Of a stretch of 64,000 nt of DNA, positions 1-64,000 are shown one piece after another. The stretch spans positions 1 to 64,000 of the forward strand of contig NZ_VSLZ01000001.1 in the NCBI RefSeq assembly GCF_010747475.1, in the 5' to 3' direction. Within the stretch, counting starts at the first letter, position 1. Every line of letters starts with the position of its first letter. The translations under genes and the position numbers were made by a program. The notes beneath the pieces are model-generated. The model did not search any database and was not told the origin of the DNA. It saw only the letters and a program-made list of their open reading frames with translations. Source of the DNA: Halorussus sp. MSC15.2. Its GTDB lineage: Archaea; Halobacteriota; Halobacteria; Halobacteriales; Haladaptataceae.

Positions 1-168
1 GGGGTCCAGACGGTCGAGGTGGGCGCCGAGAAGATATCCGACTCCGGGAAGGTCCACGGCGTCCGCGTTCAACTCGACGACGGGAGCTACCTCCATCTCC
101 CGTACGCGCGACTCTACGCCGTCGAGATGAGCGAGAAGGAGGGGAAAGTCGATTACTCGGAACCGTAG
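1..168 (+). CDS. C-terminal end of an unidentified protein (cut by window edge)
   Basis: An open frame enters at base 1 and closes with TAG at 166-168, giving 55 residues. They are rich in Val, Asp and Lys, with a beta-strand-like pattern (VRVQLDDGSYLHLPYARLY) and a charged end. No start is visible because the gene begins outside the window. It converges on hemL with a 53-base gap. I do not recognise the family; a small beta-barrel or PRC-like end is possible but unproven. Confidence 0.6.
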   Translation, partial: GVQTVEVGAEKISDSGKVHGVRVQLDDGSYLHLPYARLYAVEMSEKEGKVDYSEP

Positions 169-221
169 TTCGCCCGCGGTAGTTCCGGATGCGGGTAGCA
201 GTTCACTGCGCTCCGGTCGCG

Positions 222-1562
222 CTACAGCGCGTTCTTGTAGGCTTCCAGCGTCTCCTCCACGTCCTCTTCGGTGTGGGCGTAGCTGAGGAACTGGGACTCG
301 TACTGGTTCGCGGTCAGGAAGACGCCCTCCTCGCGCATCGCGGGCCAGAAGAGGCGCTCCCAGCGCTCGGTCTCGGCGGCGTCAACGTCGGCCTTGTTCT
401 TCGGGCAGTAGTCGAACCGGGGGCAGTCGGGGTCCTGCCGACACCCGGCCTCGCACTGGCCCGAGAGGTCCCGCGGCCCGTCGCGCGTGAACACGACTTT
501 GAACATGCTGTCGTACCCGGTGACGGTGTACCGGGGAGCCTCGTCTTCGAGGATGTCGGTGAGGCCGGAACGCAACCGGTCGCCGAGGTCGCTGAGGTGG
601 TCGTACACGTCGTTCTCGGCGGCGTACCGGAGCATCTCCAGTCCGGCCGTGAGCGAGAGCGGGTGGCCCGAGTAGGTCCCTGCCTGAAACACGTCGCCCG
701 TCGGCGTGAACGACTCCATGATTTCGGCGGGTCCGCCGACCGCGCCGACCGGGAAGCCCCCGCCGATGACCTTGGCGAAGGTGGTGAGGTCGGGGGTGAC
801 GCCGAACTTGCCCTGCGCGCACTGGAGGCCACCGACGCGGAACCCGGTCATCACCTCGTCGAATATCAGGAGCGCGCCGTGGTCGTCGGTAATCTCGCGG
901 AGGCCGTCGAGGTAGCCCTCCACCGGACCCACCGACGCGCAGTTACCCAGAACCGGTTCGGTGAGGACGGCGGCGATTTCGTCGCCGCGCTCCTCGAACA
1001 CTTCCCGAACCGCCTGCTCGTCGTTGAACGGGACAGTGATGGTCTCTTCCGCGAACGCTCGGGGAACCCCGTCGGAACTCGGCGACCCGACGCCGCCCGA
1101 CTTCCCCTCCACGAGCGTCGATTCCTGCGCGCCGTGGTAGCCGCCCTGCATGACGACTATCTTGTCCCGGCCGGTGTAGCCGCGGGCGAGGCGGACCGCG
1201 GAGGTGGTCGCCTCGGTGCCGGAGTTGACGAAGCGAAGCATCTCGACGCTCTGGACGTGGCGCGCGATGAACTCCGCGAGTTCGACCTCGACCTCGGTCG
1301 GCGCGCCGTACATCGGGCCGTCCGAGAGCTGGGACTGAATCCGCGACTCGACCTCCTGTGGAAGGCCGTGGCCCAGAAGCAGGGGACCGTAGCCCATCAC
1401 GTAGTCGATGTACTTGTTGCCGTCGGCGTCGACGACGTGCGCGCCGTCGCCGCGCTCGACGAAGAACGGGTACGGTCTGACCGCCCGGACCGGGGAGTTG
1501 ACCCCGCCGGGGAGGACCGACAGCGCCCGGTCGTACAACTCGCGGGAGTTCGCGTCGTGCAT
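222..1562 (-). CDS. hemL: Glutamate-1-semialdehyde 2,1-aminomutase
   Basis: This 446-residue PLP enzyme converts glutamate-1-semialdehyde to 5-aminolevulinate, the entry to haem, sirohaem and cobamide synthesis. The fold-type I signature is clear: FDEVMTGFR with Asp235 and the Schiff-base lysine K264 in [11 protein letters not shown], plus the aminomutase-typical GTYSGHPL at about 295-302. The N-terminus ([20 protein letters not shown]) is that of HemL and fixes the start. A cysteine-rich insertion at residues 370-386 (C-x3-C-x5-C-x5-C) sits in the C-terminal domain and is not part of the catalytic core. hemB, the next pathway enzyme, is about 4.6 kb away on the same strand but not in the same operon. 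Confidence 0.95.
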
Positions 1563-1615
1563 ACCGTAGCCTTCTGGTTCGGGGCTAAAGTCGATTTCTG
1601 TCTGGCCGACCGGCG

Positions 1616-2248
1616 TCAGGCACCCTCGACGAGTCGCTCGAACTGCTTGGGCGGAATCGCGCCGCGAGCGCCGTGCCCGTCGAAAGTGAAGGTCGGAATC
1701 CCCGAGACTCCGCGCTGTTTGGCCGCCTCGAACCGCTGTTTCATCTCCTGTTCGAGTCCGTCGTCCTCGATGGCGTCGTACACTTCGTCAGCGGGGACGC
1801 CGGCGCTCTCGGCGATGTCCGCGATGACCTCGGGGTCGCCGATGTCCCGGCCGTCCTGCCAGAGCGCCTCGAACGTGCGCTCGTGGAAGTCGAGGAACGT
1901 CTCCTCGTCGTACGCCTGCTTGACGTACAGCGACACCTTCTGGGCGTCCCACGAGTCCACCTCCAGCGAGTAGTCCAGCGTCATGTCCACGTCGTACTGC
2001 TCTTTCAGGCGCTCGACGTTCTCGCGGACCTGCGCGAAGTAGTCGTCGTCCTTCCCGTCCTCGACGTCGTGGTCGATGCTCCCGTCCGGTTGGCGCTTGT
2101 AGCCCCGCAGGTCGAAGACGTGCCACTCGACCTCCGGCGGGTCCTCGGTCTCTTCGAGGTACTCCTCCATCGCCGCTTTCCCGAGATAACAGAACGGACA
2201 GACGTAGTCCGAGAAGACCGTGAGCTTGTCCTCGTCTATCGTACTCAT
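1616..2248 (-). CDS. DsbA/FrnE-family thiol oxidoreductase
   Basis: This 210-residue cytoplasmic-looking protein has a thioredoxin fold with the redox motif C17-P-F-C20 right after the first strand ([12 protein letters not shown]). A helical insertion and the cis-proline loop [10 protein letters not shown] near residue 185 follow, as in the DsbA/FrnE group (2-hydroxychromene isomerase-like). It probably forms or isomerises disulfides, or transfers glutathione-like thiols; the substrate is unknown. The ATG at 2248 starts just before the first strand. An open frame continues upstream but has the Arg-rich composition of a shadow frame. No signal peptide is seen. Confidence 0.85.
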
Positions 2249-2322
2249 ACCCTCTCGTTGGGTTTCGAGAGGCAAAAGCCCCTCACTCGAAGCGGGGTCT
2301 GCCCCTTCCGGCCGCGCTCCGC

Positions 2323-2739
2323 TCACAGTTCGCGTCGGAGGTACGCCCCGAGCGCGCCGCCGAGCGCTCCGGCACCCACGAGATAGCCCACGACGACGAC
2401 GAAGAGGAACCCGGCGAACAGTCCGCTCAGCGCGAAGAAGGGGTCCGCGCCGAGCAGGAACACTCCCACGACGACCCACGCGAACAGGAAGGCCGGAATC
2501 GCCGCCAGTGCACCGGCGACGGCACCGACCGTCGCGCCTTCACCGAGGTCACCCCGCTGGAGGTAGCCGGCGACCCCGCCGCCGACGACGGCCGAGAACG
2601 GGAGGACCGGCGCACCCACGACGGTGACGACGGCACCCACGAGCGCGTTCAGCAGGGTGTTCGGGTCGTCGTTCCGCGGGCGCTTCTCGTCGCCGGGAGA
2701 GTAGTTCGTAGACCGGACAGTGGTCCGTTCCTCTTCCAT
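2323..2739 (-). CDS. DUF5518-type haloarchaeal membrane protein
   Basis: This 138-residue protein has a charged 25-residue N-terminus followed by about four hydrophobic helices (NALVGAVVTVV, VGAVAGALAAIPAFLFAWVV, FFALSGLFAGFLFVVVVGYLVG and a Gly/Ala-rich end). The glycine-rich TM pattern GGGVAGYLQRGDLGEGATVGAVAGA is typical of the DUF5518 family, which is widespread in haloarchaea and has no assigned function. The ATG at 2739 gives a compact N-terminus, and the longer frame upstream is Arg-rich shadow. It lies between the dsbA-like gene and the ammonium channel gene, all on the minus strand, but with gaps that suggest a separate transcript. Confidence 0.8.
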   Translation of the reverse strand: MEEERTTVRSTNYSPGDEKRPRNDDPNTLLNALVGAVVTVVGAPVLPFSAVVGGGVAGYLQRGDLGEGATVGAVAGALAAIPAFLFAWVVVGVFLLGADPFFALSGLFAGFLFVVVVGYLVGAGALGGALGAYLRREL

Positions 2740-2912
2740 ACCCAACACTTCCGCCGAGAGATGATATATGTTGGCCGTTTCGCGGACCGAGTGAGAGCGG
2801 CGATACTGAAAAATGGAACTCGCAGGAAACCGGGGGAGAGCCGAGAATCGGAACCGCCGGTGTCCGTGAGGGCGTTCAGCGGCGACCGACACTCGCCGCG
2901 GACGAGGCCCCC

Positions 2913-4586
2913 TTACACCGCCTCCGTCCCGCGAACGCCGGTCCGGACCTGCACGGCGTCCTCGACGGGAATCACGAATATCTTCCCGTCGCCGGGTTCG
3001 CCGGTGTCGGCGGCCTCGCGAATCGCCTCGACCACCTCGTCGGCGGGCACGTCGGCGACGACGCACTCGACTTTCACCTTCTGGTGGAGGTCCACCGTGT
3101 ACTCCTCGCCGCGCCACTGGCCGGTCTTCGCGGGTTGGCTCCCGCGGCCCGAGACGTTCGTGACCGTGAGACTCGGCGCGCCGACCTGCGCGAGCGCGGT
3201 CTTCACGTCGCTGAGGCGGTCGGGCCGGACGACGGCGGTAATCATCTTGATTTCACCCGTGTTCGGCAGGTCACCGGCTCCGTCAGCACGCAGACCGCCG
3301 GCACCGTCGGTCCGCACTGCGCTGCCCTCGGACACCTCGGGACGACCGAACTCGGGGTAGGTGTCCACGCCGTGTTCGGCGATGTCGAGACCCTCGCGCT
3401 CGTGTTCGGTGCTGACCCGGGCCTGACCGAGCAGTTTCAGGACGCCGAAGACGAACGCCGTCGCGCTGACGGTCCAGAGCGCGATGACGCCGACGCCGAT
3501 GGCCTGCGCGACGAAACTGACCTCGTAGCCGGGAATGGCGAAGAACGGGAACAGGAGCGCCCCGAGGACGCCCGCCGACCCGTGGACGGGGAAGACCGCG
3601 CACACGTCGTCGATTTTGAGCTTCCGCTCCACGAACTCGAAGACGACCGGAAGCTGACCGCCGGCGATGAGACCGACGACCAGCGCGCCGACCCACGTGA
3701 TGGCGTTCGTGTTGCTGGTGATGCCCACCAGACCGGCGAGCATCCCGTTCGCGACGTAGAGGGTGTCCACCTTGTCGGTCTTGATTAGCGAGACGGTGCC
3801 CGCACCTATCGCGCCCGCCGCCATGCCGAGCGTGGTGGTCAGCGCGACGCGACCCACCGTGTCGGCGAACGCGCCGAGCGCGAGCGCGCCGTTCTCGACC
3901 ACGAAGACGCTCGCGGCGGTGCCGACGTTGAAGCCGTACCAGCCGAAACAGAGGATGAGCGTCCCGAGGACGGCGAACGTCACCGAGTGGCCGGGGATGA
4001 CGTTGACCGACCCGTCGTCGTTGTAGCGGTCCATCCGCGGCCCGAGAATCCACGCCGCGGTGAGGCCGGCGATGCCGCCCATCCCGTGGACGATGACGCC
4101 GCCCGCGAAGTCTTGGAAACCCGGACCGATGCTCGTGAGGAAGCCGCCCGCCCACGTGAAGCCGACGACGACCGGGTAGATGACCGCCGACAGCAGGACG
4201 GTGTAGGTCACGTAGGCCCGAAGCTTCGCCCGGCCCGCGACAGCGCCCGAGACGATGGTCGCCGCGGTCATGGCGAACACCGCGCCGAACAGCCAACCTA
4301 TCCACGAGTCCGACCCGCCGTCGACGTAGGCGAAGGGGTCGGCCGCCCCGCCGACGACAGACGAGAGACCAGCCCCGACGAGGAAGTAGACGACGACGCC
4401 CACGCTCCACGTCAGCATGTTCTTGGTCAACTGGTTGGCGACGTTCTTCGACCGGACCTGCCCCGCCTCCAGCATGGCGAAGCCCGCGTGCATGAAGAAG
4501 ATGAGGAAGGTCACGGTCAGGACCCAGACGTTGTTGACCCCGCTGGCTATCGACCCGGGGTCAACCTGCAGGGGCGCGCCTAGCAT
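2913..4586 (-). CDS. amt: Ammonium channel (Amt) fused to a C-terminal PII signalling domain
   Basis: This 557-residue protein has two parts. Residues 1-390 are an Amt/Rh ammonium channel with about 11 TM helices. The ammonium-site Asp159 ([10 protein letters not shown]) and the pore histidines H167 and H335 ([11 protein letters not shown]) are present. After a linker containing the usual Amt tail, residues 446-557 are a complete PII/GlnK domain: the N-terminal strand [13 protein letters not shown]-loop with RGEEYTVD, the [12 protein letters not shown] loop and the end [13 protein letters not shown] normally plugs AmtB as a separate protein when 2-oxoglutarate is low; here sensor and channel are one chain. 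The ATG at 4586 overlaps the stop of an upstream 31-codon ORF. It acts in the cytoplasmic membrane, with PII inside. Confidence 0.95.
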
Positions 4587-4675
4587 TCCGACCCCTCCGT
4601 CGGGAGTTCGACCAAGTCGTCTGGACGACTGTTCAGGAAAATCTCGTATTCTTCTGGGTTCGTGTGTTCGCTCAC
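4580..4675 (-). CDS. Possible 31-residue small protein upstream of and overlapping amt
   Basis: A GTG at 4675 opens a frame for 31 acidic residues (starting [15 protein letters not shown], ending TEGSEC) and stops with TAG at 4580-4582. The stop overlaps the amt start in the string ATGCTAG, an arrangement typical of translational coupling. A TATA-like TTATCCTTAT lies about 35 bases before the GTG, so a nearly leaderless transcript would begin with this ORF. Its composition matches haloarchaeal proteins rather than random sequence. No domain is recognised. It may be a regulatory uORF or a small Amt-associated protein; alternatively it is chance. Confidence 0.45.
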
Positions 4676-5015
4676 GATATACTGTGACGGGAAAACAGTA
4701 CATAAGGATAAGCGTTGAAATTCTACAGAATATTGCGTCTACGATAGACGGTCGTCCGATTTAAAATCGGATAATATCGATATAAGGTTGTATTCCGTCC
4801 AGAAACCGGACGTTCGGGCGTTCGGTTTTCGGACGTTCGTAGGGCGGGGTCGGCGGACGGGGTGTCGTCCCGCCGGTCGGAGGCGCGCGCGACGGAAACC
4901 GGATTCGGAAGCGCGTCGAAGGCCCGAGAACGGCGACTGCACCGTCCCGACAGGTGCGTTCGCCGTCCCGCCTCGTCGGCGAGACCTTTTCGGAGTCGGC
5001 GTCGTATTTCGACGC
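4676..5015. other. Divergent intergenic region between amt and the cupin gene
   Basis: These 340 bases hold no convincing gene. The left 120 bases are AT-rich for this genome and should contain the amt-side promoter (TTATCCTTAT on the minus strand around 4710-4720). A 15-bp palindrome lies at 4756-4770. At 4803-4840 the ten bases CGGACGTTCG occur twice. The right half is GC-rich and shows only shadow frames. The cupin gene begins at its right edge. Confidence 0.6.
4756..4770. promoter_or_regulatory. 15-bp palindrome in the amt upstream region
   Basis: The sequence CCGATTTAAAATCGG consists of two perfect 7-bp arms around one A. It is AT-centred in otherwise GC-rich DNA, about 80 bases upstream of the small ORF that precedes amt. 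That suits an operator for a dimeric regulator, perhaps controlling nitrogen uptake, but it does not match an archaeal regulator site I can name. It could also act as a TATA box for a transcript running either way. Confidence 0.4.
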
Positions 5016-5510
5016 ATGACCGACAGCGAGTTCCGCAAAGTCGCGGTCGAGGACCTGCCCGACGCTCCCAATCCGACTCGGCACAAGAAGGAGGTGGACG
5101 AGGCCGTCGGCGCTACCGAGTTCGGGTTCAACGTCTACGTCGCCGACCCCGGCCAGCAGTTGCCGTGGGGCGAACACCGACATCCGAACCACGAGGAACT
5201 GCTGTACGTCGTCGAGGGCGAGATTCGCGTCGAGACGCCCGACCGCGACCACGACGTGAGGGCGGGCGAGGCGTTCTTCGTGCCGCCCGACGCCAAACAG
5301 CGCACGGTCGCGACGGGCGAGGGACCCGCGCGGGTAATCGCGGTCGGCGCGCCGAAGGCCGACGACGGCGCAGTCATCGAAGAACGATGTCCGGAGTGCG
5401 GCGACGAGACCGACCGCGACTACGAGGAACGTGACGGCGGCGACACGTACGTCCTCTACTGCGGGGACTGCGGGACCGAAGTCAGGCGAATGACCGCGGG
5501 GCCGGAGTAA
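5016..5510 (+). CDS. Cupin-domain protein with C-terminal zinc ribbon
   Basis: This 164-residue protein carries a single cupin barrel at about residues 40-115. Metal-type cupin motifs are visible: PWGEHRHPNHEELLYVVEGE, then EAFFVPPDAKQRTV with the second conserved segment. The C-terminal 40 residues hold two CxxC pairs (CPECGDE and CGDCGTE) forming a rubredoxin/zinc-ribbon-like unit. The function is unknown; such proteins often bind a small ligand or act as dioxygenase-like enzymes. The ATG at 5016 begins an acidic N-terminus, and the longer upstream frame is Arg-rich shadow. Confidence 0.8.
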   Translation: MTDSEFRKVAVEDLPDAPNPTRHKKEVDEAVGATEFGFNVYVADPGQQLPWGEHRHPNHEELLYVVEGEIRVETPDRDHDVRAGEAFFVPPDAKQRTVATGEGPARVIAVGAPKADDGAVIEERCPECGDETDRDYEERDGGDTYVLYCGDCGTEVRRMTAGPE

Positions 5511-5658
5511 CCGCAGTTCGTAGCCTACTCTCCTCGTTCAGCTCACGTAACACTCTGAACTGCGCCGGTTGCAGTGTCGCTGTTCTGGGGAACTCCGTCA
5601 TAGACCCTCTGAACGAGAAATTCACAAAGCATTTGTTACATTTCTGCAATTCCAGCGT

Positions 5659-6141
5659 ATGAATCGCCGTGCCTTCCTTACATCGCTCGGCACAGTCAGT
5701 GCGACCGGTCTTGCCGGATGTTCAGATGTCCTGAACGACGATATCCCCGCTGGGAGTCTCCAGTTCGAGAACCGAGACGACTTACCACATGTAATCGGGG
5801 TTTCGGTCGTAGACGTTGGTGCCGAACCACGGTCAGAACCGGATAGGTACGGCGTCGCTGGTGACGTATCGGTTCCACCTCAGCAACGAGAGTTGACTGC
5901 CTCGTCGTCAGTCGCGCCCGGGGAAACTCAGACGTTTAAGAACATCTTCACCGAACCGGTGTACTACTTGGTCGAATTCACAGTTGATGGTACAGTTCCC
6001 GAGACCGGTGGGCGAATTCCCTTCAATCCGTCACCCTCTGGCAGAGAGTACGACAACACCCTCATGGGAGTCGTATATGCGTCTGGTGAGTTTTCGTATG
6101 GTGTTAGCTCGACGGGCAACGCTGGTCGATTTGAACAGTAG
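5659..6141 (+). CDS. Predicted Tat-exported lipoprotein, function unknown
   Basis: This 160-residue protein begins MNRRAFLTSLG, a twin-arginine signal, followed by the lipobox LAGC with C21 as the lipidation site. The mature part (about 140 residues) looks like a small beta-sandwich with an immunoglobulin-like pattern (a 'VAPGETQTFKNIF' turn is seen in haloarchaeal cell-surface proteins). It should be anchored outside the cell. Its base composition is lower in GC than its neighbours and uses more A/T-ending codons, which hints at recent acquisition or weak expression. It has no operon partners; hemB converges on it 14 bases away. Confidence 0.75.
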   Translation: MNRRAFLTSLGTVSATGLAGCSDVLNDDIPAGSLQFENRDDLPHVIGVSVVDVGAEPRSEPDRYGVAGDVSVPPQQRELTASSSVAPGETQTFKNIFTEPVYYLVEFTVDGTVPETGGRIPFNPSPSGREYDNTLMGVVYASGEFSYGVSSTGNAGRFEQ

Positions 6142-6155
6142 AGAATTGAGTCCTC

Positions 6156-7139
6156 TCAGAGGCTCTCGGCCACGTCCTCGGCGAAGTACGTCAGAATCAG
6201 GTCCGCGCCGGCACGCTTCATCGACACCAGCGACTCCATCGCCACCTCTTCCAGATTCAGCCACCCCTTCTCGCTCGCGGCGTGGAGCATCGCGTACTCC
6301 CCGGAGACGTTGTACGCGGCGACCGGGTGGTCGAACTCCTCGCGGAGGTCCCGGACGATGTCGAGGTAGGGGAGCGCGGGCTTGACCATCAGCACGTCCG
6401 CGCCCTGCTCCACGTCGAGGCGGACCTCGCGCAGGGCCTCGCGCCGGTTCGCGGGGTCCATCTGGTAGTGCCGCCGGTCGCCGAACGCTGGCGCGCCGTC
6501 CGCCGCGTCCCGGAAGGGGCCGTAGAACGCCGACTCGTACTTGGCGGCGTAGCTCATGACGGGCACGTCCGAGAAGCCCGCGTCGTCCAGCGACTCTCGG
6601 ATGGCGCCGACCATCCCGTCCATCATGCCCGAGGGCGCGACCATGTCGGCCCCCGCCTCGGCGTGGGAAGTGGCGATTCGGCCGAGCAGGTCGAGGGTCT
6701 CGTCGTTCTTCACCGTCAGGCGCTCCTCGCCTTCGCCAGCGCCCTCTTCCAACACGCCGCAGTGGCCGTGGTCGGTGTACTCGCAGAGGCAGACGTCGGT
6801 AATCACGTAGGCGTCTGTCTCGGCGGTCACGCGGCGGGTCGCCTCCTGCACCACGCCGTCCTCGGCCCACGCCCGGGTGCCGCGTTCGTCCTTCGACTCC
6901 GGGATACCGAACAGCATGACCGCCTCGACGCCGGTGTCGAGGATTTCCTCCACGCGCGCCACCGCGTCCGCGACGGGCACGCGCTCGTGGCCCGGCATCG
7001 ACTCGATGGGAACTCGTTCGTCGGTCGTCGCGTCCACGAAGACGGGCGCGATGAGGTCGCTGGCGTCCACGTCGGTCTCGCTGACCATCTCGCGGAGTCC
7101 GTCCCGTCGGAGGCGACGGGGCCGGTCGGTGAGGTCCAT
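6156..7139 (-). CDS. hemB: Porphobilinogen synthase (5-aminolevulinate dehydratase)
   Basis: This 327-residue enzyme condenses two 5-aminolevulinate molecules to porphobilinogen. Both catalytic lysines are present: K200 in MSYAAKYESAFYGPF and the Schiff-base K253 in MVKPALPYLD. The zinc-site cysteines C117, C119 and C127 (VCLCEYTDHGHCG) mark the zinc-dependent type. The N-terminal arm RPRRLRRDGLREMVSET is typical and supports the ATG at 7139. It is divergent from the DedA-type gene, with a 142-base promoter region between them. Confidence 0.95.
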   Translation of the reverse strand: MDLTDRPRRLRRDGLREMVSETDVDASDLIAPVFVDATTDERVPIESMPGHERVPVADAVARVEEILDTGVEAVMLFGIPESKDERGTRAWAEDGVVQEATRRVTAETDAYVITDVCLCEYTDHGHCGVLEEGAGEGEERLTVKNDETLDLLGRIATSHAEAGADMVAPSGMMDGMVGAIRESLDDAGFSDVPVMSYAAKYESAFYGPFRDAADGAPAFGDRRHYQMDPANRREALREVRLDVEQGADVLMVKPALPYLDIVRDLREEFDHPVAAYNVSGEYAMLHAASEKGWLNLEEVAMESLVSMKRAGADLILTYFAEDVAESL

Positions 7140-7281
7140 ATCGGTCCTTGCGGCCCCCTCGTCAAAACCGCGTCGCTCGCGGTCAGTTCGGTCGGGGGCA
7201 GCGCGGACGCGCCTCGATGGAGGTTCTACTCGGTCGGGGTCACAACGCATTTAGTACCGCCAGTCGATACGACAGTCACGA

Positions 7282-7995
7282 ATGCTGTCCCCGCTCGCTC
7301 TCGTCGCTTCCGACGCGCCAGTGGCACTCGGAGTCGCGCTGTTCGTCGTAGGTGCACTGCTGTCGAACGCGACCGAACCCGGCGCAGTCCGAGAGTTCTT
7401 CGCCGACAACGGTCTCGTCCTGCTCACGGCCGGTATCGTCCTCGCGGCGGTGGTCGGCGTCGGTCTTTTCTTCGTCGGGAACAAGGAACTCGCCAAGGCG
7501 TGGCTCGACCAGTACGGCCTGCTCGCGCTCTTTCTCATCCTGATTCTGGAGGGCGCGATGTTGCTGTACTTCGCGCCGAGCGAGAGCCTCGTCCCCCTCG
7601 GCGTCACCCTGCTGGCGGAGTCCTCGACCGACTACGCTACCATCGCGGCGGTCATCGCCGTCGCGGTGGTCGGCGCGACCATCGGGCAGTACGCGCTGTT
7701 CCTGCTGGCCAAGCGCGGCGGCCGGGAGTACTTGCTGGAGAAGCGGTGGTTCCGCATCGACGAGAGCCAACTCGACCGCTTCGACGGGTGGTTCCAGAAG
7801 TGGGGCCGTGTCGTCGTCCCGGTGAGCAACGCCCTGCTGTTCACTCGGGGGATGCTCACCGTGCCCGCGGGATTCGCCGAGATGAACGACGCGGAGTTCG
7901 TCGTCCTCTCGGCGCTGGGGACGCTCGTCTTCCAGACGTGGCTCGCGGCCGCGGCGCTCTACGCGCTCGAACTCGGCTTCCTCGGATTCCTCTGA
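7282..7995 (+). CDS. DedA/VTT-domain membrane protein
   Basis: This 237-residue protein has about six hydrophobic helices. The DedA (SNARE-associated/VTT) core is seen: an acidic re-entrant region LEGAMLLYFAPSESLVPLG, the central GATIGQYALFLLAKRGGR, and the FTRGMLTVPAGFAEM segment with its conserved Arg and Gly. DedA proteins scramble or flip lipids and maintain membrane potential in bacteria; the archaeal role is inferred only. A TATA-like CATTTAGTACC lies about 30 bases upstream, giving a nearly leaderless start. Confidence 0.8.
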   Translation: MLSPLALVASDAPVALGVALFVVGALLSNATEPGAVREFFADNGLVLLTAGIVLAAVVGVGLFFVGNKELAKAWLDQYGLLALFLILILEGAMLLYFAPSESLVPLGVTLLAESSTDYATIAAVIAVAVVGATIGQYALFLLAKRGGREYLLEKRWFRIDESQLDRFDGWFQKWGRVVVPVSNALLFTRGMLTVPAGFAEMNDAEFVVLSALGTLVFQTWLAAAALYALELGFLGFL

Positions 7996-8103
7996 GTCGG
8001 ACCGCCCGTTCCGCACTCGACGAAACTCGGCCCGCTACCCCGTCGCGTTTTTCGGCGAAGTGGTATGCGTCAGACCTAACAAGTTGCGGGACGTAGACCG
8101 ATT

Positions 8104-8182
8104 TGCGCTCGCGTGCCGACCTCATCGCGTGCCATGCCATGAACGCCACGCGAGCGCACTTCTGCCGCGATGGGTGCGGCAG
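8104..8182. repeat. Two adjacent hairpins between convergent genes
   Basis: The first hairpin has perfect 12-bp arms at 8104-8115 and 8147-8158 with a 31-base loop. The second has 7-bp arms at 8162-8168 and 8176-8182 with a 7-base loop. They lie in the 297-base gap between the ends of the DedA-type gene and the Fe-S oxidoreductase gene. Neither is followed by a long T tract, so a role as bidirectional terminator is plausible but not classic. A structured RNA is the alternative. No convincing gene is present in the gap. Confidence 0.5.
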
Positions 8183-8292
8183 TCGCTCTCTTTCGATACT
8201 TCCACTCGCCAACTGCCAACACGTATCGTCCCCGCCTTCGACGACGACTTTGACGTGATAGTCTCCCGTCTCGACCCGAAAAGGCTCGCTAC

Positions 8293-10479
8293 TTAATCCG
8301 CCGCGACTTCGACCTGCTCTTTCCGACCGATGGCGTCCACCAGCAACTCCGAGACGTCCACGATTTCGATGTCGTCCTCGTAGCCGCCGGTCTTCCGGCC
8401 GTCCTCGTACATCGTCATGCACATCGGGCAGGCGACGACGAACTTCTCGACGCGGCTTCCGGCGTCGGTGTCGTTGAGGGCCTCCCGCAGGCGCTCCTCG
8501 CTCGGCTTGGGGTCCTCGTCGAAGTCCATCCAGAGACCGCCACCGCCGCCGCCGCAGCAGAACGAGTTGTCGCGGTTGCGGGGCATCTCGTCGAGTTCAC
8601 AGCCCGTCGCCTTCACGATTTCCCGCGGGGCCTCGTACTCGTCGTTGTACCGACCGAGGTGGCAGGGGTCGTGGTAGGTGACGGTGTAGTCGAGTTCGGT
8701 CCCGGAGAGGCCGAGTTCGGTGAACAGGTCTTCGACGACCTGCGTGTAGTGGAACACGTCGTCCTCGGTCCACTCGCACGCCTCGAACTCCGGATACTCG
8801 TTCTTGAAGGTGTTGTAGCTGTGCGGGTCGGTGCAGACGATTTTGTCGTAGTCGCAGTTCTGAATCGCCTCGGCGTTGTCCTCGACGAGCATCTCGTAGA
8901 GACCCTCCTCGCCGACCCGGCGCACGTCGTTGCCGTCGGCCTGCTCGTCGTCGTAGAGGATGCCGTAACTGACGCCCGACTCTTCGAGGATGGTCGCCAG
9001 CGACCGCGCGACCTTCCGGTTGCGCTCGTCGAAACTCGGGTAGTCGCCGACGTACCAGAGGTACTCGACCGACTCGTCGCGGGCGTCCGGAATCTCGAAG
9101 TCCAACTCGTCGGCCCAGTCGGGGCGCTTGCGCTGGGGTTCGCCGAACGTGTTGCCGTTCTGGAACACGTTCATCATCGTGTCCTGCACGTTCGGGTCCA
9201 TCTGGCCCGACTCGGTCAGGCGGCGGTTCATCTGCGTGAACTGCTCGACGTGTTCGATTTCGACCGGACAGGCGTCCATGCAGGCCATGCAGGACATGCA
9301 GGCCTCCATCGTCTCGCTCGCGATGACGCTCTCGCCGGTCGCCACGCCCCCGTCGGTCGCGGCTTCCGCTCTCCGGCCGGGCGAGTAGGTCTCATCGACG
9401 GTGGCGTCCGTGATGATGGGCATCTCTTCGACGTTCCCGGCGTCGCGGTCCTCGCGGTACCGCTTCAGGTCGAGGATGACGTCCCGGGGGTCGAGCGGTC
9501 GGTCCGACGCCTTCGCGGGACAGACCGACGAACACCGGCCGCACTTGGTGCAGGCGTCGTGGTCGAGCAGTTCCTTCCACGAGAAGTCCTCGATGGACCC
9601 GTGCCCGATTTCCTCCGGGCTGGCGTCGTCGGGGACGCCCGGCAGGCGTTTGCCCGCCTTCTCGTCGCGGGTGACGACGTTGGCGAACGACGAAATCATG
9701 TGGAACGGCTTGGCGTACGGAACCGAGGCGACGAACGCCAGCGCGAGCAGTGCGTGGGACCACCAGATTACGGGGTAGGCCGCGGTCGCCATCTCGGGGC
9801 TGACCCCCGCGACCGCCAGCACGTCGTACACGAACCAACCGACGAAACTGACCGTCTCGAAGGAGACGTCGCGGGTCGCGCTCGTCCCGAGGATGCGGAC
9901 GCCCTCGGTGACGTAGCCGCCGACCCCGAGCAGGAACAGCGACCAGACGAACAGGTCGTCCTCGGCCGAGGTGTGGCGACCCCACAGTCGGTGATTCTGG
10001 ACCCAATAGCGCCGGTAGATGGCCATCCCCACGCCGACCACGAACAGCAGGCCCATCGCGTCCATCACCAGCGAGTACGAGAGGTAGAACGCGCCCTTGA
10101 AGAACGACTCTTGGCCGAGTCCCTTGGTCCAGAAGTCCATGTCTATCATCAGGATGGTCGTCCCGATGAGCAGAGTCAGGAACCCCCAGAAGACGAACGC
10201 GTGCATCAGGCCCGCGTAGAGGTCGCGGTTGAACTGCTTCTGGTTCGAGAAGACGATTTTGGTCGCCGAGGCGATGCGTCCAGACAGGTCGTCGAGGCGG
10301 TCGAACCACGAGTCGGTCCCCTTGGCGTACGTGGCGAACCGCTCGTAGACCCCGAACGCGAAGATGGCTATCGCCACCGCCGCGAGGTAGTAGAAGATGG
10401 CCTCGCCCAGATGACCAATCTTCCAGAAGGTCGGGCGGGTCGCCTCGCTCCCCGCCTGCGCCAGCACAAATCTTGCCAT
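8293..10479 (-). CDS. Membrane-bound heterodisulfide-reductase-like Fe-S oxidoreductase
   Basis: This 728-residue fusion has three parts. The N-terminal 260 residues are five or six TM helices of the nitrate-reductase-gamma/HdrE cytochrome b type. The middle holds two 4Fe-4S ferredoxin motifs (CTKCGRCSSVCP and CMSCMACMDACP). The C-terminal half is an HdrD-like CCG domain with CHLGRYN, CCGGGGGG and CPMCMTMYE. Related proteins in aerobes and haloarchaea are thought to pass electrons from flavoproteins (ETF, acyl-CoA or lactate dehydrogenases) to menaquinone; methanogenic heterodisulfide is not expected here. A TATA-like AAACTTAAG lies 28 bases upstream of the ATG, consistent with a leaderless transcript. 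Confidence 0.88.
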   Translation of the reverse strand: MARFVLAQAGSEATRPTFWKIGHLGEAIFYYLAAVAIAIFAFGVYERFATYAKGTDSWFDRLDDLSGRIASATKIVFSNQKQFNRDLYAGLMHAFVFWGFLTLLIGTTILMIDMDFWTKGLGQESFFKGAFYLSYSLVMDAMGLLFVVGVGMAIYRRYWVQNHRLWGRHTSAEDDLFVWSLFLLGVGGYVTEGVRILGTSATRDVSFETVSFVGWFVYDVLAVAGVSPEMATAAYPVIWWSHALLALAFVASVPYAKPFHMISSFANVVTRDEKAGKRLPGVPDDASPEEIGHGSIEDFSWKELLDHDACTKCGRCSSVCPAKASDRPLDPRDVILDLKRYREDRDAGNVEEMPIITDATVDETYSPGRRAEAATDGGVATGESVIASETMEACMSCMACMDACPVEIEHVEQFTQMNRRLTESGQMDPNVQDTMMNVFQNGNTFGEPQRKRPDWADELDFEIPDARDESVEYLWYVGDYPSFDERNRKVARSLATILEESGVSYGILYDDEQADGNDVRRVGEEGLYEMLVEDNAEAIQNCDYDKIVCTDPHSYNTFKNEYPEFEACEWTEDDVFHYTQVVEDLFTELGLSGTELDYTVTYHDPCHLGRYNDEYEAPREIVKATGCELDEMPRNRDNSFCCGGGGGGLWMDFDEDPKPSEERLREALNDTDAGSRVEKFVVACPMCMTMYEDGRKTGGYEDDIEIVDVSELLVDAIGRKEQVEVAAD

Positions 10480-10562
10480 GTTTTACACGGGGGAGACGAT
10501 TCGCTTAAGTTTTACCGACTCAGGCAGCTTCCTCTGTCAAAAACGCACTCGAAGTTTACAGT

Positions 10563-11270
10563 TCAGGCGACCGCCCACGCCAGCAACGCGACGCTCGCGG
10601 CCACCACCGGCAGGTCGGCCCGGGAGAACGACAGGGGCGGAAGCGTCGGATTCCACGCGAAACACCGGGCGCGGAGCGCGAGCGCGAACCTGTCGGCCCG
10701 CGAGAGCGCCCGCGCCAGCCCCGAGACGCCGACGAGTCGCATCCGCTCGACCAGCCCTCGCTGGTCGCCCAACCGGGCGGCCGAGGCGTCGCGAATCCGG
10801 CGCAAATCCGCCTGCAGGACCGGCAGAAACCGGAAGACGAAGCCGACGCCGGTGCCGAGCAGTCGGCCGGCCTTCCCCGGCACGACGCGCTGAATCGCAG
10901 CTCGCGAGTCCCGGACGGGGGTCGTCCGGAGGTAGGCCGCGCTCACGAGCAGGACGAGCACCACGCGATAGCTCGCTAACAGGCTCTCGACGCCCGCCTC
11001 CCACCGAATCCACGGCGCGCCGAGCGTCAGCGACGAAATCACCGGTCCCGCTAGCAGGAACGGGAAGACGAACCGGTACTCAACGAGGGCCTCGCGCGCG
11101 GCGACGCCCGACGCTCGCAGAACGACGAGCGCGACGACCGTCAGCGCTAACAGGCCGCGCGGGGTCGTGTGCGCGAACGCCGCCGCCGCGAACGCGACCT
11201 GAAAGCCGAGTTTCGTCCGGGGGTCGAGTCGGTGAGCGAGCAAGTCGCCCGGACGGTAACTCAGTGTCAC
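10563..11270 (-). CDS. bioN: ECF transporter transmembrane subunit T (biotin type)
   Basis: This 235-residue protein is a CbiQ/BioN-type EcfT with five or six hydrophobic helices. It has the characteristic coupling helices, with an Arg-containing Ala-Arg-Gly-like motif near RALSRADRFALALRARCF and the LDPRTKLGF start. It links the ATPase to the substrate-binding BioY. It starts at GTG 11270, 22 bases after the ATPase stop, and is the last gene of bioY-ecfA-ecfT. Only one ATPase gene is present, so the ATPase must form a homodimer, as in BioMNY. Confidence 0.88.
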   Translation of the reverse strand: MTLSYRPGDLLAHRLDPRTKLGFQVAFAAAAFAHTTPRGLLALTVVALVVLRASGVAAREALVEYRFVFPFLLAGPVISSLTLGAPWIRWEAGVESLLASYRVVLVLLVSAAYLRTTPVRDSRAAIQRVVPGKAGRLLGTGVGFVFRFLPVLQADLRRIRDASAARLGDQRGLVERMRLVGVSGLARALSRADRFALALRARCFAWNPTLPPLSFSRADLPVVAASVALLAWAVA

Positions 11271-11292
11271 TGTCGCTCACCGCGCTTCCGCG

Positions 11293-12000
11293 TCACGGGA
11301 CGCGAATCCCCAGTTCCGGCAGTCGCTCGCGCACCTCGGCGGGCGGGGCGTCCACGGCCACCTGCCCGTCCGCGAGCGCGACGATTCGGTCCGCGAGTTC
11401 GAGCGCGTCTCTGAGGTCGTGCGTCACGAGGACGACGCCGGTCCCCGCGTCGCGGAGCGCTCGGAGTTGCTCGACTACCGACTCGCGCGCCGGAGCGTCG
11501 AGACCGGTGAACGGTTCGTCCAGCACGAGGTGTCCGGGGTCCATCGCCAGCGCCCCGGCGATGGCCACGCGCTCGCGCTCGCCCCCCGAGAGTTCGTCGA
11601 TGCGCTCGTCGCGGCGGCCCGCCATGTTCACGGCCGCGAGGGCCTCGCCGACACGTCGGTCGATTTCCTCCCGCGCGAGGCCCAGATTTTCGGGACCGAA
11701 CGCAACGTCCGCGCCGACCGTGGCCGCGACGAACCCGTCGCGGGGTTGCTGGAACACCATCCCGACTCGGGTCCGGGCGGCGACGAGGTCCTCCGAGACC
11801 GGCGTGTCGTCCACCAGCACCTCGCCCTCGTCGGGGTCGAGCAGGCCGTTGAAGTGGCGAACCAGCGTGGACTTGCCGGACCCGTTCGGTCCGGCCAACA
11901 CGACGAACTCGCCGTCGGCAATCGTCAGGGAGACGCCGTCTACCGCCGCAGGTCCGTCCTCGCCGCCGTACCGATGGCGCAGGTTTCGAGTCTCTATCAT
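11293..12000 (-). CDS. bioM: ECF transporter ATPase subunit (biotin type)
   Basis: This 235-residue ABC ATPase has Walker A GPNGSGKST at about 37-45, a Q-loop (VGMVFQQP), the signature LSGGERERVAIAGAL and Walker B LVLDEPFTGLD followed by the H-loop VLVTHDL. It powers uptake of the vitamin bound by BioY. The gene sits between bioY (25-base gap) and the T subunit, so all three should be one transcript. EcfA proteins for cobalt or nickel look similar; the adjacent bioY decides the substrate. Confidence 0.92.
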   Translation of the reverse strand: MIETRNLRHRYGGEDGPAAVDGVSLTIADGEFVVLAGPNGSGKSTLVRHFNGLLDPDEGEVLVDDTPVSEDLVAARTRVGMVFQQPRDGFVAATVGADVAFGPENLGLAREEIDRRVGEALAAVNMAGRRDERIDELSGGERERVAIAGALAMDPGHLVLDEPFTGLDAPARESVVEQLRALRDAGTGVVLVTHDLRDALELADRIVALADGQVAVDAPPAEVRERLPELGIRVP

Positions 12001-12024
12001 CTGGTCCTCGTGAGTCGTCGGGGG

Positions 12025-12609
12025 CTACTCCGCCGCTATCTGGTCGCTCCGGACGACGCCGACTGCGGCGGCCATCTTGAACGCCTCGGCCGGGATGAAC
12101 GCCACCGCGGCCGTGAGAAACGCTTTTTCGAGCGTCATGTCCAGCACGAGCGCGAATCCGACCACGCCGAAGGCGTAGATGATGACCGTGCCGACCACCA
12201 TCGCGCCGACGAGACGGCCGAGTCCGCGCTCGGCAGGGTTGCGAAGTCGAAGGCCGCCGTGGGCGATAGCGCCGATGGCGAACGCCGCGAGGGGGTACGA
12301 CCAGAGGTATCCGCTCGTCGGTTGTACCCACAGTACAGCCAGTCCGGCTGACCCACCCGCAAACACGGGTGCGCCGACCGCTCCGGCAGCGAGGTACAGC
12401 ACCATCGAGACGCCGCCCCAGATGGGACCCAGCAGAATACCGGCGAGGAAGACGCCCAGCACTTGGAGACTCACCGGGGCGGGCGAGAAGGGGTTGGGGA
12501 ACGAGACGTAGGCGAACGCGCCCGTGAGCGCGGCGAGCAGGGCCGCCCGCGCGACGTTCTCCGCGGTCTCTTCGCCGACCAACTCGACTGACGCAGTGTC
12601 GGTACTCAT
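12025..12609 (-). CDS. bioY: Biotin-binding S component BioY
   Basis: This 194-residue membrane protein has six hydrophobic helices and matches BioY: the segment PFSPAPVSLQVLGVFLAGILLGP with the conserved PVSLQ motif, YLAAGAVGAPVFAGG and GYLWSYPLAAF. It captures biotin at the membrane and works with the ATPase and T subunits downstream. The ATG at 12609 is preceded by a TATA box (GATATAATCC) about 30 bases away. The TATA box lies inside an inverted repeat that resembles a BirA operator, so repression by biotin is likely. Confidence 0.93.
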   Translation of the reverse strand: MSTDTASVELVGEETAENVARAALLAALTGAFAYVSFPNPFSPAPVSLQVLGVFLAGILLGPIWGGVSMVLYLAAGAVGAPVFAGGSAGLAVLWVQPTSGYLWSYPLAAFAIGAIAHGGLRLRNPAERGLGRLVGAMVVGTVIIYAFGVVGFALVLDMTLEKAFLTAAVAFIPAEAFKMAAAVGVVRSDQIAAE

Positions 12610-12623
12610 GGTCGCCAGTCTCT

Positions 12624-12653
12624 CGTCAACTGGGATTATATCTTCGGTTGACG
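12624..12653. promoter_or_regulatory. BirA-like operator overlapping the bioY TATA box
   Basis: Perfect 7-bp arms CGTCAAC (12624-12630) and GTTGACG (12647-12653) flank the minus-strand TATA box of bioY. Counting outward from the core, GTCAAC and GTTGAC are 16 bases apart. This equals the spacing in the BirA biotin-repressor consensus, in which GTNAACC and GGTTNAC are separated by 14 or 15 bases. A bound dimer would cover the TATA box and block transcription of the biotin uptake operon. The match in sequence and position is seen directly; the identity of the regulator is inferred. Confidence 0.55.
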
Positions 12654-12727
12654 CTGCCCCTCCGGCGTCCGTCTCGCTGCCGACAGATTTTTATACCACG
12701 GTCCCGACCCACCCACATCATAGAATA

Positions 12728-13330
12728 ATGGACGAGAAGACTGAGGAACTCCGTGACATCTTCATGGATGTCACCGACGAATCCACCGTCACCGAACAGC
12801 AGGAGGAGACCCACGGGTCTCTGAGTTCGGAGGCGGCGGTCGAGGAGCGCCTCGAAGAAGTCATCTCGCGGATGCGCGACCACTACGACTTCGGAACGAC
12901 GCTCTCGGACGAGGAACTCGTGACCGTGGTCCGGGGCTTCTACGCCGGCGACTCCGACGCGGAGATTGCCCGGGAACTCGGCGACGCCTCCCTCGGCAAG
13001 ACCGTCTCGCGCGCCCGCATCGACCTCCATCTCATCCGCGACGCCGACGAAGACGCGCCCTTCGACTTGGACGACCTCCGAGACCTCCTCGACGCCGACG
13101 CTTCCACCGGCGAGTGCGCCGAGGAACTCGACGTGAGCGAGTCCACGGTCCGGCGCTACCGCCGGGTCGTCGAGGCCCAGCAGGAACGCCGCACCGTCAA
13201 CGACCGGTTCCGAAACGAGTTCGAGAACGTGCTTCAGGACCGCGAACTCTCCGACCGGATGACCGAGGGCGTGCAGGAGGACGGTCTGGACGACGCGACC
13301 GAGGGGATGGAGACGAACGTTTCCTTCTGA
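12728..13330 (+). CDS. Conditioned-medium-induced-protein-like HTH regulator
   Basis: This 200-residue, very acidic protein resembles the haloarchaeal group annotated as conditioned medium-induced protein 4. Residues about 60-100 (LSDEELVTVVRGFYAGDSDAEIARELG) and about 130-145 (STGECAEELDVSESTVRRYRR) look like two helix-turn-helix units of the sigma-4/homeodomain-like kind. It is therefore probably a DNA-binding regulator. A strong TATA box (TTTTTATACC around 12688-12697) lies about 33 bases before the ATG at 12728. It is divergent from bioY. Confidence 0.7.
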   Translation: MDEKTEELRDIFMDVTDESTVTEQQEETHGSLSSEAAVEERLEEVISRMRDHYDFGTTLSDEELVTVVRGFYAGDSDAEIARELGDASLGKTVSRARIDLHLIRDADEDAPFDLDDLRDLLDADASTGECAEELDVSESTVRRYRRVVEAQQERRTVNDRFRNEFENVLQDRELSDRMTEGVQEDGLDDATEGMETNVSF

Positions 13331-13346
13331 AACTTTTACTACGGTC

Positions 13347-13416
13347 GAGCGCGCCTACGGTGCGCTCTCCCTTGTAAAACTTTCATGAAAAACACCGGGA
13401 GAGCGTCGCTCTCCCG
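13347..13416 (+). terminator. Alternating hairpin element after the HTH regulator gene
   Basis: Four segments can pair in two exclusive ways. Segment 1 GAGCGC (13347-13352) pairs with GCGCTC (13362-13367). Segment 2 CGCTCTCCC (13363-13371) pairs with segment 3 GGGAGAGCG (13397-13405). Segment 3 also pairs with segment 4 CGCTCTCCC (13407-13415), best as a 9-bp stem 13396-13404/13408-13416. The element starts 17 bases after the stop codon, so it probably ends or protects the transcript. The rest of the 297-base gap to the Cas4-like gene holds no gene; that gene's TATA box CTTTATCT lies at 13597-13604. Confidence 0.5.
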
Positions 13417-13627
13417 AGCCGTCGTTCGCTTTGGTCCTCCCTTGGTCCGCTCGCTCGGGGCGCGCCCTCGCTCGCACGGATGCTAGTTCCGCACCGGTTG
13501 CTCAGTCGAGCGTCTGCTGTCGGCAGTCTGGCCGGGCGCTTGCTGGCCGTCAAAGAAACATTTCCCTTTCTTTATCACTGCTAGAGTTGGCCAAACTTTA
13601 TCTCTGAAGCCGGGACGAACCCTTTCC

Positions 13628-14296
13628 GTGTCGAAGATTCCGTTCAGCGAACTCGAAACCGCGGCGTACTGCCCGCGGAAACTGTACTACCGGCGAGGGG
13701 AGGACGACTTCGAGGTGCCCGAGCGAGTCGCCGAGCGCCGCGACCTCGCCTTCCGGTACGGCGATTTGCTCGACGCCCCCGACGAGCGCCTCGCCGACCT
13801 ACCGCTGGCGGTCGGTCCGACCGAGTTCAGGTCGAACCTCGACCACGCCAGACGGCGGTTCGACGGGGCGTGGCCCGCCATTCGAGACCCGAACGAGCGC
13901 GACCGACTGACCGAGGGCAAGGACTGCCGGGGCGTCGTCCACAAAGTCCTCGCGCTCGACGCGCCGACGCCCGCCATGGTCTTCACCGGCGACCCGCCCG
14001 AACAGGGCGTCTGGGAACCACAGACGGTGCGAGCCGTCGCCGCCGCCAAGGCGCTGTCGTGGACGTTCGAGCGACCGGTCGAACGCGCCTTCGTGGAGTA
14101 CCCCGCCCACGGCGTCGTCCGCGAGGTCGAACTGAACGCCCGCCGCAAAGCCGCGTACCGGACGGCCGTGGGGGCGGTTCGGTCGCTCGACGGTCCGCCG
14201 CCGCGACTCCGCGGTAGCGCGAAGTGCGACGCCTGCGAGTACCGCTCGGAGTGCGGCGTCGTAACCCGGTCGTTGAAGTCACTACTGGGGTTCTGA
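13628..14296 (+). CDS. Solo Cas4-like (DUF83) Fe-S protein
   Basis: This 222-residue protein has the Cas4 framework: an N-terminal Cys15 (AAYCPRKLYYRR) and three C-terminal cysteines C200, C203 and C209 (CDACEYRSEC), the usual four ligands of its 4Fe-4S cluster. Cas4 and AddB/RecB-like relatives are PD-(D/E)xK nucleases that trim DNA ends. Here the central part (GVVHKVLALDAPTPAMVFTG) shows no obvious ExK catalytic pair, so nuclease activity is doubtful. No cas1, cas2 or CRISPR repeats lie nearby. It starts at GTG 13628, about 28 bases after a TATA box, as a leaderless gene. Confidence 0.72.
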   Translation: MSKIPFSELETAAYCPRKLYYRRGEDDFEVPERVAERRDLAFRYGDLLDAPDERLADLPLAVGPTEFRSNLDHARRRFDGAWPAIRDPNERDRLTEGKDCRGVVHKVLALDAPTPAMVFTGDPPEQGVWEPQTVRAVAAAKALSWTFERPVERAFVEYPAHGVVREVELNARRKAAYRTAVGAVRSLDGPPPRLRGSAKCDACEYRSECGVVTRSLKSLLGF

Positions 14297-14415
14297 ACTA
14301 CGAGTCCCGGACGAGCACTAGTATCACCGACGGCGCTGGTTCGACCCTATCGAGCACTGCGCTCGGGTCTCGTCGAACACCTCGTTCTGCTTCCCCCGAA
14401 CACTCAGACTCGGCC

Positions 14416-14733
14416 TTACCGGACGCTCTGCTCCGGGTTGTCCACGCGTTCGCGGACGACGATGTAGCCGTCGTCCTCGATTGTCACCTCGTAGGCGGAG
14501 ATGGTGAACGTCACGCGCAATCGTTCGGACCGTTCGGCCGTCGTCTCGTACAGGCACTCGAGCGCGTCGCCGTCGATGCTGTCGTACAGACGAACGTCCA
14601 GATTCTGCGGTTCGACGTTCTCGACTGCGGCGAGCGCCTCGACGACGGCATCGCTGACGGGACCGTCACTGTCTCGGTCGTGGTTCGCTCGGTAGAGTAT
14701 CTCCGAGTTCGCGTCCGTAGTTGCAATCGACAT
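14416..14733 (-). CDS. HalOD1 output-domain protein
   Basis: This 105-residue acidic protein matches the stand-alone haloarchaeal HalOD1 domain: the N-terminal segment seen here as ILYRANHDRDSDGPVSDAVVEALAAVENV, a central LDVRLYDSIDGDALECL, and a C-terminal beta pair VTFTISAYEVTIEDDGYIVV. HalOD1 units act as outputs of two-component signalling or as single proteins of unknown function. The ATG at 14733 gives the normal N-terminus. It is monocistronic, between the Cas4-like and Sua5 genes. Confidence 0.8.
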   Translation of the reverse strand: MSIATTDANSEILYRANHDRDSDGPVSDAVVEALAAVENVEPQNLDVRLYDSIDGDALECLYETTAERSERLRVTFTISAYEVTIEDDGYIVVRERVDNPEQSVR

Positions 14734-14942
14734 TGTCTGTCCCTACTAACACCGTAGTCGTAGCCTTCCTTTGTTATGTCCCGCCTGATATCTGTGCCAC
14801 GGACTCTCACCGCGGGTTCAGTCGTCGCTCGTCAGGGAGTAATCACCGCCTACGTCCGACTGCACTCGGTCGGTTTCGAGAGACCGGGGGCGACGACCGC
14901 CGCGACCCTCCGACCTCGCGTCGCACTCTCTGCCCTCGCGAG

Positions 14943-15533
14943 TCACTCCCGTAGCCACGCCGCTACGTCGTCGGCGTTCGGTCCACGGCGGTGAATCTCG
15001 GCGGACTCGACGTTCACGACGGTGCTCCCGGTGTCACCCGTCTCGCCGCCGTCGAGGACGACCGCGGCGGCGTCTCGAATCTCCGCGTCGAGGTCGGTCA
15101 CGTTGGTCGCGCTCGGCCGCCCGCTCACGTTCGCGCTGGTAGCCGTGACGGGCGCGAACTCACGCAGGAGAGCGAGCGCGACCTCGTGGTCGGGGACGCG
15201 AACGCCCACGCGCTCGCGGCCCCCGGTCAGTGCGTCGGGGACCGTCTCGCGCTTCTCGCACAGGACCGTCACCGGGCCGGGAAGGAACTTCCGCATGAAC
15301 CGCTGTTCGCGGTCTGTCGCCCGAACGTACTCCAGCGCGGCGTCGGCGTCGGGCACCGCCAGCGAGACCGGTTTGTCGCGCGACCGGTCTTTGGCCTCGA
15401 AGACGCGCTCGATGGCGTCCTCGTTCAGTGCGTCCGCACCGAGTCCGTAGACGGTCTCGGTCGGGTAGACCACGAGTTCGCCGTCCCGAACCGCGGTCGC
15501 CGCTCGCTCGATGTCGTCGGCGTCGGCGCTCAT
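14943..15533 (-). CDS. Sua5/YrdC threonylcarbamoyl-AMP synthase
   Basis: This 196-residue enzyme makes threonylcarbamoyl-AMP from threonine, bicarbonate and ATP, the first step of the t6A37 modification of ANN-reading tRNAs. YrdC motifs are present: VVYPTETVYGLGADAL, KDRSRDKPVSL, FLPGPVTVLCEK and the SANVSGRPS loop near 133-141. It lacks the extra C-terminal Sua5 domain, so it is the short YrdC form. The ATG at 15533 gives a standard N-terminus (MSADADDIERAATAVRDG). Confidence 0.92.
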   Translation of the reverse strand: MSADADDIERAATAVRDGELVVYPTETVYGLGADALNEDAIERVFEAKDRSRDKPVSLAVPDADAALEYVRATDREQRFMRKFLPGPVTVLCEKRETVPDALTGGRERVGVRVPDHEVALALLREFAPVTATSANVSGRPSATNVTDLDAEIRDAAAVVLDGGETGDTGSTVVNVESAEIHRRGPNADDVAAWLRE

Positions 15534-15614
15534 CGAGCGAACGTTCGCGTCGAGCGGAAAAATGCGCGTCGGTCCAGCGGTGCGTCCCCCTCGGAGTCGC
15601 GGAGTGCGCTGGGG

Positions 15615-16127
15615 CTACTGCGATTCGATGGCGGCTTCGACCTCGTCGTAGTCCGGGAAGTCGGGCCACTCCTCGGCGACCCACACGTACTCGACAGTTC
15701 GGTCCTCGTCAAGCAGGAAGACGGCGGGCCGCGGTTCGCTCACGCCCGCCATCCCGTCGAGGTCGTGGACGATGCCGTACTCCTCGGCGACGCCGTTCTG
15801 CGGGTCGCTGAACAGTCGGTAGTCCATCCGGCGCTCCTCGACGAGTTGCTTGTGGGCGTAGGGGTCCGAGATGGAGAGACCGACGACGGTGAGGTCGCGG
15901 TCCTCGTCCCAGTTACGGTCTCGAATCTCGTTCCACATGTACGTCGCGGGAAACGCGCCGTCCATCGTGAAGAACACCAGCAGGACCGGCCCCTCGTCGG
16001 TCAGGTCCGACAGCGAGGCGTCTTCCCAGTACTCGTCGTTGACCAGCGGTCGGGTGAAGTCGGGCGCGGTGTCGCCCTCCGCGGCGTGGTCGATGTCGGG
16101 GAGCGAGACGACGTCGAAGTCCGGCAT
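15615..16127 (-). CDS. AhpC/TSA-fold redoxin without any cysteine
   Basis: This 170-residue protein has the peroxiredoxin/redoxin layout: DTAPDFTRPLV, then a strand and the helix start VLLVFFTMDGAFPATYMWNEI, then DLTVVGLSISDP, and PAVFLLDEDRTVEYVWVAEEWPDFPDYDEV at the end. In active peroxiredoxins the helix start carries the peroxidatic cysteine (PxxxTxxC); here that position is Ala/Thr and the whole protein has no cysteine. It cannot reduce peroxide by the usual route. The start codon overlaps the stop of the glutaredoxin gene (TAATG), so the two are translated together and may act as a pair. Confidence 0.8.
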   Translation of the reverse strand: MPDFDVVSLPDIDHAAEGDTAPDFTRPLVNDEYWEDASLSDLTDEGPVLLVFFTMDGAFPATYMWNEIRDRNWDEDRDLTVVGLSISDPYAHKQLVEERRMDYRLFSDPQNGVAEEYGIVHDLDGMAGVSEPRPAVFLLDEDRTVEYVWVAEEWPDFPDYDEVEAAIESQ

Positions 16128-16405
16128 TACTCGGCACCTCCCGCGCCGTATGTCCGGTCGAGGTAGTCCACGATGTTGGCGCTCTCGCTCATCGTGACGC
16201 CGGTGTTCTCGTCCACGATGGCCGGGACGGTTCGCTTGCCCGAGATGCGCTTGACGACGTTGCGGTCGCTGTGCATCGGTTCCACGAACCGCGAGCGGTA
16301 GTCGAGGTCGTACTCCTGTAGCTTGTTGACCACGCGCTCGCAGTACGGGCACGCCTGCAAGCGGTACAGGGTTATCGCCGACTCGGCGCTGGTTGACTGG
16401 CTCAT
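16127..16405 (-). CDS. Glutaredoxin
   Basis: This 92-residue protein has a glutaredoxin/GST-N thioredoxin fold with the active site C19-P-Y-C22 (YRLQACPYCERVV). The cis-Pro loop KRTVPAIVDENTGVTM follows, then the ESANIVDYLDRTYG end. Haloarchaea lack glutathione and use gamma-glutamylcysteine or other thiols, so the donor is unknown. The gene is first in a two-gene unit; its TAA overlaps the ATG of the cysteine-free redoxin. The ATG at 16405 fits the length of the family. Confidence 0.88.
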   Translation of the reverse strand: MSQSTSAESAITLYRLQACPYCERVVNKLQEYDLDYRSRFVEPMHSDRNVVKRISGKRTVPAIVDENTGVTMSESANIVDYLDRTYGAGGAE

Positions 16406-16518
16406 GAACGAGTATTGTCCCGAAAGCGCCGTAAGGTCTTCGCTCGCGGCAGTCCCGCGTCACGTCGCGGGAAAAGAATAAAGAGTTAATCCCGTCCACT
16501 TGCAAGTTGGATTGTCGA

Positions 16519-17925
16519 ATGGTGCCATTCCCGATGTCTACGGTCGCGTTTGTGGGGCCGACCCCGATAGCGGAAGTGTTGGGCGTTCAGGTCTCGAGAG
16601 CGATGGTTACGTGGGGTGGTGCAGTAGTCATCGTCCTCCTCATCGCGCTCTCCGGATTCTTCTCGTCTTCGGAAATCGCCATGTTCTCGCTGGCGAACCA
16701 CCGGGTGGACGCGCTGGTCGAGGACAAGGTGCCGGGCGCGGAGACGGTCAACGAACTCAAGTCCGACCCGCACCGCCTGTTGGTGACGATTCTGGTCGGC
16801 AACAACATCGTCAACATCGCCATGTCGTCGATAGCGACGGCGCTCGTCGGTATGCACGTCGAGAGCGCGGGGATGGCAGTCCTCCTCTCCACCTTCGGGA
16901 TTACCTCTCTCGTTCTGCTGTTCGGCGAGTCCGCGCCCAAGAGCTACGCGGTGGAGAACACCGAATCGTGGGCGCTCCGCATCGCTCGCCCGCTGAAACT
17001 GTCGGAGTACGTCCTCCTCCCGCTGGTCGTCCTGTTCGACTACCTCACCAGAGTCGTCAACAAGGTCACCGGCGGGCGGTCGGCCATCGAAACGTCGTAC
17101 GTGACCCGCGACGAGATTCAGGACATGATAGAGACCGGCGAGCGCGAGGGCGTCCTCGAAGAGGACGAGCGCGAGATGCTCCAGCGCATCTTCCGGTTCA
17201 ACAACACCATCGCCAAAGAGGTCATGACCCCGCGTCTGGACATGACCGCCGTTCCGAAGACCGCGAGCGTCGAGGAGGCCATCGAGACGCTGGTCCAAGG
17301 CGGCCACGAGCGCGTCCCCGTCTACGAGGGGAGCCTCGACAACGTCATCGGCGTCATCCACATCCGCGACTTGGTTCGGGAACAGACCTACGGCGAACAC
17401 GACCACCTCGAACTGGAGGACGTGATTCAGCCGACTCTCCACGTCCCCGAGAGCAAGAACGTGGACGAACTTCTGACCGAGATGCGCGAGAACCGGATGC
17501 AGATGGTCATCGTCATCGACGAGTTCGGAACCACCGAGGGGCTGGTGACGATGGAAGACATGGTCGAGGAAATCGTCGGCGACATCCTCGAAGGCGAGGA
17601 GGAGGAACCCATCGAGTACGTGGACGACGACACCATCATCGTGCAGGGCGAACTCAACATCGACGAGGTCAACGAGGCGCTCGACATCGAACTGCCGGAG
17701 GGCGAGGAGTTCGAGACTATCGCAGGGTTCATCTTCAACCGCGCCGGTCGCCTCGTCGAGGAGGGCGAGGACATCACCTACGACGGCGTGCGCCTCCACG
17801 TCGAACAGGTCGAGAACACCCGCATCATGAAGGCCCGCGTGACGAAACTCGACGAGGTCGAACGCGCCGAGAGCGAGGGCCAGCGAGAGACCGAAATCGA
17901 AGAAGGCGTCGAGACCGAAGGGTAG
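16519..17925 (+). CDS. CNNM/CorC (HlyC) family membrane protein with CBS domains
   Basis: This protein of about 468 residues has an N-terminal DUF21/CNNM membrane domain (about four helices; LLIALSGFFSSSEIAMFSLA and LVGNNIVNIAMSSIATAL are typical). A linker leads to a pair of CBS domains (VMTPRLDMTAVP and MQMVIVIDEFGTTEGLVTMEDMVEEIVG) and a C-terminal CorC_HlyC domain (TIAGFIFNRAGRLVEEGE). Members handle Mg2+ or other divalent cation efflux, gated by nucleotides bound to CBS. A TTG four codons upstream is possible, but the ATG at 16519 fits the TATA-like AATAAAGAG about 35 bases before it. Confidence 0.88.
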   Translation: MVPFPMSTVAFVGPTPIAEVLGVQVSRAMVTWGGAVVIVLLIALSGFFSSSEIAMFSLANHRVDALVEDKVPGAETVNELKSDPHRLLVTILVGNNIVNIAMSSIATALVGMHVESAGMAVLLSTFGITSLVLLFGESAPKSYAVENTESWALRIARPLKLSEYVLLPLVVLFDYLTRVVNKVTGGRSAIETSYVTRDEIQDMIETGEREGVLEEDEREMLQRIFRFNNTIAKEVMTPRLDMTAVPKTASVEEAIETLVQGGHERVPVYEGSLDNVIGVIHIRDLVREQTYGEHDHLELEDVIQPTLHVPESKNVDELLTEMRENRMQMVIVIDEFGTTEGLVTMEDMVEEIVGDILEGEEEEPIEYVDDDTIIVQGELNIDEVNEALDIELPEGEEFETIAGFIFNRAGRLVEEGEDITYDGVRLHVEQVENTRIMKARVTKLDEVERAESEGQRETEIEEGVETEG

Positions 17926-18028
17926 GTTTCTTCTCGAAGTCGCGTTTTCGCGCCCGCGTCACCGCTGAGTCTTCCGCCGCTTTCGAAGCAGAAGTCGTCT
18001 CTGCTAAAAGCACTCGTCTACGACTCGA

Positions 18029-19222
18029 TTAGCTCACCGTGTCGATGAGCGTGAACGCGCCGTAACCGACGCCGATGGCCAGCACGAGCGACGCGACCCA
18101 CGCCAGCACGGTGAAGCCCATCTTCCGCTTGCTCACGCTGCTACCGCCCTCCGCGGCGAACCCGCTCCCGACGATTGCGCTCACGATAATCTCGTTGAAC
18201 GACACCGGAATCCCGAAGAAGACCGCGACCTGCGCGATGGCGAACGAGGGGATGAGCGCCGCGATGGACCGCCGGGGACCCAGCGCCGAGTAGTCCTGCG
18301 CCAGCGCCTTTATCATCCGCGGCGCGCCGGTCCACGACCCGGCGAGCAGGCCGAGACCGCCGCCGACGAGGACCGGCACGAGCGGAATCTCGAAGGGGTC
18401 CAGCAGGGGGACCAGCGGTCCGATGGCGAGACCGACCTGCGACCCGCCCGCCGAGAACGCCACGAGGCTCCCGAGCGCGAGCAGGAAGTGGCGCTGTCCG
18501 GCGTCAAGGTCCCGGTGGACGTCCCACGCCAACAGTCCGGCGATGAATCCCGCGACCGCGAGCGAGACGACGATTCGGCCGGTCTCGAACCCGGCGACCG
18601 CGGGCAGCGACAGCGCGTCGGCCGCGGTCTCGGCGACCGATTGGCTCACGTCCGGCGGCCCGAATATCACGAACTTGACGTTGGCGATGATGAGACCGAC
18701 GAAGCCGCCGAGCAACGGGATGACGACCCCTTCGGAGGTGCGCTCGGACCGGAGGAGTCTGGCGGTCGTGTACGCGATGGTACTGCCGACGACCGGGGTC
18801 AGAACCCACAGCGCGGAAATCTGGCGGTACTTCGCCCACGCCGGGTCGCCGCCCATCGCCAGTCCGACGCCGACGATGGCCCCGGTGACGGTGAACGCCG
18901 TGGCGATGGGATAGCCCGTGAAGACGCCGATGGCGACAAGTATCGCCGCGACGAGCAGTCCAGTCGTCGCCGCGATGGCCGTCAGTTGGACCCCGCCGAT
19001 GAGTTCCGTACCGACGGCTTCCGAGACGTTCGCGCCCTGCAACACGGCTCCGAAGAAGCCGAGGAGACCGACGAAGAATCCGGCCCGCATTACGGAGATG
19101 GCGTTCGCGCCGACGGCTGGTGCAAACGGCGTGGACCCGGACGACCCCGCGCCGATGGCCCACGCCATGAAGAGGCTGGCGATGCCTGCGATTACCAACG
19201 TTACGACGCCACTCCCGACCAT
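18029..19222 (-). CDS. PiT-family inorganic phosphate permease
   Basis: This 397-residue protein has about ten TM helices in two related halves. The PiT signature GANAISV is seen at about residues 38-44 (FAPAVGANAISVMRAG), and the second-half counterpart lies around GSLVAFSAGGSQVGLA. The end GFAAEGGSSVSKRKMG and the interface FFGIPVSFNEIIVSAIVGSG complete the fold. It should carry phosphate with Na+ or H+. It is more distant from the two tandem PiT genes at 38.6-41.1 kb than they are from each other. It is followed 50 bases later by the DUF5828-type gene on the same strand. Confidence 0.85.
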   Translation of the reverse strand: MVGSGVVTLVIAGIASLFMAWAIGAGSSGSTPFAPAVGANAISVMRAGFFVGLLGFFGAVLQGANVSEAVGTELIGGVQLTAIAATTGLLVAAILVAIGVFTGYPIATAFTVTGAIVGVGLAMGGDPAWAKYRQISALWVLTPVVGSTIAYTTARLLRSERTSEGVVIPLLGGFVGLIIANVKFVIFGPPDVSQSVAETAADALSLPAVAGFETGRIVVSLAVAGFIAGLLAWDVHRDLDAGQRHFLLALGSLVAFSAGGSQVGLAIGPLVPLLDPFEIPLVPVLVGGGLGLLAGSWTGAPRMIKALAQDYSALGPRRSIAALIPSFAIAQVAVFFGIPVSFNEIIVSAIVGSGFAAEGGSSVSKRKMGFTVLAWVASLVLAIGVGYGAFTLIDTVS

Positions 19223-19272
19223 GCTGCGAACCTATCGCCGACGGTAGAATAGTGTACCGGCTTCTGGACGAC

Positions 19273-19959
19273 TCAAGTCGTCTTCGAGTGCGGCTGTTCG
19301 GGTTCCTCGGGCGCTTCGACGCCCTCCGCGGCCTCGGCGATGTCCGTGTCCTTCTCGGTGGCGACGTGCCACCGGTTGACCTCGTCCTCGTAGGCAGCCA
19401 GTTTGTCGCTGACCGTCTGCTTGAGTTGGTCGTCGTTGATGTTGACCTCGAAGACGAACTCCTCTTCGCCGTCGCCCCGGCCGACCTGCTGAACGTTCGC
19501 GCTGATGAGGTCGTTGTCGAAGTAGTAGGGTGCGAGTCGGGTCATCACCTTCTGGTAGACGGTGTCCTCGACCTTCCGCAGGGCCTTCCGACTCGCGGAG
19601 TCGGCCGCGCGTGCGACGTAGCTCACCGAGTCCTGCCACTTGCTCACGGCCTCGTCGGTCTCCTCGTCCTCGAGTTTCTCGTAGGATTCGCTTATCTTCT
19701 CGCCCGCGGTCTTGAGGTCGTCGTCGGGCGTCTTGCCCTTCTTCTCGCCCTTCCCTTCGCCGACGGACGCCTGCTCGGCGGTCTTCTCTGACACGTCCTC
19801 GCCGAGTCGCTCGTGGTGTTTGGGTCGCCACTCTTCCCACTCCTCGTAGGCGTCGCCGGAGACGTCGGCCTCGCGGAGTGCCTCCGTGATGCGCTCGCCG
19901 TGTTCGACGATGTCGCCCCACGTTCCGCGGAGCTTGAATCCCGAAACGCTCTCTTCCAT
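19273..19959 (-). CDS. DUF5828-type haloarchaeal protein
   Basis: This 228-residue hydrophilic protein starts MEESVSGFKLRGTWGDIVEHG, the opening of a conserved haloarchaeal family (DUF5828). The middle (about 75-170) is helical and highly charged, and an alpha/beta stretch follows (EFVFEVNINDDQLKQTVSDKL). There is no enzyme motif, signal or TM helix. It lies just upstream of the PiT permease gene on the same strand (50 bases), which suggests co-transcription; a link to phosphate uptake is only inferred. Confidence 0.7.
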   Translation of the reverse strand: MEESVSGFKLRGTWGDIVEHGERITEALREADVSGDAYEEWEEWRPKHHERLGEDVSEKTAEQASVGEGKGEKKGKTPDDDLKTAGEKISESYEKLEDEETDEAVSKWQDSVSYVARAADSASRKALRKVEDTVYQKVMTRLAPYYFDNDLISANVQQVGRGDGEEEFVFEVNINDDQLKQTVSDKLAAYEDEVNRWHVATEKDTDIAEAAEGVEAPEEPEQPHSKTT

Positions 19960-20017
19960 TGGTAGACCTTCTAGTTCGGGGTCGGTATACGCTTGTCGGG
20001 TGCTGTCCGTCGTGCGA

Positions 20018-20239
20018 CTAGCGACCGTACGTCAAGCGGGTCGCCATCTCGTCGAGGCGGCGCTTGAGTCGGCCGAGCCAGACCTGATGCCTGTTGGCCG
20101 CCTGCATCTCGGTTTCCGGTACCTCGATGCGCGCACCGTCGAAGGGGTTGTGCCCGGTGCGCTCGCCGTCCGCTCCCGTCATCGAGACGACGCTGGTCAT
20201 CGAGCATCGGCCACACGCTTCGGTTCGTTTGTCGTCCAT
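20018..20239 (-). CDS. Small conserved-looking haloarchaeal protein
   Basis: This 73-residue protein begins MDDKRTEACGRCSM with a CxxC pair, continues through an acidic middle and ends in the basic helix WLGRLKRRLDEMATRLTYGR. The ATG at 20239 lies about 33 bases after a TATA-like CTTAATACC, which favours it over the GTG at 20254. Its normal composition, promoter and lack of overlap with another gene argue that it is real. The function is unknown; the CxxC pair could bind zinc as a dimer. Confidence 0.55.
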   Translation of the reverse strand: MDDKRTEACGRCSMTSVVSMTGADGERTGHNPFDGARIEVPETEMQAANRHQVWLGRLKRRLDEMATRLTYGR

Positions 20240-20424
20240 GCGGACCACTTGCACGATGGTTGGGTGGTCGGGGTATTAAGGTTTCGGCGGTGAGACGGAG
20301 CGAACGCGAGACCGACCTGTGTCGGAGTTCGCCCGACGTAGCGGACGTACTGCGACCCTCGTGCGACGCAGGAAACCTTCGCCTCGTCCGAGAGTATTTA
20401 ACCCCGTGAGAACTGTGGTCACGC

Positions 20425-20799
20425 ATGGGATATCACGTCATCGACCCGGACACGGTCGAACCGACGCCCGACCGACCGTGCGTCCAGCGTGCGCTCGGGG
20501 ACGTCGCCGGGTTGGAGAACGTCGCGCTCAACCTCTACGAGGTCGAACCCGGCGAACAGATTCCGCTGGCGTACCACTATCACGACGACCAGGAGGAGGT
20601 CTTCTACGTCGAGTCCGGCGAACTCCACGTCGAGACGCCCGAGGGCGAGAAGGTCGTCCCGGAGGACAACGTCCTCGTCGTGGAACCGGACAGTCCGCAG
20701 CGAGCGTTCGTCCCCGACGCCGCCGAGGAGACGGTCCGGACGCTCGTCCTCGGCGCGCCGTCGGTCGACGACGTCCACGCCTACGACCCCGAGTCATGA
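20425..20799 (+). CDS. Single-domain cupin protein
   Basis: This 124-residue protein is essentially one cupin barrel. The metal-binding first motif is HYHDDQEEVFYVESGELHVE (two His and a Glu), and the second is PEDNVLVVEPDSPQRAFV. It resembles cupins that bind small ligands or sit beside enzymes of sugar metabolism. A TATA-like TATTTAACC lies about 30 bases upstream. Its stop overlaps the start of the next gene (ATGA), so the two are co-translated. Confidence 0.82.
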   Translation: MGYHVIDPDTVEPTPDRPCVQRALGDVAGLENVALNLYEVEPGEQIPLAYHYHDDQEEVFYVESGELHVETPEGEKVVPEDNVLVVEPDSPQRAFVPDAAEETVRTLVLGAPSVDDVHAYDPES

Positions 20800-21443
20800 G
20801 CGACGAGACCGCCGAGTCGGAGCGACGTGAGGGCGAACGCGCTGACGACGCCCACGCTCCCGACGACGCACAGACTCCCGACGACGTGCCGGACTGGGAC
20901 GACGAGTACGTCGACCGAGTGAGCGACCGCTTGATGTTCAACTACGACCTCGAAAAGGAGTACCGCGTCCGCGGCCGGACGTTCACGATGTACGGCGAAC
21001 TCCGGATGGAGTCCCAGAAGCACTTCCTCCACCCGTCCGTCAACTACGCCAACTACGAGGCTCGAGAGCATCTGTTCGTCCGGCGCGCCGAGACGGTCTC
21101 GCGGGCCGACCTCGACGAACTGGTCGAACTCGGCCACGACCTCGCCGACGAGTGGATAGACCCGGACGAGGAACACTACGGCACCGAGTTCACCTTCGCG
21201 GTGGTCGTCCCCGAGGTTCCCGACGAGGTACGCGAGTACGTCGCCGGGTTCGAGGACCGAACCCTGCTCAAGTTCGGCTACTACGGCCACTACGAAGTGA
21301 ACTTACTCGTCGCCGCCCCCGAACGCGAGGAGGCCGTCGAGAGCCAGAGCGCCGACGTGGCCACCGCGTTCCGCACGTGGAGCGACGTGACCGAGGAGCG
21401 GTCGGGATTGTTGGCCCGACTCGTCGCTGCGATTCGAGGGTGA
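20796..21443 (+). CDS. Uncharacterised acidic protein coupled to the cupin
   Basis: This 215-residue protein has an acidic, disordered-looking first 40 residues. A folded part follows (YRVRGRTFTMYGELRMESQKHFLHPSVNYANYEARE) with alternating strands, and then FTFAVVVPEVPDEVREYVAGFEDRTLLKFGYYGHYEVNLLV. I do not recognise the family; there is no TM helix, signal or catalytic motif. The ATG at 20796 overlaps the cupin stop (ATGA), so it is probably expressed with it. The cstA gene converges from the other side. Confidence 0.7.
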   Translation: MSDETAESERREGERADDAHAPDDAQTPDDVPDWDDEYVDRVSDRLMFNYDLEKEYRVRGRTFTMYGELRMESQKHFLHPSVNYANYEAREHLFVRRAETVSRADLDELVELGHDLADEWIDPDEEHYGTEFTFAVVVPEVPDEVREYVAGFEDRTLLKFGYYGHYEVNLLVAAPEREEAVESQSADVATAFRTWSDVTEERSGLLARLVAAIRG

Positions 21444-21503
21444 GCCGTCACTACGAGTCGAGGGTAACTCCTCCTGCGAGTCGAGAGTGAACCCATTAGG
21501 GGT

Positions 21504-21520
21504 CGCAAAAAACGAAAGAA
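21504..21520 (-). terminator. T-rich terminator after cstA
   Basis: On the minus strand this stretch reads TTCTTTCGTTTTTTGCG and lies 14 bases beyond a TGA (21534-21536). That TGA closes the expected cstA reading frame. Archaeal termination needs only such T tracts. Its position just after that TGA supports the view that the natural cstA end is at 21534 rather than far downstream. Confidence 0.6.
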
Positions 21521-21533
21521 CGCCGTCGGTGCG

Positions 21534-23353
21534 TCAGTCGCTGCCGGGTTCGCCGCCGTCGCGACCGCCGCTCCGCGGCCGCCGCGGACTTTCTGAATGT
21601 TTCTGTACCCCATCCGAACCAGCGACAGCGCCAGTCCGATGAGGACCAGCGCGAGTACTATCTGGGTCACGGCCGACAGCGTCTGCACGGTCGTCATCTC
21701 GGCCGGACTGTTCTGGATGAACTTGACGTAGAGGTTGTCGTGGAACGCGAGCCACCCCAGTCCGAGGATGGTCATCGTGCCCATCAGCGCCATCGGGACG
21801 CCGGTCGAGATGAGCTGTTTCGAGTCGTCCCAGTTGGCCAGCCAGACCGTCGCGGTCAGTAGCGCGAGCGCCGCGAGCAGTTGGTTCGCACCGCCGAACA
21901 ACTGCCAGAGCGTGAGCCACGACCCGCTGGTGATGAGGATGTACGCCGGGACGCCCTGTATCGCGGCGTTGGCGTAGCGATTCTTGGCCACCTCGCCCGC
22001 GCCGGACGCGTCCGTGCCGACGATTTCCTCGACCATGTACCGACCGAGGCGGACCGCGGTGTCGGTGGAGGTCAGCAGGAAGCTGACCAGCACCAGCGCC
22101 ATGAACGGACCGCCGAACGAGGTCGGGATGCCGAACGACGTGAGGATGATGCCGCCGCCGCTGGCGAACGTCGGGAGCGCGAGACCGATGCCGCCGCCCA
22201 CGTCGGGCGCGACGATGGCCACGGTCGCGAGCGCCACGGTCGCGAGCAGGCCCTCGCCGAGCATCCCGCCGTACCCGATGGTCCGGGCGTCCGTCTCCTT
22301 GTTCAACTGCTTGGCGGTGGTCCCCGAGGAGACCAGCGCGTGGAATCCGCTAATCGTCCCGCACGCGATGGTGATGAACAGCAGCGGGAACAGCGGCGTT
22401 CCCGTCGCTCCCATGAAGCCCTTGTACGCAGCGAGCTGAATTTCGAGGGGCTGGGACGCCGAGCCGAACACGGTGCCGACGATGATAGCCAGCAGCGCGC
22501 CGCCGACGCCGGTGTACAGCAGGAACGACGACAGGTAGTCACGCGGTTGGAGTAGCATCCACACCGGGAGTGCGCTCGCCAACCCGCCGTAGAGGATGAT
22601 TATCGGTACCCACGCCGCGGTGTTCACGCCGAGACTCGACGCCCCGGGAATCCACTGTCCGCCGCTGAACAGCACCGTCGTCCCCGCGGGATACGCCGAC
22701 CCCGACGCGGCCGGGAACAGCGCAAGCGGGTACTCGATGCCCGCGAAGACCCCGCCGAACACGCCGGTGACGAACACGACCGTCCCGAGTAGGAACGGGA
22801 GGTTCAGTTGGTAGAGGTAGACGCCGAAGACGAACGCGAGCGCGATGTATACGAGGCTCGCGGTCGCCGCCTGCGGGAAGGCGTTGAACACGATGGCCAC
22901 CACCAGCGCGAACACCGCCACGACGAGGATGATGGTCAGGAACGCGAACCACAGCAGCATGTTCTTGCCGCGTTCACCGACGTACTCCCCGATGATGTAC
23001 CCGATGGACTTCCCTTCGTGTCGCAGACTGCTCGACAGCGATACGAAGTCGTGGACCGACCCCAGCAGGGGGTTCCCGATGGCAATCCACAGCAGTGCAG
23101 GGACCCAACCCCACACGACGCCCGCCGTAATCGGACCGACGATAGGCGCACCGCCGGCGATACTCGAATAGTGATGCCCCAGTAGCACCGGTTTCTTCGC
23201 CGGTACGTACTCCTGCCCGTCTTCGTACTTGTGTGCTGGCGTGTCGCGGTCGTCGTCGAGTTCGACGAACTGCGCGAGGTATCGAGAGTAGCCGAGATAC
23301 CCCACGCTGAAGAGCGCGAGAACCGACAGCACCATCCAAATCACTTGCACCAT
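21534..23353 (-). CDS. cstA: CstA-type peptide/pyruvate permease with a frameshifted C-terminus
   Basis: This large membrane protein of the carbon-starvation family (peptide or pyruvate uptake) has about 15-18 TM helices. The family start is visible: VLLGHHYSSIAGGAPIVGPITAG, followed by VHDFVSLSSSLRHEGKSIG. The ATG at 23353 gives the usual N-terminus. As read, the frame does not stop after KVRGGRG but runs on for about 90 unrelated residues to 21290, antisense to the neighbouring gene. One extra G near 21565-21575 would restore the ending GSGGRDGGEPGSD and the TGA at 21534, for 606 residues, just before a T-tract terminator. Either a sequencing indel or a real C-terminal extension. Confidence 0.82.
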
Positions 23354-23545
23354 GGTATGCGACCTCGTCACGAGAAACGGAAAACACGGACTTAAAGGTT
23401 GTTCCTCAATTTTACCAACAATTGATAGCTACGATGACCGACAGCAGGTCGCTCACCGCCCGTAGACACCACTACGCTGACATAGAGGTACGAAAACTGA
23501 TACTTGGTTCTGCTTGAAAACTTTCTGGCTACTCCGTCCCCACGC

Positions 23546-24514
23546 TCAGACGCTCACCTCCGGCGCGACTTCGATGTCGAGTTCGTCGGAGACGTCGTCT
23601 AACAGGTCCCCCTTGACCTCTTCGACGCGCTGTCGGATGCGGGCAACGACGGGTTCGGCGAACTCGTCGTCTATCTGACTGATGCGCTCGTGTTCGGTCG
23701 CGTGTCGCTGCCGGAGGTACTGCGCCCCGGTCCCCGCCTCGTCGGACTCGGGTTCCGGCGCGATTTTGTTGATGACGAGTCCCTCCACGCCGAGACCGTA
23801 GTCCGAGAGGTCTCCGATGGCCCGCCGCGTCTCTCGAATCGAGAGTTCGTCGGGGTTGAGAACGAGGAAGAACGTGGCGTCGTTGCGCAGCGTCTCGCCG
23901 GCGAACTCGAACATCTCCTTGCGCTCGGTGAGACGGGCGATGATGGGGTCCTCGGCGGTCTTCTTACGGGCCTCGCGCTCGCCGATGGCCGCCTTCTCGT
24001 AGAGGTCGATGCTCTTCTCGCGTTTCTTCACGAGTCGGTCAATCCACCCTTCGAGGAAGTCCGGGAGCGAGAGCAGGCGGAGGGTCCCGCCGGTCGGCGA
24101 GGTGTCGAAGACCACGCGGTCGTACTCCTCGGAGTTGCGCATCACGTCTATGAACCGGTCGAACAGCGCGGCCTCGTACGCGCCGGGCGTCCGGTGGGCG
24201 AGTTCGATTTGGCGGTCGATTTCGTTGACGATGGAGGGACTCACTTGGTCGCTCATCGTGCGCTTTATCTCCTGCATGTGGCGCTGGACCTCCTCGTCGG
24301 GGTCGAGTTCCATCGCCCAGAGATTCTCGTACCCCTCGACCGCCTCCGGGTCGTCGCCGAACTGTTGGTCGAACACGTCGGAGGTACTGTGGGCCGGGTC
24401 GGTCGAGACGACTAGCGTCTTCAGTCCCGCGCGCGCACTCTTGAGTCCGTACGCGCACGAGACCGTCGTTTTGCCGACCCCGCCCTTGCCGCCGAAGAAG
24501 ACGAACTTGTTCAT
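23546..24514 (-). CDS. ArsA/Get3-family ATPase
   Basis: This 322-residue SIMIBI ATPase begins with the deviant Walker A GGKGGVGKTT at residues 8-17, followed by STDPAHS (switch I) and DTSPTGGTLRLLSLP (switch II). The C-terminal helical part varies from arsenite ATPases: it has no arsenic-binding Cys triad and no clear Get3 CxxC. It more likely sorts membrane proteins or works with its small partner. The partner gene lies immediately upstream, with one base between its stop and this ATG. The pair is a recurrent arrangement in prokaryotes. Confidence 0.85.
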   Translation of the reverse strand: MNKFVFFGGKGGVGKTTVSCAYGLKSARAGLKTLVVSTDPAHSTSDVFDQQFGDDPEAVEGYENLWAMELDPDEEVQRHMQEIKRTMSDQVSPSIVNEIDRQIELAHRTPGAYEAALFDRFIDVMRNSEEYDRVVFDTSPTGGTLRLLSLPDFLEGWIDRLVKKREKSIDLYEKAAIGEREARKKTAEDPIIARLTERKEMFEFAGETLRNDATFFLVLNPDELSIRETRRAIGDLSDYGLGVEGLVINKIAPEPESDEAGTGAQYLRQRHATEHERISQIDDEFAEPVVARIRQRVEEVKGDLLDDVSDELDIEVAPEVSV

Positions 24515-24515
24515 G

Positions 24516-24812
24516 TTAGAAGTGGTATTGTTGGCCCTTGCGCTCGATGAGGGATTCGCGGTCCCACATCCGACGCTCCCACTGCTCGAACTCCTCGCCG
24601 AGATACGGCAGTAGTTCGGCGGTGTAGTAGGAGACCGGACTGGGGATGCCGAACGCGTCGGCGAAGCACGCGAACATGAAGGTGTCCTCGGTGTCCTCGG
24701 CCTCCTTCTCGATGAGTTCGAAGGCGGGATGCTCTATCATCCCGTGGTAGAGACCGTGGAGCCACTCTTCGAGATATTCGCGGTACGCCTCGATTCGGTC
24801 GGCAACTGTCAT
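24516..24812 (-). CDS. Cory-CC-star-type partner of the ArsA/Get3 ATPase
   Basis: This 98-residue acidic, helical protein has the pattern FADAFGIPSPVSYYTAELLP and FEQWERRMWDRESL. This matches small proteins encoded next to ArsA-like ATPases in bacteria and archaea (called cory-CC-star proteins). Those usually end in a Cys-Cys pair; this one ends QQYHF with no terminal cysteines. The ATPase gene follows after one base, so they are co-expressed and probably form a complex. The family assignment is from memory of its motif and is fairly, not fully, sure. Confidence 0.65.
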   Translation of the reverse strand: MTVADRIEAYREYLEEWLHGLYHGMIEHPAFELIEKEAEDTEDTFMFACFADAFGIPSPVSYYTAELLPYLGEEFEQWERRMWDRESLIERKGQQYHF

Positions 24813-24999
24813 CGTTTATCACGAAGTCGTTCCGTCGATAAAAGGTTGCCGCACACCGTCGAGGCGGGCCGTTTCTTCGGTTCTCTCCCACGATAATTTG
24901 ATTTCTCAAGCGAGGGAGGCGATTCCTGCACGCGGTTGCGTACCGGGTGCATCTCTCCGGCGCGACGGACGCCGACGACCGACCGCGAGCGACGCCGAC

Positions 25000-25224
25000 T
25001 CAGCACGCACACCCCGTCGAGTCCGGTGACCGCTCGAACTCCATCTCGTCACCGCACTCCGGGCAGTCCGGGGCCGACTCTCCCTCCACTTCCACGTCTC
25101 GGACGCGCTCGCTGCAGTCGTGACACCAGTACGCGCCCTTCGATTCGGTCGCCGCGGCGTCGCCGCGGTTCGGCGACTCGGTGGACGCCTGCAGGAACTC
25201 CTTGACTGTGCCTAACACTCCCAT
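25000..25224 (-). CDS. Small zinc-ribbon protein
   Basis: This 74-residue protein has a helical N-terminus (MGVLGTVKEFLQAST), then two CxxC knuckles (WCHDCSERV and CPECGDEM), and ends with CAC (TGCAC). It should bind one zinc. Such proteins are numerous in haloarchaea and mostly uncharacterised. The ATG at 25224 is the only good start. The 187 bases between it and the ArsA partner gene hold nothing convincing. Confidence 0.7.
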   Translation of the reverse strand: MGVLGTVKEFLQASTESPNRGDAAATESKGAYWCHDCSERVRDVEVEGESAPDCPECGDEMEFERSPDSTGCAC

Positions 25225-25294
25225 GACGTGAACGTTTCCGGACGCGGCCTTAAAAGCTCTCTCCGGTCGTGGGGTCGTATTGCATCTCCGCCGT

Positions 25295-25702
25295 TCACAC
25301 GTCCTCGGCCAACCTGTCGAGGGCGCGCCGAAGTTCGCCCTTCCGTTTCCACGCGGCGATGCGGTCCGAGACGGCGGCCACCGGCAGGCCGAGACTAACC
25401 GACGACCGCATCGTCACCCTGCACCCTTCGTTCTCGGGTTCGACCGAGAGTTCGGTCTCCATCGACTCGAAGGGTCCCGCCTCCCCGCGCTGGCGGTAGA
25501 CCAGTCCGTCCGCGCGCTCCTCGAAGTCGAGGTGTATCGTCAACCCGCGCGCGCTGGCGGTCACGGTCCACCCATCGTCGGTCGCCTCGACGCCTCGGAC
25601 CTCGAAACTCCCCTCGTACTCGACCACGGTCTCGGGTGTGAGCGCTCGCTCGACCACCGAGGGCGGCGCGGGGACGAACGCCGAGACTTCGACTTGACGC
25701 AT
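25295..25702 (-). CDS. SRPBCC/START-like ligand-binding protein
   Basis: This 135-residue protein starts MRQVEVSAFVPAPPSVVERALTPE, the first strand-helix of the Bet v1/SRPBCC (CoxG-like) fold. Strands follow (WTVTASARGLTIHLDFEE, CRVTMRSSVSL), and the long C-terminal helix AAWKRKGELRRALDRLAE closes the cavity. It probably binds a lipid or other hydrophobic ligand. The ATG at 25702 matches the fold boundary. It stands alone between the zinc-ribbon gene and the membrane-protein gene on the same strand. Confidence 0.8.
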   Translation of the reverse strand: MRQVEVSAFVPAPPSVVERALTPETVVEYEGSFEVRGVEATDDGWTVTASARGLTIHLDFEERADGLVYRQRGEAGPFESMETELSVEPENEGCRVTMRSSVSLGLPVAAVSDRIAAWKRKGELRRALDRLAEDV

Positions 25703-25793
25703 CGTCGGCCCTACGCAGGTCGGAAACAAAGCGTTACGGTTGGAGGAACGCGCGGCGGACGAGCAGCGACCGGCAAATCGACAGTCCGAGCCT

Positions 25794-26120
25794 TCAGACT
25801 ACCGCGTGCAGCAACGGGAGCGAGAGGAGTGCGAACACTCCGGCGACGACCAGACCGCCCAGCACGATTCGCCGGAGGCGGAACTGCGCGGGTATTTCGT
25901 TCCGGAGTTCCGGGCGAGCGGTCCAGACGAATCGGTAGTAGGCGAGTCCCGTGACCGCCAGAAACGCCATCGTGGAGTAGCCCAGTCCGCCCGCCAGCTC
26001 CGCGCCGAACGCCATCAGGTAACTGGGACCGAACGTGTAGCAGAACAGGAACCCGAACGCCGCGACCACCAGAAACGGGACCGGGTCCACCGGCGTGCCG
26101 AATCGGTTCCCCCATCGCAT
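25794..26120 (-). CDS. Small membrane protein, unknown function
   Basis: This 108-residue protein has three hydrophobic helices (VPFLVVAAFGFLFCYTFG, GYSTMAFLAVTGLAYYRFVW, IVLGGLVVAGVFALLSLPLL) and a positively charged loop. No family is recognised. It is divergent from another very small membrane-protein gene (26219-26398), with the 98-base gap presumably holding both promoters. Confidence 0.65.
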   Translation of the reverse strand: MRWGNRFGTPVDPVPFLVVAAFGFLFCYTFGPSYLMAFGAELAGGLGYSTMAFLAVTGLAYYRFVWTARPELRNEIPAQFRLRRIVLGGLVVAGVFALLSLPLLHAVV

Positions 26121-26218
26121 ACTCGACCTTCTCGCTCCGGCGTCTTCGCTCTGCTGGCCCGCCGCGAGGCGGCGCTGTCGGGGAAGAGATAAGTCGGTGT
26201 GCGAACGACAGTCGGGCG

Positions 26219-26398
26219 ATGCCGAACTCGAAAGGCGACCCGCGAGTGTTGTTCGTCATGAACCTCGTCCTGTCGTTCGCGTTCGCCTCGCTCGCCGTCT
26301 GGGGGTTGTCGTATCTCGGTCTGGTAGCGTTCACGTGGCAGACCGTCGCGGCCGCGGCCGGTCTCGTGATGGTCCTGACGTATCTCGTCGTGTGGTAG
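26219..26398 (+). CDS. Very small two-helix membrane protein
   Basis: This 59-residue protein starts MPNSKGDPRVLFVMN and consists of two TM helices (LVLSFAFASLAVWGLSYLGL and VAAAAGLVMVLTYLVVW). It is under the usual size cut-offs but has an ATG, haloarchaeal codon use, a clean TM pattern and no overlap with another gene. Similar small proteins occur in many haloarchaea. The function is unknown. Confidence 0.65.
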   Translation: MPNSKGDPRVLFVMNLVLSFAFASLAVWGLSYLGLVAFTWQTVAAAAGLVMVLTYLVVW

Positions 26399-26505
26399 CC
26401 TCGACAGTTGGCAGACGCCGAGACGGACTCACACTGCCCGCTATCGAAACGGCCCGGTACCCGGCTACCGAAAGTTTATAACGCCCGATTGAAACCGGGT
26501 CTGTA

Positions 26506-27054
26506 ATGTCGAAATCGGCGCACAGCACCGCGAACTGTCCCCACTGCGGTAGCCCGCTCGACCACCTCCAGCGCGGGTGCGAGTCCTGCGAACGCCGCAT
26601 CTCGTGGGACTGGACCGAACCGTGCCCGGCCTGCGAGGCCGCGGTGAACTACGCGACCCGCCCATCGTCGTGTCCCGAGTGCCGGACCGACCTCTCGGTC
26701 TGGGACGGCATCGCCGCGCGAGTGCTTCGAGAACGCCACCACGCGGACCTGCGCATCGCCAAGGACGCGGTTCCCCACCCTACCAGCGCCGGGTTCGTCT
26801 GTCACACCGGGGACCCGAGGGGCCAGCGCGCCGACTACCGGCGACCGCTCCCCGACGGGAGGGGTATCCACGTCAAGGCGTTCGCCGACAGGTACGAGGT
26901 CCACTGGGACAAGGTGGACCCCACCGAGGACTTCCTCGGCCACGTCGTCGCCGACGCGCCTCACTGGCTCCTCGTCGGCGGTTTCCTCGGGTTCAAACTG
27001 GCTCGCTGGCCGGTCGGACTGACGCTCGCTCTCGCCGCCCATATTAAGAGATAA
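26506..27054 (+). CDS. Double zinc-ribbon protein with C-terminal hydrophobic segment
   Basis: This 182-residue protein has four CxxC pairs in its first 65 residues (CPHCGS, CESCERR, CPACEA, CPECRTD), forming two zinc ribbons. A mixed domain follows ([23 protein letters not shown]), and then a short hydrophobic helix region ([19 protein letters not shown]) that could touch the membrane. The function is unknown. A TATA box TTTATA at 26475-26480 lies 26 bases upstream, so the transcript is leaderless. upp begins 29 bases after its stop, so read-through is possible. Confidence 0.75.
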
Positions 27055-27083
27055 GCCCCCGCGCCCCGCGAATACGGATAGAG

Positions 27084-27761
27084 ATGACCATCGAAGACCG
27101 CGGGGACGCCAAACTCCTCACCCACGCGCTCGCACAGGACACCCTCTCGAAACTTCGGGACGTAGAGACCGAGCAGGTCGGCTTCCGGAAGGGTCTCGTC
27201 AAACTCGGCCGCATCTGCGGCTACGAAATCATCGACGGCGCGATGGAGACCGAGTACGTCTCTATCGAGACGCCGCTGACCCAGACGACCGGCGAACGCG
27301 TCAAAGGACTCGACGACGTGGTCATCGTCAACGTCCTCCGCGCGGCGACTCCCTTCGTGGAGGGACTGCTCAAGGCGTTCCCCCGCGCCAAACAGGGCGT
27401 CATCAGCGCGGGCCGCGACGAGGAGGCCGGGCGCGGCGAGGACGGCACCTTCCCCATCACCATCGACTACGTGAAACTCCCGGAGATTCAGGAGAAAGAC
27501 ACCGTCATCGTCGCCGACCCGATGCTCGCTACCGGTTCGACGATGTGCGCGGTCCTCGACGAGGTGCTGAACGAGCAACCGAATCCCGAGGACCTGTTCG
27601 TCCTCTCGGCGGTCAGCGCGCCCGAGGGCCTGCTCCGCGTCGGCGACGAGTTCGACACGGCCGACCTGCTGACGGTCGCCATCGACGATAGACTCAACGA
27701 CGAGGGGTTCATCGTGCCCGGACTCGGCGACGCCGGCGACCGGGCGTTCCGGACGAAGTAA
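27084..27761 (+). CDS. upp: Uracil phosphoribosyltransferase
   Basis: This 225-residue enzyme makes UMP from uracil and PRPP in pyrimidine salvage. The PRPP-binding loop [19 protein letters not shown] and the flexible [14 protein letters not shown] segment are clear, and the uracil-binding end [16 protein letters not shown] is intact. The length is normal for archaeal Upp. The ATG at 27084 follows a GAATACGGATAGAG leader. Its stop lies only 11 bases from the truncated usp fragment on the opposite strand. Confidence 0.95.
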
Positions 27762-27767
27762 GCGGTT

Positions 27768-27847
27768 CCGCCCTACAACCGGAACACCCGCGACGCCAGC
27801 GACCCGCCGCCCTTTCGCGCCATAATCACGGTCCCCTCGGCGCGACG
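27768..27847. repeat. 80-bp direct repeat, copy A (end of truncated usp)
   Basis: These 80 bases are identical to 28472-28551, offset by 704 bases and in the same orientation. The block covers the last 24 codons of a usp reading frame, its TAG and five bases beyond. Outside the block the two copies diverge: about 70% similarity on one side and none on the other. Such a sharply bounded identical tract suggests recent recombination or gene conversion. Confidence 0.85.
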
Positions 27848-27931
27848 TTCGACTTCCCGTGGGGCCGAACCGATGACTCGCCGTCGAATCGTGTCCGTTC
27901 GGGTCGCGCCGAGGACCCTGACGCCGTGGCG
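27773..27931 (-). pseudogene. Truncated universal stress protein paralogue (C-terminal fragment)
   Basis: The minus strand encodes 52 residues starting RHGVRVLGATRTDTIRRRVIG and ending with the same RAEGTVIMARKGGGSLASR tail as the intact UspA at 28477-29325. The beginning has substitutions (DTIRRRVIGSAPREVE against GALRRRIVGSIPREVG), so it is a paralogue, not a copy. An in-frame TAG (27932-27934) and AT-rich foreign sequence replace its upstream part. It is a remnant of a second usp gene, once in tandem. Confidence 0.8.
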
Positions 27932-28205
27932 CTAGGACTACAAAATAGATGTAGGTAAATTTACAGTCTTGGAGGGATTATTGTACCCTGAGATTGGATG
28001 CACTTTAAACATGGTAAAAAGAATCGCAGATAGGGCTATGGTTATCTTATCTTCTGGTGTAGCACTATACCTCTCGTACGAGATTGCTAACAACAGTGTA
28101 ACCCAGCTATTACTTGCAATAATACTTGTGGTAGTTTTCTCGGTATTTGTAAAATATATAAAGGTCCTTGCAGCCAAGGTGACTAATTTATAGTGTGGTA
28201 TGTAG
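27932..28205. other. AT-rich insert between the usp fragment and intact usp
   Basis: This stretch is strikingly AT-rich beside the surrounding DNA of about 65% GC, with runs such as GGTAAATTTACAG and GTAAAATATATAAAGG. It begins abruptly at the truncated end of the usp fragment and holds a 60-codon plus-strand ORF. No inverted terminal repeats or transposase are visible. It looks like acquired DNA, possibly viral, or the last piece of a larger element that was deleted. Confidence 0.65.
28011..28193 (+). CDS. 60-residue two-TM protein in the AT-rich insert
   Basis: The ATG at 28011 opens a frame for 60 residues: a basic start (MVKRIADRAMV), two TM helices (ILSSGVALYLSYEI and LLLAIILVVVFSVFVKYI) and a basic end (KVLAAKVTNL). 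Codons end in A or T, unlike every neighbour, and its acidic residues are few, which is unusual for a haloarchaeon but common in small viral or plasmid membrane proteins. A TTG 42 bases upstream with a GGAGGG nearby could give a longer form. The function is unknown. Confidence 0.5.
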   Translation: MVKRIADRAMVILSSGVALYLSYEIANNSVTQLLLAIILVVVFSVFVKYIKVLAAKVTNL

Positions 28206-28281
28206 GAAATAGGCCGATAGCCGACTTCAAGAGCGACCTACTGGCTCTGTTCTCAGTACTAGCGGTCCGACGTAGTCGGTA

Positions 28282-28476
28282 TCAGTTTCGACCTTCACGA
28301 CGTTTTCGAAGTTCGTGGAGAATTCTCACTGCATCTGCCGACTCATCTGATTCGACGTGCAGTTCGGCTAGCACGTCACCGAGACGCTTGTCGCTGTTTG
28401 ACCGCTCGCGTCGAACTCGACTATCTACCCCATCGACTGTCTCCTTGCTCCGAATCGGAAAAGCCGTGTTCCCGCC
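28282..28476 (-). other. Open frame without a start directly after usp
   Basis: Beginning with the codon after the usp TAG and in the same frame, 64 codons remain open to a TGA at 28282-28284. They give a charged, helical stretch (SDKRLGDVLAELHVESDESA and VRILHELRKRREGRN). There is no ATG or GTG at its beginning. It reads like the C-terminal remnant of another gene fused up to usp by the same rearrangement, but it might be chance. It lies in the 270-base segment between the AT-rich insert and usp, which otherwise holds nothing recognisable. Confidence 0.3.
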
Positions 28477-28551
28477 CTACAACCGGAACACCCGCGACGC
28501 CAGCGACCCGCCGCCCTTTCGCGCCATAATCACGGTCCCCTCGGCGCGACG
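28472..28551. repeat. 80-bp direct repeat, copy B (end of intact usp)
   Basis: This is the partner of 27768-27847, identical over 80 bases. It covers the last 24 codons of the intact universal stress protein gene, the TAG (28477-28479) and five following bases. Together the copies bracket 704 bases of unrelated sequence, of which about 270 are AT-rich. Confidence 0.85.
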
Positions 28552-29325
28552 CCCGACCTCCCGCGGGATTGAACCTACGATGCGCCGCCGGAGTGCGCCG
28601 GTCCGAGTCGCACCGAGGACCGTCACGTTCCGCGACTTCGAGGCCGAGACGATTTCGTCCGCGACCTCGCCCTCCCGAACCTCGGTCTCGACCGCGACCT
28701 CCGAGAGCGAGTCGGCGGTGCGAGAGAGCAGGTCGCGGGCCGCCGACTCGTCGTCCGGCGACGCGACCACCCGCAGGAGGTCCACGCGAGCGTCGTTGGA
28801 GACCGCGATTGCCCGCGCCACGGCGGCGGCGAGTCCGGCGTGGGGACTCTCGGCGACCGGCAGGAGGACGGACTCGACCTCCCCGGCGAGCGCGCCGATT
28901 TTCTCCACCAGCACGTCGCAGTCGGCCCGGCGCAGGATGCGGTCCACGTTGGTCCCGAGGACCGCGTTCTCCCGCGTCCGCTCCTGCCAACCGAGCAGTA
29001 GGCTGTCGCAGTCGCGTTCGGCGACCGCCGCGAGGACGCCTCTCGATACCGACGAGGCGACGAAGAGTTCCCCGGAGACCGTGACGCCGGTGCCGGAGGC
29101 GACCGACACCGCCCGGTCGAGCAGCGCTCGGCGCTCGCCGCCGAACTCGCGGGCGATGACCTCGTCGGTGAACAGTGCGAACGGCGACTCCTGTGGCGTG
29201 ACGACGACGCCGACGACGAACACCTCGCCGCCTCGGTCGCGGGCCACGTCCACCGCGGTCCGGACCAACTGCTCGGCGTGGTCGGGGTTGCCGACGGCGA
29301 CGGCGATGCGGTAGTCGTCCGCCAT
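28477..29325 (-). CDS. Double-domain universal stress protein (UspA family)
   Basis: This 282-residue protein has two Usp folds in tandem. The first (MADDYRIAVAVGNPDHAEQLVRTA) runs to about residue 140, ending with LLLGWQERTRENAVLGTNVDRIL; the second runs from about 150 (VESVLLPVAESPHAGLAAAV) to the end. The nucleotide-binding GxxG-type loop is approximated by LGATRTGALRRRIVGSIPREV in the second domain. It is a cytoplasmic stress or regulatory protein that binds ATP or another nucleotide. The ATG at 29325 begins the first strand. The 3' end is duplicated 704 bases away. Confidence 0.85.
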   Translation of the reverse strand: MADDYRIAVAVGNPDHAEQLVRTAVDVARDRGGEVFVVGVVVTPQESPFALFTDEVIAREFGGERRALLDRAVSVASGTGVTVSGELFVASSVSRGVLAAVAERDCDSLLLGWQERTRENAVLGTNVDRILRRADCDVLVEKIGALAGEVESVLLPVAESPHAGLAAAVARAIAVSNDARVDLLRVVASPDDESAARDLLSRTADSLSEVAVETEVREGEVADEIVSASKSRNVTVLGATRTGALRRRIVGSIPREVGRRAEGTVIMARKGGGSLASRVFRL

Positions 29326-29505
29326 CACCGAACCCACACCACCGGCGAGCAAAAGTGTTCGTGTCAGATACCTGCGTTCGCTGACAGCGTCGTTACTCGC
29401 TCCGTCGCGTCCGATTGCCGTATCGCGTCCGTCTATTGGGTCATGTCACGAGACCGAGCTACAACTTCGCCAAAACCTATATGCCCGCCCGACGGACGCC
29501 AAAGC

Positions 29506-29721
29506 ATGACCGACGACGAGGACCCCTGCAACGACTGCGGCGACCCCGTCTCGGACGCGCTCGCCCGAACCGTCCGGCTGACCGTGGACCGCTCGCAGAT
29601 TGACAGCCAACGGCTCTGTCCCGAGTGTTTCGCGGACTGGATTGACCGCTACGAGTCCGAGATGCAGCCCGACGACCATCCGGCCGTCGCGGACGCCGAC
29701 GCAGACATCATCGTGGACTGA
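29506..29721 (+). CDS. Small Cys4 zinc-binding acidic protein
   Basis: This 71-residue protein starts MTDDEDPCNDCGDPV and has a second pair in RLCPECFADWIDRYE, so four cysteines can bind one zinc ion. The C-terminus is acidic. It is a typical haloarchaeal 'micro' zinc protein of unknown function. A TATA-like CTATATG at about 29477-29483 lies about 27 bases before the ATG, suggesting a leaderless transcript. Confidence 0.7.
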   Translation: MTDDEDPCNDCGDPVSDALARTVRLTVDRSQIDSQRLCPECFADWIDRYESEMQPDDHPAVADADADIIVD

Positions 29722-30054
29722 TTCGGCCGTTCCCCGTCTGACGAACCCCTCCGTATCGACTGGAGAACCGACCGAGGCGGAGAAGTTTTCGAAAATTTTA
29801 GGCGCTAATGAAATGGTGGTGGAATGTGGAATATATATCTCGGGAGGGATTCCTGTCACTCGGAATCGACGGTCGTCGAACCCCTTCGTTTCGAGTGTAA
29901 AACCGCCCGACTGCGGCGCGGTTTTCCGCGTGCGAACCTCTACCGAAGCCGACCCCTGTGTGCGAAAAATGACCAAAGTAGCGTTGCGGATAACCGAGGA
30001 GATAGTGACCGCGACGCCACGCGACGGAGTTACGTGTCTGTCCGCGTCTCCCGG
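29722..30054. other. Intergenic region between convergent genes
   Basis: These 333 bases carry no convincing gene. A local AT-rich patch (TTTTCGAAAATTTTAGG and GGAATATATATCTCGG, 29787-29840) could be a promoter on either strand, but no ORF of haloarchaeal character follows. A clear hairpin with T/A arms lies at 29899-29925. Confidence 0.55.
29899..29925. terminator. Bidirectional terminator hairpin
   Basis: Perfect 8-bp arms AAAACCGC (29899-29906) and GCGGTTTT (29918-29925) enclose an 11-base loop. Read from either strand, the hairpin ends in TTTT, as expected for a terminator shared by two convergent genes: the Cys4 protein from the left and the S9 peptidase from the right. Confidence 0.6.
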
Positions 30055-32154
30055 TTATTCGCCGCCTGTTTCTTCGTCGCGGTTCGCATCGCCGTCTTCG
30101 CCATCTTCGCCGTCTTCCGCGTCATCGTCTTCCGTCTCGCTCGCTGACAGTCCCTCGTCGCCGCGCTCCAGCGCCCTCGGCGCGTCGTGGTGGTCGGAGT
30201 AGCCGTCGAACCACCGCACGATGCGTTCGAGGCGGTCCACGACGTGGGCGGGTTCGCCGCTTCTCGACAGTTCGTGACCCTCGCGGGGGTACCGAACCAG
30301 TCGGGTCTCTACGCCGTTCTTCTTGTACAGCAGGTAGAGCATCTCGGCGTTGTTCACCGGAACCCGGAAGTCGTCGTCGGCGTGGACGAGCAGGGTCGGA
30401 GTGTCCACCTCGTCGGCGTAGGCCGTCGGCGACTGCTCCCAGAGGAACTCGGCGTCCTCCGAGGGAGTGGTGTCGAAGTCCCACTCGATGAGTTTGAACG
30501 CGTCGGTCGAACCGTAGAAACTGTTGAGTTCGTACACGCCGCGCTGGCTGACCGCACCCGAGAAGCGGTCGGTGTGGCCGACTATCCACGTCGTCATGTA
30601 ACCGCCGTAGCTTCCGCCCGTGACGAACATGTTGTCCTCGTCCACGTAGTCGCGCTCGGCCACTTCGTCCACGCCGGCCATGACGTCTTCGTAGGCGGGC
30701 GGACCCCATTGCCCGCCTTCGAGCGCGGCCATGAACTCCTCGCCGTATCCGGTCGAACCTCGCGGGTTCGACCAGAAGACGACGTAGCCCCGCGCCGCGA
30801 GCAGTTGGAACTCGTGCCACATCGTCCCGCTGGTGCTCCACATCGCGTGCGGTCCGCCGTGGATTTCGACCGCGAGGGGGTACTCCTCGTCCGAATCGAA
30901 GTCCGGCGGCGTCAGCACCCAGCCCTGAATCTCGCCGCCGGAACCGTTCTCGAACCGAATCTCCTCGGGTCGGGAGACCGCCCGCTCGTCGAGATAGTCG
31001 CTGTTGATTCGCGTGAGTCGCCGACTCTCCGCGCCGCCGAGCGTCGAGACGAACACGTCGCCGGGGTGGTCCCACTCCGACCGGACGAACGCCACCTTGT
31101 CCTCGCCGACCGTGGCGTCCCCGACGTGACCCTCGCCGACCACGCGCTCGGGGTCGGCGCTGGCGTCGGCCGGTGCACGCCAGACCGCGTAGTCTCCCTC
31201 GTCGGGCGTCAGGAAGTAGAGGCTCTCCTCGTCGGGACCCCACTGGACCGCCATCCCCATCGCGAGGGTGCGGTCCAGCGACTCGGTCGGGGTCGTCACT
31301 TCGCCGGTCTCGGGGTCCAGCACCTCGATTTCGGTCTGGCGGAGCGTCGCGTTCTCTTCGGGCGTGTAGGCGTACGCGAGTCGCCCGTCGCTCGCGGCCG
31401 CGAGCATCGGCGTCCACCCCGTCGTCTGCGTGACGGTTCCGGTCTCCTCGTCGGCGTCGAGGTCGTACTCCGCGACGTCGATGACGATGTTGTCGTCGGG
31501 GTCGCCGGTCCGTCGCGCGCCGTAGTAGAGCGTCGTCTCGTCGGTCCACTCGGGTTCCACGTGGTCGTAATCGCCGTCGGTCAGCCGCCGAATCTCGTCG
31601 TCCTCTCCTTGTAGGCCCGCGACGTAGACGTGCGAGCGTTTACCGTCGAAGTACCGCTCTCCGGCCCGGTAGACCATCCGGTCGATGACTCGCGGGTCAG
31701 GCTCTTCGGGTTCGAAGTCCTCGCCGTCGAGACCCGTGTCGCGGCCCTCCTCGCGGTCTTCCGCCGTGACCTGCTGGACGAACGCGATTCGGTTCCCGTC
31801 GGGCGACCACGCTATCTGCGAGACGCCGCCGACCACGTCCGTCACCTGTCGGGCCTCGCCGCCGTCGGTCGGCATCACCCAGAGCTGCGGTCGGTCGTCG
31901 TCCGCACCGCGAGTGCTGACGAACGCGAGGCGGTCGCCGCTCGGACTCCACCGCGGCTGGCTGTCCACGCCCTCGCTGACGGTGAACTGCCGCGGGGAGC
32001 CGCCACCGACCGGAACGACGTGTATCGCCGCTTCGTACTCGTCGTCGGCCGCGGGGACCTTCCGAACGAAGGCCACGCGCTCGCCGTCCGGCGAGACGCG
32101 CGGCGCTTCGACCTGCACAATGTCGTGATAATCGCACGCACGGACCGTTTCCAT
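30055..32154 (-). CDS. S9-family serine peptidase (acylaminoacyl/dipeptidyl peptidase-like)
   Basis: This 699-residue cytoplasmic peptidase has an N-terminal WD40-like beta-propeller with repeated strands such as GERVAFVRK, PRWSPSGDRLAF and IAWSPDGNRIAF. The C-terminal alpha/beta-hydrolase domain follows. The catalytic Ser505 lies in GGSYGGYM, the Asp in HADDDFRVP (about 583-585) and His617 in REGHELS. It removes acylated or N-terminal residues or dipeptides from short peptides. The last 30 residues are a poly-acidic tail (DDDAEDGEDGEDGDAN). No signal peptide is seen. Confidence 0.92.
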   Translation of the reverse strand: METVRACDYHDIVQVEAPRVSPDGERVAFVRKVPAADDEYEAAIHVVPVGGGSPRQFTVSEGVDSQPRWSPSGDRLAFVSTRGADDDRPQLWVMPTDGGEARQVTDVVGGVSQIAWSPDGNRIAFVQQVTAEDREEGRDTGLDGEDFEPEEPDPRVIDRMVYRAGERYFDGKRSHVYVAGLQGEDDEIRRLTDGDYDHVEPEWTDETTLYYGARRTGDPDDNIVIDVAEYDLDADEETGTVTQTTGWTPMLAAASDGRLAYAYTPEENATLRQTEIEVLDPETGEVTTPTESLDRTLAMGMAVQWGPDEESLYFLTPDEGDYAVWRAPADASADPERVVGEGHVGDATVGEDKVAFVRSEWDHPGDVFVSTLGGAESRRLTRINSDYLDERAVSRPEEIRFENGSGGEIQGWVLTPPDFDSDEEYPLAVEIHGGPHAMWSTSGTMWHEFQLLAARGYVVFWSNPRGSTGYGEEFMAALEGGQWGPPAYEDVMAGVDEVAERDYVDEDNMFVTGGSYGGYMTTWIVGHTDRFSGAVSQRGVYELNSFYGSTDAFKLIEWDFDTTPSEDAEFLWEQSPTAYADEVDTPTLLVHADDDFRVPVNNAEMLYLLYKKNGVETRLVRYPREGHELSRSGEPAHVVDRLERIVRWFDGYSDHHDAPRALERGDEGLSASETEDDDAEDGEDGEDGDANRDEETGGE

Positions 32155-32251
32155 ACGGTTCGACTACGAAGCGACGGACAATAGGGTTTCGATTCGTAAC
32201 TTGAGCCGCGTTAGCACGGGCGACCGAACGACCGACAAGCCCGTCGGTCGC

Positions 32252-33394
32252 TCAATCGAACACTACGGGTGCGTCGTCCGAGAACCGGAACGACGCCCGT
32301 TCGCCACGCTCCACCCGTTCGCTGCGACCCTGCATGACGACCGACAACTCCAGTCCGTCGCCGACCGAGACCACGTAGTTGGTCTGGTCACCTTGGAAGT
32401 AGCGCTCGACGACCTCGCCTTCGAAGGTGGTACCGTCCGAACGGTCGCTCGACGCCGCGTCGCTCTCGGCCAACGAGATGTCCTCCGGCCTGAGCGAGAC
32501 GGTCACGTCGCCCTCCCGGACCTGCTCGTCGGGAACGAACTGAACGCTTTCGTCGCCGCCGACCGCCACGACGGTCCGGCCGTTCCGGTTCGTCGCGCGG
32601 CCGTCGAGCAGGTTGGTGTCGCCGATGAAGTCCGCGACGAACGCGGTCGCCGGGTTTCGATAGATATCCTCGGGTGCGCCGACCTGTTCGAGCTGCCCCT
32701 CGTTCATCACGGCGAGGCGGTCCGAGAGGGTCATGGCGACCTCTTGGTCGTGAGTGACGTAGAAGAACGCGCCACGGGTCTTCTCGTGAATCCGCCGCAA
32801 CTCGACCTGCATCTGCTTGCGGAGTTTGCGGTCGAGACTCGACAGCGGTTCGTCCAGCAGGAGGACGCTGGGTTCGTTGACGAGCGCCCGCGCCAGCGCG
32901 ACGCGCTGTTGCTGGCCGCCCGAGAGGTCCATCGGGTTGCGGTCCTCGTACCCGCCGAGGTCTACGAGTTCGAGGTAGGTCTCGACTTTCTCCCGGCGAA
33001 CCTCGGCCTCCGGCTCACCAGCGGACACCTCGTCGGGGTCGAGTCCCATCTTCTTCAGTCCGTACGCCACGTTCTCGCCGACGGTCATGTGCGGGAACAG
33101 CGAGAGGTGTTGGAAGACGAGGTTGGTGTCGCGGGCGTCCGGCGGCACGCCCGCCATGTCCCGCCCGTCGATGACGACGTCCCCGTCGGTCGGCGTCTCG
33201 AATCCGCTTATCATCCGGAGCGTGGTGGTCTTGCCGCACCCCGACGGCCCGACCAGCGAGAAGAACTCCCCGCGCTCGATGCGGAAGTCGATACCGTCGA
33301 CCGCCGTCACGTCGCCGAACTCCTTGCGCACGTCGTCGAGTTCTATCAGTGCCTCTCCCCGCGTCGCCGTCCGTTTCTCTCCCTCGGCCGCCAT
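32252..33394 (-). CDS. potA: Polyamine-type ABC transporter ATPase
   Basis: This 380-residue ABC ATPase of the PotA/CUT1-like group has Walker [12 protein letters not shown]-loop [15 protein letters not shown], signature [15 protein letters not shown], Walker [13 protein letters not shown] and H-loop [11 protein letters not shown]. The C-terminal third is a TOBE/OB-fold regulatory domain ([13 protein letters not shown]). It powers import of the substrate bound by PotD. It is transcribed away from potD-potB-potC, sharing the 216-base promoter region. The ATG at 33394 avoids an unlikely longer N-terminus. Confidence 0.88.
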
Positions 33395-33545
33395 ACTGTC
33401 CGGTACCCGACGCGGACACAAAACGATAGTTGATTGTGAACACGGCTCGTGATATGGATTAACCGCTGCGATTCGAGTGGAGAACTCGCCCGGTCTCCGC
33501 GACGTGAAAATTCGTCGCTGTCCGTCGAATTTACTCTACGTACCG

Positions 33546-33558
33546 CCCATAATATGGG
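33546..33558. promoter_or_regulatory. 13-bp palindrome upstream of the potD TATA box
   Basis: CCCATAATATGGG is two 6-bp arms around one A. It lies directly before a TATA-like AATTTTTATTACG (33560-33572), which would start potD transcription around 33595, with the ATG at 33611. An operator at this place, in the shared potA/potDBC control region, would suit an activator or repressor of the transporter. The regulator is unknown. Confidence 0.4.
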
Positions 33559-33610
33559 TCAATTTTTATTACGTTTCCTGAAGCCACTACACCGTGGGTG
33601 GGGACACCAA

Positions 33611-34765
33611 ATGACACAATCGAAACGCGGACGAAACGAGCGTAGCGCTGACGCTTCGAGCGACGTGACGCCGTCGAGACGCCGATTTCTCGGTGCGGTC
33701 GGCGCGACCGGACTGGCCGGTGCGTCGGTCGTCGGGAGCGTATCCGCACAGACTCCGACGCTCAACGTTCTGACGTGGGAGGAGTACGGCGACCAGAAAC
33801 TGCTCAAACCCATCGAGGAGCAGGTCGGCGTCAACATCAAAATCACGAAGTCCACGTCGTCGGCCAAGATGTTCTCCAGTTGGAACGCTGGCCAGTACAA
33901 GCAGTACGACATCGCCATCCCCAACAACAACTACGTCCCGAAGATGATGAACGCGGACCTGCTGGCTCCGGTCCCGCAGGACGTAGTCACGAACCAGCAG
34001 AACATCTACGACACGTTCCAGCAGTTCGCGCAGAACCAGTTCACGAGCGAGGGTGACGCCTACGGGGTGCCGATTCGGTTCGGGTGGTACGGCTACTCCT
34101 ACGACTCCCGGAAGATTCCGGACCACGACCCGACCTACGAGATTCTGTTCAGCGAGGAGTTCGAGGGCGTCAACCTGAAGAATCAGGTCGTCATGTACGA
34201 CAACCACTTCAAGGCCATGAGCGCGGCGGCGCTCTACCTCGGGATGCAGGACGCATTCAAGGGGAAGCAAGTCAGCCTCTCCCAGCAGCAGATAGACGAG
34301 GTCAAGCAGACGATGATAGACCAGAAGCCGCTGCTGCAGGGGTACATCGCCGCGGACCCGACCTACATCAAGTCGTTCCGACAGGGCAACTTCCTCGTCG
34401 GTCAGTCCGGCCGGAACGAAATCGTCGAGATGAAAGTCAACGGCGACGACTGGCCCAAGATGGCCACGCCGAAGGAGGGGTCGCTGGCGTGGTTCGAGTC
34501 GGCCGTCGTCTCGAAGGCCTCGAACAACAAGCGGAAAGCGTGGGAGGTCGTCAACGAGTACATCTCGCCGAAACTGGGCGCGACGCTGGCGAAGGTCGGC
34601 TACTCGCCCAGCGTCAACCCGGCGACACAGGAGTACCTGACCGAGCGCCAGAACAACCTGTACGGGGCGATAGACCCCAAGCGATTACAGAACTTCATCC
34701 CGTTCAAGGCCGTCGAGAACGAGCGGGCGTGGATACAGGCGTGGGAGGAAATCAAGGTCGCCTAA
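33611..34765 (+). CDS. potD: Spermidine/putrescine-type substrate-binding protein (Tat)
   Basis: This 384-residue extracellular protein carries a Tat signal (PSRRRFLGAVGATGLAG) cleaved or anchored after VGSVSAQ. The mature part is a periplasmic-binding fold of the PotD type (LNVLTWEEYGDQKLLKPIEEQVG near the start, and WFESAVVSKASNNKRKAWEVVNEYISP in the second lobe). It captures polyamines or a related cationic or organic solute outside the cell and delivers it to PotB/PotC. The two permease genes follow with a one-base gap, making a tight operon. Confidence 0.87.
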   Translation: MTQSKRGRNERSADASSDVTPSRRRFLGAVGATGLAGASVVGSVSAQTPTLNVLTWEEYGDQKLLKPIEEQVGVNIKITKSTSSAKMFSSWNAGQYKQYDIAIPNNNYVPKMMNADLLAPVPQDVVTNQQNIYDTFQQFAQNQFTSEGDAYGVPIRFGWYGYSYDSRKIPDHDPTYEILFSEEFEGVNLKNQVVMYDNHFKAMSAAALYLGMQDAFKGKQVSLSQQQIDEVKQTMIDQKPLLQGYIAADPTYIKSFRQGNFLVGQSGRNEIVEMKVNGDDWPKMATPKEGSLAWFESAVVSKASNNKRKAWEVVNEYISPKLGATLAKVGYSPSVNPATQEYLTERQNNLYGAIDPKRLQNFIPFKAVENERAWIQAWEEIKVA

Positions 34766-34766
34766 C

Positions 34767-35702
34767 GTGGCTACCGAAACCTCCGAGCGCGGCCAGTCCG
34801 CGCGCGAGCAGTTCGTCGGCGCGTTCACCTCGCGGGCGAACAAGTTGGGGATAACCGCCGGACCGGCGCTGGTCTGGCTGTTTCTCCTGTTGCTCACGCC
34901 GCTGACGTTCATGGTGGCGGTGAGTTTCACGAACGTCGACCCCCTTACGTACCAGATAATCTGGGAACCGACCCTGAGCAACTACGAGCAGTTGTTCGCC
35001 GGGCAGGGGCCGTTCTGGCAGACGGCGTTCTTCCAGTCGCTCGCGCTGTCGTACTTCATCGCGGCCGTGACGACGGTCCTCTGTCTGGTGTTGGCGTTCC
35101 CGCTGGCGTACCTGCTCGCGCGCCGCGGCGGCACGACGTTCAAGGTCGTCATCTTCCTCGTGCTGCTGCCGTTCTTCACGATGTACCTCGTGCGGGCGTA
35201 CTCGTGGTACCTCATGTTCGGCCAGAGCGGTGTCATCAACAGTACGCTGGTCCGAACCGGGCTGGTGGACGGTCCGCTCGGCGTGTTCAACTATGGCGTC
35301 CCGGCCATCATCGTGGGGCTGACTCACGCGTACTTCCCGTACATGCTGCTGTCGCTGTACGCCAGCCTCGACGGGTTGGACTTCTCGCTCACCGAGGCCG
35401 CGCGGGACCTCGGTGCCAGCAGGACCGAGACGCTGAAGGACGTCATCCTCCCGCTGGTGCTTCCGGGCATCATCAGCGGGAGTCTGTTCGTGTTCGTGCC
35501 CGCGCTGGGCGCGTTCATCACGCCGCGATTCCTCGGACAGGGGAAGGTGCTGATGATAGGGCAACTCATCGAGGAGCGAATCAACTCGCTGTACGCCATC
35601 GGGTACGGGAGCGCGGCGTCGATGTTCATCGTCCTGAGCATCGTGGTCGCGTTCGCGCTGGCGTTCCGGTACGTCAGCATCGAGGACCTCGGGGGTGTCT
35701 GA
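34767..35702 (+). CDS. potB: Polyamine-type ABC permease, PotB-like
   Basis: This 311-residue permease has six TM helices and the BPD-type EAA loop EAARDLGASRTETLKDVILPLVLPG at about residues 210-234, which docks with PotA. It starts at GTG 34767, one base after the potD stop, and is followed by potC. The substrate assignment comes from potD and the family and could extend to other small organic solutes. Confidence 0.87.
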   Translation: MATETSERGQSAREQFVGAFTSRANKLGITAGPALVWLFLLLLTPLTFMVAVSFTNVDPLTYQIIWEPTLSNYEQLFAGQGPFWQTAFFQSLALSYFIAAVTTVLCLVLAFPLAYLLARRGGTTFKVVIFLVLLPFFTMYLVRAYSWYLMFGQSGVINSTLVRTGLVDGPLGVFNYGVPAIIVGLTHAYFPYMLLSLYASLDGLDFSLTEAARDLGASRTETLKDVILPLVLPGIISGSLFVFVPALGAFITPRFLGQGKVLMIGQLIEERINSLYAIGYGSAASMFIVLSIVVAFALAFRYVSIEDLGGV

Positions 35703-35703
35703 G

Positions 35704-36621
35704 ATGGCGACCGAGACCGAGTCCGGAACCGAAACCGAGCGCACGACCGCGACCGAGCGAGACGCCGGGACCCGGATTCTCGACCACGAGCGCAAGGAGT
35801 GGTTACTCGGCCGTAGCCTGTACCTCGTCGCGGGCGCGCTGCTGATATTCCTGTGGATTCCGCTCGCGGTGATGATTATCCTCTCGTTCACTGTCAACGC
35901 CAGCACGTTCTTCCCGTTCCGAGGGGTCACGCTGGCCCACTACGCCGCGACGTTCGCGGACGGTGCGCTGATGACCTCGCTCTGGCACAGCGTGCAAGTC
36001 GCGACGCTCGCGGCGTCTATCGCGACGGTACTCGGGGTGCTGGCGAGTTTCGCGCTGGCCCGGTACGCCTTCCCGCTCAAGGAGACCTACCGGACGTTCG
36101 GCATCTTGCCGATGGTGATTCCGGGCGTCGTGCTCGGCATCGCGCTGCTCATCTACTTCCGGACGCTGCTGCCCCAGTTGTTCGGCATCGAGATTACGCC
36201 GGGGTTCTGGACGGTGGTGCTGACCCACAGCGTCTACGGTCTCCCGTTCGTCCTGCTCATCGTGACCTCGCGGCTCTACACGTTCGACGAGTCGCTGGAG
36301 GAGGCGGCGCGAGACCTCGGGGCCGACCCGCTGACGGTGTTCCGGGACATCACGCTCCCCATCGTCGCGCCCGCCATCGGTGCGGGGTTCCTGTTCGCGT
36401 GGATTCGGTCGTTCGAGGACTTCATCCGCGCGTTCTTCGTCCGCGGGACGATGGACGTGCTGACGACGTCGATGTTCTCGATGATAAAGTACGGGACCGC
36501 GCCGAAGATGAACGCCATCTCGTCGTTCATCGTGTTCGTCATCGCGGTGGTGCTGGCGGTGGCGATGAACGTCGGCAACGTGACGGAAATGGTCGCCGGA
36601 ACGGAAGGCGAGGAGGAGTAG
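35704..36621 (+). CDS. potC: Polyamine-type ABC permease, PotC-like
   Basis: This 305-residue second permease has six TM helices and the EAA loop EEAARDLGADPLTVFRDITLPIVAPA. The charged 35-residue N-terminus is acidic and Thr/Glu-rich. The ATG at 35704 is one base after the potB stop (TGAGATGG). It completes the PotABCD transporter with two different permease subunits. Confidence 0.88.
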   Translation: MATETESGTETERTTATERDAGTRILDHERKEWLLGRSLYLVAGALLIFLWIPLAVMIILSFTVNASTFFPFRGVTLAHYAATFADGALMTSLWHSVQVATLAASIATVLGVLASFALARYAFPLKETYRTFGILPMVIPGVVLGIALLIYFRTLLPQLFGIEITPGFWTVVLTHSVYGLPFVLLIVTSRLYTFDESLEEAARDLGADPLTVFRDITLPIVAPAIGAGFLFAWIRSFEDFIRAFFVRGTMDVLTTSMFSMIKYGTAPKMNAISSFIVFVIAVVLAVAMNVGNVTEMVAGTEGEEE

Positions 36622-36642
36622 GTCCTCCGCCCTTCGCGACTC

Positions 36643-37692
36643 TCACGCGAGTCCGAGTAGTTCCAGCGCGCCGAACAGCAGGTCGCCGTAGGTCAGCGCC
36701 ACGACGGTACCGACGAACAGCGGGACGACGAACGGGATGCCCGGCGAGACCCAGACGCGGTCCTCGGTGACCAGCACGTCCAGTCCGTCGCGCAGACCCT
36801 CGGGCGTCGTCCCGTACGCGCCGTGGTCGATGTCCGCGAGGAACGCCGCCGCGCCCCACGGGTCGTCGTCGGGGGCGTCCGACTCGCCGACGGGTTCGCT
36901 CCGTTCGAGCGCTCCGCCGTCGGTGCGGACCTCCTCGACGCCGGTCGAACCGTCGCCCGGCGGATTCGGGTCGGCCGGGAGGGTCGCCGGGTCCCGGAAG
37001 CGGTCGGCACGCTCGCGGACCTCCGCGAGCGTCAGGCCGCGCCACCGGAGGTACATCCGCACTGCGTCGAGGTCCACGCCGTTGCGAGTCACCCCGTCGG
37101 GGGTCTCCAGCAGGCGGCCGTGTTCATCGGGAACCGCGTCCCACGATACCGGCCTGCCGACGAACATCACCGACGAGAACCGCCCGGCGGCGGCGTTGCG
37201 CGCGAGGACCGCGAGGGGATAGAGCGCGCCCAGTAGCACCGTGTTCGTCAGGATGGTCAGCGAGAACACGCCGACCGTGGTGTGCTGATGGGGGAGCGCC
37301 CAGTTCAAAACTTCGTAGGTCGGATAGGTGGGAAAGAGCGCGGCGACGACGAGGAACGCCTTCGCGTCCGCACCGCCGAACGCCCGGAACCACCAGAAGG
37401 CGAGTACCAGCGGCGCGACGAACCCGAGGCTAATCGCCGTCCGGAGTGCGAACGCTCTGGTCTCGTACGGCGTGCCGGTCCACGCCTGCCACCCCTCGAC
37501 CGCGAGCAGAACGACCGCGAGCGCGGCGAGGGGGTACCACGTCCGGTTCGGCACGCGGCGGGTCTTCACGTCCCGCCACGCGGCCCAACCGAAGACGGGG
37601 ACGACGAGCAGTCTGAGTAGGTCGGGTATCGAGGCGTCGATGGGGGAAGCCACGGCGTAGTATCTCTCCGTAGCCGAGGTTTGTTTCGGCAT
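36643..37692 (-). CDS. Archaeal prepilin/preflagellin peptidase (A24)
   Basis: This membrane aspartic peptidase of up to 349 residues cleaves class III signal peptides of archaeal type IV pilins or archaellins. The two catalytic aspartates are in [11 protein letters not shown] (first helix end) and GGADAKAF (GxGD-like motif). About six TM helices flank a large hydrophilic, acidic loop (about 200-290) that is longer than in FlaK and PibD. Coordinates use ATG 37692, but a TATA box (TTTATATA) directly before that codon suggests the real start is GTG 37653, which gives the usual short N-terminus [15 protein letters not shown]. Confidence 0.82.
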
Positions 37693-37744
37693 CGTATATA
37701 AATGTAAGAGGAGCGGCCGAGGAGCGACCCGAACTGAACCCCGC

Positions 37745-38005
37745 TTACGCGCTCTCGTCGGTGCCGTGAATCGCGTCCACTCGCCACGACGTACCTCCCT
37801 CGTCGCTCCCCACCAACGTCGCATCGACGGTTCCCGACGACTCCGCCAATCGCTCGAACAGGTCCGCGTCTCCGTCGGGGAGGGGGACGGCGACGTACTG
37901 GTCGTCCGAACTCCGGAGGACCACCTCGCGCTCGGTGGCGTCGACGTTCCAGACGCTGAAGGTGTCGCGCATCGTTCGGCCCGAACCGCCGGGTTCGTCC
38001 GTCAT
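37745..38005 (-). CDS. Small acidic protein, unknown
   Basis: This 86-residue protein starts [27 protein letters not shown] and looks like a small beta-sheet protein ([19 protein letters not shown]), with a second possible ATG at residue 12. Its composition is haloarchaeal and it does not overlap neighbours. It lies between the ferredoxin gene and the prepilin peptidase gene, all on the minus strand. No family is recognised. Confidence 0.6.
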
Positions 38006-38104
38006 CTTCCGACGTGACGTCGTCCACTTCCGTAAAACGCACTGCTGGCGAGAGCTATCGCTGGTGGACCGTGTCGGCGCAAAAAATCGAACCGCGAGTC
38101 CGGT

Positions 38105-38494
38105 CTATATGACGCGGTTCTGGAGGTAGTCGAGGTGCTTGGCGTTGTAGACGATTTTGACCTCGTCGGCGGCCGCGCTGCCGATGCAGGTCAGGCGGAC
38201 GTTCTTCTCTTCGACCTCTTCGTCGGAGAGAATCTGCTGCATGTCCATGTCGATTTCGCCTTCTTTGACGATGGCGGCGCAGTTCGCGCACGCACCGGCG
38301 CGGCACGAGAAGGGCCAGTCGTAGCCCTGAGCCTCCGCGGCTTCGAGGATGTACTCGCCTTCGGCCACTTCGAGCGTACCGTAGTCCTCGTCGCCGAGGT
38401 CCGCGTCAGCGGCCTGCTCGAAGAGGTCGTCGTCGTCCATGTCCCAGCCCTGGTCGTCCAGAACTTCGTAGTTGAGGTATTCTACAGTTGGCAT
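38105..38494 (-). CDS. fdx: Haloarchaeal 2Fe-2S ferredoxin
   Basis: This 129-residue plant-type ferredoxin is of the haloarchaeal kind, with an extra acidic N-terminal insertion (about residues 10-35; [24 protein letters not shown]) that aids salt stability. The cluster ligands follow C-x4-C-x2-C ([12 protein letters not shown]), with a fourth Cys in VRLTCIGS. It is the electron partner of 2-oxoacid oxidoreductases and other enzymes. The ATG at 38494 is the known N-terminus ([10 protein letters not shown]). Confidence 0.95.
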
Positions 38495-38557
38495 CAAGCC
38501 GATGGTTCGACCGCGACATGGTTAGTAGTTATTGTTTCACGGCGAGACCCGCGGACG

Positions 38558-39763
38558 CTACTGATAAATCGGGAAGAACTCGAACAGGAGGAACGAGGCC
38601 AGCGCCGATATCGTCGGCGTCATAATCCAGAGCATGATGACGCGGCCCGTCGAGGACGGGTCGAACAGGTCCTTCGTCTGGAGTTCCGCCGGGTCCTCCT
38701 CACCGATTCGCTGGACTTCCTCTTCGGGTTCGGCGGTGAGGGCGTCGACGGACATCTTGGACTCGCCGTCGCCGCGTTCGTCGTCCGCCTCTTTCTCGCC
38801 CCGGACAGCGGTGGCCGCGGCGTCCCTGACTCTGACCGCCCGCGTCGCTCGTCCCCACCCGAGACCGATGATGCACATCGTCGCGCTGACCGCGAGGCTG
38901 GCCGGGATACCCAGGTACGACAGGAAGGTGATGAGCGACGCCGACACTACCTCTACGATGAGCGCGGCCAGCAGGGGCAGGTCGGTGAGGTCGTTGCCGA
39001 CGGTGTCGAGGGTCCGGCGCGCGATGGTGAACGCGCCGAGCGCGATGGCACCCGCGGCGAGGAGAATCCCCTGATTGATTCCCAGTTCGCGGCTTCCCAC
39101 GAGGGGGGCGACGGCGTTCGCTACGTTGCTCGCGCCCGCCGAGAACGCCATGTAACACCCGATGACGACGACCAAGATGCTACTGATTAGCTCCCGCCTG
39201 TTCGTCGTCGCACTCGGGACCGGATACGGAATCGACGCCACGCGGTTGTACTCGAAGAGCGGTCCCTCCGAGCGGTCGATGCGGAACCACACGTCGAGGT
39301 ACGGGTAGAGGTAGCGCCCGATGACCGCACAGACCCAGAACGCGACGATGGGGGCGACCAGCCACCATGAGACTATCTGGCCCATCACGCCCCAGTCGAT
39401 GTCGCCCGCCGCGACGCCGAGACCCGCGATGGCCCCGACGGCGGTCATCGAGGTGGAGGCGGGCACGCCGAACAGGTTCGAGACGAGCAGCGCGAGTCCC
39501 ACGAAGAAGAGGACGCCCACGCTCGCGGGGAGCGTGAACAGCGCCGCGGGGACGATTTCGCCGCCCATCGTTGCCACGACGTTCCGACCGACAGTCCACC
39601 CGCCGAGCAACGCGAACGTCGCCATCAGTCCGGCCGCGCCGAGTTTCGAGAGGACGCCGCTCCCGACTGCAGGGCCGAACGCGACCCCGGTCGAGGAGCC
39701 ACCGATGTTGAATCCGACGAAGACCGCGACGGCGAGACCGACGAGGAGGAGTACGCTAATCAC
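38558..39763 (-). CDS. PiT-family phosphate permease (intact tandem copy)
   Basis: This 401-residue, ten-helix protein has an N-terminal half with FNIGGSSTGVAFGPAVGSG and a second signature FSAGASNVANAVAPLVGSR, the usual place of the GANDVANA-like PiT motif. A hydrophilic acidic loop occupies about residues 315-370. It starts at GTG 39763. The neighbouring upstream gene (39870-41119) is a close paralogue in the same orientation, so this is a tandem duplication. It imports phosphate, probably with Na+ or H+. Confidence 0.85.
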   Translation of the reverse strand: MISVLLLVGLAVAVFVGFNIGGSSTGVAFGPAVGSGVLSKLGAAGLMATFALLGGWTVGRNVVATMGGEIVPAALFTLPASVGVLFFVGLALLVSNLFGVPASTSMTAVGAIAGLGVAAGDIDWGVMGQIVSWWLVAPIVAFWVCAVIGRYLYPYLDVWFRIDRSEGPLFEYNRVASIPYPVPSATTNRRELISSILVVVIGCYMAFSAGASNVANAVAPLVGSRELGINQGILLAAGAIALGAFTIARRTLDTVGNDLTDLPLLAALIVEVVSASLITFLSYLGIPASLAVSATMCIIGLGWGRATRAVRVRDAAATAVRGEKEADDERGDGESKMSVDALTAEPEEEVQRIGEEDPAELQTKDLFDPSSTGRVIMLWIMTPTISALASFLLFEFFPIYQ

Positions 39764-39869
39764 AGTCGATATATCGTACGAAAACCCTTTAAATGGTGTT
39801 GATTACCTCTCCGCCACGTCGGGGTCGTCTCGCCCGTGTCCGAGTCCGCCGACTCCACCGGCCGAACCC

Positions 39870-41119
39870 TCACGAGGTGTAGACCGGAAAGACGCTGAAC
39901 AGGACGTACGAGGCCGTCCCGGAGAGCGATGGCGTGAGAATCCAGAGGAAGACGACCCGGGCAGTCGCCGCAGGGTCGAACAGGTCGCTGGCGTTCACTT
40001 CGCCGAGGTCCTCACCGATAGGGACGACTTCATCCGACTGGTCGCTCGTCGCAGACTGTCCCGCGGTCCGGCCTCGGTCCTCGTCGGGGACTGGCCGACC
40101 GCTCCCGTTCGTCATCGGTCCCGGAGCGTCTCCGTCAGTGCCCTCCCCGGCCACGGCCGCCTCCGCGGCGTCCGCGACGGTGGTGGACCGCGACGCCCGA
40201 CCCCATCCGAGACCGACGATGCTCATCGTCGCGCTCACGGCGAGACTCGCGGGAATATCGATATACGAGAGGAACCCGATGAGGCTGGCGCTGACGGTTT
40301 CGACGACGAGCGCGGCCAGCAGGGGCAGGTCGGTGAGGTCGTTGCCGACGGTGTCGAGAGTCCGGCGCGCGATGGTGAACGAACCGACCGTGAGCGCACT
40401 CGCACCGATAGCGACGTACAGGAGAAGTCCGTCACCGAACGTCCGCGCACCGTACAGCGGCGCGACGGCGTTCGCCACGTTGCTCGCGCCCGCCGAGAAC
40501 GCCATGTAACACCCGATGACGACGACGAGGCCGTTCCCGAGCAGTTCGCGGCGGTCGTCCCGTCCGCCGCTCCGACGGGGACCGACCCGACCGAGAGTTC
40601 CCGCCAGTCGAGGATAGGTCCCGACGACCGCTCGATTCGGAATCTGGCCGCGAGATGCGGGTAGAGGTACCGGCCTACGACCGCGCAGGCCCAGAACGCG
40701 ACGACCGGCGACAGGAGCCACCACGATAGTATCTCCCCGATTTTCTCCCAATCGAGGAAGTTCCCGGCTACACCCATCCCCGCGATGGCCCCGACGGCTG
40801 TCATCGAGGTGGAGGCGGGCACGCCGAACAGGTTCGAGACGAGCAGGGCGACTCCCACGAAGAATAACACGACGATTCCCGCGACGAGGTTGAAGTGGCT
40901 CGCCGCGACGATTCGGCCGCCCATCGTCTGGATGACGCCCCGCCCGAGGGTGGCCCCGCCGAGGAAGGCGCACCCCGACATCAGGGCGGCAGCCCCGAGT
41001 TTCGAGAGGACGCCGCTCCCGACCGCGGGACCGAACGCGACCCCGGTCGAGGAACCGCCGATGTTGAACCCGACGAACACGGCGACCGCGACGCCGGCGA
41101 GGAGGAGGACACTGGCCAC
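39870..41119 (-). pseudogene. PiT-family phosphate permease, frameshifted tandem copy
   Basis: The first 190 or so codons (from GTG 41119, VASVLLLAGVAVAVF) match the intact paralogue next door. The frame then shifts, and the second half (DDRRELLGNGLVVVIGCYMAFSAG to the end at 39870) continues in another frame. The break is at 40559-40561, where a CCC run (GGG on the coding strand) appears one base short: adding one G makes an unbroken 416-residue PiT protein, colinear with its neighbour. Either a sequencing indel or a genuinely inactivated copy. Signature motifs in both halves are otherwise intact, so inactivation would be recent. Confidence 0.78.
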
Positions 41120-41345
41120 GGCTCAATAGACGACGAACTGACAGTTAAAATTTGTAGATATCGAACCACGAATCCGCACCGCTGGCGTCGCATGGCGACC
41201 GATTCCGGGAGACGACTGACGGTACCGGAGACGACGAACGATACCCGAGACCACGGACGCGCCGACGGTCACCGCTCCGGACCGAGTTCTGGCAAAAGGT
41301 ACAGGGTGAGAAAGGGTTATCCCCGCGGCACGAGTTTCGGTACGC

Positions 41346-42932
41346 ATGAAAGTACTCGTGACGGACCCCATCGCAGACGCAGGTTTAGACCGACTCCGTG
41401 AGGCGGGTCACGAAGTCGAAACCGCGTACGACGTGGAAGGCGACGCGCTGCTGTCGGCCGTCTCGGACGCGAACGGTCTCATCGTTCGCTCGGGAACCGA
41501 CGTGACCGAGGAGGTCTTCGACGCCGCCCCGGACCTCGTCATCGTCGGGCGCGCCGGTATCGGCGTGGACAACATCGACATCGACGCCGCGACCGAACAC
41601 GGCGTCATCGTCGCCAACGCGCCGGAGGGCAATGTCCGGGCCGCGGCCGAACACACGGTCGCGATGGCGTTCGCCTCGGCGCGCTCGATTCCGCAGGCCC
41701 ACATCCGACTCAAGGACGGCGAGTGGGCGAAGGGCGACTACCTCGGCACCGAGGTCAACGGCAAGGCGCTCGGCGTCGTCGGTCTCGGCCGCGTCGGTCA
41801 AGAGGTCGCCAAGAAACTCGACTCGCTCGGCATGGACCTCGTGGCCTACGACCCCTACATCAGCGAGGACCGCGCCAAGCAACTCGGCGCGGAACTCGTC
41901 GACCTCGACGAGTGTCTCGACCGGGCGGACTTCCTCACGGTCCACACGCCGCTGACGCCCGAGACAGAGGGTCTTATCTCCGACGAGGAACTCGCCCAAC
42001 TCGAAGGCGGCTATCTGGTCAACTGCGCGCGCGGCGGCGTCGTGGACGAAGACGCGCTCGCGGAGGCAGTCGAGGACGGCGTCCTCGCGGGTGCGGCGGT
42101 GGACGTGTTCGCCGACGAACCCATCTCCCCCGACAACCCTCTGCTGGACGTGGAGGACGTGGTGGTCACGCCCCACCTCGGAGCCAGTACCGAGGCCGCA
42201 CAGGAGAACGTCGCCACCAGCACCGCCGACCAAGTGGTCGCGGCGTTCGCCGAGGAACCGGTCGTCAACGCTCTGAACGCGCCGTCCATCGACGAGAGCG
42301 CGTTCCCCCGCGTCGAACCGTACATCGGTCTCGCCGAGACCGCGGGCAAAATCGCCACGCAACTGCTCGACCAGCGCATCGACTCCATCGAGGTCCACTA
42401 CGAGGGCGACATCGCCGAGGAGGACGTGGAACTCGTCACCGCGAGCGCCCAGAAGGGCGTCTTCCAACCGCTGGAGTGGCAGGTCAACGCGGTCAACGCG
42501 CCCCAGATAGCCGAGGAGCGCGGCGTCGAAGTGACCGAGAGCAAGACCCGCCAGACCGAGGACTTCCAGAGCCTCGTCCGCGTGACGGTCTCGGGCGACG
42601 ACGAGTCGATTAGCGTCGAAGGGACGCTGTTCGCCGACGACGACCCGCGCATCGTCCGCGTGGACGACTACCGAGTGGACGCCATCCCGCACGGACACAT
42701 GCTCGTCGCCCGGAACAAGGACGAACCGGGCGTCATCGGGTTCATCGGCACCGTGCTCGGCGACCACGAGGTCAACATCGCGGGGATGTTCAACGCCCGC
42801 GAGGCCATCGGCGGCGAGGCGCTGACGGTGTACACCCTCGACGCGCAGGTCCCCGACGACGCCAAGGAAGTGCTGGAGAACGACGACCGCATCATCGAAG
42901 CGCGGTACATCGAACTGAACGGCGCGGAGTAG
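41346..42932 (+). CDS. serA: D-3-phosphoglycerate dehydrogenase
   Basis: This 528-residue enzyme oxidises 3-phosphoglycerate to phosphohydroxypyruvate with NAD+ in serine synthesis. The N-terminal catalytic and NAD domains show VVGLGRVGQEVAKKLDSLGMDLVAYDPY (Rossmann) and the catalytic Arg/Glu/His in VNCARGGVVDEDAL and TPHLGASTEAAQ. After about 310 come the ASB domain and, at about 450-528, an ACT domain (MLVARNKDEPGVIGFIGTVLG), as in the long form that senses serine. The start ATG is 41346. Confidence 0.94.
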   Translation: MKVLVTDPIADAGLDRLREAGHEVETAYDVEGDALLSAVSDANGLIVRSGTDVTEEVFDAAPDLVIVGRAGIGVDNIDIDAATEHGVIVANAPEGNVRAAAEHTVAMAFASARSIPQAHIRLKDGEWAKGDYLGTEVNGKALGVVGLGRVGQEVAKKLDSLGMDLVAYDPYISEDRAKQLGAELVDLDECLDRADFLTVHTPLTPETEGLISDEELAQLEGGYLVNCARGGVVDEDALAEAVEDGVLAGAAVDVFADEPISPDNPLLDVEDVVVTPHLGASTEAAQENVATSTADQVVAAFAEEPVVNALNAPSIDESAFPRVEPYIGLAETAGKIATQLLDQRIDSIEVHYEGDIAEEDVELVTASAQKGVFQPLEWQVNAVNAPQIAEERGVEVTESKTRQTEDFQSLVRVTVSGDDESISVEGTLFADDDPRIVRVDDYRVDAIPHGHMLVARNKDEPGVIGFIGTVLGDHEVNIAGMFNAREAIGGEALTVYTLDAQVPDDAKEVLENDDRIIEARYIELNGAE

Positions 42933-43010
42933 ACTCCTTCGACGCGATTTTCTGGCCGAGTGCCGCTCGACAACCACCGCCTATTAGTGTCGTCGCTGGG
43001 ACTCTCGCCC

Positions 43011-43835
43011 GTGAGACATCTCGGACTCAAGGCACGAATGGCGGTCGTCGGGTCGATGCTGTTCGCGTTCTACGCGGTGGCCGCCGTCGCGGCGATGGGC
43101 GTGTTCGGCTTCCCGCCGATACTCGTCGTACTGGGGAGCGTCGCGTTCGTCGGCGTGCAGTACAAAATCGGCAAGTGGGCCGCGCTCAGGAGCGTCGGCG
43201 CGGAGGACATGCCCGAGGACCGCTTCCCGGACATCCACCGACAGGTCGAATCGCTGTCGAAGGAGATGGGCATCGACAAGCCTCGGTTGATGGTCGCCAG
43301 CATGGGCGTGCCCAACGCGTTCGCGGTCGGGCGCAAGGGCGACGGGACCGTCGTCGTCTCGGAGGAACTCCTCCAACTGCTCTCCCCCGAGGAGGTCGAG
43401 GGCGTCCTCGCGCACGAACTCGCCCACATTCGGAACCGCGACGTGGTGATGATGGTCCTCGGACAGGGCGTCGCCTCCATCGTGGCCATCGTCGCCCAGT
43501 GGGCGGTCCTGCTGACCGGCGACAACGACCTCGCGGACTTCTTCCTCGCCATCGTCGTGGGCCAGATAACTCAGATGCTCGTGATGGTGTTCGTGTTCGC
43601 CATCTCGCGCTACCGCGAGTACGTCGCCGACCGAGACGCCGCCGACGAAATCGGCGGCGGGGAACCGCTCGCCTCCGCACTGGAGAAGATTAGCCGCGGG
43701 AGCGAGCGCGGCGGGGAGTCGAAACTGGACTCCGACGTCAGTGCGCTCTGTATCTTCGGCGACGGGACGGGCTTGGCGCGACTGTTCGCCACCCACCCGC
43801 CGGTCGAGAAGCGAATCGAGCGCCTGCGCAACTGA
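43011..43835 (+). CDS. htpX: HtpX-like membrane zinc metalloprotease
   Basis: This 274-residue M48 peptidase has TM helices at about 10-30 and 30-50 and another pair around 155-200. The zinc motif HELAHIRNRD lies at about 140-150, with the third ligand Glu in RYREYVADRDAADEI. It degrades misfolded membrane proteins. The start is GTG 43011 (VRHLGLKARMAVVGSMLFAF), about 30 bases after a TATA-like CTATTAGT; the track upstream lacks coding character. Confidence 0.88.
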   Translation: MRHLGLKARMAVVGSMLFAFYAVAAVAAMGVFGFPPILVVLGSVAFVGVQYKIGKWAALRSVGAEDMPEDRFPDIHRQVESLSKEMGIDKPRLMVASMGVPNAFAVGRKGDGTVVVSEELLQLLSPEEVEGVLAHELAHIRNRDVVMMVLGQGVASIVAIVAQWAVLLTGDNDLADFFLAIVVGQITQMLVMVFVFAISRYREYVADRDAADEIGGGEPLASALEKISRGSERGGESKLDSDVSALCIFGDGTGLARLFATHPPVEKRIERLRN

Positions 43836-43866
43836 TGGGACCGCGTCCAATGGAGCGATACGACTG

Positions 43867-44100
43867 ATGGACTTCCGAACCCTGCTCGCGGCCGTCCTCG
43901 GCGTGGGTCTCGGCGTCTTCTTCGTCGCGTACCCCGAGGCGGTCGTCCGCGCGCACACCGCAGGTCGAGGACCGACCGGTCGGGGCGGCGAGTACGGCGG
44001 CGACGAATCACCGTCGGACCGCTGGCGGCGACTGGTCCGACTCGTCGGCGTCGCGGCTATCGCGCTCGGTCTCTACTTCGGGGCGAGCGCGCTCACGTAG
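43867..44100 (+). CDS. Small two-TM protein downstream of htpX
   Basis: This 77-residue protein has a TM helix at about 5-25 (LLAAVLGVGLGVFFVAYPEA), a polar Gly-rich loop, and a second helix at about 57-75 (LVGVAAIALGLYFGASAL). The ATG at 43867 is 31 bases after the htpX stop on the same strand, so it is likely co-transcribed. The family is unknown. Confidence 0.65.
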   Translation: MDFRTLLAAVLGVGLGVFFVAYPEAVVRAHTAGRGPTGRGGEYGGDESPSDRWRRLVRLVGVAAIALGLYFGASALT

Positions 44101-44152
44101 CAGCCGGTGGTTATTTCCGTCTTCTTTGCGACTAGTCAGCACAGTAACTCCC

Positions 44153-44317
44153 ATGAGCCTCTTCCGCGACCTCGGCAAGCGAGCCGAGAAACTCAAACAG
44201 CAGGTGGCCGCGTCGGACGAGAAGACGTATCGGTGCGCCGACTGCGGGACCGAGATACACACCGACGGCGAGGCGTGTCCCGACTGCGGCGGCGACGACG
44301 TGCGACGGGTTCAGTGA
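44153..44317 (+). CDS. Small zinc-ribbon protein
   Basis: This 54-residue protein starts MSLFRDLGKRAEKLKQQV (amphipathic helix), then has CADCGTEIHTDGEACPDCGG, two CxxC knuckles forming one zinc ribbon. It is one of several such mini-proteins in this window (25000-25224, 29506-29721). The function is unknown. Confidence 0.7.
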   Translation: MSLFRDLGKRAEKLKQQVAASDEKTYRCADCGTEIHTDGEACPDCGGDDVRRVQ

Positions 44318-44480
44318 GTCGGTCGCTCTACCGACGACCGCGGCTTCGTAGTCGCAACACCGACGTTCGGACGGAACACTGTTCTCGGGAAACGCCTCTC
44401 GGGCAGTCACTGCCCAGCCAGTTCCCAATGCGTCTGCCGGAAAAGCCGAACTGAAATACCTCGGCCCCGTCGCTCCGAAA

Positions 44481-45713
44481 GTGTCCCACGGCCACGCAGA
44501 CGAATCGGACGCCGACGAACCGGAGGAGCGCCTGCTGACCGGCTACTCCGGCCGCCTCCTGCTGGCCGTCTCGCTCGGGTGGGCCGCCATCCAGACCGGG
44601 CGACTCGTCCTCTCGCCGCTCCTGCCGACCGTGATGGACGACCTCGCCATCACCGAGTTTCAGGCGGGACTGGCCTTCACCCTCCTCTGGGGTCTCTACG
44701 CGCTCTGTCAGTACCCCAGCGGTCGGCTCTCGGACAACCTGACCCGCAAGAGCCTGCTCGTCGCCGGACTCTCGCTGGTCGTCGCCGGATTCGCGGCGTT
44801 AGCGAGCGCGCCGAACTACCTGCTGTTCCTGCTCGGGGCCGCCGTCGTCGGGACGGGCGCGGGCCTCTACCCGACCCCGGCGCGGGCGCTGGTCTCTGAC
44901 CTGTTCGTCGAGCGCCGCGGGCAGGCGTTCGGACTCCACACCGCCTCGGGCGACGTCGGCGGTGCCGCGGCCGCCGGACTCGCGGTCGCGGTCCTCGCGG
45001 TCGCCGGGTGGCGGTCGGCCTACGTCCCCGTCGTGGTGGTCCTCGCGGGCGTGGCGCTCGCGCTCCACGTCTGGGGCCGCGAGGCGTACGTCACCCCGGA
45101 CGTGGACCGCGCGGCCGTCGCCGCCGGACTCGCCGACGCCCGAGCGACCGCGGTGCGACTCTGGCGGAACTCTCGGATGCGGTGGCTCCTGCTCGCCTAC
45201 GCGCTGTACGCCTTCACGTGGCAGAGCGCCGCCGGGTTCCTGCCGACGTTCCTCCGGGTCTCGAAGGAGTTCCCGGCTGGACTGGCCAGCGGCGGGTTCG
45301 CGGTCCTGTTTCTGGTCGGCGCGGTCGTCAAACCGCTCTCCGGGTCGCTCGGCGACCGATTCCCCCGGGCCGGAGTTGCCGCGGGGGCGATGGTGGTCGC
45401 GGCGGTGGCGCTCGCCGGACTGCTGGCGGCCTCCGGGACCCTCGCGGTCGGACTCGCCGTCGTCGCGTTCGCAGGGGGCCTCATGGCCTACCCGCCGGTG
45501 ATGCAGGCGCTGTTGATGGACACGTTCCCCGATGGGAGCATGGGCGGCGACCTCGGCGCGACCCGGACCGTCTACATCGGTCTCGGGAGTCTCGGGCCGA
45601 GTTACGTAGGGTTCGTGGCGGGCCGAGTCTCCTACGACGCGGCGTTCGCGGGATTGCTCGCGTGTCTGCTCGTGAGCGCGGCGATAGTCGTCCGGTTAGC
45701 GCGCACGGAGTAG
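44481..45713 (+). CDS. MFS transporter
   Basis: This 410-residue major facilitator has about 12 TM helices. The loop 2-3 signature appears as GRLSDNLTRKSLLVAG, and its half-repeat as GSLGDRFPRAGVAAGA. The start is GTG 44481 (VSHGHADESDADEPEE), giving an acidic cytoplasmic N-terminus. The substrate cannot be told; the sequence resembles general drug or metabolite exporters. It stands alone, convergent with the histidine kinase gene. Confidence 0.85.
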   Translation: MSHGHADESDADEPEERLLTGYSGRLLLAVSLGWAAIQTGRLVLSPLLPTVMDDLAITEFQAGLAFTLLWGLYALCQYPSGRLSDNLTRKSLLVAGLSLVVAGFAALASAPNYLLFLLGAAVVGTGAGLYPTPARALVSDLFVERRGQAFGLHTASGDVGGAAAAGLAVAVLAVAGWRSAYVPVVVVLAGVALALHVWGREAYVTPDVDRAAVAAGLADARATAVRLWRNSRMRWLLLAYALYAFTWQSAAGFLPTFLRVSKEFPAGLASGGFAVLFLVGAVVKPLSGSLGDRFPRAGVAAGAMVVAAVALAGLLAASGTLAVGLAVVAFAGGLMAYPPVMQALLMDTFPDGSMGGDLGATRTVYIGLGSLGPSYVGFVAGRVSYDAAFAGLLACLLVSAAIVVRLARTE

Positions 45714-45753
45714 CCCCTGAGTCGTCTCCCGTGCCGGACGTGACCGCGGAACA

Positions 45754-47471
45754 CTACTCGACCGGCGCGGGCGGAATTTCGACGCCGCGAATCTCGAACC
45801 GCGCACCGCCGTCCTCGCTCTCGGTCGTGCGAACCTCCCAGCCGTGTCGCTCGGCGATGTCGCCGACCACGGCCAGTCCGACGCCGGTCCCGTCCGCCGT
45901 CGTGGTGTACCCCCGTTCGAACACCCGCCCGCGTTCGTCCTCGGGGATTCCCGGTCCGTCGTCTTCGACGTAGAATCCCCCGTCGAGCGACCCGACCCGG
46001 ACGGTCACGTCGGAACGACCGTGTTCGACGGCGTTATCGTCCTGTGGACGATGCCCGTGGAGCCGTGCTCCACGGCGTTCCGGAACAGGTTCTCGAACGC
46101 GCTCGTCAGTTGCCCCTCGTCGGCGAGCACGCGACGGTCGGTCCCGTCGAACGTTATCTCCGCGCCCTCGGTTTCGACGTTTCGCCACGCGTCCTCGGCG
46201 ACTCGCCGGAGGCGGAGACTGTCGCAGGTCGTCGTCCTCTCGCCCTTCGCGACGGCGAGGACCTCTTCGATGATGTCGTCGATGCGCTCGTGGGCCGAGT
46301 CCACTTTGGTGAGACGCTCGGCGACGGCGTCGGCGTCGTTCGCGTCGCGGGCGAGTTGGAGGTTGCCCTGCGCGACGTTGAGCGGATTGCGGAGGTCGTG
46401 TGCGATGGTGTGTCCGACCTGTTCGAGTTGCTCGTTCTGGCGTTCGAGGTGTCGCTCGTGGCGCTTGAGGCGGGTCACGTCGCGGAGGAACACCGTCGTT
46501 CCCCGGACTGAGTCGTTCGACAACGACGAGAACTGCACGTCGAAGTACCTGCGCTCGCCGTCGTCCTCGACGACGACCTCCGTGCCGGACTCGCCGTCGT
46601 CGTAGCGTTCGACGAGTTCCGTGTGTTCGCCGCAGGCGTCGGCTATCGGTCGGCCGACGAACGTGTCGGCGGTACCCCATCCGAACAGGTCGCGGGACGC
46701 GGGGTTGGCGTCCACGATTCGGTCGTCGCCGTCGAGGACGAGGACGGGGTCGTCCGTCTCCTCGAACACCGTCGCTCGGCCGACGGGAACCGCGTCGAGG
46801 AAGTCGTACTCCGCTATCGCGTACCCGAACGCCAGCCCCGACACCGCGACGAACACCTCCGGTTCGACCGTCGTCAGTCCGGTGTAGAAAAGGAAGGAGG
46901 CGAGCCAGGGTACCGTGGTCCCCGTGAGGACCGCGAGCGTCTGGCGGCGATACAGTCTGTGGGACCGGACTAATCCGTGGAACAGCAGGACCGTGCCGAC
47001 CCCGTTTACGAGATTCGAGTACGTCCAACTCAGCCAGAACACCGGCCCGAAGCTTCGGCGAACGATGACGATTCCGCCCACGGTGACGATATCGCTCGAC
47101 GTTCGAACGAGGTGGTGGTACTGGTTCGTCCACGAGAGCGCTACCGTCGCTATCATCGGAACGGCGAGAATTGAGAGCGTCCGTCGGTTCGCCCACCGTT
47201 CTCGCCCGGTGTACTCGCAGGCGAAAGCGAACCACGCGAGCGGGACGACGGCGAGACCGACGTACTGCACGTTCACCCAGAACAATTTCCCGGACAGCGT
47301 CACACTCGCGGCTTGCAGGGCGTTCCCTGCGGTCCAGAGTGACGCGGCCCCGGTGAACACCGCGACCGGGACCGCTCCCGCCGTCTGCCGTCGCTGCCAC
47401 GCGAACGCGGCGACGCTGGCGGTGATGACCGCGGCGAGTGCCGACAGCACTACCGAGATTGTGATTTGCAT
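45754..47471 (-). pseudogene. Sensor histidine kinase with a frameshift before the ATPase glycine boxes
   Basis: The 5' part (from ATG 47471) encodes a seven-TM N-terminal sensor (about 1-220), a PAS domain (about 230-330; [22 protein letters not shown]), HisKA with the phospho-acceptor [12 protein letters not shown], and the N box [11 protein letters not shown]. It then stops. The remainder, [23 protein letters not shown] and [18 protein letters not shown] (G boxes) to 45754, is in another frame. Adding one G at the GGG run at 46051-46056 joins them as [21 protein letters not shown], giving 572 residues. Either a sequencing indel or a real mutation; as written, no functional kinase is made. 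Confidence 0.78.
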
Positions 47472-47652
47472 AGTACTCGGAAACAGCGTACACATGCGAA
47501 CCACTCTACATAAACGCTCGCACGGGATTATCACGGGTTGAATTAACTAGCTTTGAGCCTGCTATCTTACGATAACTGATTTATACCGCTAGTGTAAGAA
47601 TTAAGTAAATTAAAAACGACTGCGGTGTATTCGTTCGAGCAGACGAACGACG

Positions 47653-47961
47653 TTATCTGAGCCAATCCCGCAGTCGCGCCACCAGCGTCGGTCCCTGCTT
47701 CCGACCGGTCCACTCGAAGTCGTCGGCGTCGTCGGCTTTCGCGTCGGCGATTCGTTCGCGGTAGGATTCGGTCCGGGCCTCCAGAATCCGCTCGTTACGA
47801 GCGACGACCGCGTCGAGTCGGGACTCGGTTCGACGGAGTCGCCGCTCGAGCGTCTCCACTTCGTCGGCGAGTCGCGCACGTTCGGCCAGCAGGTCCTCGT
47901 ACTCGCTCTCGGACGGTCGCCGGTCGGGGTCGTGAGTGCGTTCGGGGGTCTCGATACTCAC
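47653..47961 (-). CDS. Coiled-coil protein, unknown function
   Basis: This 102-residue protein starts at GTG 47961 (VSIETPERTHDPDRRPSESEYEDL) and is largely one coiled coil (LLAERARLADEVETLERRLRRTESRLDAVVARNERIL) with a basic end (TLVARLRDWLR). No family can be named. The 181-base AT-rich gap to the histidine kinase contains promoter-like TATA patches, but I see no gene there. Confidence 0.6.
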   Translation of the reverse strand: MSIETPERTHDPDRRPSESEYEDLLAERARLADEVETLERRLRRTESRLDAVVARNERILEARTESYRERIADAKADDADDFEWTGRKQGPTLVARLRDWLR

Positions 47962-48051
47962 GCAACTACAGACGGAGTCGAGAACCAAAAAGTCGCGTCA
48001 GACGAGGGTGTGACGTGTCTGACGGGCGAACGACGGCGTTTCGACTGGAGG

Positions 48052-49335
48052 TTACTCCCGCGACTCGCCGAGGTGGTCGAGTACGCCGTCGGTGTCTGCC
48101 GGGACGGGTTCGGGTTCGGCCCCCGCGGCCGCCGCGGCGTCGGGGTCCTTCAGCAGGTGCCCCGTGGTCAGGCAGACGACCTGTTCGTCGGCCGCGATTT
48201 CGCCCGACGCCCGGAGTTTTCGGAGGCCCGCCACGGACGCCGCGCTCGCGGGTTCGACACCGACGCCGTCGCGGGCGAGCGAGCGCTGGGCGTCGGTAAT
48301 CTCCTCGTCGGAGACCGCGACCGCGGTGCCGCCGGTCTCGCGGATTCCGGGGAGCGCCTTCGGCGCGTTGACCGGATTCCCGATGCGGATGGCGGTCGCG
48401 CGGGTCTCGACGTCTTCCCAGCGCCGGACCTCGTCGTTGCCCTCCTCGATGGCCTCGACCATCGGGGCCGCGCCCTCGGCCTGCACGCCGGTCAGGGCCG
48501 GGACTTCCTCGGGGGTGAGCGACCCGGCCGCAACCTGTTCGCGGAACGCCTTGTAGAGGGCCGCGGTGTTGCCCGCGTTCCCGACCGGCAGGACGATGCG
48601 GTCGGGCAGGTCGCCGGTCTGGTCGCGGAACTGTTCCAGCATTTCGAGACCGATTGTCTTCTGGCCCTCGAGTCGGAAGGGGTTGAGCGAGTTCAGCAAG
48701 TAGGCCTCGCCGCGGTCGGCGAGGTCCGAGACGATGTCGAGGCACGCGTCGAAGTTGCCGTCCACCTCCAGAATCCGCGCGCCGTGAAGGCTGGCCTGCG
48801 CGACCTTCCCGGCCGCGACCTTCCCCGCCGGGAGGAGGACGAGAACCTGCGTGTCGGCCCGCGCGCCGTAGCACGCCAGCGCCGCGCTCGTGTTGCCAGT
48901 GGACGCGCACGCGAGTCGGCCCACGCCGAGTTCCTCGGCCACGCGGACGCCGACGGTCATGCCGCGGTCCTTGAAACTCCCGGTCGGGTTCATCCCTTCG
49001 TGCTTGACCCGGAGGTCCGCGACGCCCGTCTCGTCCTCGATGGTCGGGACCTCGTAGAGCGGCGTGTCGCCCTCCTCGATGCTCACGCCGGAGGCGAACG
49101 GGAGCGCGTCGGCGTACCGCCAGACGCCGCGCTCGGTCGAGTCGGCGAAGTCGTCGAGCGAGGGGTGGTCGGCGTACCGGACCTCCAGCAGACTGTCGCA
49201 GTCGGGGCACCGGTACCGGACCTCCTCGAACGGCGCGCCGGTCCAGTCGCAGTCGATACAGGCCAACCAGACGCCGTCGTCGGCTACGTCCGGTGCGGAC
49301 TCGACTCCGGCGTCGGCCAACGTCAGGTCGGTCAT
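48052..49335 (-). CDS. thrC: Threonine synthase
   Basis: This 427-residue PLP enzyme converts O-phosphohomoserine to threonine. It begins with a zinc-ribbon-like N-terminus (CIDCDWTG and CPDCDSLL). The PLP lysine K122 is in NPTGSFKDRGM, the phosphate loop is VGNAGNTAALYK, and GVGVEPASAASVAGLRKL lies near the end. The ATG at 49335 begins MTDLTLADAG. It is transcribed alone on the minus strand; serA is on the other strand about 5 kb away. Confidence 0.93.
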   Translation of the reverse strand: MTDLTLADAGVESAPDVADDGVWLACIDCDWTGAPFEEVRYRCPDCDSLLEVRYADHPSLDDFADSTERGVWRYADALPFASGVSIEEGDTPLYEVPTIEDETGVADLRVKHEGMNPTGSFKDRGMTVGVRVAEELGVGRLACASTGNTSAALACYGARADTQVLVLLPAGKVAAGKVAQASLHGARILEVDGNFDACLDIVSDLADRGEAYLLNSLNPFRLEGQKTIGLEMLEQFRDQTGDLPDRIVLPVGNAGNTAALYKAFREQVAAGSLTPEEVPALTGVQAEGAAPMVEAIEEGNDEVRRWEDVETRATAIRIGNPVNAPKALPGIRETGGTAVAVSDEEITDAQRSLARDGVGVEPASAASVAGLRKLRASGEIAADEQVVCLTTGHLLKDPDAAAAAGAEPEPVPADTDGVLDHLGESRE

Positions 49336-49515
49336 TGGCGATTGGAAGGCGACCGACGGGGAAAAAGGGGCCGGTCGGCGGCAGATTTGTCCCGGACGCG
49401 GAGACGCGCGGCCTCCGGGTATCACACCTGCCAGCACCTTCTACTCGACCTCGGCTGTGCGACGGGACTGCACGTCCACCCAACGGGGATGTTGTCCGTG
49501 GGAGACGTTCAGAGT

Positions 49516-49983
49516 ATGGCTTCGGAAACCAGCACGGCGGTCGGAACGCCAGTCGAACAGTTCGCGTGGAAGGGCGGCGCACTCGCCGGATTTCTCGGCG
49601 GCATCGTCATGGGTGCGATGCTCACGATGCAGATGCGACCCGTCATCGAAGTCGCCATCCCCTCGATGTACGGGCTGGCGGGTCTCCCGGCGGGATGGCT
49701 CGTCCACCTCTTCCACTCGGTGGCCCTCGGAATCGTGTTCGCGGCCGTCGTCGGAGCGTTGCCGACCACCGTGAACTCGACGGGCAAGAGCGCCGCCCTC
49801 GGCGTCGGCTACGGCGTCGTCCTGTGGGTCGTTCTCGCCGCGGTCGTCATGCCCGTCTGGCTCGGCGCGGTCGGCTTTCCGAAGGCACCGCCGCTCCCCA
49901 ACTTCAATCCCACGAGTCTCGTCGGCCACGTCGTCTACGGGCTTGTTCTCGGTGCGGCGTTCCCCTCCCTCCGCGATTCGTAG
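49516..49983 (+). CDS. Small four-TM membrane protein (paralogue of 51361-51831)
   Basis: This 155-residue protein has four TM helices (GALAGFLGGIVMGAMLTMQM, WLVHLFHSVALGIVFAAVVGAL, GYGVVLWVVLAAVVMPVWLG, LVGHVVYGLVLGAAFPSL). The histidine-containing signatures WLVHLFHSVALG and GHVVYGLVLGA recur in the protein at 51361-51831, so the two are paralogues about 2 kb apart on the same strand. The ATG at 49516 gives the short hydrophilic start MASETSTAVG; an ATG nine codons upstream is possible. The function is unknown. Confidence 0.75.
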   Translation: MASETSTAVGTPVEQFAWKGGALAGFLGGIVMGAMLTMQMRPVIEVAIPSMYGLAGLPAGWLVHLFHSVALGIVFAAVVGALPTTVNSTGKSAALGVGYGVVLWVVLAAVVMPVWLGAVGFPKAPPLPNFNPTSLVGHVVYGLVLGAAFPSLRDS

Positions 49984-50022
49984 GCGGACGGCCCTCGTAG
50001 CACGTCGGTTCGGGTGTCGCCG

Positions 50023-51033
50023 TCAGGGTTCCAGCACCAGTTCCTCACCGTCGGTCTCGAATCGGGTCCCGAACCCGGCCGACAGTTCACGCATCCGTTT
50101 CCTGCTCCACGCGGCCGCTTCCGCGCTCGCCTCGTGGACCGCGAAGTCGTCGATTTCCGTCGGCAAGAGCCGCAGTTCGGAAATTTCCCCGTCTTCGACT
50201 CGGACCTCGAAGAGGAAACTCCGGTCGTTCCGGAGGTCCGAATCGACCGCGTAGTCGTCCACGAAGTCGCCGCAGTCGTAGAGGACGGGCGTCCCGTCGT
50301 GGACCTCGACCGCCTGAAAGACGTGGGCGCTGTGGCCGTGGACTAAATCCACCCCGCGCTCGGCCAGCCACCGACCGAACCGCCGGAAGTGGTCGGGCGG
50401 TTCTTCGACCATGTTCGGTCCCCAGTGGAGCGCCACCACCAGTAAGTCTGGGTCGGTGCGCCGAGCGCGGGCCAGCATCTCCGCCATCGTCTCGCGCGCC
50501 TCGGTTTCGTCCGACAGGTCGAGGTACGCGGTGCCGGGACTGTCGGGTCCCGCGGCGAACTCGGGCGTGTTGTCGGTTGCCGAGACGAACGCGATTCGCA
50601 TGTCGTCGGCGGCGGTGTCGTCCGAGTCGCCGACCTCGACCGTCGCCGGTGCGCGGGCCGCCTCGCGGTCCTCCCCCGCGCCGGAACGCGCGATGCCCGC
50701 CGAATCGAGGCGGTCGAGCGTGTCGAGCAGCGCGTTCTCGCCGAAGTCCAGCAGGTGGTTGTTGGCGAGATTCGCCCACTCGACGCCCGCTGCGTCGAGC
50801 GCGGACACCGCCCAGTCGGGGTCGGCCCGGAAGTGAAACGGCCGGTGTGTCCGGGTCCACCGTTCGCCGCGAGTCGAGAGGCAACACTCCAGATTGACGA
50901 AGAGCGCGTCGAGGGACCGCAGACGCTCGGTGAGGTCACCCCAGACCGCGCTCACTGGTCGATTCCGGCGACGTTGGGTCTCGTCTACCTTTCGACCGAG
51001 CATCACGTCGCCCGTGAATCCGAGTCGTGCCAT
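50023..51033 (-). CDS. CapA/PgsA-like metallophosphoesterase
   Basis: This 336-residue protein is a CapA-family calcineurin-like phosphoesterase. The first metal motif is GFTGDVMLGRKVDE, the second is NLECCLST followed by the Asn-His motif NLANNHLLDFG, and ALHWGPN with VHGHSAHVFQAVE supply further histidines. The family is named after poly-gamma-glutamate synthesis but also occurs as unassigned phosphoesterases in haloarchaea. There is no signal peptide, so it is cytoplasmic. It lies between two paralogous membrane-protein genes, convergent with the first. Confidence 0.87.
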   Translation of the reverse strand: MARLGFTGDVMLGRKVDETQRRRNRPVSAVWGDLTERLRSLDALFVNLECCLSTRGERWTRTHRPFHFRADPDWAVSALDAAGVEWANLANNHLLDFGENALLDTLDRLDSAGIARSGAGEDREAARAPATVEVGDSDDTAADDMRIAFVSATDNTPEFAAGPDSPGTAYLDLSDETEARETMAEMLARARRTDPDLLVVALHWGPNMVEEPPDHFRRFGRWLAERGVDLVHGHSAHVFQAVEVHDGTPVLYDCGDFVDDYAVDSDLRNDRSFLFEVRVEDGEISELRLLPTEIDDFAVHEASAEAAAWSRKRMRELSAGFGTRFETDGEELVLEP

Positions 51034-51360
51034 CCGTTTCCACCCCTCCGTTTCACTTCGAGCGAGGTAGACAAAAGCGTACGCCCGATTCCGCCGGACG
51101 GCACCGTGACGAACCCGAGATATCGCTCGTTGCCCACCTGCAACGACGGGGTCGCCGGTGACGGACCCGGTCCTCCCGCCGAATTCTCGGATTGACGACG
51201 ATACGGCGACCTGAGTGACTCACGCGACCGAACGTAGCGTACCGAATCGGCGCTAAACGTGCCCGTAACCGCTCGTACCGCCACGTAACCGAACGCTGTA
51301 TCGGTGAACTGGAGCGAACGACCACCTCTGTTCTTGGTCTCCGCTCCCGAACGAAGAGAC
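51034..51360. other. Intergenic region without a gene
   Basis: These 327 bases between two divergent genes (the CapA-like gene and the second membrane protein) should hold both promoters. No strong TATA box or inverted repeat stands out; the composition is even. Open frames here are Arg-rich shadows. Confidence 0.5.
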
Positions 51361-51831
51361 ATGGCGCGACGCGAAACCGCGGTCGGCCGCGAGCGACCGT
51401 TCAGACGGCGATGGCTGGGCGGCGCGGTCGCCGGACTCGTCGCGGGCGTCGTCTTCGGTCTCTACCTCCAGTTCGTCGCGGGCGTCTTGCCCGCGACCGG
51501 CGGGTCCGGCGGGACCGAGACGCTGGCATCCGACTGGGCGGTTCACCTGTTCCACAGCGTCGTGTTCGCGCTCGTCTACGCCGGTCTGACCAGCTGGCCC
51601 CGCGTCCAAGCCTCCGCCGACCGCCCCGCGACGGGCGCGATACTCGGTGCGGGATACGGGGTAGTCGTCTGGACGGTAGCGGTCGCGGTCGCGTTCGCGT
51701 TTTGGGCCGTGGCCAACGGGGTGTGGGTCCTGCCGATTCCGAGTCCGAGTTGGGTCAGCCTCGCGGGTCACGTCCTCTACGGCGCGGTTCTGGGCGTCGG
51801 GTTCGCCGTCGTCAGGTCCCGACCGACCTGA
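51361..51831 (+). CDS. Small four-TM membrane protein (paralogue of 49516-49983)
   Basis: This 156-residue protein has a basic N-terminus (MARRETAVGRERPFRRRW) and four TM helices. Its motifs DWAVHLFHSVVFALVYAGL and LAGHVLYGAVLGVGFAVV match those of the protein 1.4 kb upstream, and spacing and length agree. It is a duplicated haloarchaeal membrane protein of unknown role. The ATG at 51361 is in good agreement with the paralogue. Confidence 0.75.
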   Translation: MARRETAVGRERPFRRRWLGGAVAGLVAGVVFGLYLQFVAGVLPATGGSGGTETLASDWAVHLFHSVVFALVYAGLTSWPRVQASADRPATGAILGAGYGVVVWTVAVAVAFAFWAVANGVWVLPIPSPSWVSLAGHVLYGAVLGVGFAVVRSRPT

Positions 51832-51876
51832 TTCGCGTCCGGCCGCGACGGACCCACAGTCGGCGGTCAACCGACG

Positions 51877-52803
51877 TTATTCGTTCGTACTCGTGTCGTC
51901 GATGCTGGAGTCGCCCGTGCTTCCGCCTGCTTGGGACGCCTCGTTGTGCATCTGCTCGATGGCCTTTTCGAGCTGTGGGTTCCCGCCGCCGGGTTGCGTG
52001 CCGAACGAGAACTCGCCCTTGCCGTCGATGGACACTCCTTCGGTCCACCGCTCGTGGGGGTTCTCGCGCTCCTCGCGGAACGTGGACATGAACTCGTAGT
52101 TGAAGTCCTGATTCTCCTTCTCCTGCGGGAAGCTGGCGGGGACCGGAAGCGTCTCGCCCAACTCTTCGAGGACCGCGTGCCACTGGTTCTGGTGCATCGT
52201 GTCGCGGGCGATGAGGTACGCGAGCATGTCCTTCATGCCGGGGTCGTCGGTCATCTCGTACAGCCGCGTCGCCAGCAGTCGCCCGGTGGACTCGGCCATG
52301 ATGTTCGCGTACATGTCCGCCGCGAGGTTCCCGCTGGCGACGATGAAGTTCCCGCTGAAGGGGTTGCCGTTGGCATCCACGGGCATCGCGTGGAGTCCGG
52401 CCGACAGCGCCTGTCGCGGCTGACCGCCGCTCATCATCGCGTCGATGACGGCGTCGTTCTCGCGGGCCTCCCGGCGCATCTCCTCGGGCGCGCCCTGCAG
52501 GTTCTTCGAGACGGCGGTCGCCAGCATCTCGATGTGGCCCAACTCCTCGGCGGCGGTCTCCATCAGCAGGTTGCGGTACTCCTGTCTCTCCTTCGGCTGT
52601 CCGAACGCTTGGAACATGTACTGGAGCGCGACGCGCATCTCCCCCTCGACGCCGCCGATGGCCTCCTGCAACATCTTGGCGAACTGCGGGTCCGGCTCTT
52701 CGACTTCGACTTCGTACTGGAGTTCGTTGTCGTGGTAAAACACTGTAATTCCCCCGCCGTAATCAACCACGACGACGCCATAATCTGTTTTGGCTGTTGA
52801 CAT
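51877..52803 (-). CDS. Manganese catalase
   Basis: This 308-residue ferritin-fold catalase decomposes hydrogen peroxide at a dinuclear Mn site. The ligand-bearing helices are visible: EEPDPQFAKMLQEAIGGVEGEMRVALQYMFQAF, ETAAEELGHIEMLATAV and DTMHQNQWHAVLEEL. The C-terminal tail (GGGNPQLEKAIEQMHNEASQAGGSTGDS) is long and flexible. It substitutes for, or backs up, haem catalase. The ATG at 52803 is followed by the usual N-terminus. The 113-base gap upstream holds its promoter. Confidence 0.93.
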   Translation of the reverse strand: MSTAKTDYGVVVVDYGGGITVFYHDNELQYEVEVEEPDPQFAKMLQEAIGGVEGEMRVALQYMFQAFGQPKERQEYRNLLMETAAEELGHIEMLATAVSKNLQGAPEEMRREARENDAVIDAMMSGGQPRQALSAGLHAMPVDANGNPFSGNFIVASGNLAADMYANIMAESTGRLLATRLYEMTDDPGMKDMLAYLIARDTMHQNQWHAVLEELGETLPVPASFPQEKENQDFNYEFMSTFREERENPHERWTEGVSIDGKGEFSFGTQPGGGNPQLEKAIEQMHNEASQAGGSTGDSSIDDTSTNE

Positions 52804-52916
52804 TCATATCCTGCTAGTTGAATGTTCAGTTAGGTTCCGTCGAGGGTCGTAGTCCGAGTTCCGACCCCCGCGCCGGAAGGTGAAAGTTGATAACAGGGGA
52901 CTCGAAATCCGGCGCT

Positions 52917-53423
52917 ATGTACTCTTGGCAGGCGACGTGGACGCCCGACGGCGATTCGCCGGCGGACCGCCGCGTCCGATTCGAAGCCGACTACGACCGA
53001 CTCGCGGACGCCGACGTTCTCACGAACGCGTACCGCGCGACGCGGCGGCAGAAAGTCATCGACGAGTACGCACTTGCTAGATACTGGGACCTCACCGACC
53101 TCACGGGGACCTACGCTAAAATCGAGGACACGCTGGGAGAACAGACGTACCCGGAGTTGACGGCGTGGTTAGAGCGACGCCCCGAAGTCGTCGCCGTCCG
53201 CCCGCGGACTCCCGTCGTGGACGTGCTGCTCGACTCGACGGACGACGGCCACGAACTCGAACGGGCGCTACGGGATTGGCTCGACGCCGACATTTCGGCG
53301 ACTGTCGAACGCACGACGACGCGGAAACCGGGCACGAACGGTAGCGTCGGACAGGTTGCCCGCCTCCAACTCCGGACGCAGTTCCACCTCGACGGGACCG
53401 TCGAACGCCACGCGGCAGACTAG
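52917..53423 (+). CDS. Protein of unknown function
   Basis: This 168-residue soluble protein begins MYSWQATWTPDGDSPADRR. The first part is helical (ALARYWDLTDLTGTYAKIEDTLGEQ), and an alpha/beta part follows (EVVAVRPRTPVVDVLLDSTDDGHELERALRDWLDADISATVE). No motif is recognised. Base composition and codon use resemble its neighbours, and it is convergent with argF. A short N-terminal extension via a frame at 52887 is possible but has no better start. Confidence 0.6.
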   Translation: MYSWQATWTPDGDSPADRRVRFEADYDRLADADVLTNAYRATRRQKVIDEYALARYWDLTDLTGTYAKIEDTLGEQTYPELTAWLERRPEVVAVRPRTPVVDVLLDSTDDGHELERALRDWLDADISATVERTTTRKPGTNGSVGQVARLQLRTQFHLDGTVERHAAD

Positions 53424-53484
53424 CGGTGCGTCGTAGCAGGAGTGAGACGACGGCGAGAACGTCCCGCTTTCGATTCCCTGTCCC

Positions 53485-54444
53485 TCAGTGCGCGCCGAGA
53501 AGATGGGTCAACAGCGCCTTCTGGGTGTGCATCCGGTTCTCGGCCTGTTGCCAGACCACCGCCCGGTCGCTCTCCAGCACGTCGCCGGTAATCTCCTCGC
53601 CGCGGTGGGCGGGCAGACAGTGCATCACGTCGGCCTCCGGCGCGGCCGCGAGCAGGTCGTCGTTCACCTGAAAGCCGTCGAAGTCGCCGAGTTTCTCCTC
53701 GCGCTCGTCCTCTTCACCCATGCTGACCCACACGTCGGTGTACACCACGTCCGCGCCCTCGACGGCGGTCTCGGGGTCGTGGACGACCTCGGGTGCAGAA
53801 CCGCGCTCGTCGGCGCGCTCCAGCACGCCGTCGTCCGGTTCGTACCCCTCCGGGGTCGCCATCGTCAAGTCGAGTCCGGCCATCGCGGCCCCGATGGCGA
53901 ACGACTGGGCGACGTTGTTACCGTCGCCGACCCACGCGACGTCCACGCCCTCGAACCCGTCGAACCGCTCGTAGACGGTGAAGAGGTCTGCGAGGGTCTG
54001 ACACGGGTGGGCGTCGTCCGAGAGTCCGTTTATCACCGGGACGGTGGCGTGGGTGGCCATCGATTCGAGCGCCCCGTGGTCGAACACGCGCGCCATCACC
54101 GCATCGACGTAGCGCGAGAGCGCGCGGGCGGTGTCGGCGACGGGTTCGCCGTGGTCGAGGTGCGTCGTGTCCGGCCCGAGGTAGACGGCGTGGCCGCCCA
54201 ACTGGGTCATCCCCGTCTCGAACGAAACCCGCGTCCGGGTGCTAGGCTTCTCGAACAGCATGGCGAGCGTCTGGTTCGGCAGGAGCGCGTGGGGTTCGCC
54301 CTCTCGGTGGGCCGCCTTGAGGTCCGCGGCGGTCGAGAACACGTCGGCGAGGTCGTCGTCCGCGAGGTCGTCTACGTCGAGGACGTGGCTGACTGGCGAT
54401 TCGGCGGTCGGGGTCGTCGTGGATTCGGTCGCGTAGTTGCTCAT
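53485..54444 (-). CDS. argF: Ornithine carbamoyltransferase
   Basis: This 319-residue enzyme makes citrulline from ornithine and carbamoyl phosphate. The carbamoyl phosphate motif is FEKPSTRTRVSFE, the HPCQTL motif is in DDAHPCQTLADLF, and the ornithine-side motif DVWVSMGEE and the end MHCLPAHRGEEI are intact. It is the last gene of the minus-strand arginine operon; its ATG overlaps the argE stop (ATGA). Confidence 0.95.
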   Translation of the reverse strand: MSNYATESTTTPTAESPVSHVLDVDDLADDDLADVFSTAADLKAAHREGEPHALLPNQTLAMLFEKPSTRTRVSFETGMTQLGGHAVYLGPDTTHLDHGEPVADTARALSRYVDAVMARVFDHGALESMATHATVPVINGLSDDAHPCQTLADLFTVYERFDGFEGVDVAWVGDGNNVAQSFAIGAAMAGLDLTMATPEGYEPDDGVLERADERGSAPEVVHDPETAVEGADVVYTDVWVSMGEEDEREEKLGDFDGFQVNDDLLAAAPEADVMHCLPAHRGEEITGDVLESDRAVVWQQAENRMHTQKALLTHLLGAH

Positions 54445-55553
54445 GGTTCGGCGAGGTCCTCGGAGACGGCGTTCAGGACCGCGATGGAGCGGTCGAACTC
54501 TCCGAGGTCGAGGTGTTCGTTCGGCGCGTGGTCGAGGTCTGAGTCGCCGGGACCGTAGGTCGCCATCGGGCAGTCCCACGCTCCGGCGTAGAGGTTCATG
54601 TCGCTGGTTCCGGTTTTGCGGAGGAGTCGAGGGTCGCCCCCGACTCGTCGAATCGCGGCCCGGAACGCTCGCGCCACCTCGCTTCGGGGCGTCTCCATCA
54701 CGGGCGGAATCGGCTCCCGCCAGTCGATGGCCCCCTCGTCCAGTTCGGCTTCGACCGTCTCCCGAATCTGCGCCGCCGTCGCGCCCGGCGGAATCCGGAA
54801 CTGCACCTCGGCGCTGGCTTCCACCGAGAGACCGTCGGCCGCAGTGCCGCCAGCGAACTCGACCGGCTTGGCGGTGACCTGCTCGAAGACGGGAGTCTCG
54901 TCTTCCCCGTCCTCGGCGTCCCCGCGTTCTTCACCGTCTACGGTCTCGCCGCTTCCCTCGGCGAACGCGTCCTCGACCGACCGCCACCAGTCCATCGCCG
55001 CCTGTATCGCGTTGGGGTCGGGCCGGGAGGTGTGGGCCGAGTCCGTCTCGACCGCGTACTCCCCGGCCAGAAACCCCCGGTAGCCGAGCGTCACGCCGTC
55101 CCAACCCGAGGGTTCGCCGTTGACCACGGCGTCGGGGGAGTCGCGGTCCTCGACGAGGTGGCGCGCGCCCCGCGAGTCGGTCTCCTCGCCGACCACGCCG
55201 ACGAAACTGACGCCCGTCTCGACCGCCGCCGCGGCCATCGCCGCGAGGGGACCCGTGGCGTCCACGCTCCCGCGGCCCCACAGCGTCTCCGTGCCGTCGC
55301 CGGATTCGGTGCGGACCGGAATATCGCCGGGCACCGTGTCGATGTGCGAAGTCAGCAGGACCGAGTCGTCGGCGGGCGCGCGGACGTTGCCGACCTCGTC
55401 CAGCCAGACCTCCCGGCCGCGCTCCTCGAAGAACGCCGCGAGGCGCTCGGCGCACTCCCGTTCCTCGCCCGAGGGTGAGGGGATGGACACGAGGTCCGCG
55501 AGGAGTTCGCGGGCCGCCTCGTCGCTCACGCCCGCGTCGGCGCTCGCGCTCAC
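54441..55553 (-). CDS. argE: [ArgW]-ornithine hydrolase (ArgE/LysK-type M20 peptidase)
   Basis: This 370-residue M20 metallopeptidase releases ornithine from the carrier protein. Metal ligands are in LLTSHIDTVPGD (His, Asp), VVGEETDSRGARHL (Glu-Glu) and PNEHLDLGEFD. LysK/ArgE proteins of the LysW system share this fold. An acidic insert lies at about 200-220. It starts at GTG 55553, overlapping the TGA of argD (GTGA), and its stop overlaps the argF ATG, so translation is coupled on both sides. Confidence 0.9.
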   Translation of the reverse strand: MSASADAGVSDEAARELLADLVSIPSPSGEERECAERLAAFFEERGREVWLDEVGNVRAPADDSVLLTSHIDTVPGDIPVRTESGDGTETLWGRGSVDATGPLAAMAAAAVETGVSFVGVVGEETDSRGARHLVEDRDSPDAVVNGEPSGWDGVTLGYRGFLAGEYAVETDSAHTSRPDPNAIQAAMDWWRSVEDAFAEGSGETVDGEERGDAEDGEDETPVFEQVTAKPVEFAGGTAADGLSVEASAEVQFRIPPGATAAQIRETVEAELDEGAIDWREPIPPVMETPRSEVARAFRAAIRRVGGDPRLLRKTGTSDMNLYAGAWDCPMATYGPGDSDLDHAPNEHLDLGEFDRSIAVLNAVSEDLAEP

Positions 55554-56689
55554 GGCGACACCTCCGCGAGGACGCTCTCCAGCGCCGCGACCACTTCGTC
55601 GGCGTGGCTCTCGTCGACGGTTAGTGGCGGGAGCAGGCGCACCACGGTCCGGCCCGCGGGGAGCGCCAGAATCCCGTGGTCCATCGCCAGATGCTTCAGC
55701 AGGCGGTTCGCGCCGCGCTTCACCTCCGCGCCGAGGAGGAGTCCCTCGCCGCGGACCGTGCGAATCGGTAGCTCGGAACCCCCCAGTTTCGACTGGAGAT
55801 GGTTTCCGACCTCTGCGGCGTTCGCTGCGAGGTCCTCCTCGGCGACGACCGAGAGGGTGGCCTCCGCGGCCGCGCTGACCACTGGACCGCCCGAGAACGT
55901 CGAACCGTGCGGTCCGGCGTTCTCGGCTATCCAGTCGGCGCAGAGCGTCGCGCCGACCGGGAGACCGCCGCCGAGTCCCTTCGCCGAGGTGAGCACGTCG
56001 GGCACGACGCCGCGCTTTTCGCAGGCCCAGAGCGCGCCGGTCCGGCCCAGTCCGGTCTGAATCTCGTCCAGAATCAGGGCCGACCCGGTCTCCTCGGTCA
56101 CCTCGCGGGCGGCCTGCAGGTAGCCCTCGGGCGCGGGGTTCACGCCGCCCTCGCCCTGAATCGGTTCCAGCAGGACCGCGGCCGTCTCCTCGTCCACGGC
56201 CTCCGCGAGGGCTTCCTCGTCGCCGTAGGGGACGAACTCGAAGTCCCCGGCGAGCGGTTCGAATGGCGTCTTGTACTTGGGTTTCCACGTCGCCGCGAGC
56301 GACCCCATCGTCCGGCCGTGGAAGCCGCGCTGGGCCGCGACGATTTTGGAGTCGCCGGTGGCGCTGCGGGCGAACTTGATGGCGGCCTCGTTTGCCTCGG
56401 TACCGGAGTTACAGAGCCAGACGTTCTCCAAGTCGCCGGGCGCGACCGCCGCCAGTTTGTCGTAGAGGCCGTCGCGGGCCGAGTTGGGATAGCTGGCCTG
56501 CACGAACGTCAGTTTCTCGACCTGCTCCTGCACCGCCGAGACGACCTCGGGGTGGCAGTGGCCGACCGCGGCGACGCCGTAACTCGCGCCGAAGTCGAGG
56601 TACTCGTTCCCCGACTCGTCGTAGAGGTGGACGCCGTCGCCCGACTCGATGCGAATCGGCTTCTCGGAGTAGACGAATCCGCCAGTCAT
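55550..56689 (-). CDS. argD: Acetylornithine/[ArgW]-semialdehyde aminotransferase (ArgD/LysJ type)
   Basis: This 379-residue class III PLP aminotransferase has the PLP lysine in TSAKGLGGGLPVGA, the Asp in ALILDEIQTGLGRTG, and WLCNSGTEANEAAIKFAR for cofactor phosphate binding. In this operon it should act on the carrier-bound glutamate semialdehyde made by ArgC. It is about 28 bases after the argB stop and overlaps argE by four bases. Confidence 0.93.
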   Translation of the reverse strand: MTGGFVYSEKPIRIESGDGVHLYDESGNEYLDFGASYGVAAVGHCHPEVVSAVQEQVEKLTFVQASYPNSARDGLYDKLAAVAPGDLENVWLCNSGTEANEAAIKFARSATGDSKIVAAQRGFHGRTMGSLAATWKPKYKTPFEPLAGDFEFVPYGDEEALAEAVDEETAAVLLEPIQGEGGVNPAPEGYLQAAREVTEETGSALILDEIQTGLGRTGALWACEKRGVVPDVLTSAKGLGGGLPVGATLCADWIAENAGPHGSTFSGGPVVSAAAEATLSVVAEEDLAANAAEVGNHLQSKLGGSELPIRTVRGEGLLLGAEVKRGANRLLKHLAMDHGILALPAGRTVVRLLPPLTVDESHADEVVAALESVLAEVSP

Positions 56690-56717
56690 CTGACCGCCTC
56701 CGATTCGAGTTCCACCA

Positions 56718-57695
56718 TCATCTGACCGCCTCCGGTTGGAAATCGGTCCCGTGGCCGGTCCGGGCCGCGGTGATGGGGTCGCGGTTGTTCGCGTCCGCGA
56801 CCGTCACCGAGGCCGCGCCGCCTTCGAGGGCTTCGACCGCCGCCATGACCTTCTTCGTCATGAACCCCTCCGCGGCGTCCTTGGCCGCGTCGAGTTCCGC
56901 GGGCGTCCCGACCGACTCGACCAGCGAGTCGGGGTCGTCGGGGTCCTCGTAGACCCCGGCCACGTCGGTCAGCACGACCAACTCGCCGCCTAGCGCGCCC
57001 GCAATCGCGGCGGCCGCGCGGTCGGCGTCGGCGTTGACCGGTGTGAACTCGGCGGCGCTCGTACCGCTCCCGCCGCCATGTGACTCCTCTGCGAGCATCG
57101 GTACCGTGACGACCGGGACGTAGCGTCCGGCCAGCAGGGTCGAGAGCAGGTCGTCGTTGACCGCCTCGATTTTGCCGGAGTGGTCACCGCGCTTTATCTT
57201 CTTGCGGCCGTCTTCGAGGACCTTGACCGCCGACTTGCGCGGGCCGGTCAGCAATTTTCCGTCCGCGCCCGAGAGACCGACCGCGTTCACGCCCTCGTTC
57301 TGGAGCGCCGCCACGAGGTCGGTGTTGAGTTTGCCCGGAAGCACCATCTCGAAGACCTCCATGGTCTTCTCGTCGGTGAAGCGACCGACGACCCCGCCGG
57401 GCGTCTCGACGTACTCCGGTTCCTCGCCCATCTGCTCCAGCGTGTCGTCTACCGCCGTGGAACCGCCGTGGACGACTACCACGTCCTCGCCGTTGGCGAC
57501 GAGGTGCGCGACGTCCGCCAGCGCGCCTTCGGGGTCCACGGCGCGCGCGCCGCCGATTTTGACGACGACGGGCGGATTCTGCTCGTCCCCGCCGACCGTC
57601 CCGCCGTCGGTCCGCAGTCCGTCGTCGCCGAGGTCGTTGTCGATTAGCTCCTCGTGTGCCGCTTCGAGGTCCGATTCCGTGTAGTCGTCCGTCAT
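56718..57695 (-). CDS. argB: [ArgW]-glutamate kinase (ArgB/LysZ type)
   Basis: This 325-residue amino-acid kinase has NPPVVVKIGGARAVDP (Lys and Gly-rich ATP site), VVVHGGSTAVDD (substrate Gly-Gly), and VVLTDVAGVYEDP with FMTKKVMAAVEAL (second Lys). The first 40 residues are an acidic haloarchaeal extension. It phosphorylates the carrier-bound glutamate. The ATG at 57695 overlaps the argC stop (ATGA). Confidence 0.93.
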   Translation of the reverse strand: MTDDYTESDLEAAHEELIDNDLGDDGLRTDGGTVGGDEQNPPVVVKIGGARAVDPEGALADVAHLVANGEDVVVVHGGSTAVDDTLEQMGEEPEYVETPGGVVGRFTDEKTMEVFEMVLPGKLNTDLVAALQNEGVNAVGLSGADGKLLTGPRKSAVKVLEDGRKKIKRGDHSGKIEAVNDDLLSTLLAGRYVPVVTVPMLAEESHGGGSGTSAAEFTPVNADADRAAAAIAGALGGELVVLTDVAGVYEDPDDPDSLVESVGTPAELDAAKDAAEGFMTKKVMAAVEALEGGAASVTVADANNRDPITAARTGHGTDFQPEAVR

Positions 57696-58837
57696 GGGCT
57701 TCCCACCGGGTGGAGTCCCTGAAAGTCGAGTCCCGCGGTCTCTTCGAGACCGAGCGCGAGGTTGGCGGCGTGGACCGCCTGCCCGGCCGTGCCTTTCACC
57801 AGATTGTCGATGGCGCTGAACACGACGACGCGCTCGTTGGCGGGGTCCAACTCGAAGCCGACTTCGGCGTAGTTGGTCCCCGCGACGGCCTTGGGTTCGG
57901 GGTAGCGATAGACGCCCGACCCGCCGGACTGGAGGCGGACGAACGGTTCCTCGTCGTAGGCCTCGCGGAAGGCCGACCAGAGGTCGCCTTTCGAGACGGG
58001 CTGGTCCGGAAAGACGTGGCAGGTCGCGGCCGCGCCGCGGACCATGTCCACGGCGTGGGCCGAGAAGGACATGTCGGTGCCCAGTTCCTGCTCGATTTCG
58101 GCCTCGTGGCGGTGGCCGGTCGGCGCGTAGGGCCGGACGACACCCGAGCGCTCGGCGTGACTTCCGGCCTCGCTCGACGTCGCGCCGCCCTCTGAGGACC
58201 CGACCTTTACGTCGGCGACTATCTGCTCGTCCGCGCCACCGTCGAGAATCCCGGCCTCGAACAGCGGATAGAGGCCGAGAATCGTCGCGGTGGCGTTACA
58301 GCCGCCAGCGGCGATTAGGTCCGCGCCGGGCAACTCCTCGCGGTGGAGTTCCGGCAGGGCGTACACCGCCTCCTCCAGATACTCGGGCGCGTCGTGGCCG
58401 TCGTACCACTCGTCGTACTGCTCGGCGGTGTTCAGCCTGAAGTCGGCGCTCAGGTCCACCACGGTGTCGGCCGCGTCGTAGAACACGTCTATCTGGGCCA
58501 TCGAGACGCCGTGGGGCGTCGCGGCGAACAGCACGTCCACCGAGTCGAGGTCGGCGGGGTCGGAGAACCGGAGGTCGGTCCCCCGGAGGTTCGGGTGGAC
58601 CGACCCGACCGACTTGCCCGCGTACTCGCGGCTGGTCGCGCCCGCGAGGTCGAAGTTCGGGTGACCCGAGAGGATGCGGAGGAGTTCGCCGCCCGCGAAC
58701 CCGCTCGCGCCGACGACGGTGGCGGTGAGACTCTCGCCGGTCGTGTCCTCCTCGCCTATCGCGGTCGTCGCTTCGTCGTCTGCCGCGGTACTCTCCTCGT
58801 CGTCGCCCGCCGTGGCCGTCCCGTTCGTGATGGGCAT
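57692..58837 (-). CDS. argC: [ArgW]-glutamyl-phosphate reductase (ArgC/LysY type)
   Basis: This 381-residue NADPH-dependent reductase has VVGASGFAGGELLRIL for the dinucleotide site, the catalytic Cys in AAGGCNATATILGLYP, and the His in ERSGVVRPYAPTGHRHEAEI. A 36-residue acidic Thr/Asp-rich N-terminal tail (GDDEESTAADDEATTAI) is a haloarchaeal addition. The ATG at 58837 overlaps the argX stop (TGATG), implying coupling. Confidence 0.93.
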   Translation of the reverse strand: MPITNGTATAGDDEESTAADDEATTAIGEEDTTGESLTATVVGASGFAGGELLRILSGHPNFDLAGATSREYAGKSVGSVHPNLRGTDLRFSDPADLDSVDVLFAATPHGVSMAQIDVFYDAADTVVDLSADFRLNTAEQYDEWYDGHDAPEYLEEAVYALPELHREELPGADLIAAGGCNATATILGLYPLFEAGILDGGADEQIVADVKVGSSEGGATSSEAGSHAERSGVVRPYAPTGHRHEAEIEQELGTDMSFSAHAVDMVRGAAATCHVFPDQPVSKGDLWSAFREAYDEEPFVRLQSGGSGVYRYPEPKAVAGTNYAEVGFELDPANERVVVFSAIDNLVKGTAGQAVHAANLALGLEETAGLDFQGLHPVGSP

Positions 58838-59712
58838 CAGGCGACCACCTCGTGTTTCGCGGCGGCCTTCGCTTCCAGCCAATCGACCACTTCGGCGGGC
58901 ACGTCCACGTCGGCGGTGTCGTTCAGCGACTTGAACTCGACGGTGTGGTTGACCTCGTGGACGGTGTAGTTGGTCCCGTCGCCACCGACTTCCATCAGGT
59001 CCACGCCCAGCAAACCGCCGCCGACCGCGTCGCTGGCCTGCTGGACCAGCTTCTTCGCTTCGGCGTCGAGTTCGAACGCCTCGGTCTCGGCACCCTTCGC
59101 GGCGTTCGTGAGCCAGTGGTCCGACGAGCGCACCATCGCGGCGACGGGTTCGCCGTCCGTCGCGAGGACGCGAACGTCGCGGCCGGGCTTGTCCACGAAC
59201 TCCTGCACGTAGAACACCTTGTGTTCGTAGTGGCCGAGCGTGGCCTTGTGTTCGAGAATCGCCTCCGCGGCGCTCCGGGAGTCGATTTTGGCCATCAGGC
59301 GACCCCACGACCCGACGACGGGCTTGAGGACGCAGGGGTAGCCGAACTCCTCGATGCTCTCCATCGCCGACTCCTTGGTGAACGCCACGTCGGTCGCGGG
59401 CGTGGGGACGCCGGCGCCGGCGAGCGCGAGGCTGTTCTGCACCTTGTCGGCGCAGGTGCGGGCGGTCTCCGCGGAGTTGACCACGGGCACGCCGTACGCC
59501 TCGCAGAACTTCGTGGCGTAGAGGCTCCTGCTCGTGGCGAGACACCGGTCCACCACGACGTCGAGGTCCGCGAAGATTTCGGGGGCCTCGTCCAGTCCGA
59601 ACTGGAGGTCGCGCACGTCTATCTTGACCACGTCGTGGCCGCGCTCGCGGAGTTCCGACAGCAGCAGCTTCTCGTCTTTCCGAATCCGGGAGTAGAGTAG
59701 TCCAACCTGCAA
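58837..59712 (-). CDS. argX: Glutamate-ArgW ligase (LysX/ArgX, RimK-type ATP-grasp)
   Basis: This 291-residue ATP-grasp ligase joins the alpha-amino group of glutamate to the C-terminal glutamate of the carrier ArgW. ATP-grasp motifs are GYPCVLKPVVGSWGRLMAKID, YVQEFVDKPGRDVRVLA and GVDLMEVGGDGTNYTVHEVNHTVEF. The start is a TTG at 59712, one base after the argW TAA; the following LQVGLLYSRIRKDEK is the family's N-terminus, and no ATG or GTG fits. It is therefore a rare start dependent on argW translation. Confidence 0.9.
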   Translation of the reverse strand: MQVGLLYSRIRKDEKLLLSELRERGHDVVKIDVRDLQFGLDEAPEIFADLDVVVDRCLATSRSLYATKFCEAYGVPVVNSAETARTCADKVQNSLALAGAGVPTPATDVAFTKESAMESIEEFGYPCVLKPVVGSWGRLMAKIDSRSAAEAILEHKATLGHYEHKVFYVQEFVDKPGRDVRVLATDGEPVAAMVRSSDHWLTNAAKGAETEAFELDAEAKKLVQQASDAVGGGLLGVDLMEVGGDGTNYTVHEVNHTVEFKSLNDTADVDVPAEVVDWLEAKAAAKHEVVA

Positions 59713-59713
59713 C

Positions 59714-59878
59714 TTACTCCCCCCAGTCCTCTTCGAGCTCCGGGGCTCGGTCGAGGACTGGCGGGTTTCGCTCGACGACTTCCAGTTCGGCACCGCAGGT
59801 CGTGCAATCGACTATCTCTCCCACTTCGGCGTCGTCGTGCAGGGTCACGTCGGCCCCGCACTGTACGCATTCGGTCAT
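59714..59878 (-). CDS. argW: Amino-group carrier protein LysW/ArgW
   Basis: This 54-residue protein is the carrier to which glutamate is attached during arginine synthesis. It has two CxxC pairs (C4-C7 in TECVQCGAD and C25-C28 in VDCTTCGAE) for one zinc, an acidic surface, and the diagnostic C-terminal EDWGE, whose last Glu54 is the attachment site. It is too short for most gene finders. It is first in argW-argX-argC-argB-argD-argE-argF. A TATA-like GTTTTAAG at 59906-59913 lies about 30 bases upstream. Confidence 0.93.
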   Translation of the reverse strand: MTECVQCGADVTLHDDAEVGEIVDCTTCGAELEVVERNPPVLDRAPELEEDWGE

Positions 59879-59905
59879 AGCAGTTCTTCCTAAATCGCTA
59901 TTCCA

Positions 59906-59913
59906 CTTAAAAC
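59906..59913 (-). promoter_or_regulatory. Promoter of argW operon
   Basis: The minus-strand sequence GTTTTAAG is a TATA-like box whose centre is about 32 bases before the argW ATG, predicting a transcript with a leader of only a few bases. A second AT-rich box, ATTTATATA, at 60014-60022 lies about 140 bases before argW and could be an additional start. It directly follows the argH hairpin, so it may instead belong to that terminator. Confidence 0.5.
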
Positions 59914-60023
59914 CATCGAACGTGTCAAAAAATTATCGTAGAACAGACGGGGCTCTAAGGGCGTAATGAGGCAATTTCCGCGTCAAACCGAAGTCGTCGC
60001 CGAGCTTCGAGAGTATATAAATG

Positions 60024-60041
60024 CGGTCCCGGAAGGGACCG
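60024..60041 (-). terminator. Hairpin after argH
   Basis: Seven-base perfect arms CGGTCCC (60024-60030) and GGGACCG (60035-60041) enclose GGAA. On the minus strand this hairpin begins 9 bases after the argH stop and is followed by GCATTTATATAC. It may terminate or stabilise the argGH message and separate it from argW. Confidence 0.5.
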
Positions 60042-60049
60042 GCGGTCGG

Positions 60050-61546
60050 TCAGACATATCGACTCACCTCCGTCCGGAGTTTCTCGTCGGCGTCGGCCAG
60101 CGCCGCGCGCTCGTCGGCGAGCGCCGCCTCGTCCGCGGCGATGGTCTCCTCGGCCGCGGTCAGGCCCGCGGCGACCGCCTCGGGGGCGGGGCCGCCGGGC
60201 GAATCGCGGGACGCCGCGCTCGCTGCGGGGTCCAGCGCGGCCTCGACCGCCTCGCGCTCGACGTAGGCGTCGAGCGACTCGCCCAGCACGTCCTCGGCCG
60301 CCGCGTCGAGCGCGGCGTAGTCGGCCCCCTCTTCGGAAGCCTCGGCGACCATCTCGTGGGCCTTCCGGAAGGGGACCCCGGCCATCGCCAGCAGGTCGGC
60401 GACGCCGGTCGCGGTCGAGAATCCTTCCCCGGCCGCCTCGGCGAGCGCCGCCTCGTCCCACGCCGCGGTCGCCGCGGCCCCGGCCGCCACCGCGACCGCC
60501 TCGGTCACGGCGTCCGTGGCCTCCCACGCGTGGGGCGTGGCGTTCTGGAGGTCGCGGTTGTACGCGCGGGGCAGGCCCTTCAGGGTCGTGAGAAGCCCGT
60601 TCAGGCCCGCCGCGGCGTCGCCCGCGGTCGCCCGCACGAGTTCGAGCGTGTCGGGGTTCTTCTTCTGGGGCATGATGGAGGACGTCGAGGAGTAGTCGTC
60701 CGAGAGTTCGACGAGGCCCTTGTTCGAGAACACGACGAGGTCCTCGGCGAGTCCCGAGACGGTCGTCGCGAGGTTCGAGAGCGCGGCGACGACCTCCACG
60801 AGGAAGTCGCGGGTCGAGACCGCGTCCATCGAGTTGGCGACGAGACCGTCGAAGCCGAGCAACTCGGCGGTGCGCTCGCGGTCCACGTCGAACGGCGTGC
60901 CCGCGAACGCCGCCGCGCCGAGGGGCGACCGGTTCACCCGAGCGTATGCGTCGAACAGTCTCGCGGTGTCGCGCGCGACCGCCTGCTCGTAGGAGAGCAG
61001 GTAGTGGCCGACGGTGGTCGGCTGTGCGGGCTGGAGGTGGGTGTAACCGGGCATCACGGTCTCGGCGTGTTCCTCGGCGACCTCCGCCAGCGACTTCTGG
61101 AGGCCGAGGGTCGCCTCGACGGCGTCCAGTACGTCCTCGCGCAGGCGGTAGCGGATGCAGGTCGCCACCTCGTCGTTGCGCGACCGGGCGGTGTGCATCT
61201 TCCCGCCCACGTCGCCCGCGCGCCCGACGACGGCCGTCTCGATGGCGGCGTGAACGTCCTCGCCGTCGGGCAGGGCGTCGAAGCCCGCCGACTCCACCTC
61301 GTCCAGCGCCGAGAGGATGGCGGCGGCCTCGCCGTCGTCCACGACGCCCTGCTCGGCGAGCATCACGACGTGGGCGCGGTCCACCGCGAGGTCGGCCGCG
61401 AAGATGCGCTCGTCGTCGTCCATCGAGGAGAGGAACCCGCGGGCGGGGCCGCCGCTGAAGCGGTCGCGGCGCACCACGTCGCTCGCGGCTTCGCCGCTCG
61501 CGTATTCCGAGGCGCGTTGCGCCTCGCGTTCGCTCTCCTCGGTCAT
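60050..61546 (-). CDS. argH: Argininosuccinate lyase
   Basis: This 498-residue member of the fumarase/aspartase superfamily splits argininosuccinate into arginine and fumarate. The signature SSIMPQKKNPD is present with its mobile catalytic serine loop, and HTARSRNDEV and PGYTHLQPAQPTT supply the other active-site residues. Its ATG lies one base after the argG stop. The C-terminus is Ala/Glu-rich. It ends the argG-argH unit with a hairpin 9 bases beyond. Confidence 0.94.
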   Translation of the reverse strand: MTEESEREAQRASEYASGEAASDVVRRDRFSGGPARGFLSSMDDDERIFAADLAVDRAHVVMLAEQGVVDDGEAAAILSALDEVESAGFDALPDGEDVHAAIETAVVGRAGDVGGKMHTARSRNDEVATCIRYRLREDVLDAVEATLGLQKSLAEVAEEHAETVMPGYTHLQPAQPTTVGHYLLSYEQAVARDTARLFDAYARVNRSPLGAAAFAGTPFDVDRERTAELLGFDGLVANSMDAVSTRDFLVEVVAALSNLATTVSGLAEDLVVFSNKGLVELSDDYSSTSSIMPQKKNPDTLELVRATAGDAAAGLNGLLTTLKGLPRAYNRDLQNATPHAWEATDAVTEAVAVAAGAAATAAWDEAALAEAAGEGFSTATGVADLLAMAGVPFRKAHEMVAEASEEGADYAALDAAAEDVLGESLDAYVEREAVEAALDPAASAASRDSPGGPAPEAVAAGLTAAEETIAADEAALADERAALADADEKLRTEVSRYV

Positions 61547-61547
61547 T

Positions 61548-62867
61548 CTACTGCTCCTCCGTCTCCTCGGTCTCGTCGCCTGAGCCGTCGGTCAGCAGTT
61601 CCGCCTTCTTGGCCTCGGCGTCCTTCGCCACCGCGTTGGCCAGTCTCGACTGGAAGCCGTGGTACTTCGCCACGCCGGTCGCGTCGGCCTGCGCGATGCC
61701 GTCCACCGACTCGGTGTTGAACGAGGCGGCCGACTCGGAGTAGACCGCGTAGTCGCTCTCGCGGGCCACCGGACGGGCCTGTCCGCCCTCGAACTTGACG
61801 GTGACGGTGCCCGTGACCTTCTCCTGCGTCGTGTCCACGAAGCCGTCGAGGGCGTCCACGAGCGGCGCGGATAGGAGACCTTCGTAGGCCTTCTCGGCCC
61901 ACTGCTGGTCCACCTGCTTCTTGAAGGCGCGCTCCTCCTCCGTGAGGACGAGTCCTTCGAGCGCCTCGTGGGCGTTGAGCAGGGTCGTCGCGGCGGGATG
62001 CTCGTAGTTCTCGCGGACCTTCAGGCCGAGCATGCGGTCTTCCATCATGTCGGTGCGGCCGACGCCGTAACTCCCGGCGAGGTCGTTGAGGTACTCGATT
62101 AGCTGGACGGCGGGCATCTCTTCCCCGTCTTCAACCGGCGGTTGAAGGCTCGTCGAGGTTCCCTCGACGGTGTCGATGGCGACCGGGTAGCCGTCCTCGA
62201 AGGCGATTTCGATGGTCTCGAACTCGCCGTCCTCGGTCGTCTGCTGGCCGGGCGCGTCGGTCCACTCGTAGATGTCCTCCGGCGGGACGTAGCCGGGGTC
62301 TTCGAGGTCCGCGCCCTCGACCGAGCGACTCCAGAGGTTGGTGTCGATGGACCAGTCGCCCTCGTTACCGCCCTCGACGGGGAGGCCCTTCTCGTCGGCG
62401 TACTCCATCTCCCACTCGCGTGTCAGGCCGAGTTCGCGGACGGGCGCGATGACCTCCAAGTCCGAGTCGCGCCAGACCGCCTCGAAGCGCAGTTGGTCGT
62501 TTCCTTTGCCGGTACAGCCGTGGGCGACGGCGTCGCAGTCGTTCTCCACGGCCACGTCGAGGATGGCCTCGGCGATGACGGGGCGCGCCAGCGCGGTGCC
62601 GAGCGGGTAGCCCTGATACGTCGCGTTGGCCTTCACTGCGTCGAGGCACTGGTCGGCGAACGCGTCTTTCGCGTCCACGACGTAGTGGTCGAGGTCGAGC
62701 GCGTCGGCGGTCTCCTCGGCCTCGTCGAACTCCTCGGCGGGTTGGCCGACGTCTACCGTGACGCCGATTACTTCGTCGTAGTCGTACTCCTCTTCGAGCA
62801 GCGGGACGCATACTGTGGTGTCGAGTCCGCCCGAGAAGGCGAGCGCGACGGTGTTGTTATCTGTCAT
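61548..62867 (-). CDS. argG: Argininosuccinate synthase
   Basis: This 439-residue enzyme joins citrulline and aspartate using ATP. The P-loop-like ALAFSGGLDTTV is the N-type ATP pyrophosphatase motif, and VAHGCTGKGNDQLRFE, GNEGDWSIDTNLWSRS and GRTDMMEDRMLGLKVRENYEHPA follow. An acidic C-terminal tail (DGSGDETEETEEQ) is added. The ATG at 62867 is about 30 bases after a TATA-like box, so it can be leaderless; argH follows after one base. Confidence 0.94.
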   Translation of the reverse strand: MTDNNTVALAFSGGLDTTVCVPLLEEEYDYDEVIGVTVDVGQPAEEFDEAEETADALDLDHYVVDAKDAFADQCLDAVKANATYQGYPLGTALARPVIAEAILDVAVENDCDAVAHGCTGKGNDQLRFEAVWRDSDLEVIAPVRELGLTREWEMEYADEKGLPVEGGNEGDWSIDTNLWSRSVEGADLEDPGYVPPEDIYEWTDAPGQQTTEDGEFETIEIAFEDGYPVAIDTVEGTSTSLQPPVEDGEEMPAVQLIEYLNDLAGSYGVGRTDMMEDRMLGLKVRENYEHPAATTLLNAHEALEGLVLTEEERAFKKQVDQQWAEKAYEGLLSAPLVDALDGFVDTTQEKVTGTVTVKFEGGQARPVARESDYAVYSESAASFNTESVDGIAQADATGVAKYHGFQSRLANAVAKDAEAKKAELLTDGSGDETEETEEQ

Positions 62868-62977
62868 GTTGGGTGTAGTGTGTTGTCGTGTGTCTTATTC
62901 GGAACGTGGTTCGCTGACGATACGGGTGACGTCGGCGGCAAACTCGGAACAATCGTGGGATGAGGATAAGGTGGGGT
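62868..62977 (-). promoter_or_regulatory. argG promoter region
   Basis: The minus-strand TATA-like GAATAAGAC (62892-62900) is centred about 29 bases before the argG ATG, predicting a start within a few bases of the codon. Upstream, GATTGTTCCGAGTTTGCCG shows nothing further. A transcript starting at the leader ORF's promoter (63099-63104) would also cross this region. The whole 310-base gap from argG to the kinase gene therefore holds two promoters and one small ORF. Confidence 0.5.
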
Positions 62978-63073
62978 CTAAAGGGACCCCGGTCGTCGTC
63001 GCGGCGCGAGAACGAGGGTGGACACGCGGCTCTGGGCGGGTGCGAACGAACCCGAGCCGTGAGTCCCTGTCAT
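62978..63073 (-). CDS. Possible 31-residue leader ORF upstream of argG
   Basis: An ATG at 63073 opens 31 codons ending APRRRPGSL-stop (62978-62980). Three consecutive Arg codons (CGA CGA CGA) precede the end, with a fourth Arg earlier, which is suggestive beside an arginine gene. A TATA box TTTAAA (63099-63104) is centred 28 bases before this ATG, so the ORF would be leaderless. GGAG also lies six bases upstream in case a longer transcript exists. Its codons 3-18 lie in a strong hairpin (63020-63066). argG begins 110 bases after the stop but also has its own TATA box. It may be chance. Confidence 0.35.
   Translation of the reverse strand: MTGTHGSGSFAPAQSRVSTLVLAPRRRPGSL
63020..63066 (-). promoter_or_regulatory. 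Hairpin in the argG leader
   Basis: Arms 63020-63032 and 63054-63066 pair at 11 of 13 positions. Four more pairs (63038-63041 with 63050-63053) lie inside after a five-base bulge, leaving an eight-base loop. In RNA read from the leader promoter this makes a long GC-rich stem spanning the first half of the small ORF. It may regulate or only mark GC-rich chance pairing. Confidence 0.4.
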
Positions 63074-63177
63074 CGTCATCTCCTTCGGGTCCGAGGGGTT
63101 TAAACTCTATCGGCGCGGCAAGGATTACAGTCAATGGGGCGACACCTACTCGCCGAACGGAACCAGTCGCGAGTCCG

Positions 63178-64000
63178 TCAGAACCGGACTTCGAATCGCG
63201 CACCGCCGGAGTCGCTCTCGGCGACCGAGACGGTCCACCCGTGGGCCTCCGCGATACGCCGAACGATTGCGAGTCCCAGTCCGGTCCCGCCGTCGTCGGT
63301 CGAGAAGCCGTGTTCGAACACCGACTCGCACTGGTCTTCGGGGATGCCCGACCCGTCGTCGGCGACGTAGAACCCGTCTTCACCGTCGAGCGGACCGACC
63401 CGAACGGTCACTGTTCGGCCGCCGTGTTCTATCGAGTTGCGGAAGAAGTTCTCGAGCAACTGCTGGAGGCGGTCGCGGTCGGACTCGACCACTACGTCGT
63501 CTTCCACCCGGCAGGTGGCGTCGTCGGTATCGACGTTCTTCCACGCGTCGGCCGCCACTGCCGACAGGTCGTGGTCGGTCACGTCGTCCAGCGCGTCACC
63601 CTGCTCGGCCAACGTCAGCAGGTTCTGAATCAACTGCTCCATCCGTTCGAGAGCGCTCTCGACCTGCTCGAAGTCCTCCTCGGCACCGGTCTCCTCGGCC
63701 ATGTTGAGGTAGATTCTGGCAACGTTCAGCGGGTTGCGAAGGTCGTGGCTGACCACGCTGGCGAACTCTTCGAGTCGGTCGTTCTGCTCGCGGAGCGCGC
63801 GCTCGTCGGCCATCTGCTCGTACTCGTAGCGCAACCACTGGGAGATGAGTTCGACGTATATCTTCTCGTTCTCGGAGAACGACCGGTCTCTGGGGTTTCG
63901 GTCGGCGAAACAGAGCGTTCCGTAGAAGTCGTCGCTTACGAACATCTTCGCGCCGACGTAACAGCCCAGACCGTAGGTCTCGTACGTCGGGTCGTCGAGC
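63178..64000 (-). CDS. Sensor histidine kinase, N-terminus outside the window
   Basis: The visible 274 residues begin within a GAF-like sensor part (YGLGCYVGAKMFVSDDFYGTLCF; the frame is open to the right edge). A linker helix follows, then HisKA with [19 protein letters not shown] (phospho-acceptor His). The ATPase domain has the N box FFRNSIEHGG and G boxes VADDGSGIPEDQ and GTGLGLAIVRRIAEAHGW. It is related to the kinase at 45754-47471, whose G boxes are out of frame. Its partner regulator is not visible. It lies upstream of argG on the same strand but with its own unit. Confidence 0.88.
   Translation of the reverse strand, partial: LDDPTYETYGLGCYVGAKMFVSDDFYGTLCFADRNPRDRSFSENEKIYVELISQWLRYEYEQMADERALREQNDRLEEFASVVSHDLRNPLNVARIYLNMAEETGAEEDFEQVESALERMEQLIQNLLTLAEQGDALDDVTDHDLSAVAADAWKNVDTDDATCRVEDDVVVESDRDRLQQLLENFFRNSIEHGGRTVTVRVGPLDGEDGFYVADDGSGIPEDQCESVFEHGFSTDDGGTGLGLAIVRRIAEAHGWTVSVAESDSGGARFEVRF

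Follow-up and report, generated by a model that had tools for sequence, protein, structure and literature searches.

The interval between upp and usp in the 64,000-nucleotide stretch analyzed here (the window), which comes from a haloarchaeon with a genome of 4.41 Mb in 25 contigs (G000), contains two exact copies of an 80-bp repeat, a truncated and divergent piece of usp and an AT-rich insert. With roughly even confidence, we read the locus as a recombination scar without a function of its own, the product of a stepwise history that would have ended, in the closest relative (G004), with loss of the interval by recombination between the repeats. A preliminary description of the sequence had proposed a rearrangement scar at this place; that proposal is supported, as are its truncated, diverged usp, its AT-rich DNA and its homogenized ends.

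The upp-usp Interval Is Flanked by a Perfect 80-bp Repeat

The interval is preceded by a zinc-ribbon-like gene (+) and upp (+) and followed by usp (−), a DUF7569 gene (+) and a putative peptidase-like gene (−), in that order. The features of the locus are as follows.

Left of upp, + strand: zinc-ribbon-like gene (Pfam score below the cut-off)
27084–27761, + strand: upp, uracil phosphoribosyltransferase, the left neighbor (TIGR01091, E 8e-72)
27762–27772: 11-bp spacer GCGGTTCCGCC, from the upp stop to the left usp fragment (identical to the G004 upp-usp spacer)
27768–27847: left copy of the 80-bp perfect repeat (sequence identity)
27773–27943, − strand: usp' pseudogene derived from the 3' part of a divergent usp, right end approximate (tblastn E 1e-18, codon comparisons, placement test)
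27944–28301: insert with no clear relatives and approximate edges, of which the left portion, up to ~28208, is AT-rich (composition, DNA searches)
28011–28193, + strand: 60-codon hydrophobic ORF, putative membrane protein (reading of the translation)
28285–28433, − strand: antitoxin-like relic with start codon, in-frame TAG and frame change (DNA homology; profile E 0.028 alone)
28302–28476: upp-usp interval DNA of the resident type (homology to G005, z 12.3, and to G016, z 10.3)
28472–28551: right copy of the 80-bp perfect repeat (sequence identity)
28477–29325, − strand: intact usp, 282 aa, two Usp-domain stretches (PF00582, E 4e-24)
Beyond usp, + strand: DUF7569 gene
Beyond the DUF7569 gene, − strand: putative peptidase-like gene (named by reading)

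A scan with the window usp protein returned eight named loci, from four Halorussus species, one Halobacteriales MAG and three more distant haloarchaea, with the best match among them in H. aquaticus XZYJ18 at 97% identity. For the comparison within the genus, 5–8 kb around upp was fetched from 17 other genomes and usp copies were located by tblastn at E 1e-8; in the fetched regions upp was present in all 17 and usp in 16.

The two repeat copies are identical at 80 of 80 bases. Both edges are sharp, the first mismatch on either side lying at offset −6 or +75 relative to the usp stop, and the repeat comprises the last 75 bases of usp plus five bases past its stop codon. The earlier claim that the last 80 bases of usp are repeated exactly was therefore correct as to the identity and slightly off as to the extent. 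Past the repeat, 53 of the adjoining 76 sites agree (0.70), and this abrupt change from 80/80 to 53/76 supports the earlier suggestion that the ends had been homogenized. Within the same 75 bp of usp, the longest identical run in 136 pairs drawn from 17 orthologues of the genus, a set that takes in the window's intact usp and that of G004, is only 34, which points to recombination and not conservation as the cause of the 80-bp identity. A whole-genome search found nothing similar to the two copies elsewhere in G000.

The Left Copy Ends a Decaying Fragment of a Divergent usp

Judged by its sequence, the left fragment derives from a divergent usp orthologue and is decaying. Its frame is open for 52 codons (53 in the preliminary description) and then meets an in-frame TAG, followed two codons later by another; alignable usp sequence reaches ~27943, for a fragment of ~171 bp. 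At the two TAG sites GAG is found in 7 and 10 of the 17 usp orthologues, respectively. The ratio of changes at codon positions 1 and 2 to those at position 3, summed over the 17 orthologues, is 0.97 for the fragment, as compared with 0.59–0.82 for each orthologue against the other 16. Together with the two TAG codons, this ratio indicates decay.

The source of the fragment was probably another lineage of the genus. Over the 96-bp diverged zone it matches G002 at 0.79, G014 at 0.78 and G005 at 0.76, as against 0.62 for the window's own usp. When a 90-bp zone was placed on the usp tree, the position as sister to the window usp alone was rejected (AU p 0.005), and with it the fragment as a recent duplicate of that gene. 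The best place was with G014, G005, G008 and G010, without significance against most alternatives: positions with G002 or with the larger window/G004/G002/G007 group were not rejected, and neither was that as sister to the window usp plus G004 by the AU test (p 0.127), although bootstrap and ELW weights exclude the latter.

The preliminary description had seen in the fragment the remains of an ancient tandem usp paralogue that lost its 5' part when DNA entered. That the fragment is truncated and divergent stands, and it does adjoin usp and lie in register with it. No full second usp, however, was found in any of the 17 same-genus genomes over the 5–8 kb fetched around upp, in which the search at E 1e-8 gave 0/17, and the fragment falls within the orthologue diversity of the genus, nearest to the four genomes named above with the same reservation as to significance. 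A tandem origin thus seems improbable.

The Insert Is a Composite

The 300-base windows of lowest GC content (taken in 100-base steps) start at 27901 and 28001, at 0.42 GC; no other in the 64 kb falls below 0.47. No DNA relative of this AT-rich DNA was found in 27 other genomes of the family (searched with 27924–28300) or in 391 other sampled genomes of the order (searched with 27938–28215). The region 28302–28476 is, by contrast, homologous to the upp-usp intervals of G005 (z 12.3) and G016 (z 10.3), with 0/200 dinucleotide shuffles reaching either score, and had no match in the other eight intervals of at least 60 bp (best z 1.6). For 27941–28200 there was no convincing match among the ten relatives' intervals; a z of 3.8 between the AT-rich part and the 71-bp spacer of G003 was taken as chance, as 2 of 200 shuffles reach it and it came from one of ten intervals tested. 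The earlier description of the insert as a whole as foreign AT-rich DNA is consequently not supported; it reads as a composite, of which the left part is AT-rich and without relatives in the genomes searched and the right part is interval DNA shared with relatives and holds the antitoxin-like relic.

On the minus strand this relic begins with a start like that of the G005 frame, meets an in-frame TAG and then proceeds in another frame to an antitoxin-like C terminus. It scores E 0.028 against the antitoxin profile, and a genome-wide profile search at 0.001 does not list it; given this weak score, its antitoxin-like identity draws on the DNA homology to the two genomes. No PIN toxin gene was recognized among the frames of the window's interval.

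The 60-codon ORF gave no NCBIfam or Pfam match (a longer reading of the frame gave only UcrQ at E 0.069), no match in plasmids, phages or viral contigs, and it did not align locally with the small membrane gene that G002 has at this place. One weak match, of 38% over 39 aa, was obtained in 292 other sampled genomes of the order, and the ORF may represent an as yet unnamed group of small membrane proteins in haloarchaea. The matching sequence is a small ORF beside a putative purD-like gene in G093 (L062). A 10-bp near repeat that flanks the AT-rich block (27949 and 28200, 9/10) was judged to be a probable chance match.

We also considered an assembly artefact, in which two versions from a polyploid or mixed sample were merged. 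An estimated contamination of 3.7% and a short repeat with both junction types would suit such an origin, but the locus lies inside a 1.38-Mb contig and neither the fragment nor the AT-rich block is found elsewhere in the G000 assembly, and we regard an artefact as very improbable.

The upp-usp Gap Varies within the Genus

usp adjoins upp in 16 of the 17 same-genus genomes, G001 being without usp there, and the content of the gap is variable, as expected of an insertion-tolerant gap between convergent genes. Seven genomes have a bare spacer of 11–71 bp (G003, G004, G006, G008, G009, G014, and G017), whereas five (G001, G010, G011, G012, and G015) carry an antitoxin-like gene and a PIN-domain toxin gene, modules which we take to be of the VapBC kind. 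A short antitoxin-like frame alone is found in two (G005 and G016), a different small membrane-type gene in a further two (G002 and G007), and two other genes, one with GCS2 similarity, in G013. The toxin gene is intact in G001 (PF01850, E 4e-17), split over two frames in G010, G012, and G015 and mostly deleted in G011. In G001 (L032, 1969–2561) the intact antitoxin-like gene and the PIN-domain toxin directly follow upp, and usp is missing from its usual place. The gap of G011 also holds a putative lipoprotein-like protein, and in G012 (L043) the toxin-antitoxin pair is separated from usp by a 296-codon ORF made up of repeats rich in glutamine, glycine and arginine.

The antitoxin-like frame of G016 (L047) is closed, at 48–56 aa, and that of G005 (L036) has no stop inside the interval and runs opposite upp, with an open frame of 151 aa; neither has a toxin beside it, and both may be orphan antitoxins after toxin loss. 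The C-terminal part of the antitoxin is common in the order, being found in 79 of 293 sampled genomes.

The preliminary description had proposed to look in relatives for an empty site, a full second usp, a larger element or an integrase-bearing version, and would have taken the same arrangement in relatives, as a sign of an old stable structure, as counting against its reading. No full second usp was present in the fetched regions, no integrase-bearing element was recognized, and no relative has the window's arrangement, the closest one, G004, having a collapsed or empty version of it.

The Closest Relative Has the Structure Expected of Repeat Collapse

In the upp-usp tree the window and G004 are sisters (100/100) and stand next to G002 plus G007 (89/94). 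G004 has the structure upp-GCGGTTCCGCC-usp, with a spacer of 11 bp, and when the window is collapsed on its repeat, which takes out a unit of 704 bp, the two agree at 96.2% over 1206 bp, with no gap and the same 11-bp spacer. Had an ancestor resembling the window undergone a crossover between its repeats, the structure of G004 would be the product. G005 lies in the neighboring clade and G016 outside both, with modest support (81/84); the usp tree instead puts G016 nearest to the window and G004 (support 37). With either tree, these positions make inheritance the simplest account of the antitoxin-like interval shared by G016, G005, and the window, and from the places of G005 and G016 in the upp-usp tree, vertical inheritance with loss in G004 is the simpler reading. 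Of the 32 differences between the window and G004, 11 fall in the final 120 bp of usp (0.0022 for this segment by itself), but the clustering was given no weight, as 83 of 1000 shuffles have some 120-bp segment of equal density.

From these observations we infer the steps of scar formation, their order and their mechanism. In the ancestor of the window and G004, a decaying antitoxin-like gene would have stood between upp and usp, an arrangement close to that of today's G005 and G016. A composite piece, in which AT-rich DNA was joined to the 3' part of a divergent usp of the Halorussus type, would then have been inserted a few bases after upp, one candidate means being recombination with DNA of another species together with an illegitimate joint. 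Subsequently, the usp' fragment would have decayed, and thereafter gene conversion or a crossover between it and usp would have rendered 80 bp identical. Finally, in G004, a crossover between the repeat copies would have removed all that lay between them, the antitoxin relic included. In favor of this history we count the contrast in identity at the repeat edge, the match of G004 to the collapsed window, the homology of the G005 and G016 intervals, the AU rejection of a recent duplicate and the decay of the fragment.

The arrangement of G004 could, however, be ancestral, in which case the window would represent a gained state. Circular DNA, consisting of an antitoxin-usp' piece from another species and AT-rich DNA, would have integrated into an upp-11 bp-usp ancestor through a single homologous crossover at the 3' end of usp, so that this end of the gene was duplicated. 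Such a gain predicts the observed order of native left junction, usp', AT-rich DNA, antitoxin interval and usp, and G004 has the predicted empty site. On the other hand, it requires that the antitoxin was lost and later returned to its former position, and that the donor piece began, by coincidence, close to the start of the interval. Moreover, a fragment of decayed appearance nevertheless matches usp exactly over its last 80 bp, and no related plasmid or viral DNA was found. We consider a gain in the window strain rather unlikely.

No Mobile Element Is Found at the Locus

No working mobile element was found. An integrase gene was recognized neither by eye in the interval sequences and translations nor by Pfam on selected ORFs, interval DNA had no match in plasmids and phages, and the usp protein had none in viral contigs. 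These searches lend no support to the earlier suggestion that the 3' end of usp is a recombination or integration hot spot. A small element, now reduced, that used this 3' end as an attachment site would leave a repeat at a gene end with the intact gene on one side, and direct repeats with a one-copy empty site in a relative; the repeat is seen here and the one-copy site in G004. No recombinase, however, was recognized by eye in the frames of 27762–28476, and Pfam was blank for the 60-codon ORF; a second usp 3' end bounds the interval in none of the 16 same-genus genomes with usp beside upp, and the fragment runs ~96 bp past the identity as diverged usp. We regard an attachment site as highly unlikely. 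We give hardly any credence to a further scheme, in which the usp 3' end would be a recurrent homologous docking site, with small integrase-less DNAs bearing a usp' tail entering and leaving the upp-usp gap via the 75–80-bp gene end and carrying the 60-codon ORF or antitoxin genes.

Discussion

The locus shares features with several known systems. As in segments flanked by direct repeats, which are gained by single crossover or lost by recombination between the repeats, two direct repeats surround unique DNA and G004 has one copy; the window differs in that its repeat is a mosaic, identical for 80 bp and then 70% alike. As in gene conversion and concerted evolution between gene copies, there is a sharp island of identity between diverged copies, although one partner is here a pseudogene fragment of ~171 bp. 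Finally, as at sites of antitoxin and PIN toxin modules, the window's interval has an antitoxin-like relic where G001 has an intact pair, but the relic is broken and no toxin was recognized.

Gene conversion works very efficiently in Haloferax volcanii, which is polyploid (PMC8223754), and frequent recombination has been reported across haloarchaeal species and genera (PMC4500145). Homogenized ends and a foreign usp' fragment fit these reports. Against the preferred history, of insertion, decay, homogenization and loss in G004, the conversion tracts between genome copies given in the first source, at least 600 bp, are far longer than 80 bp; shorter ones are mentioned there for bacterial antigenic variation and concerted evolution (PMC8223754). 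The possible ancestral state of G004, the AU test over 90 bp that leaves the fragment beside the window usp and G004, the weak profile score of the relic, the modest support for the place of G016 and the failure to find a donor of the fragment likewise count against it. A limited literature search found nothing on this locus in print among the matches listed.

Collectively, the comparisons with relatives suggest ordinary debris left by recombination in a stretch that gains and loses genes. The scar itself matters little; it is a compact example of the mosaicism of haloarchaeal genomes, in which the nearest relative looks like the predicted product of repeat collapse, and it lies in a gap between two conserved genes in which, within a single genus, an antitoxin/PIN-toxin pair resides and has decayed more than once.
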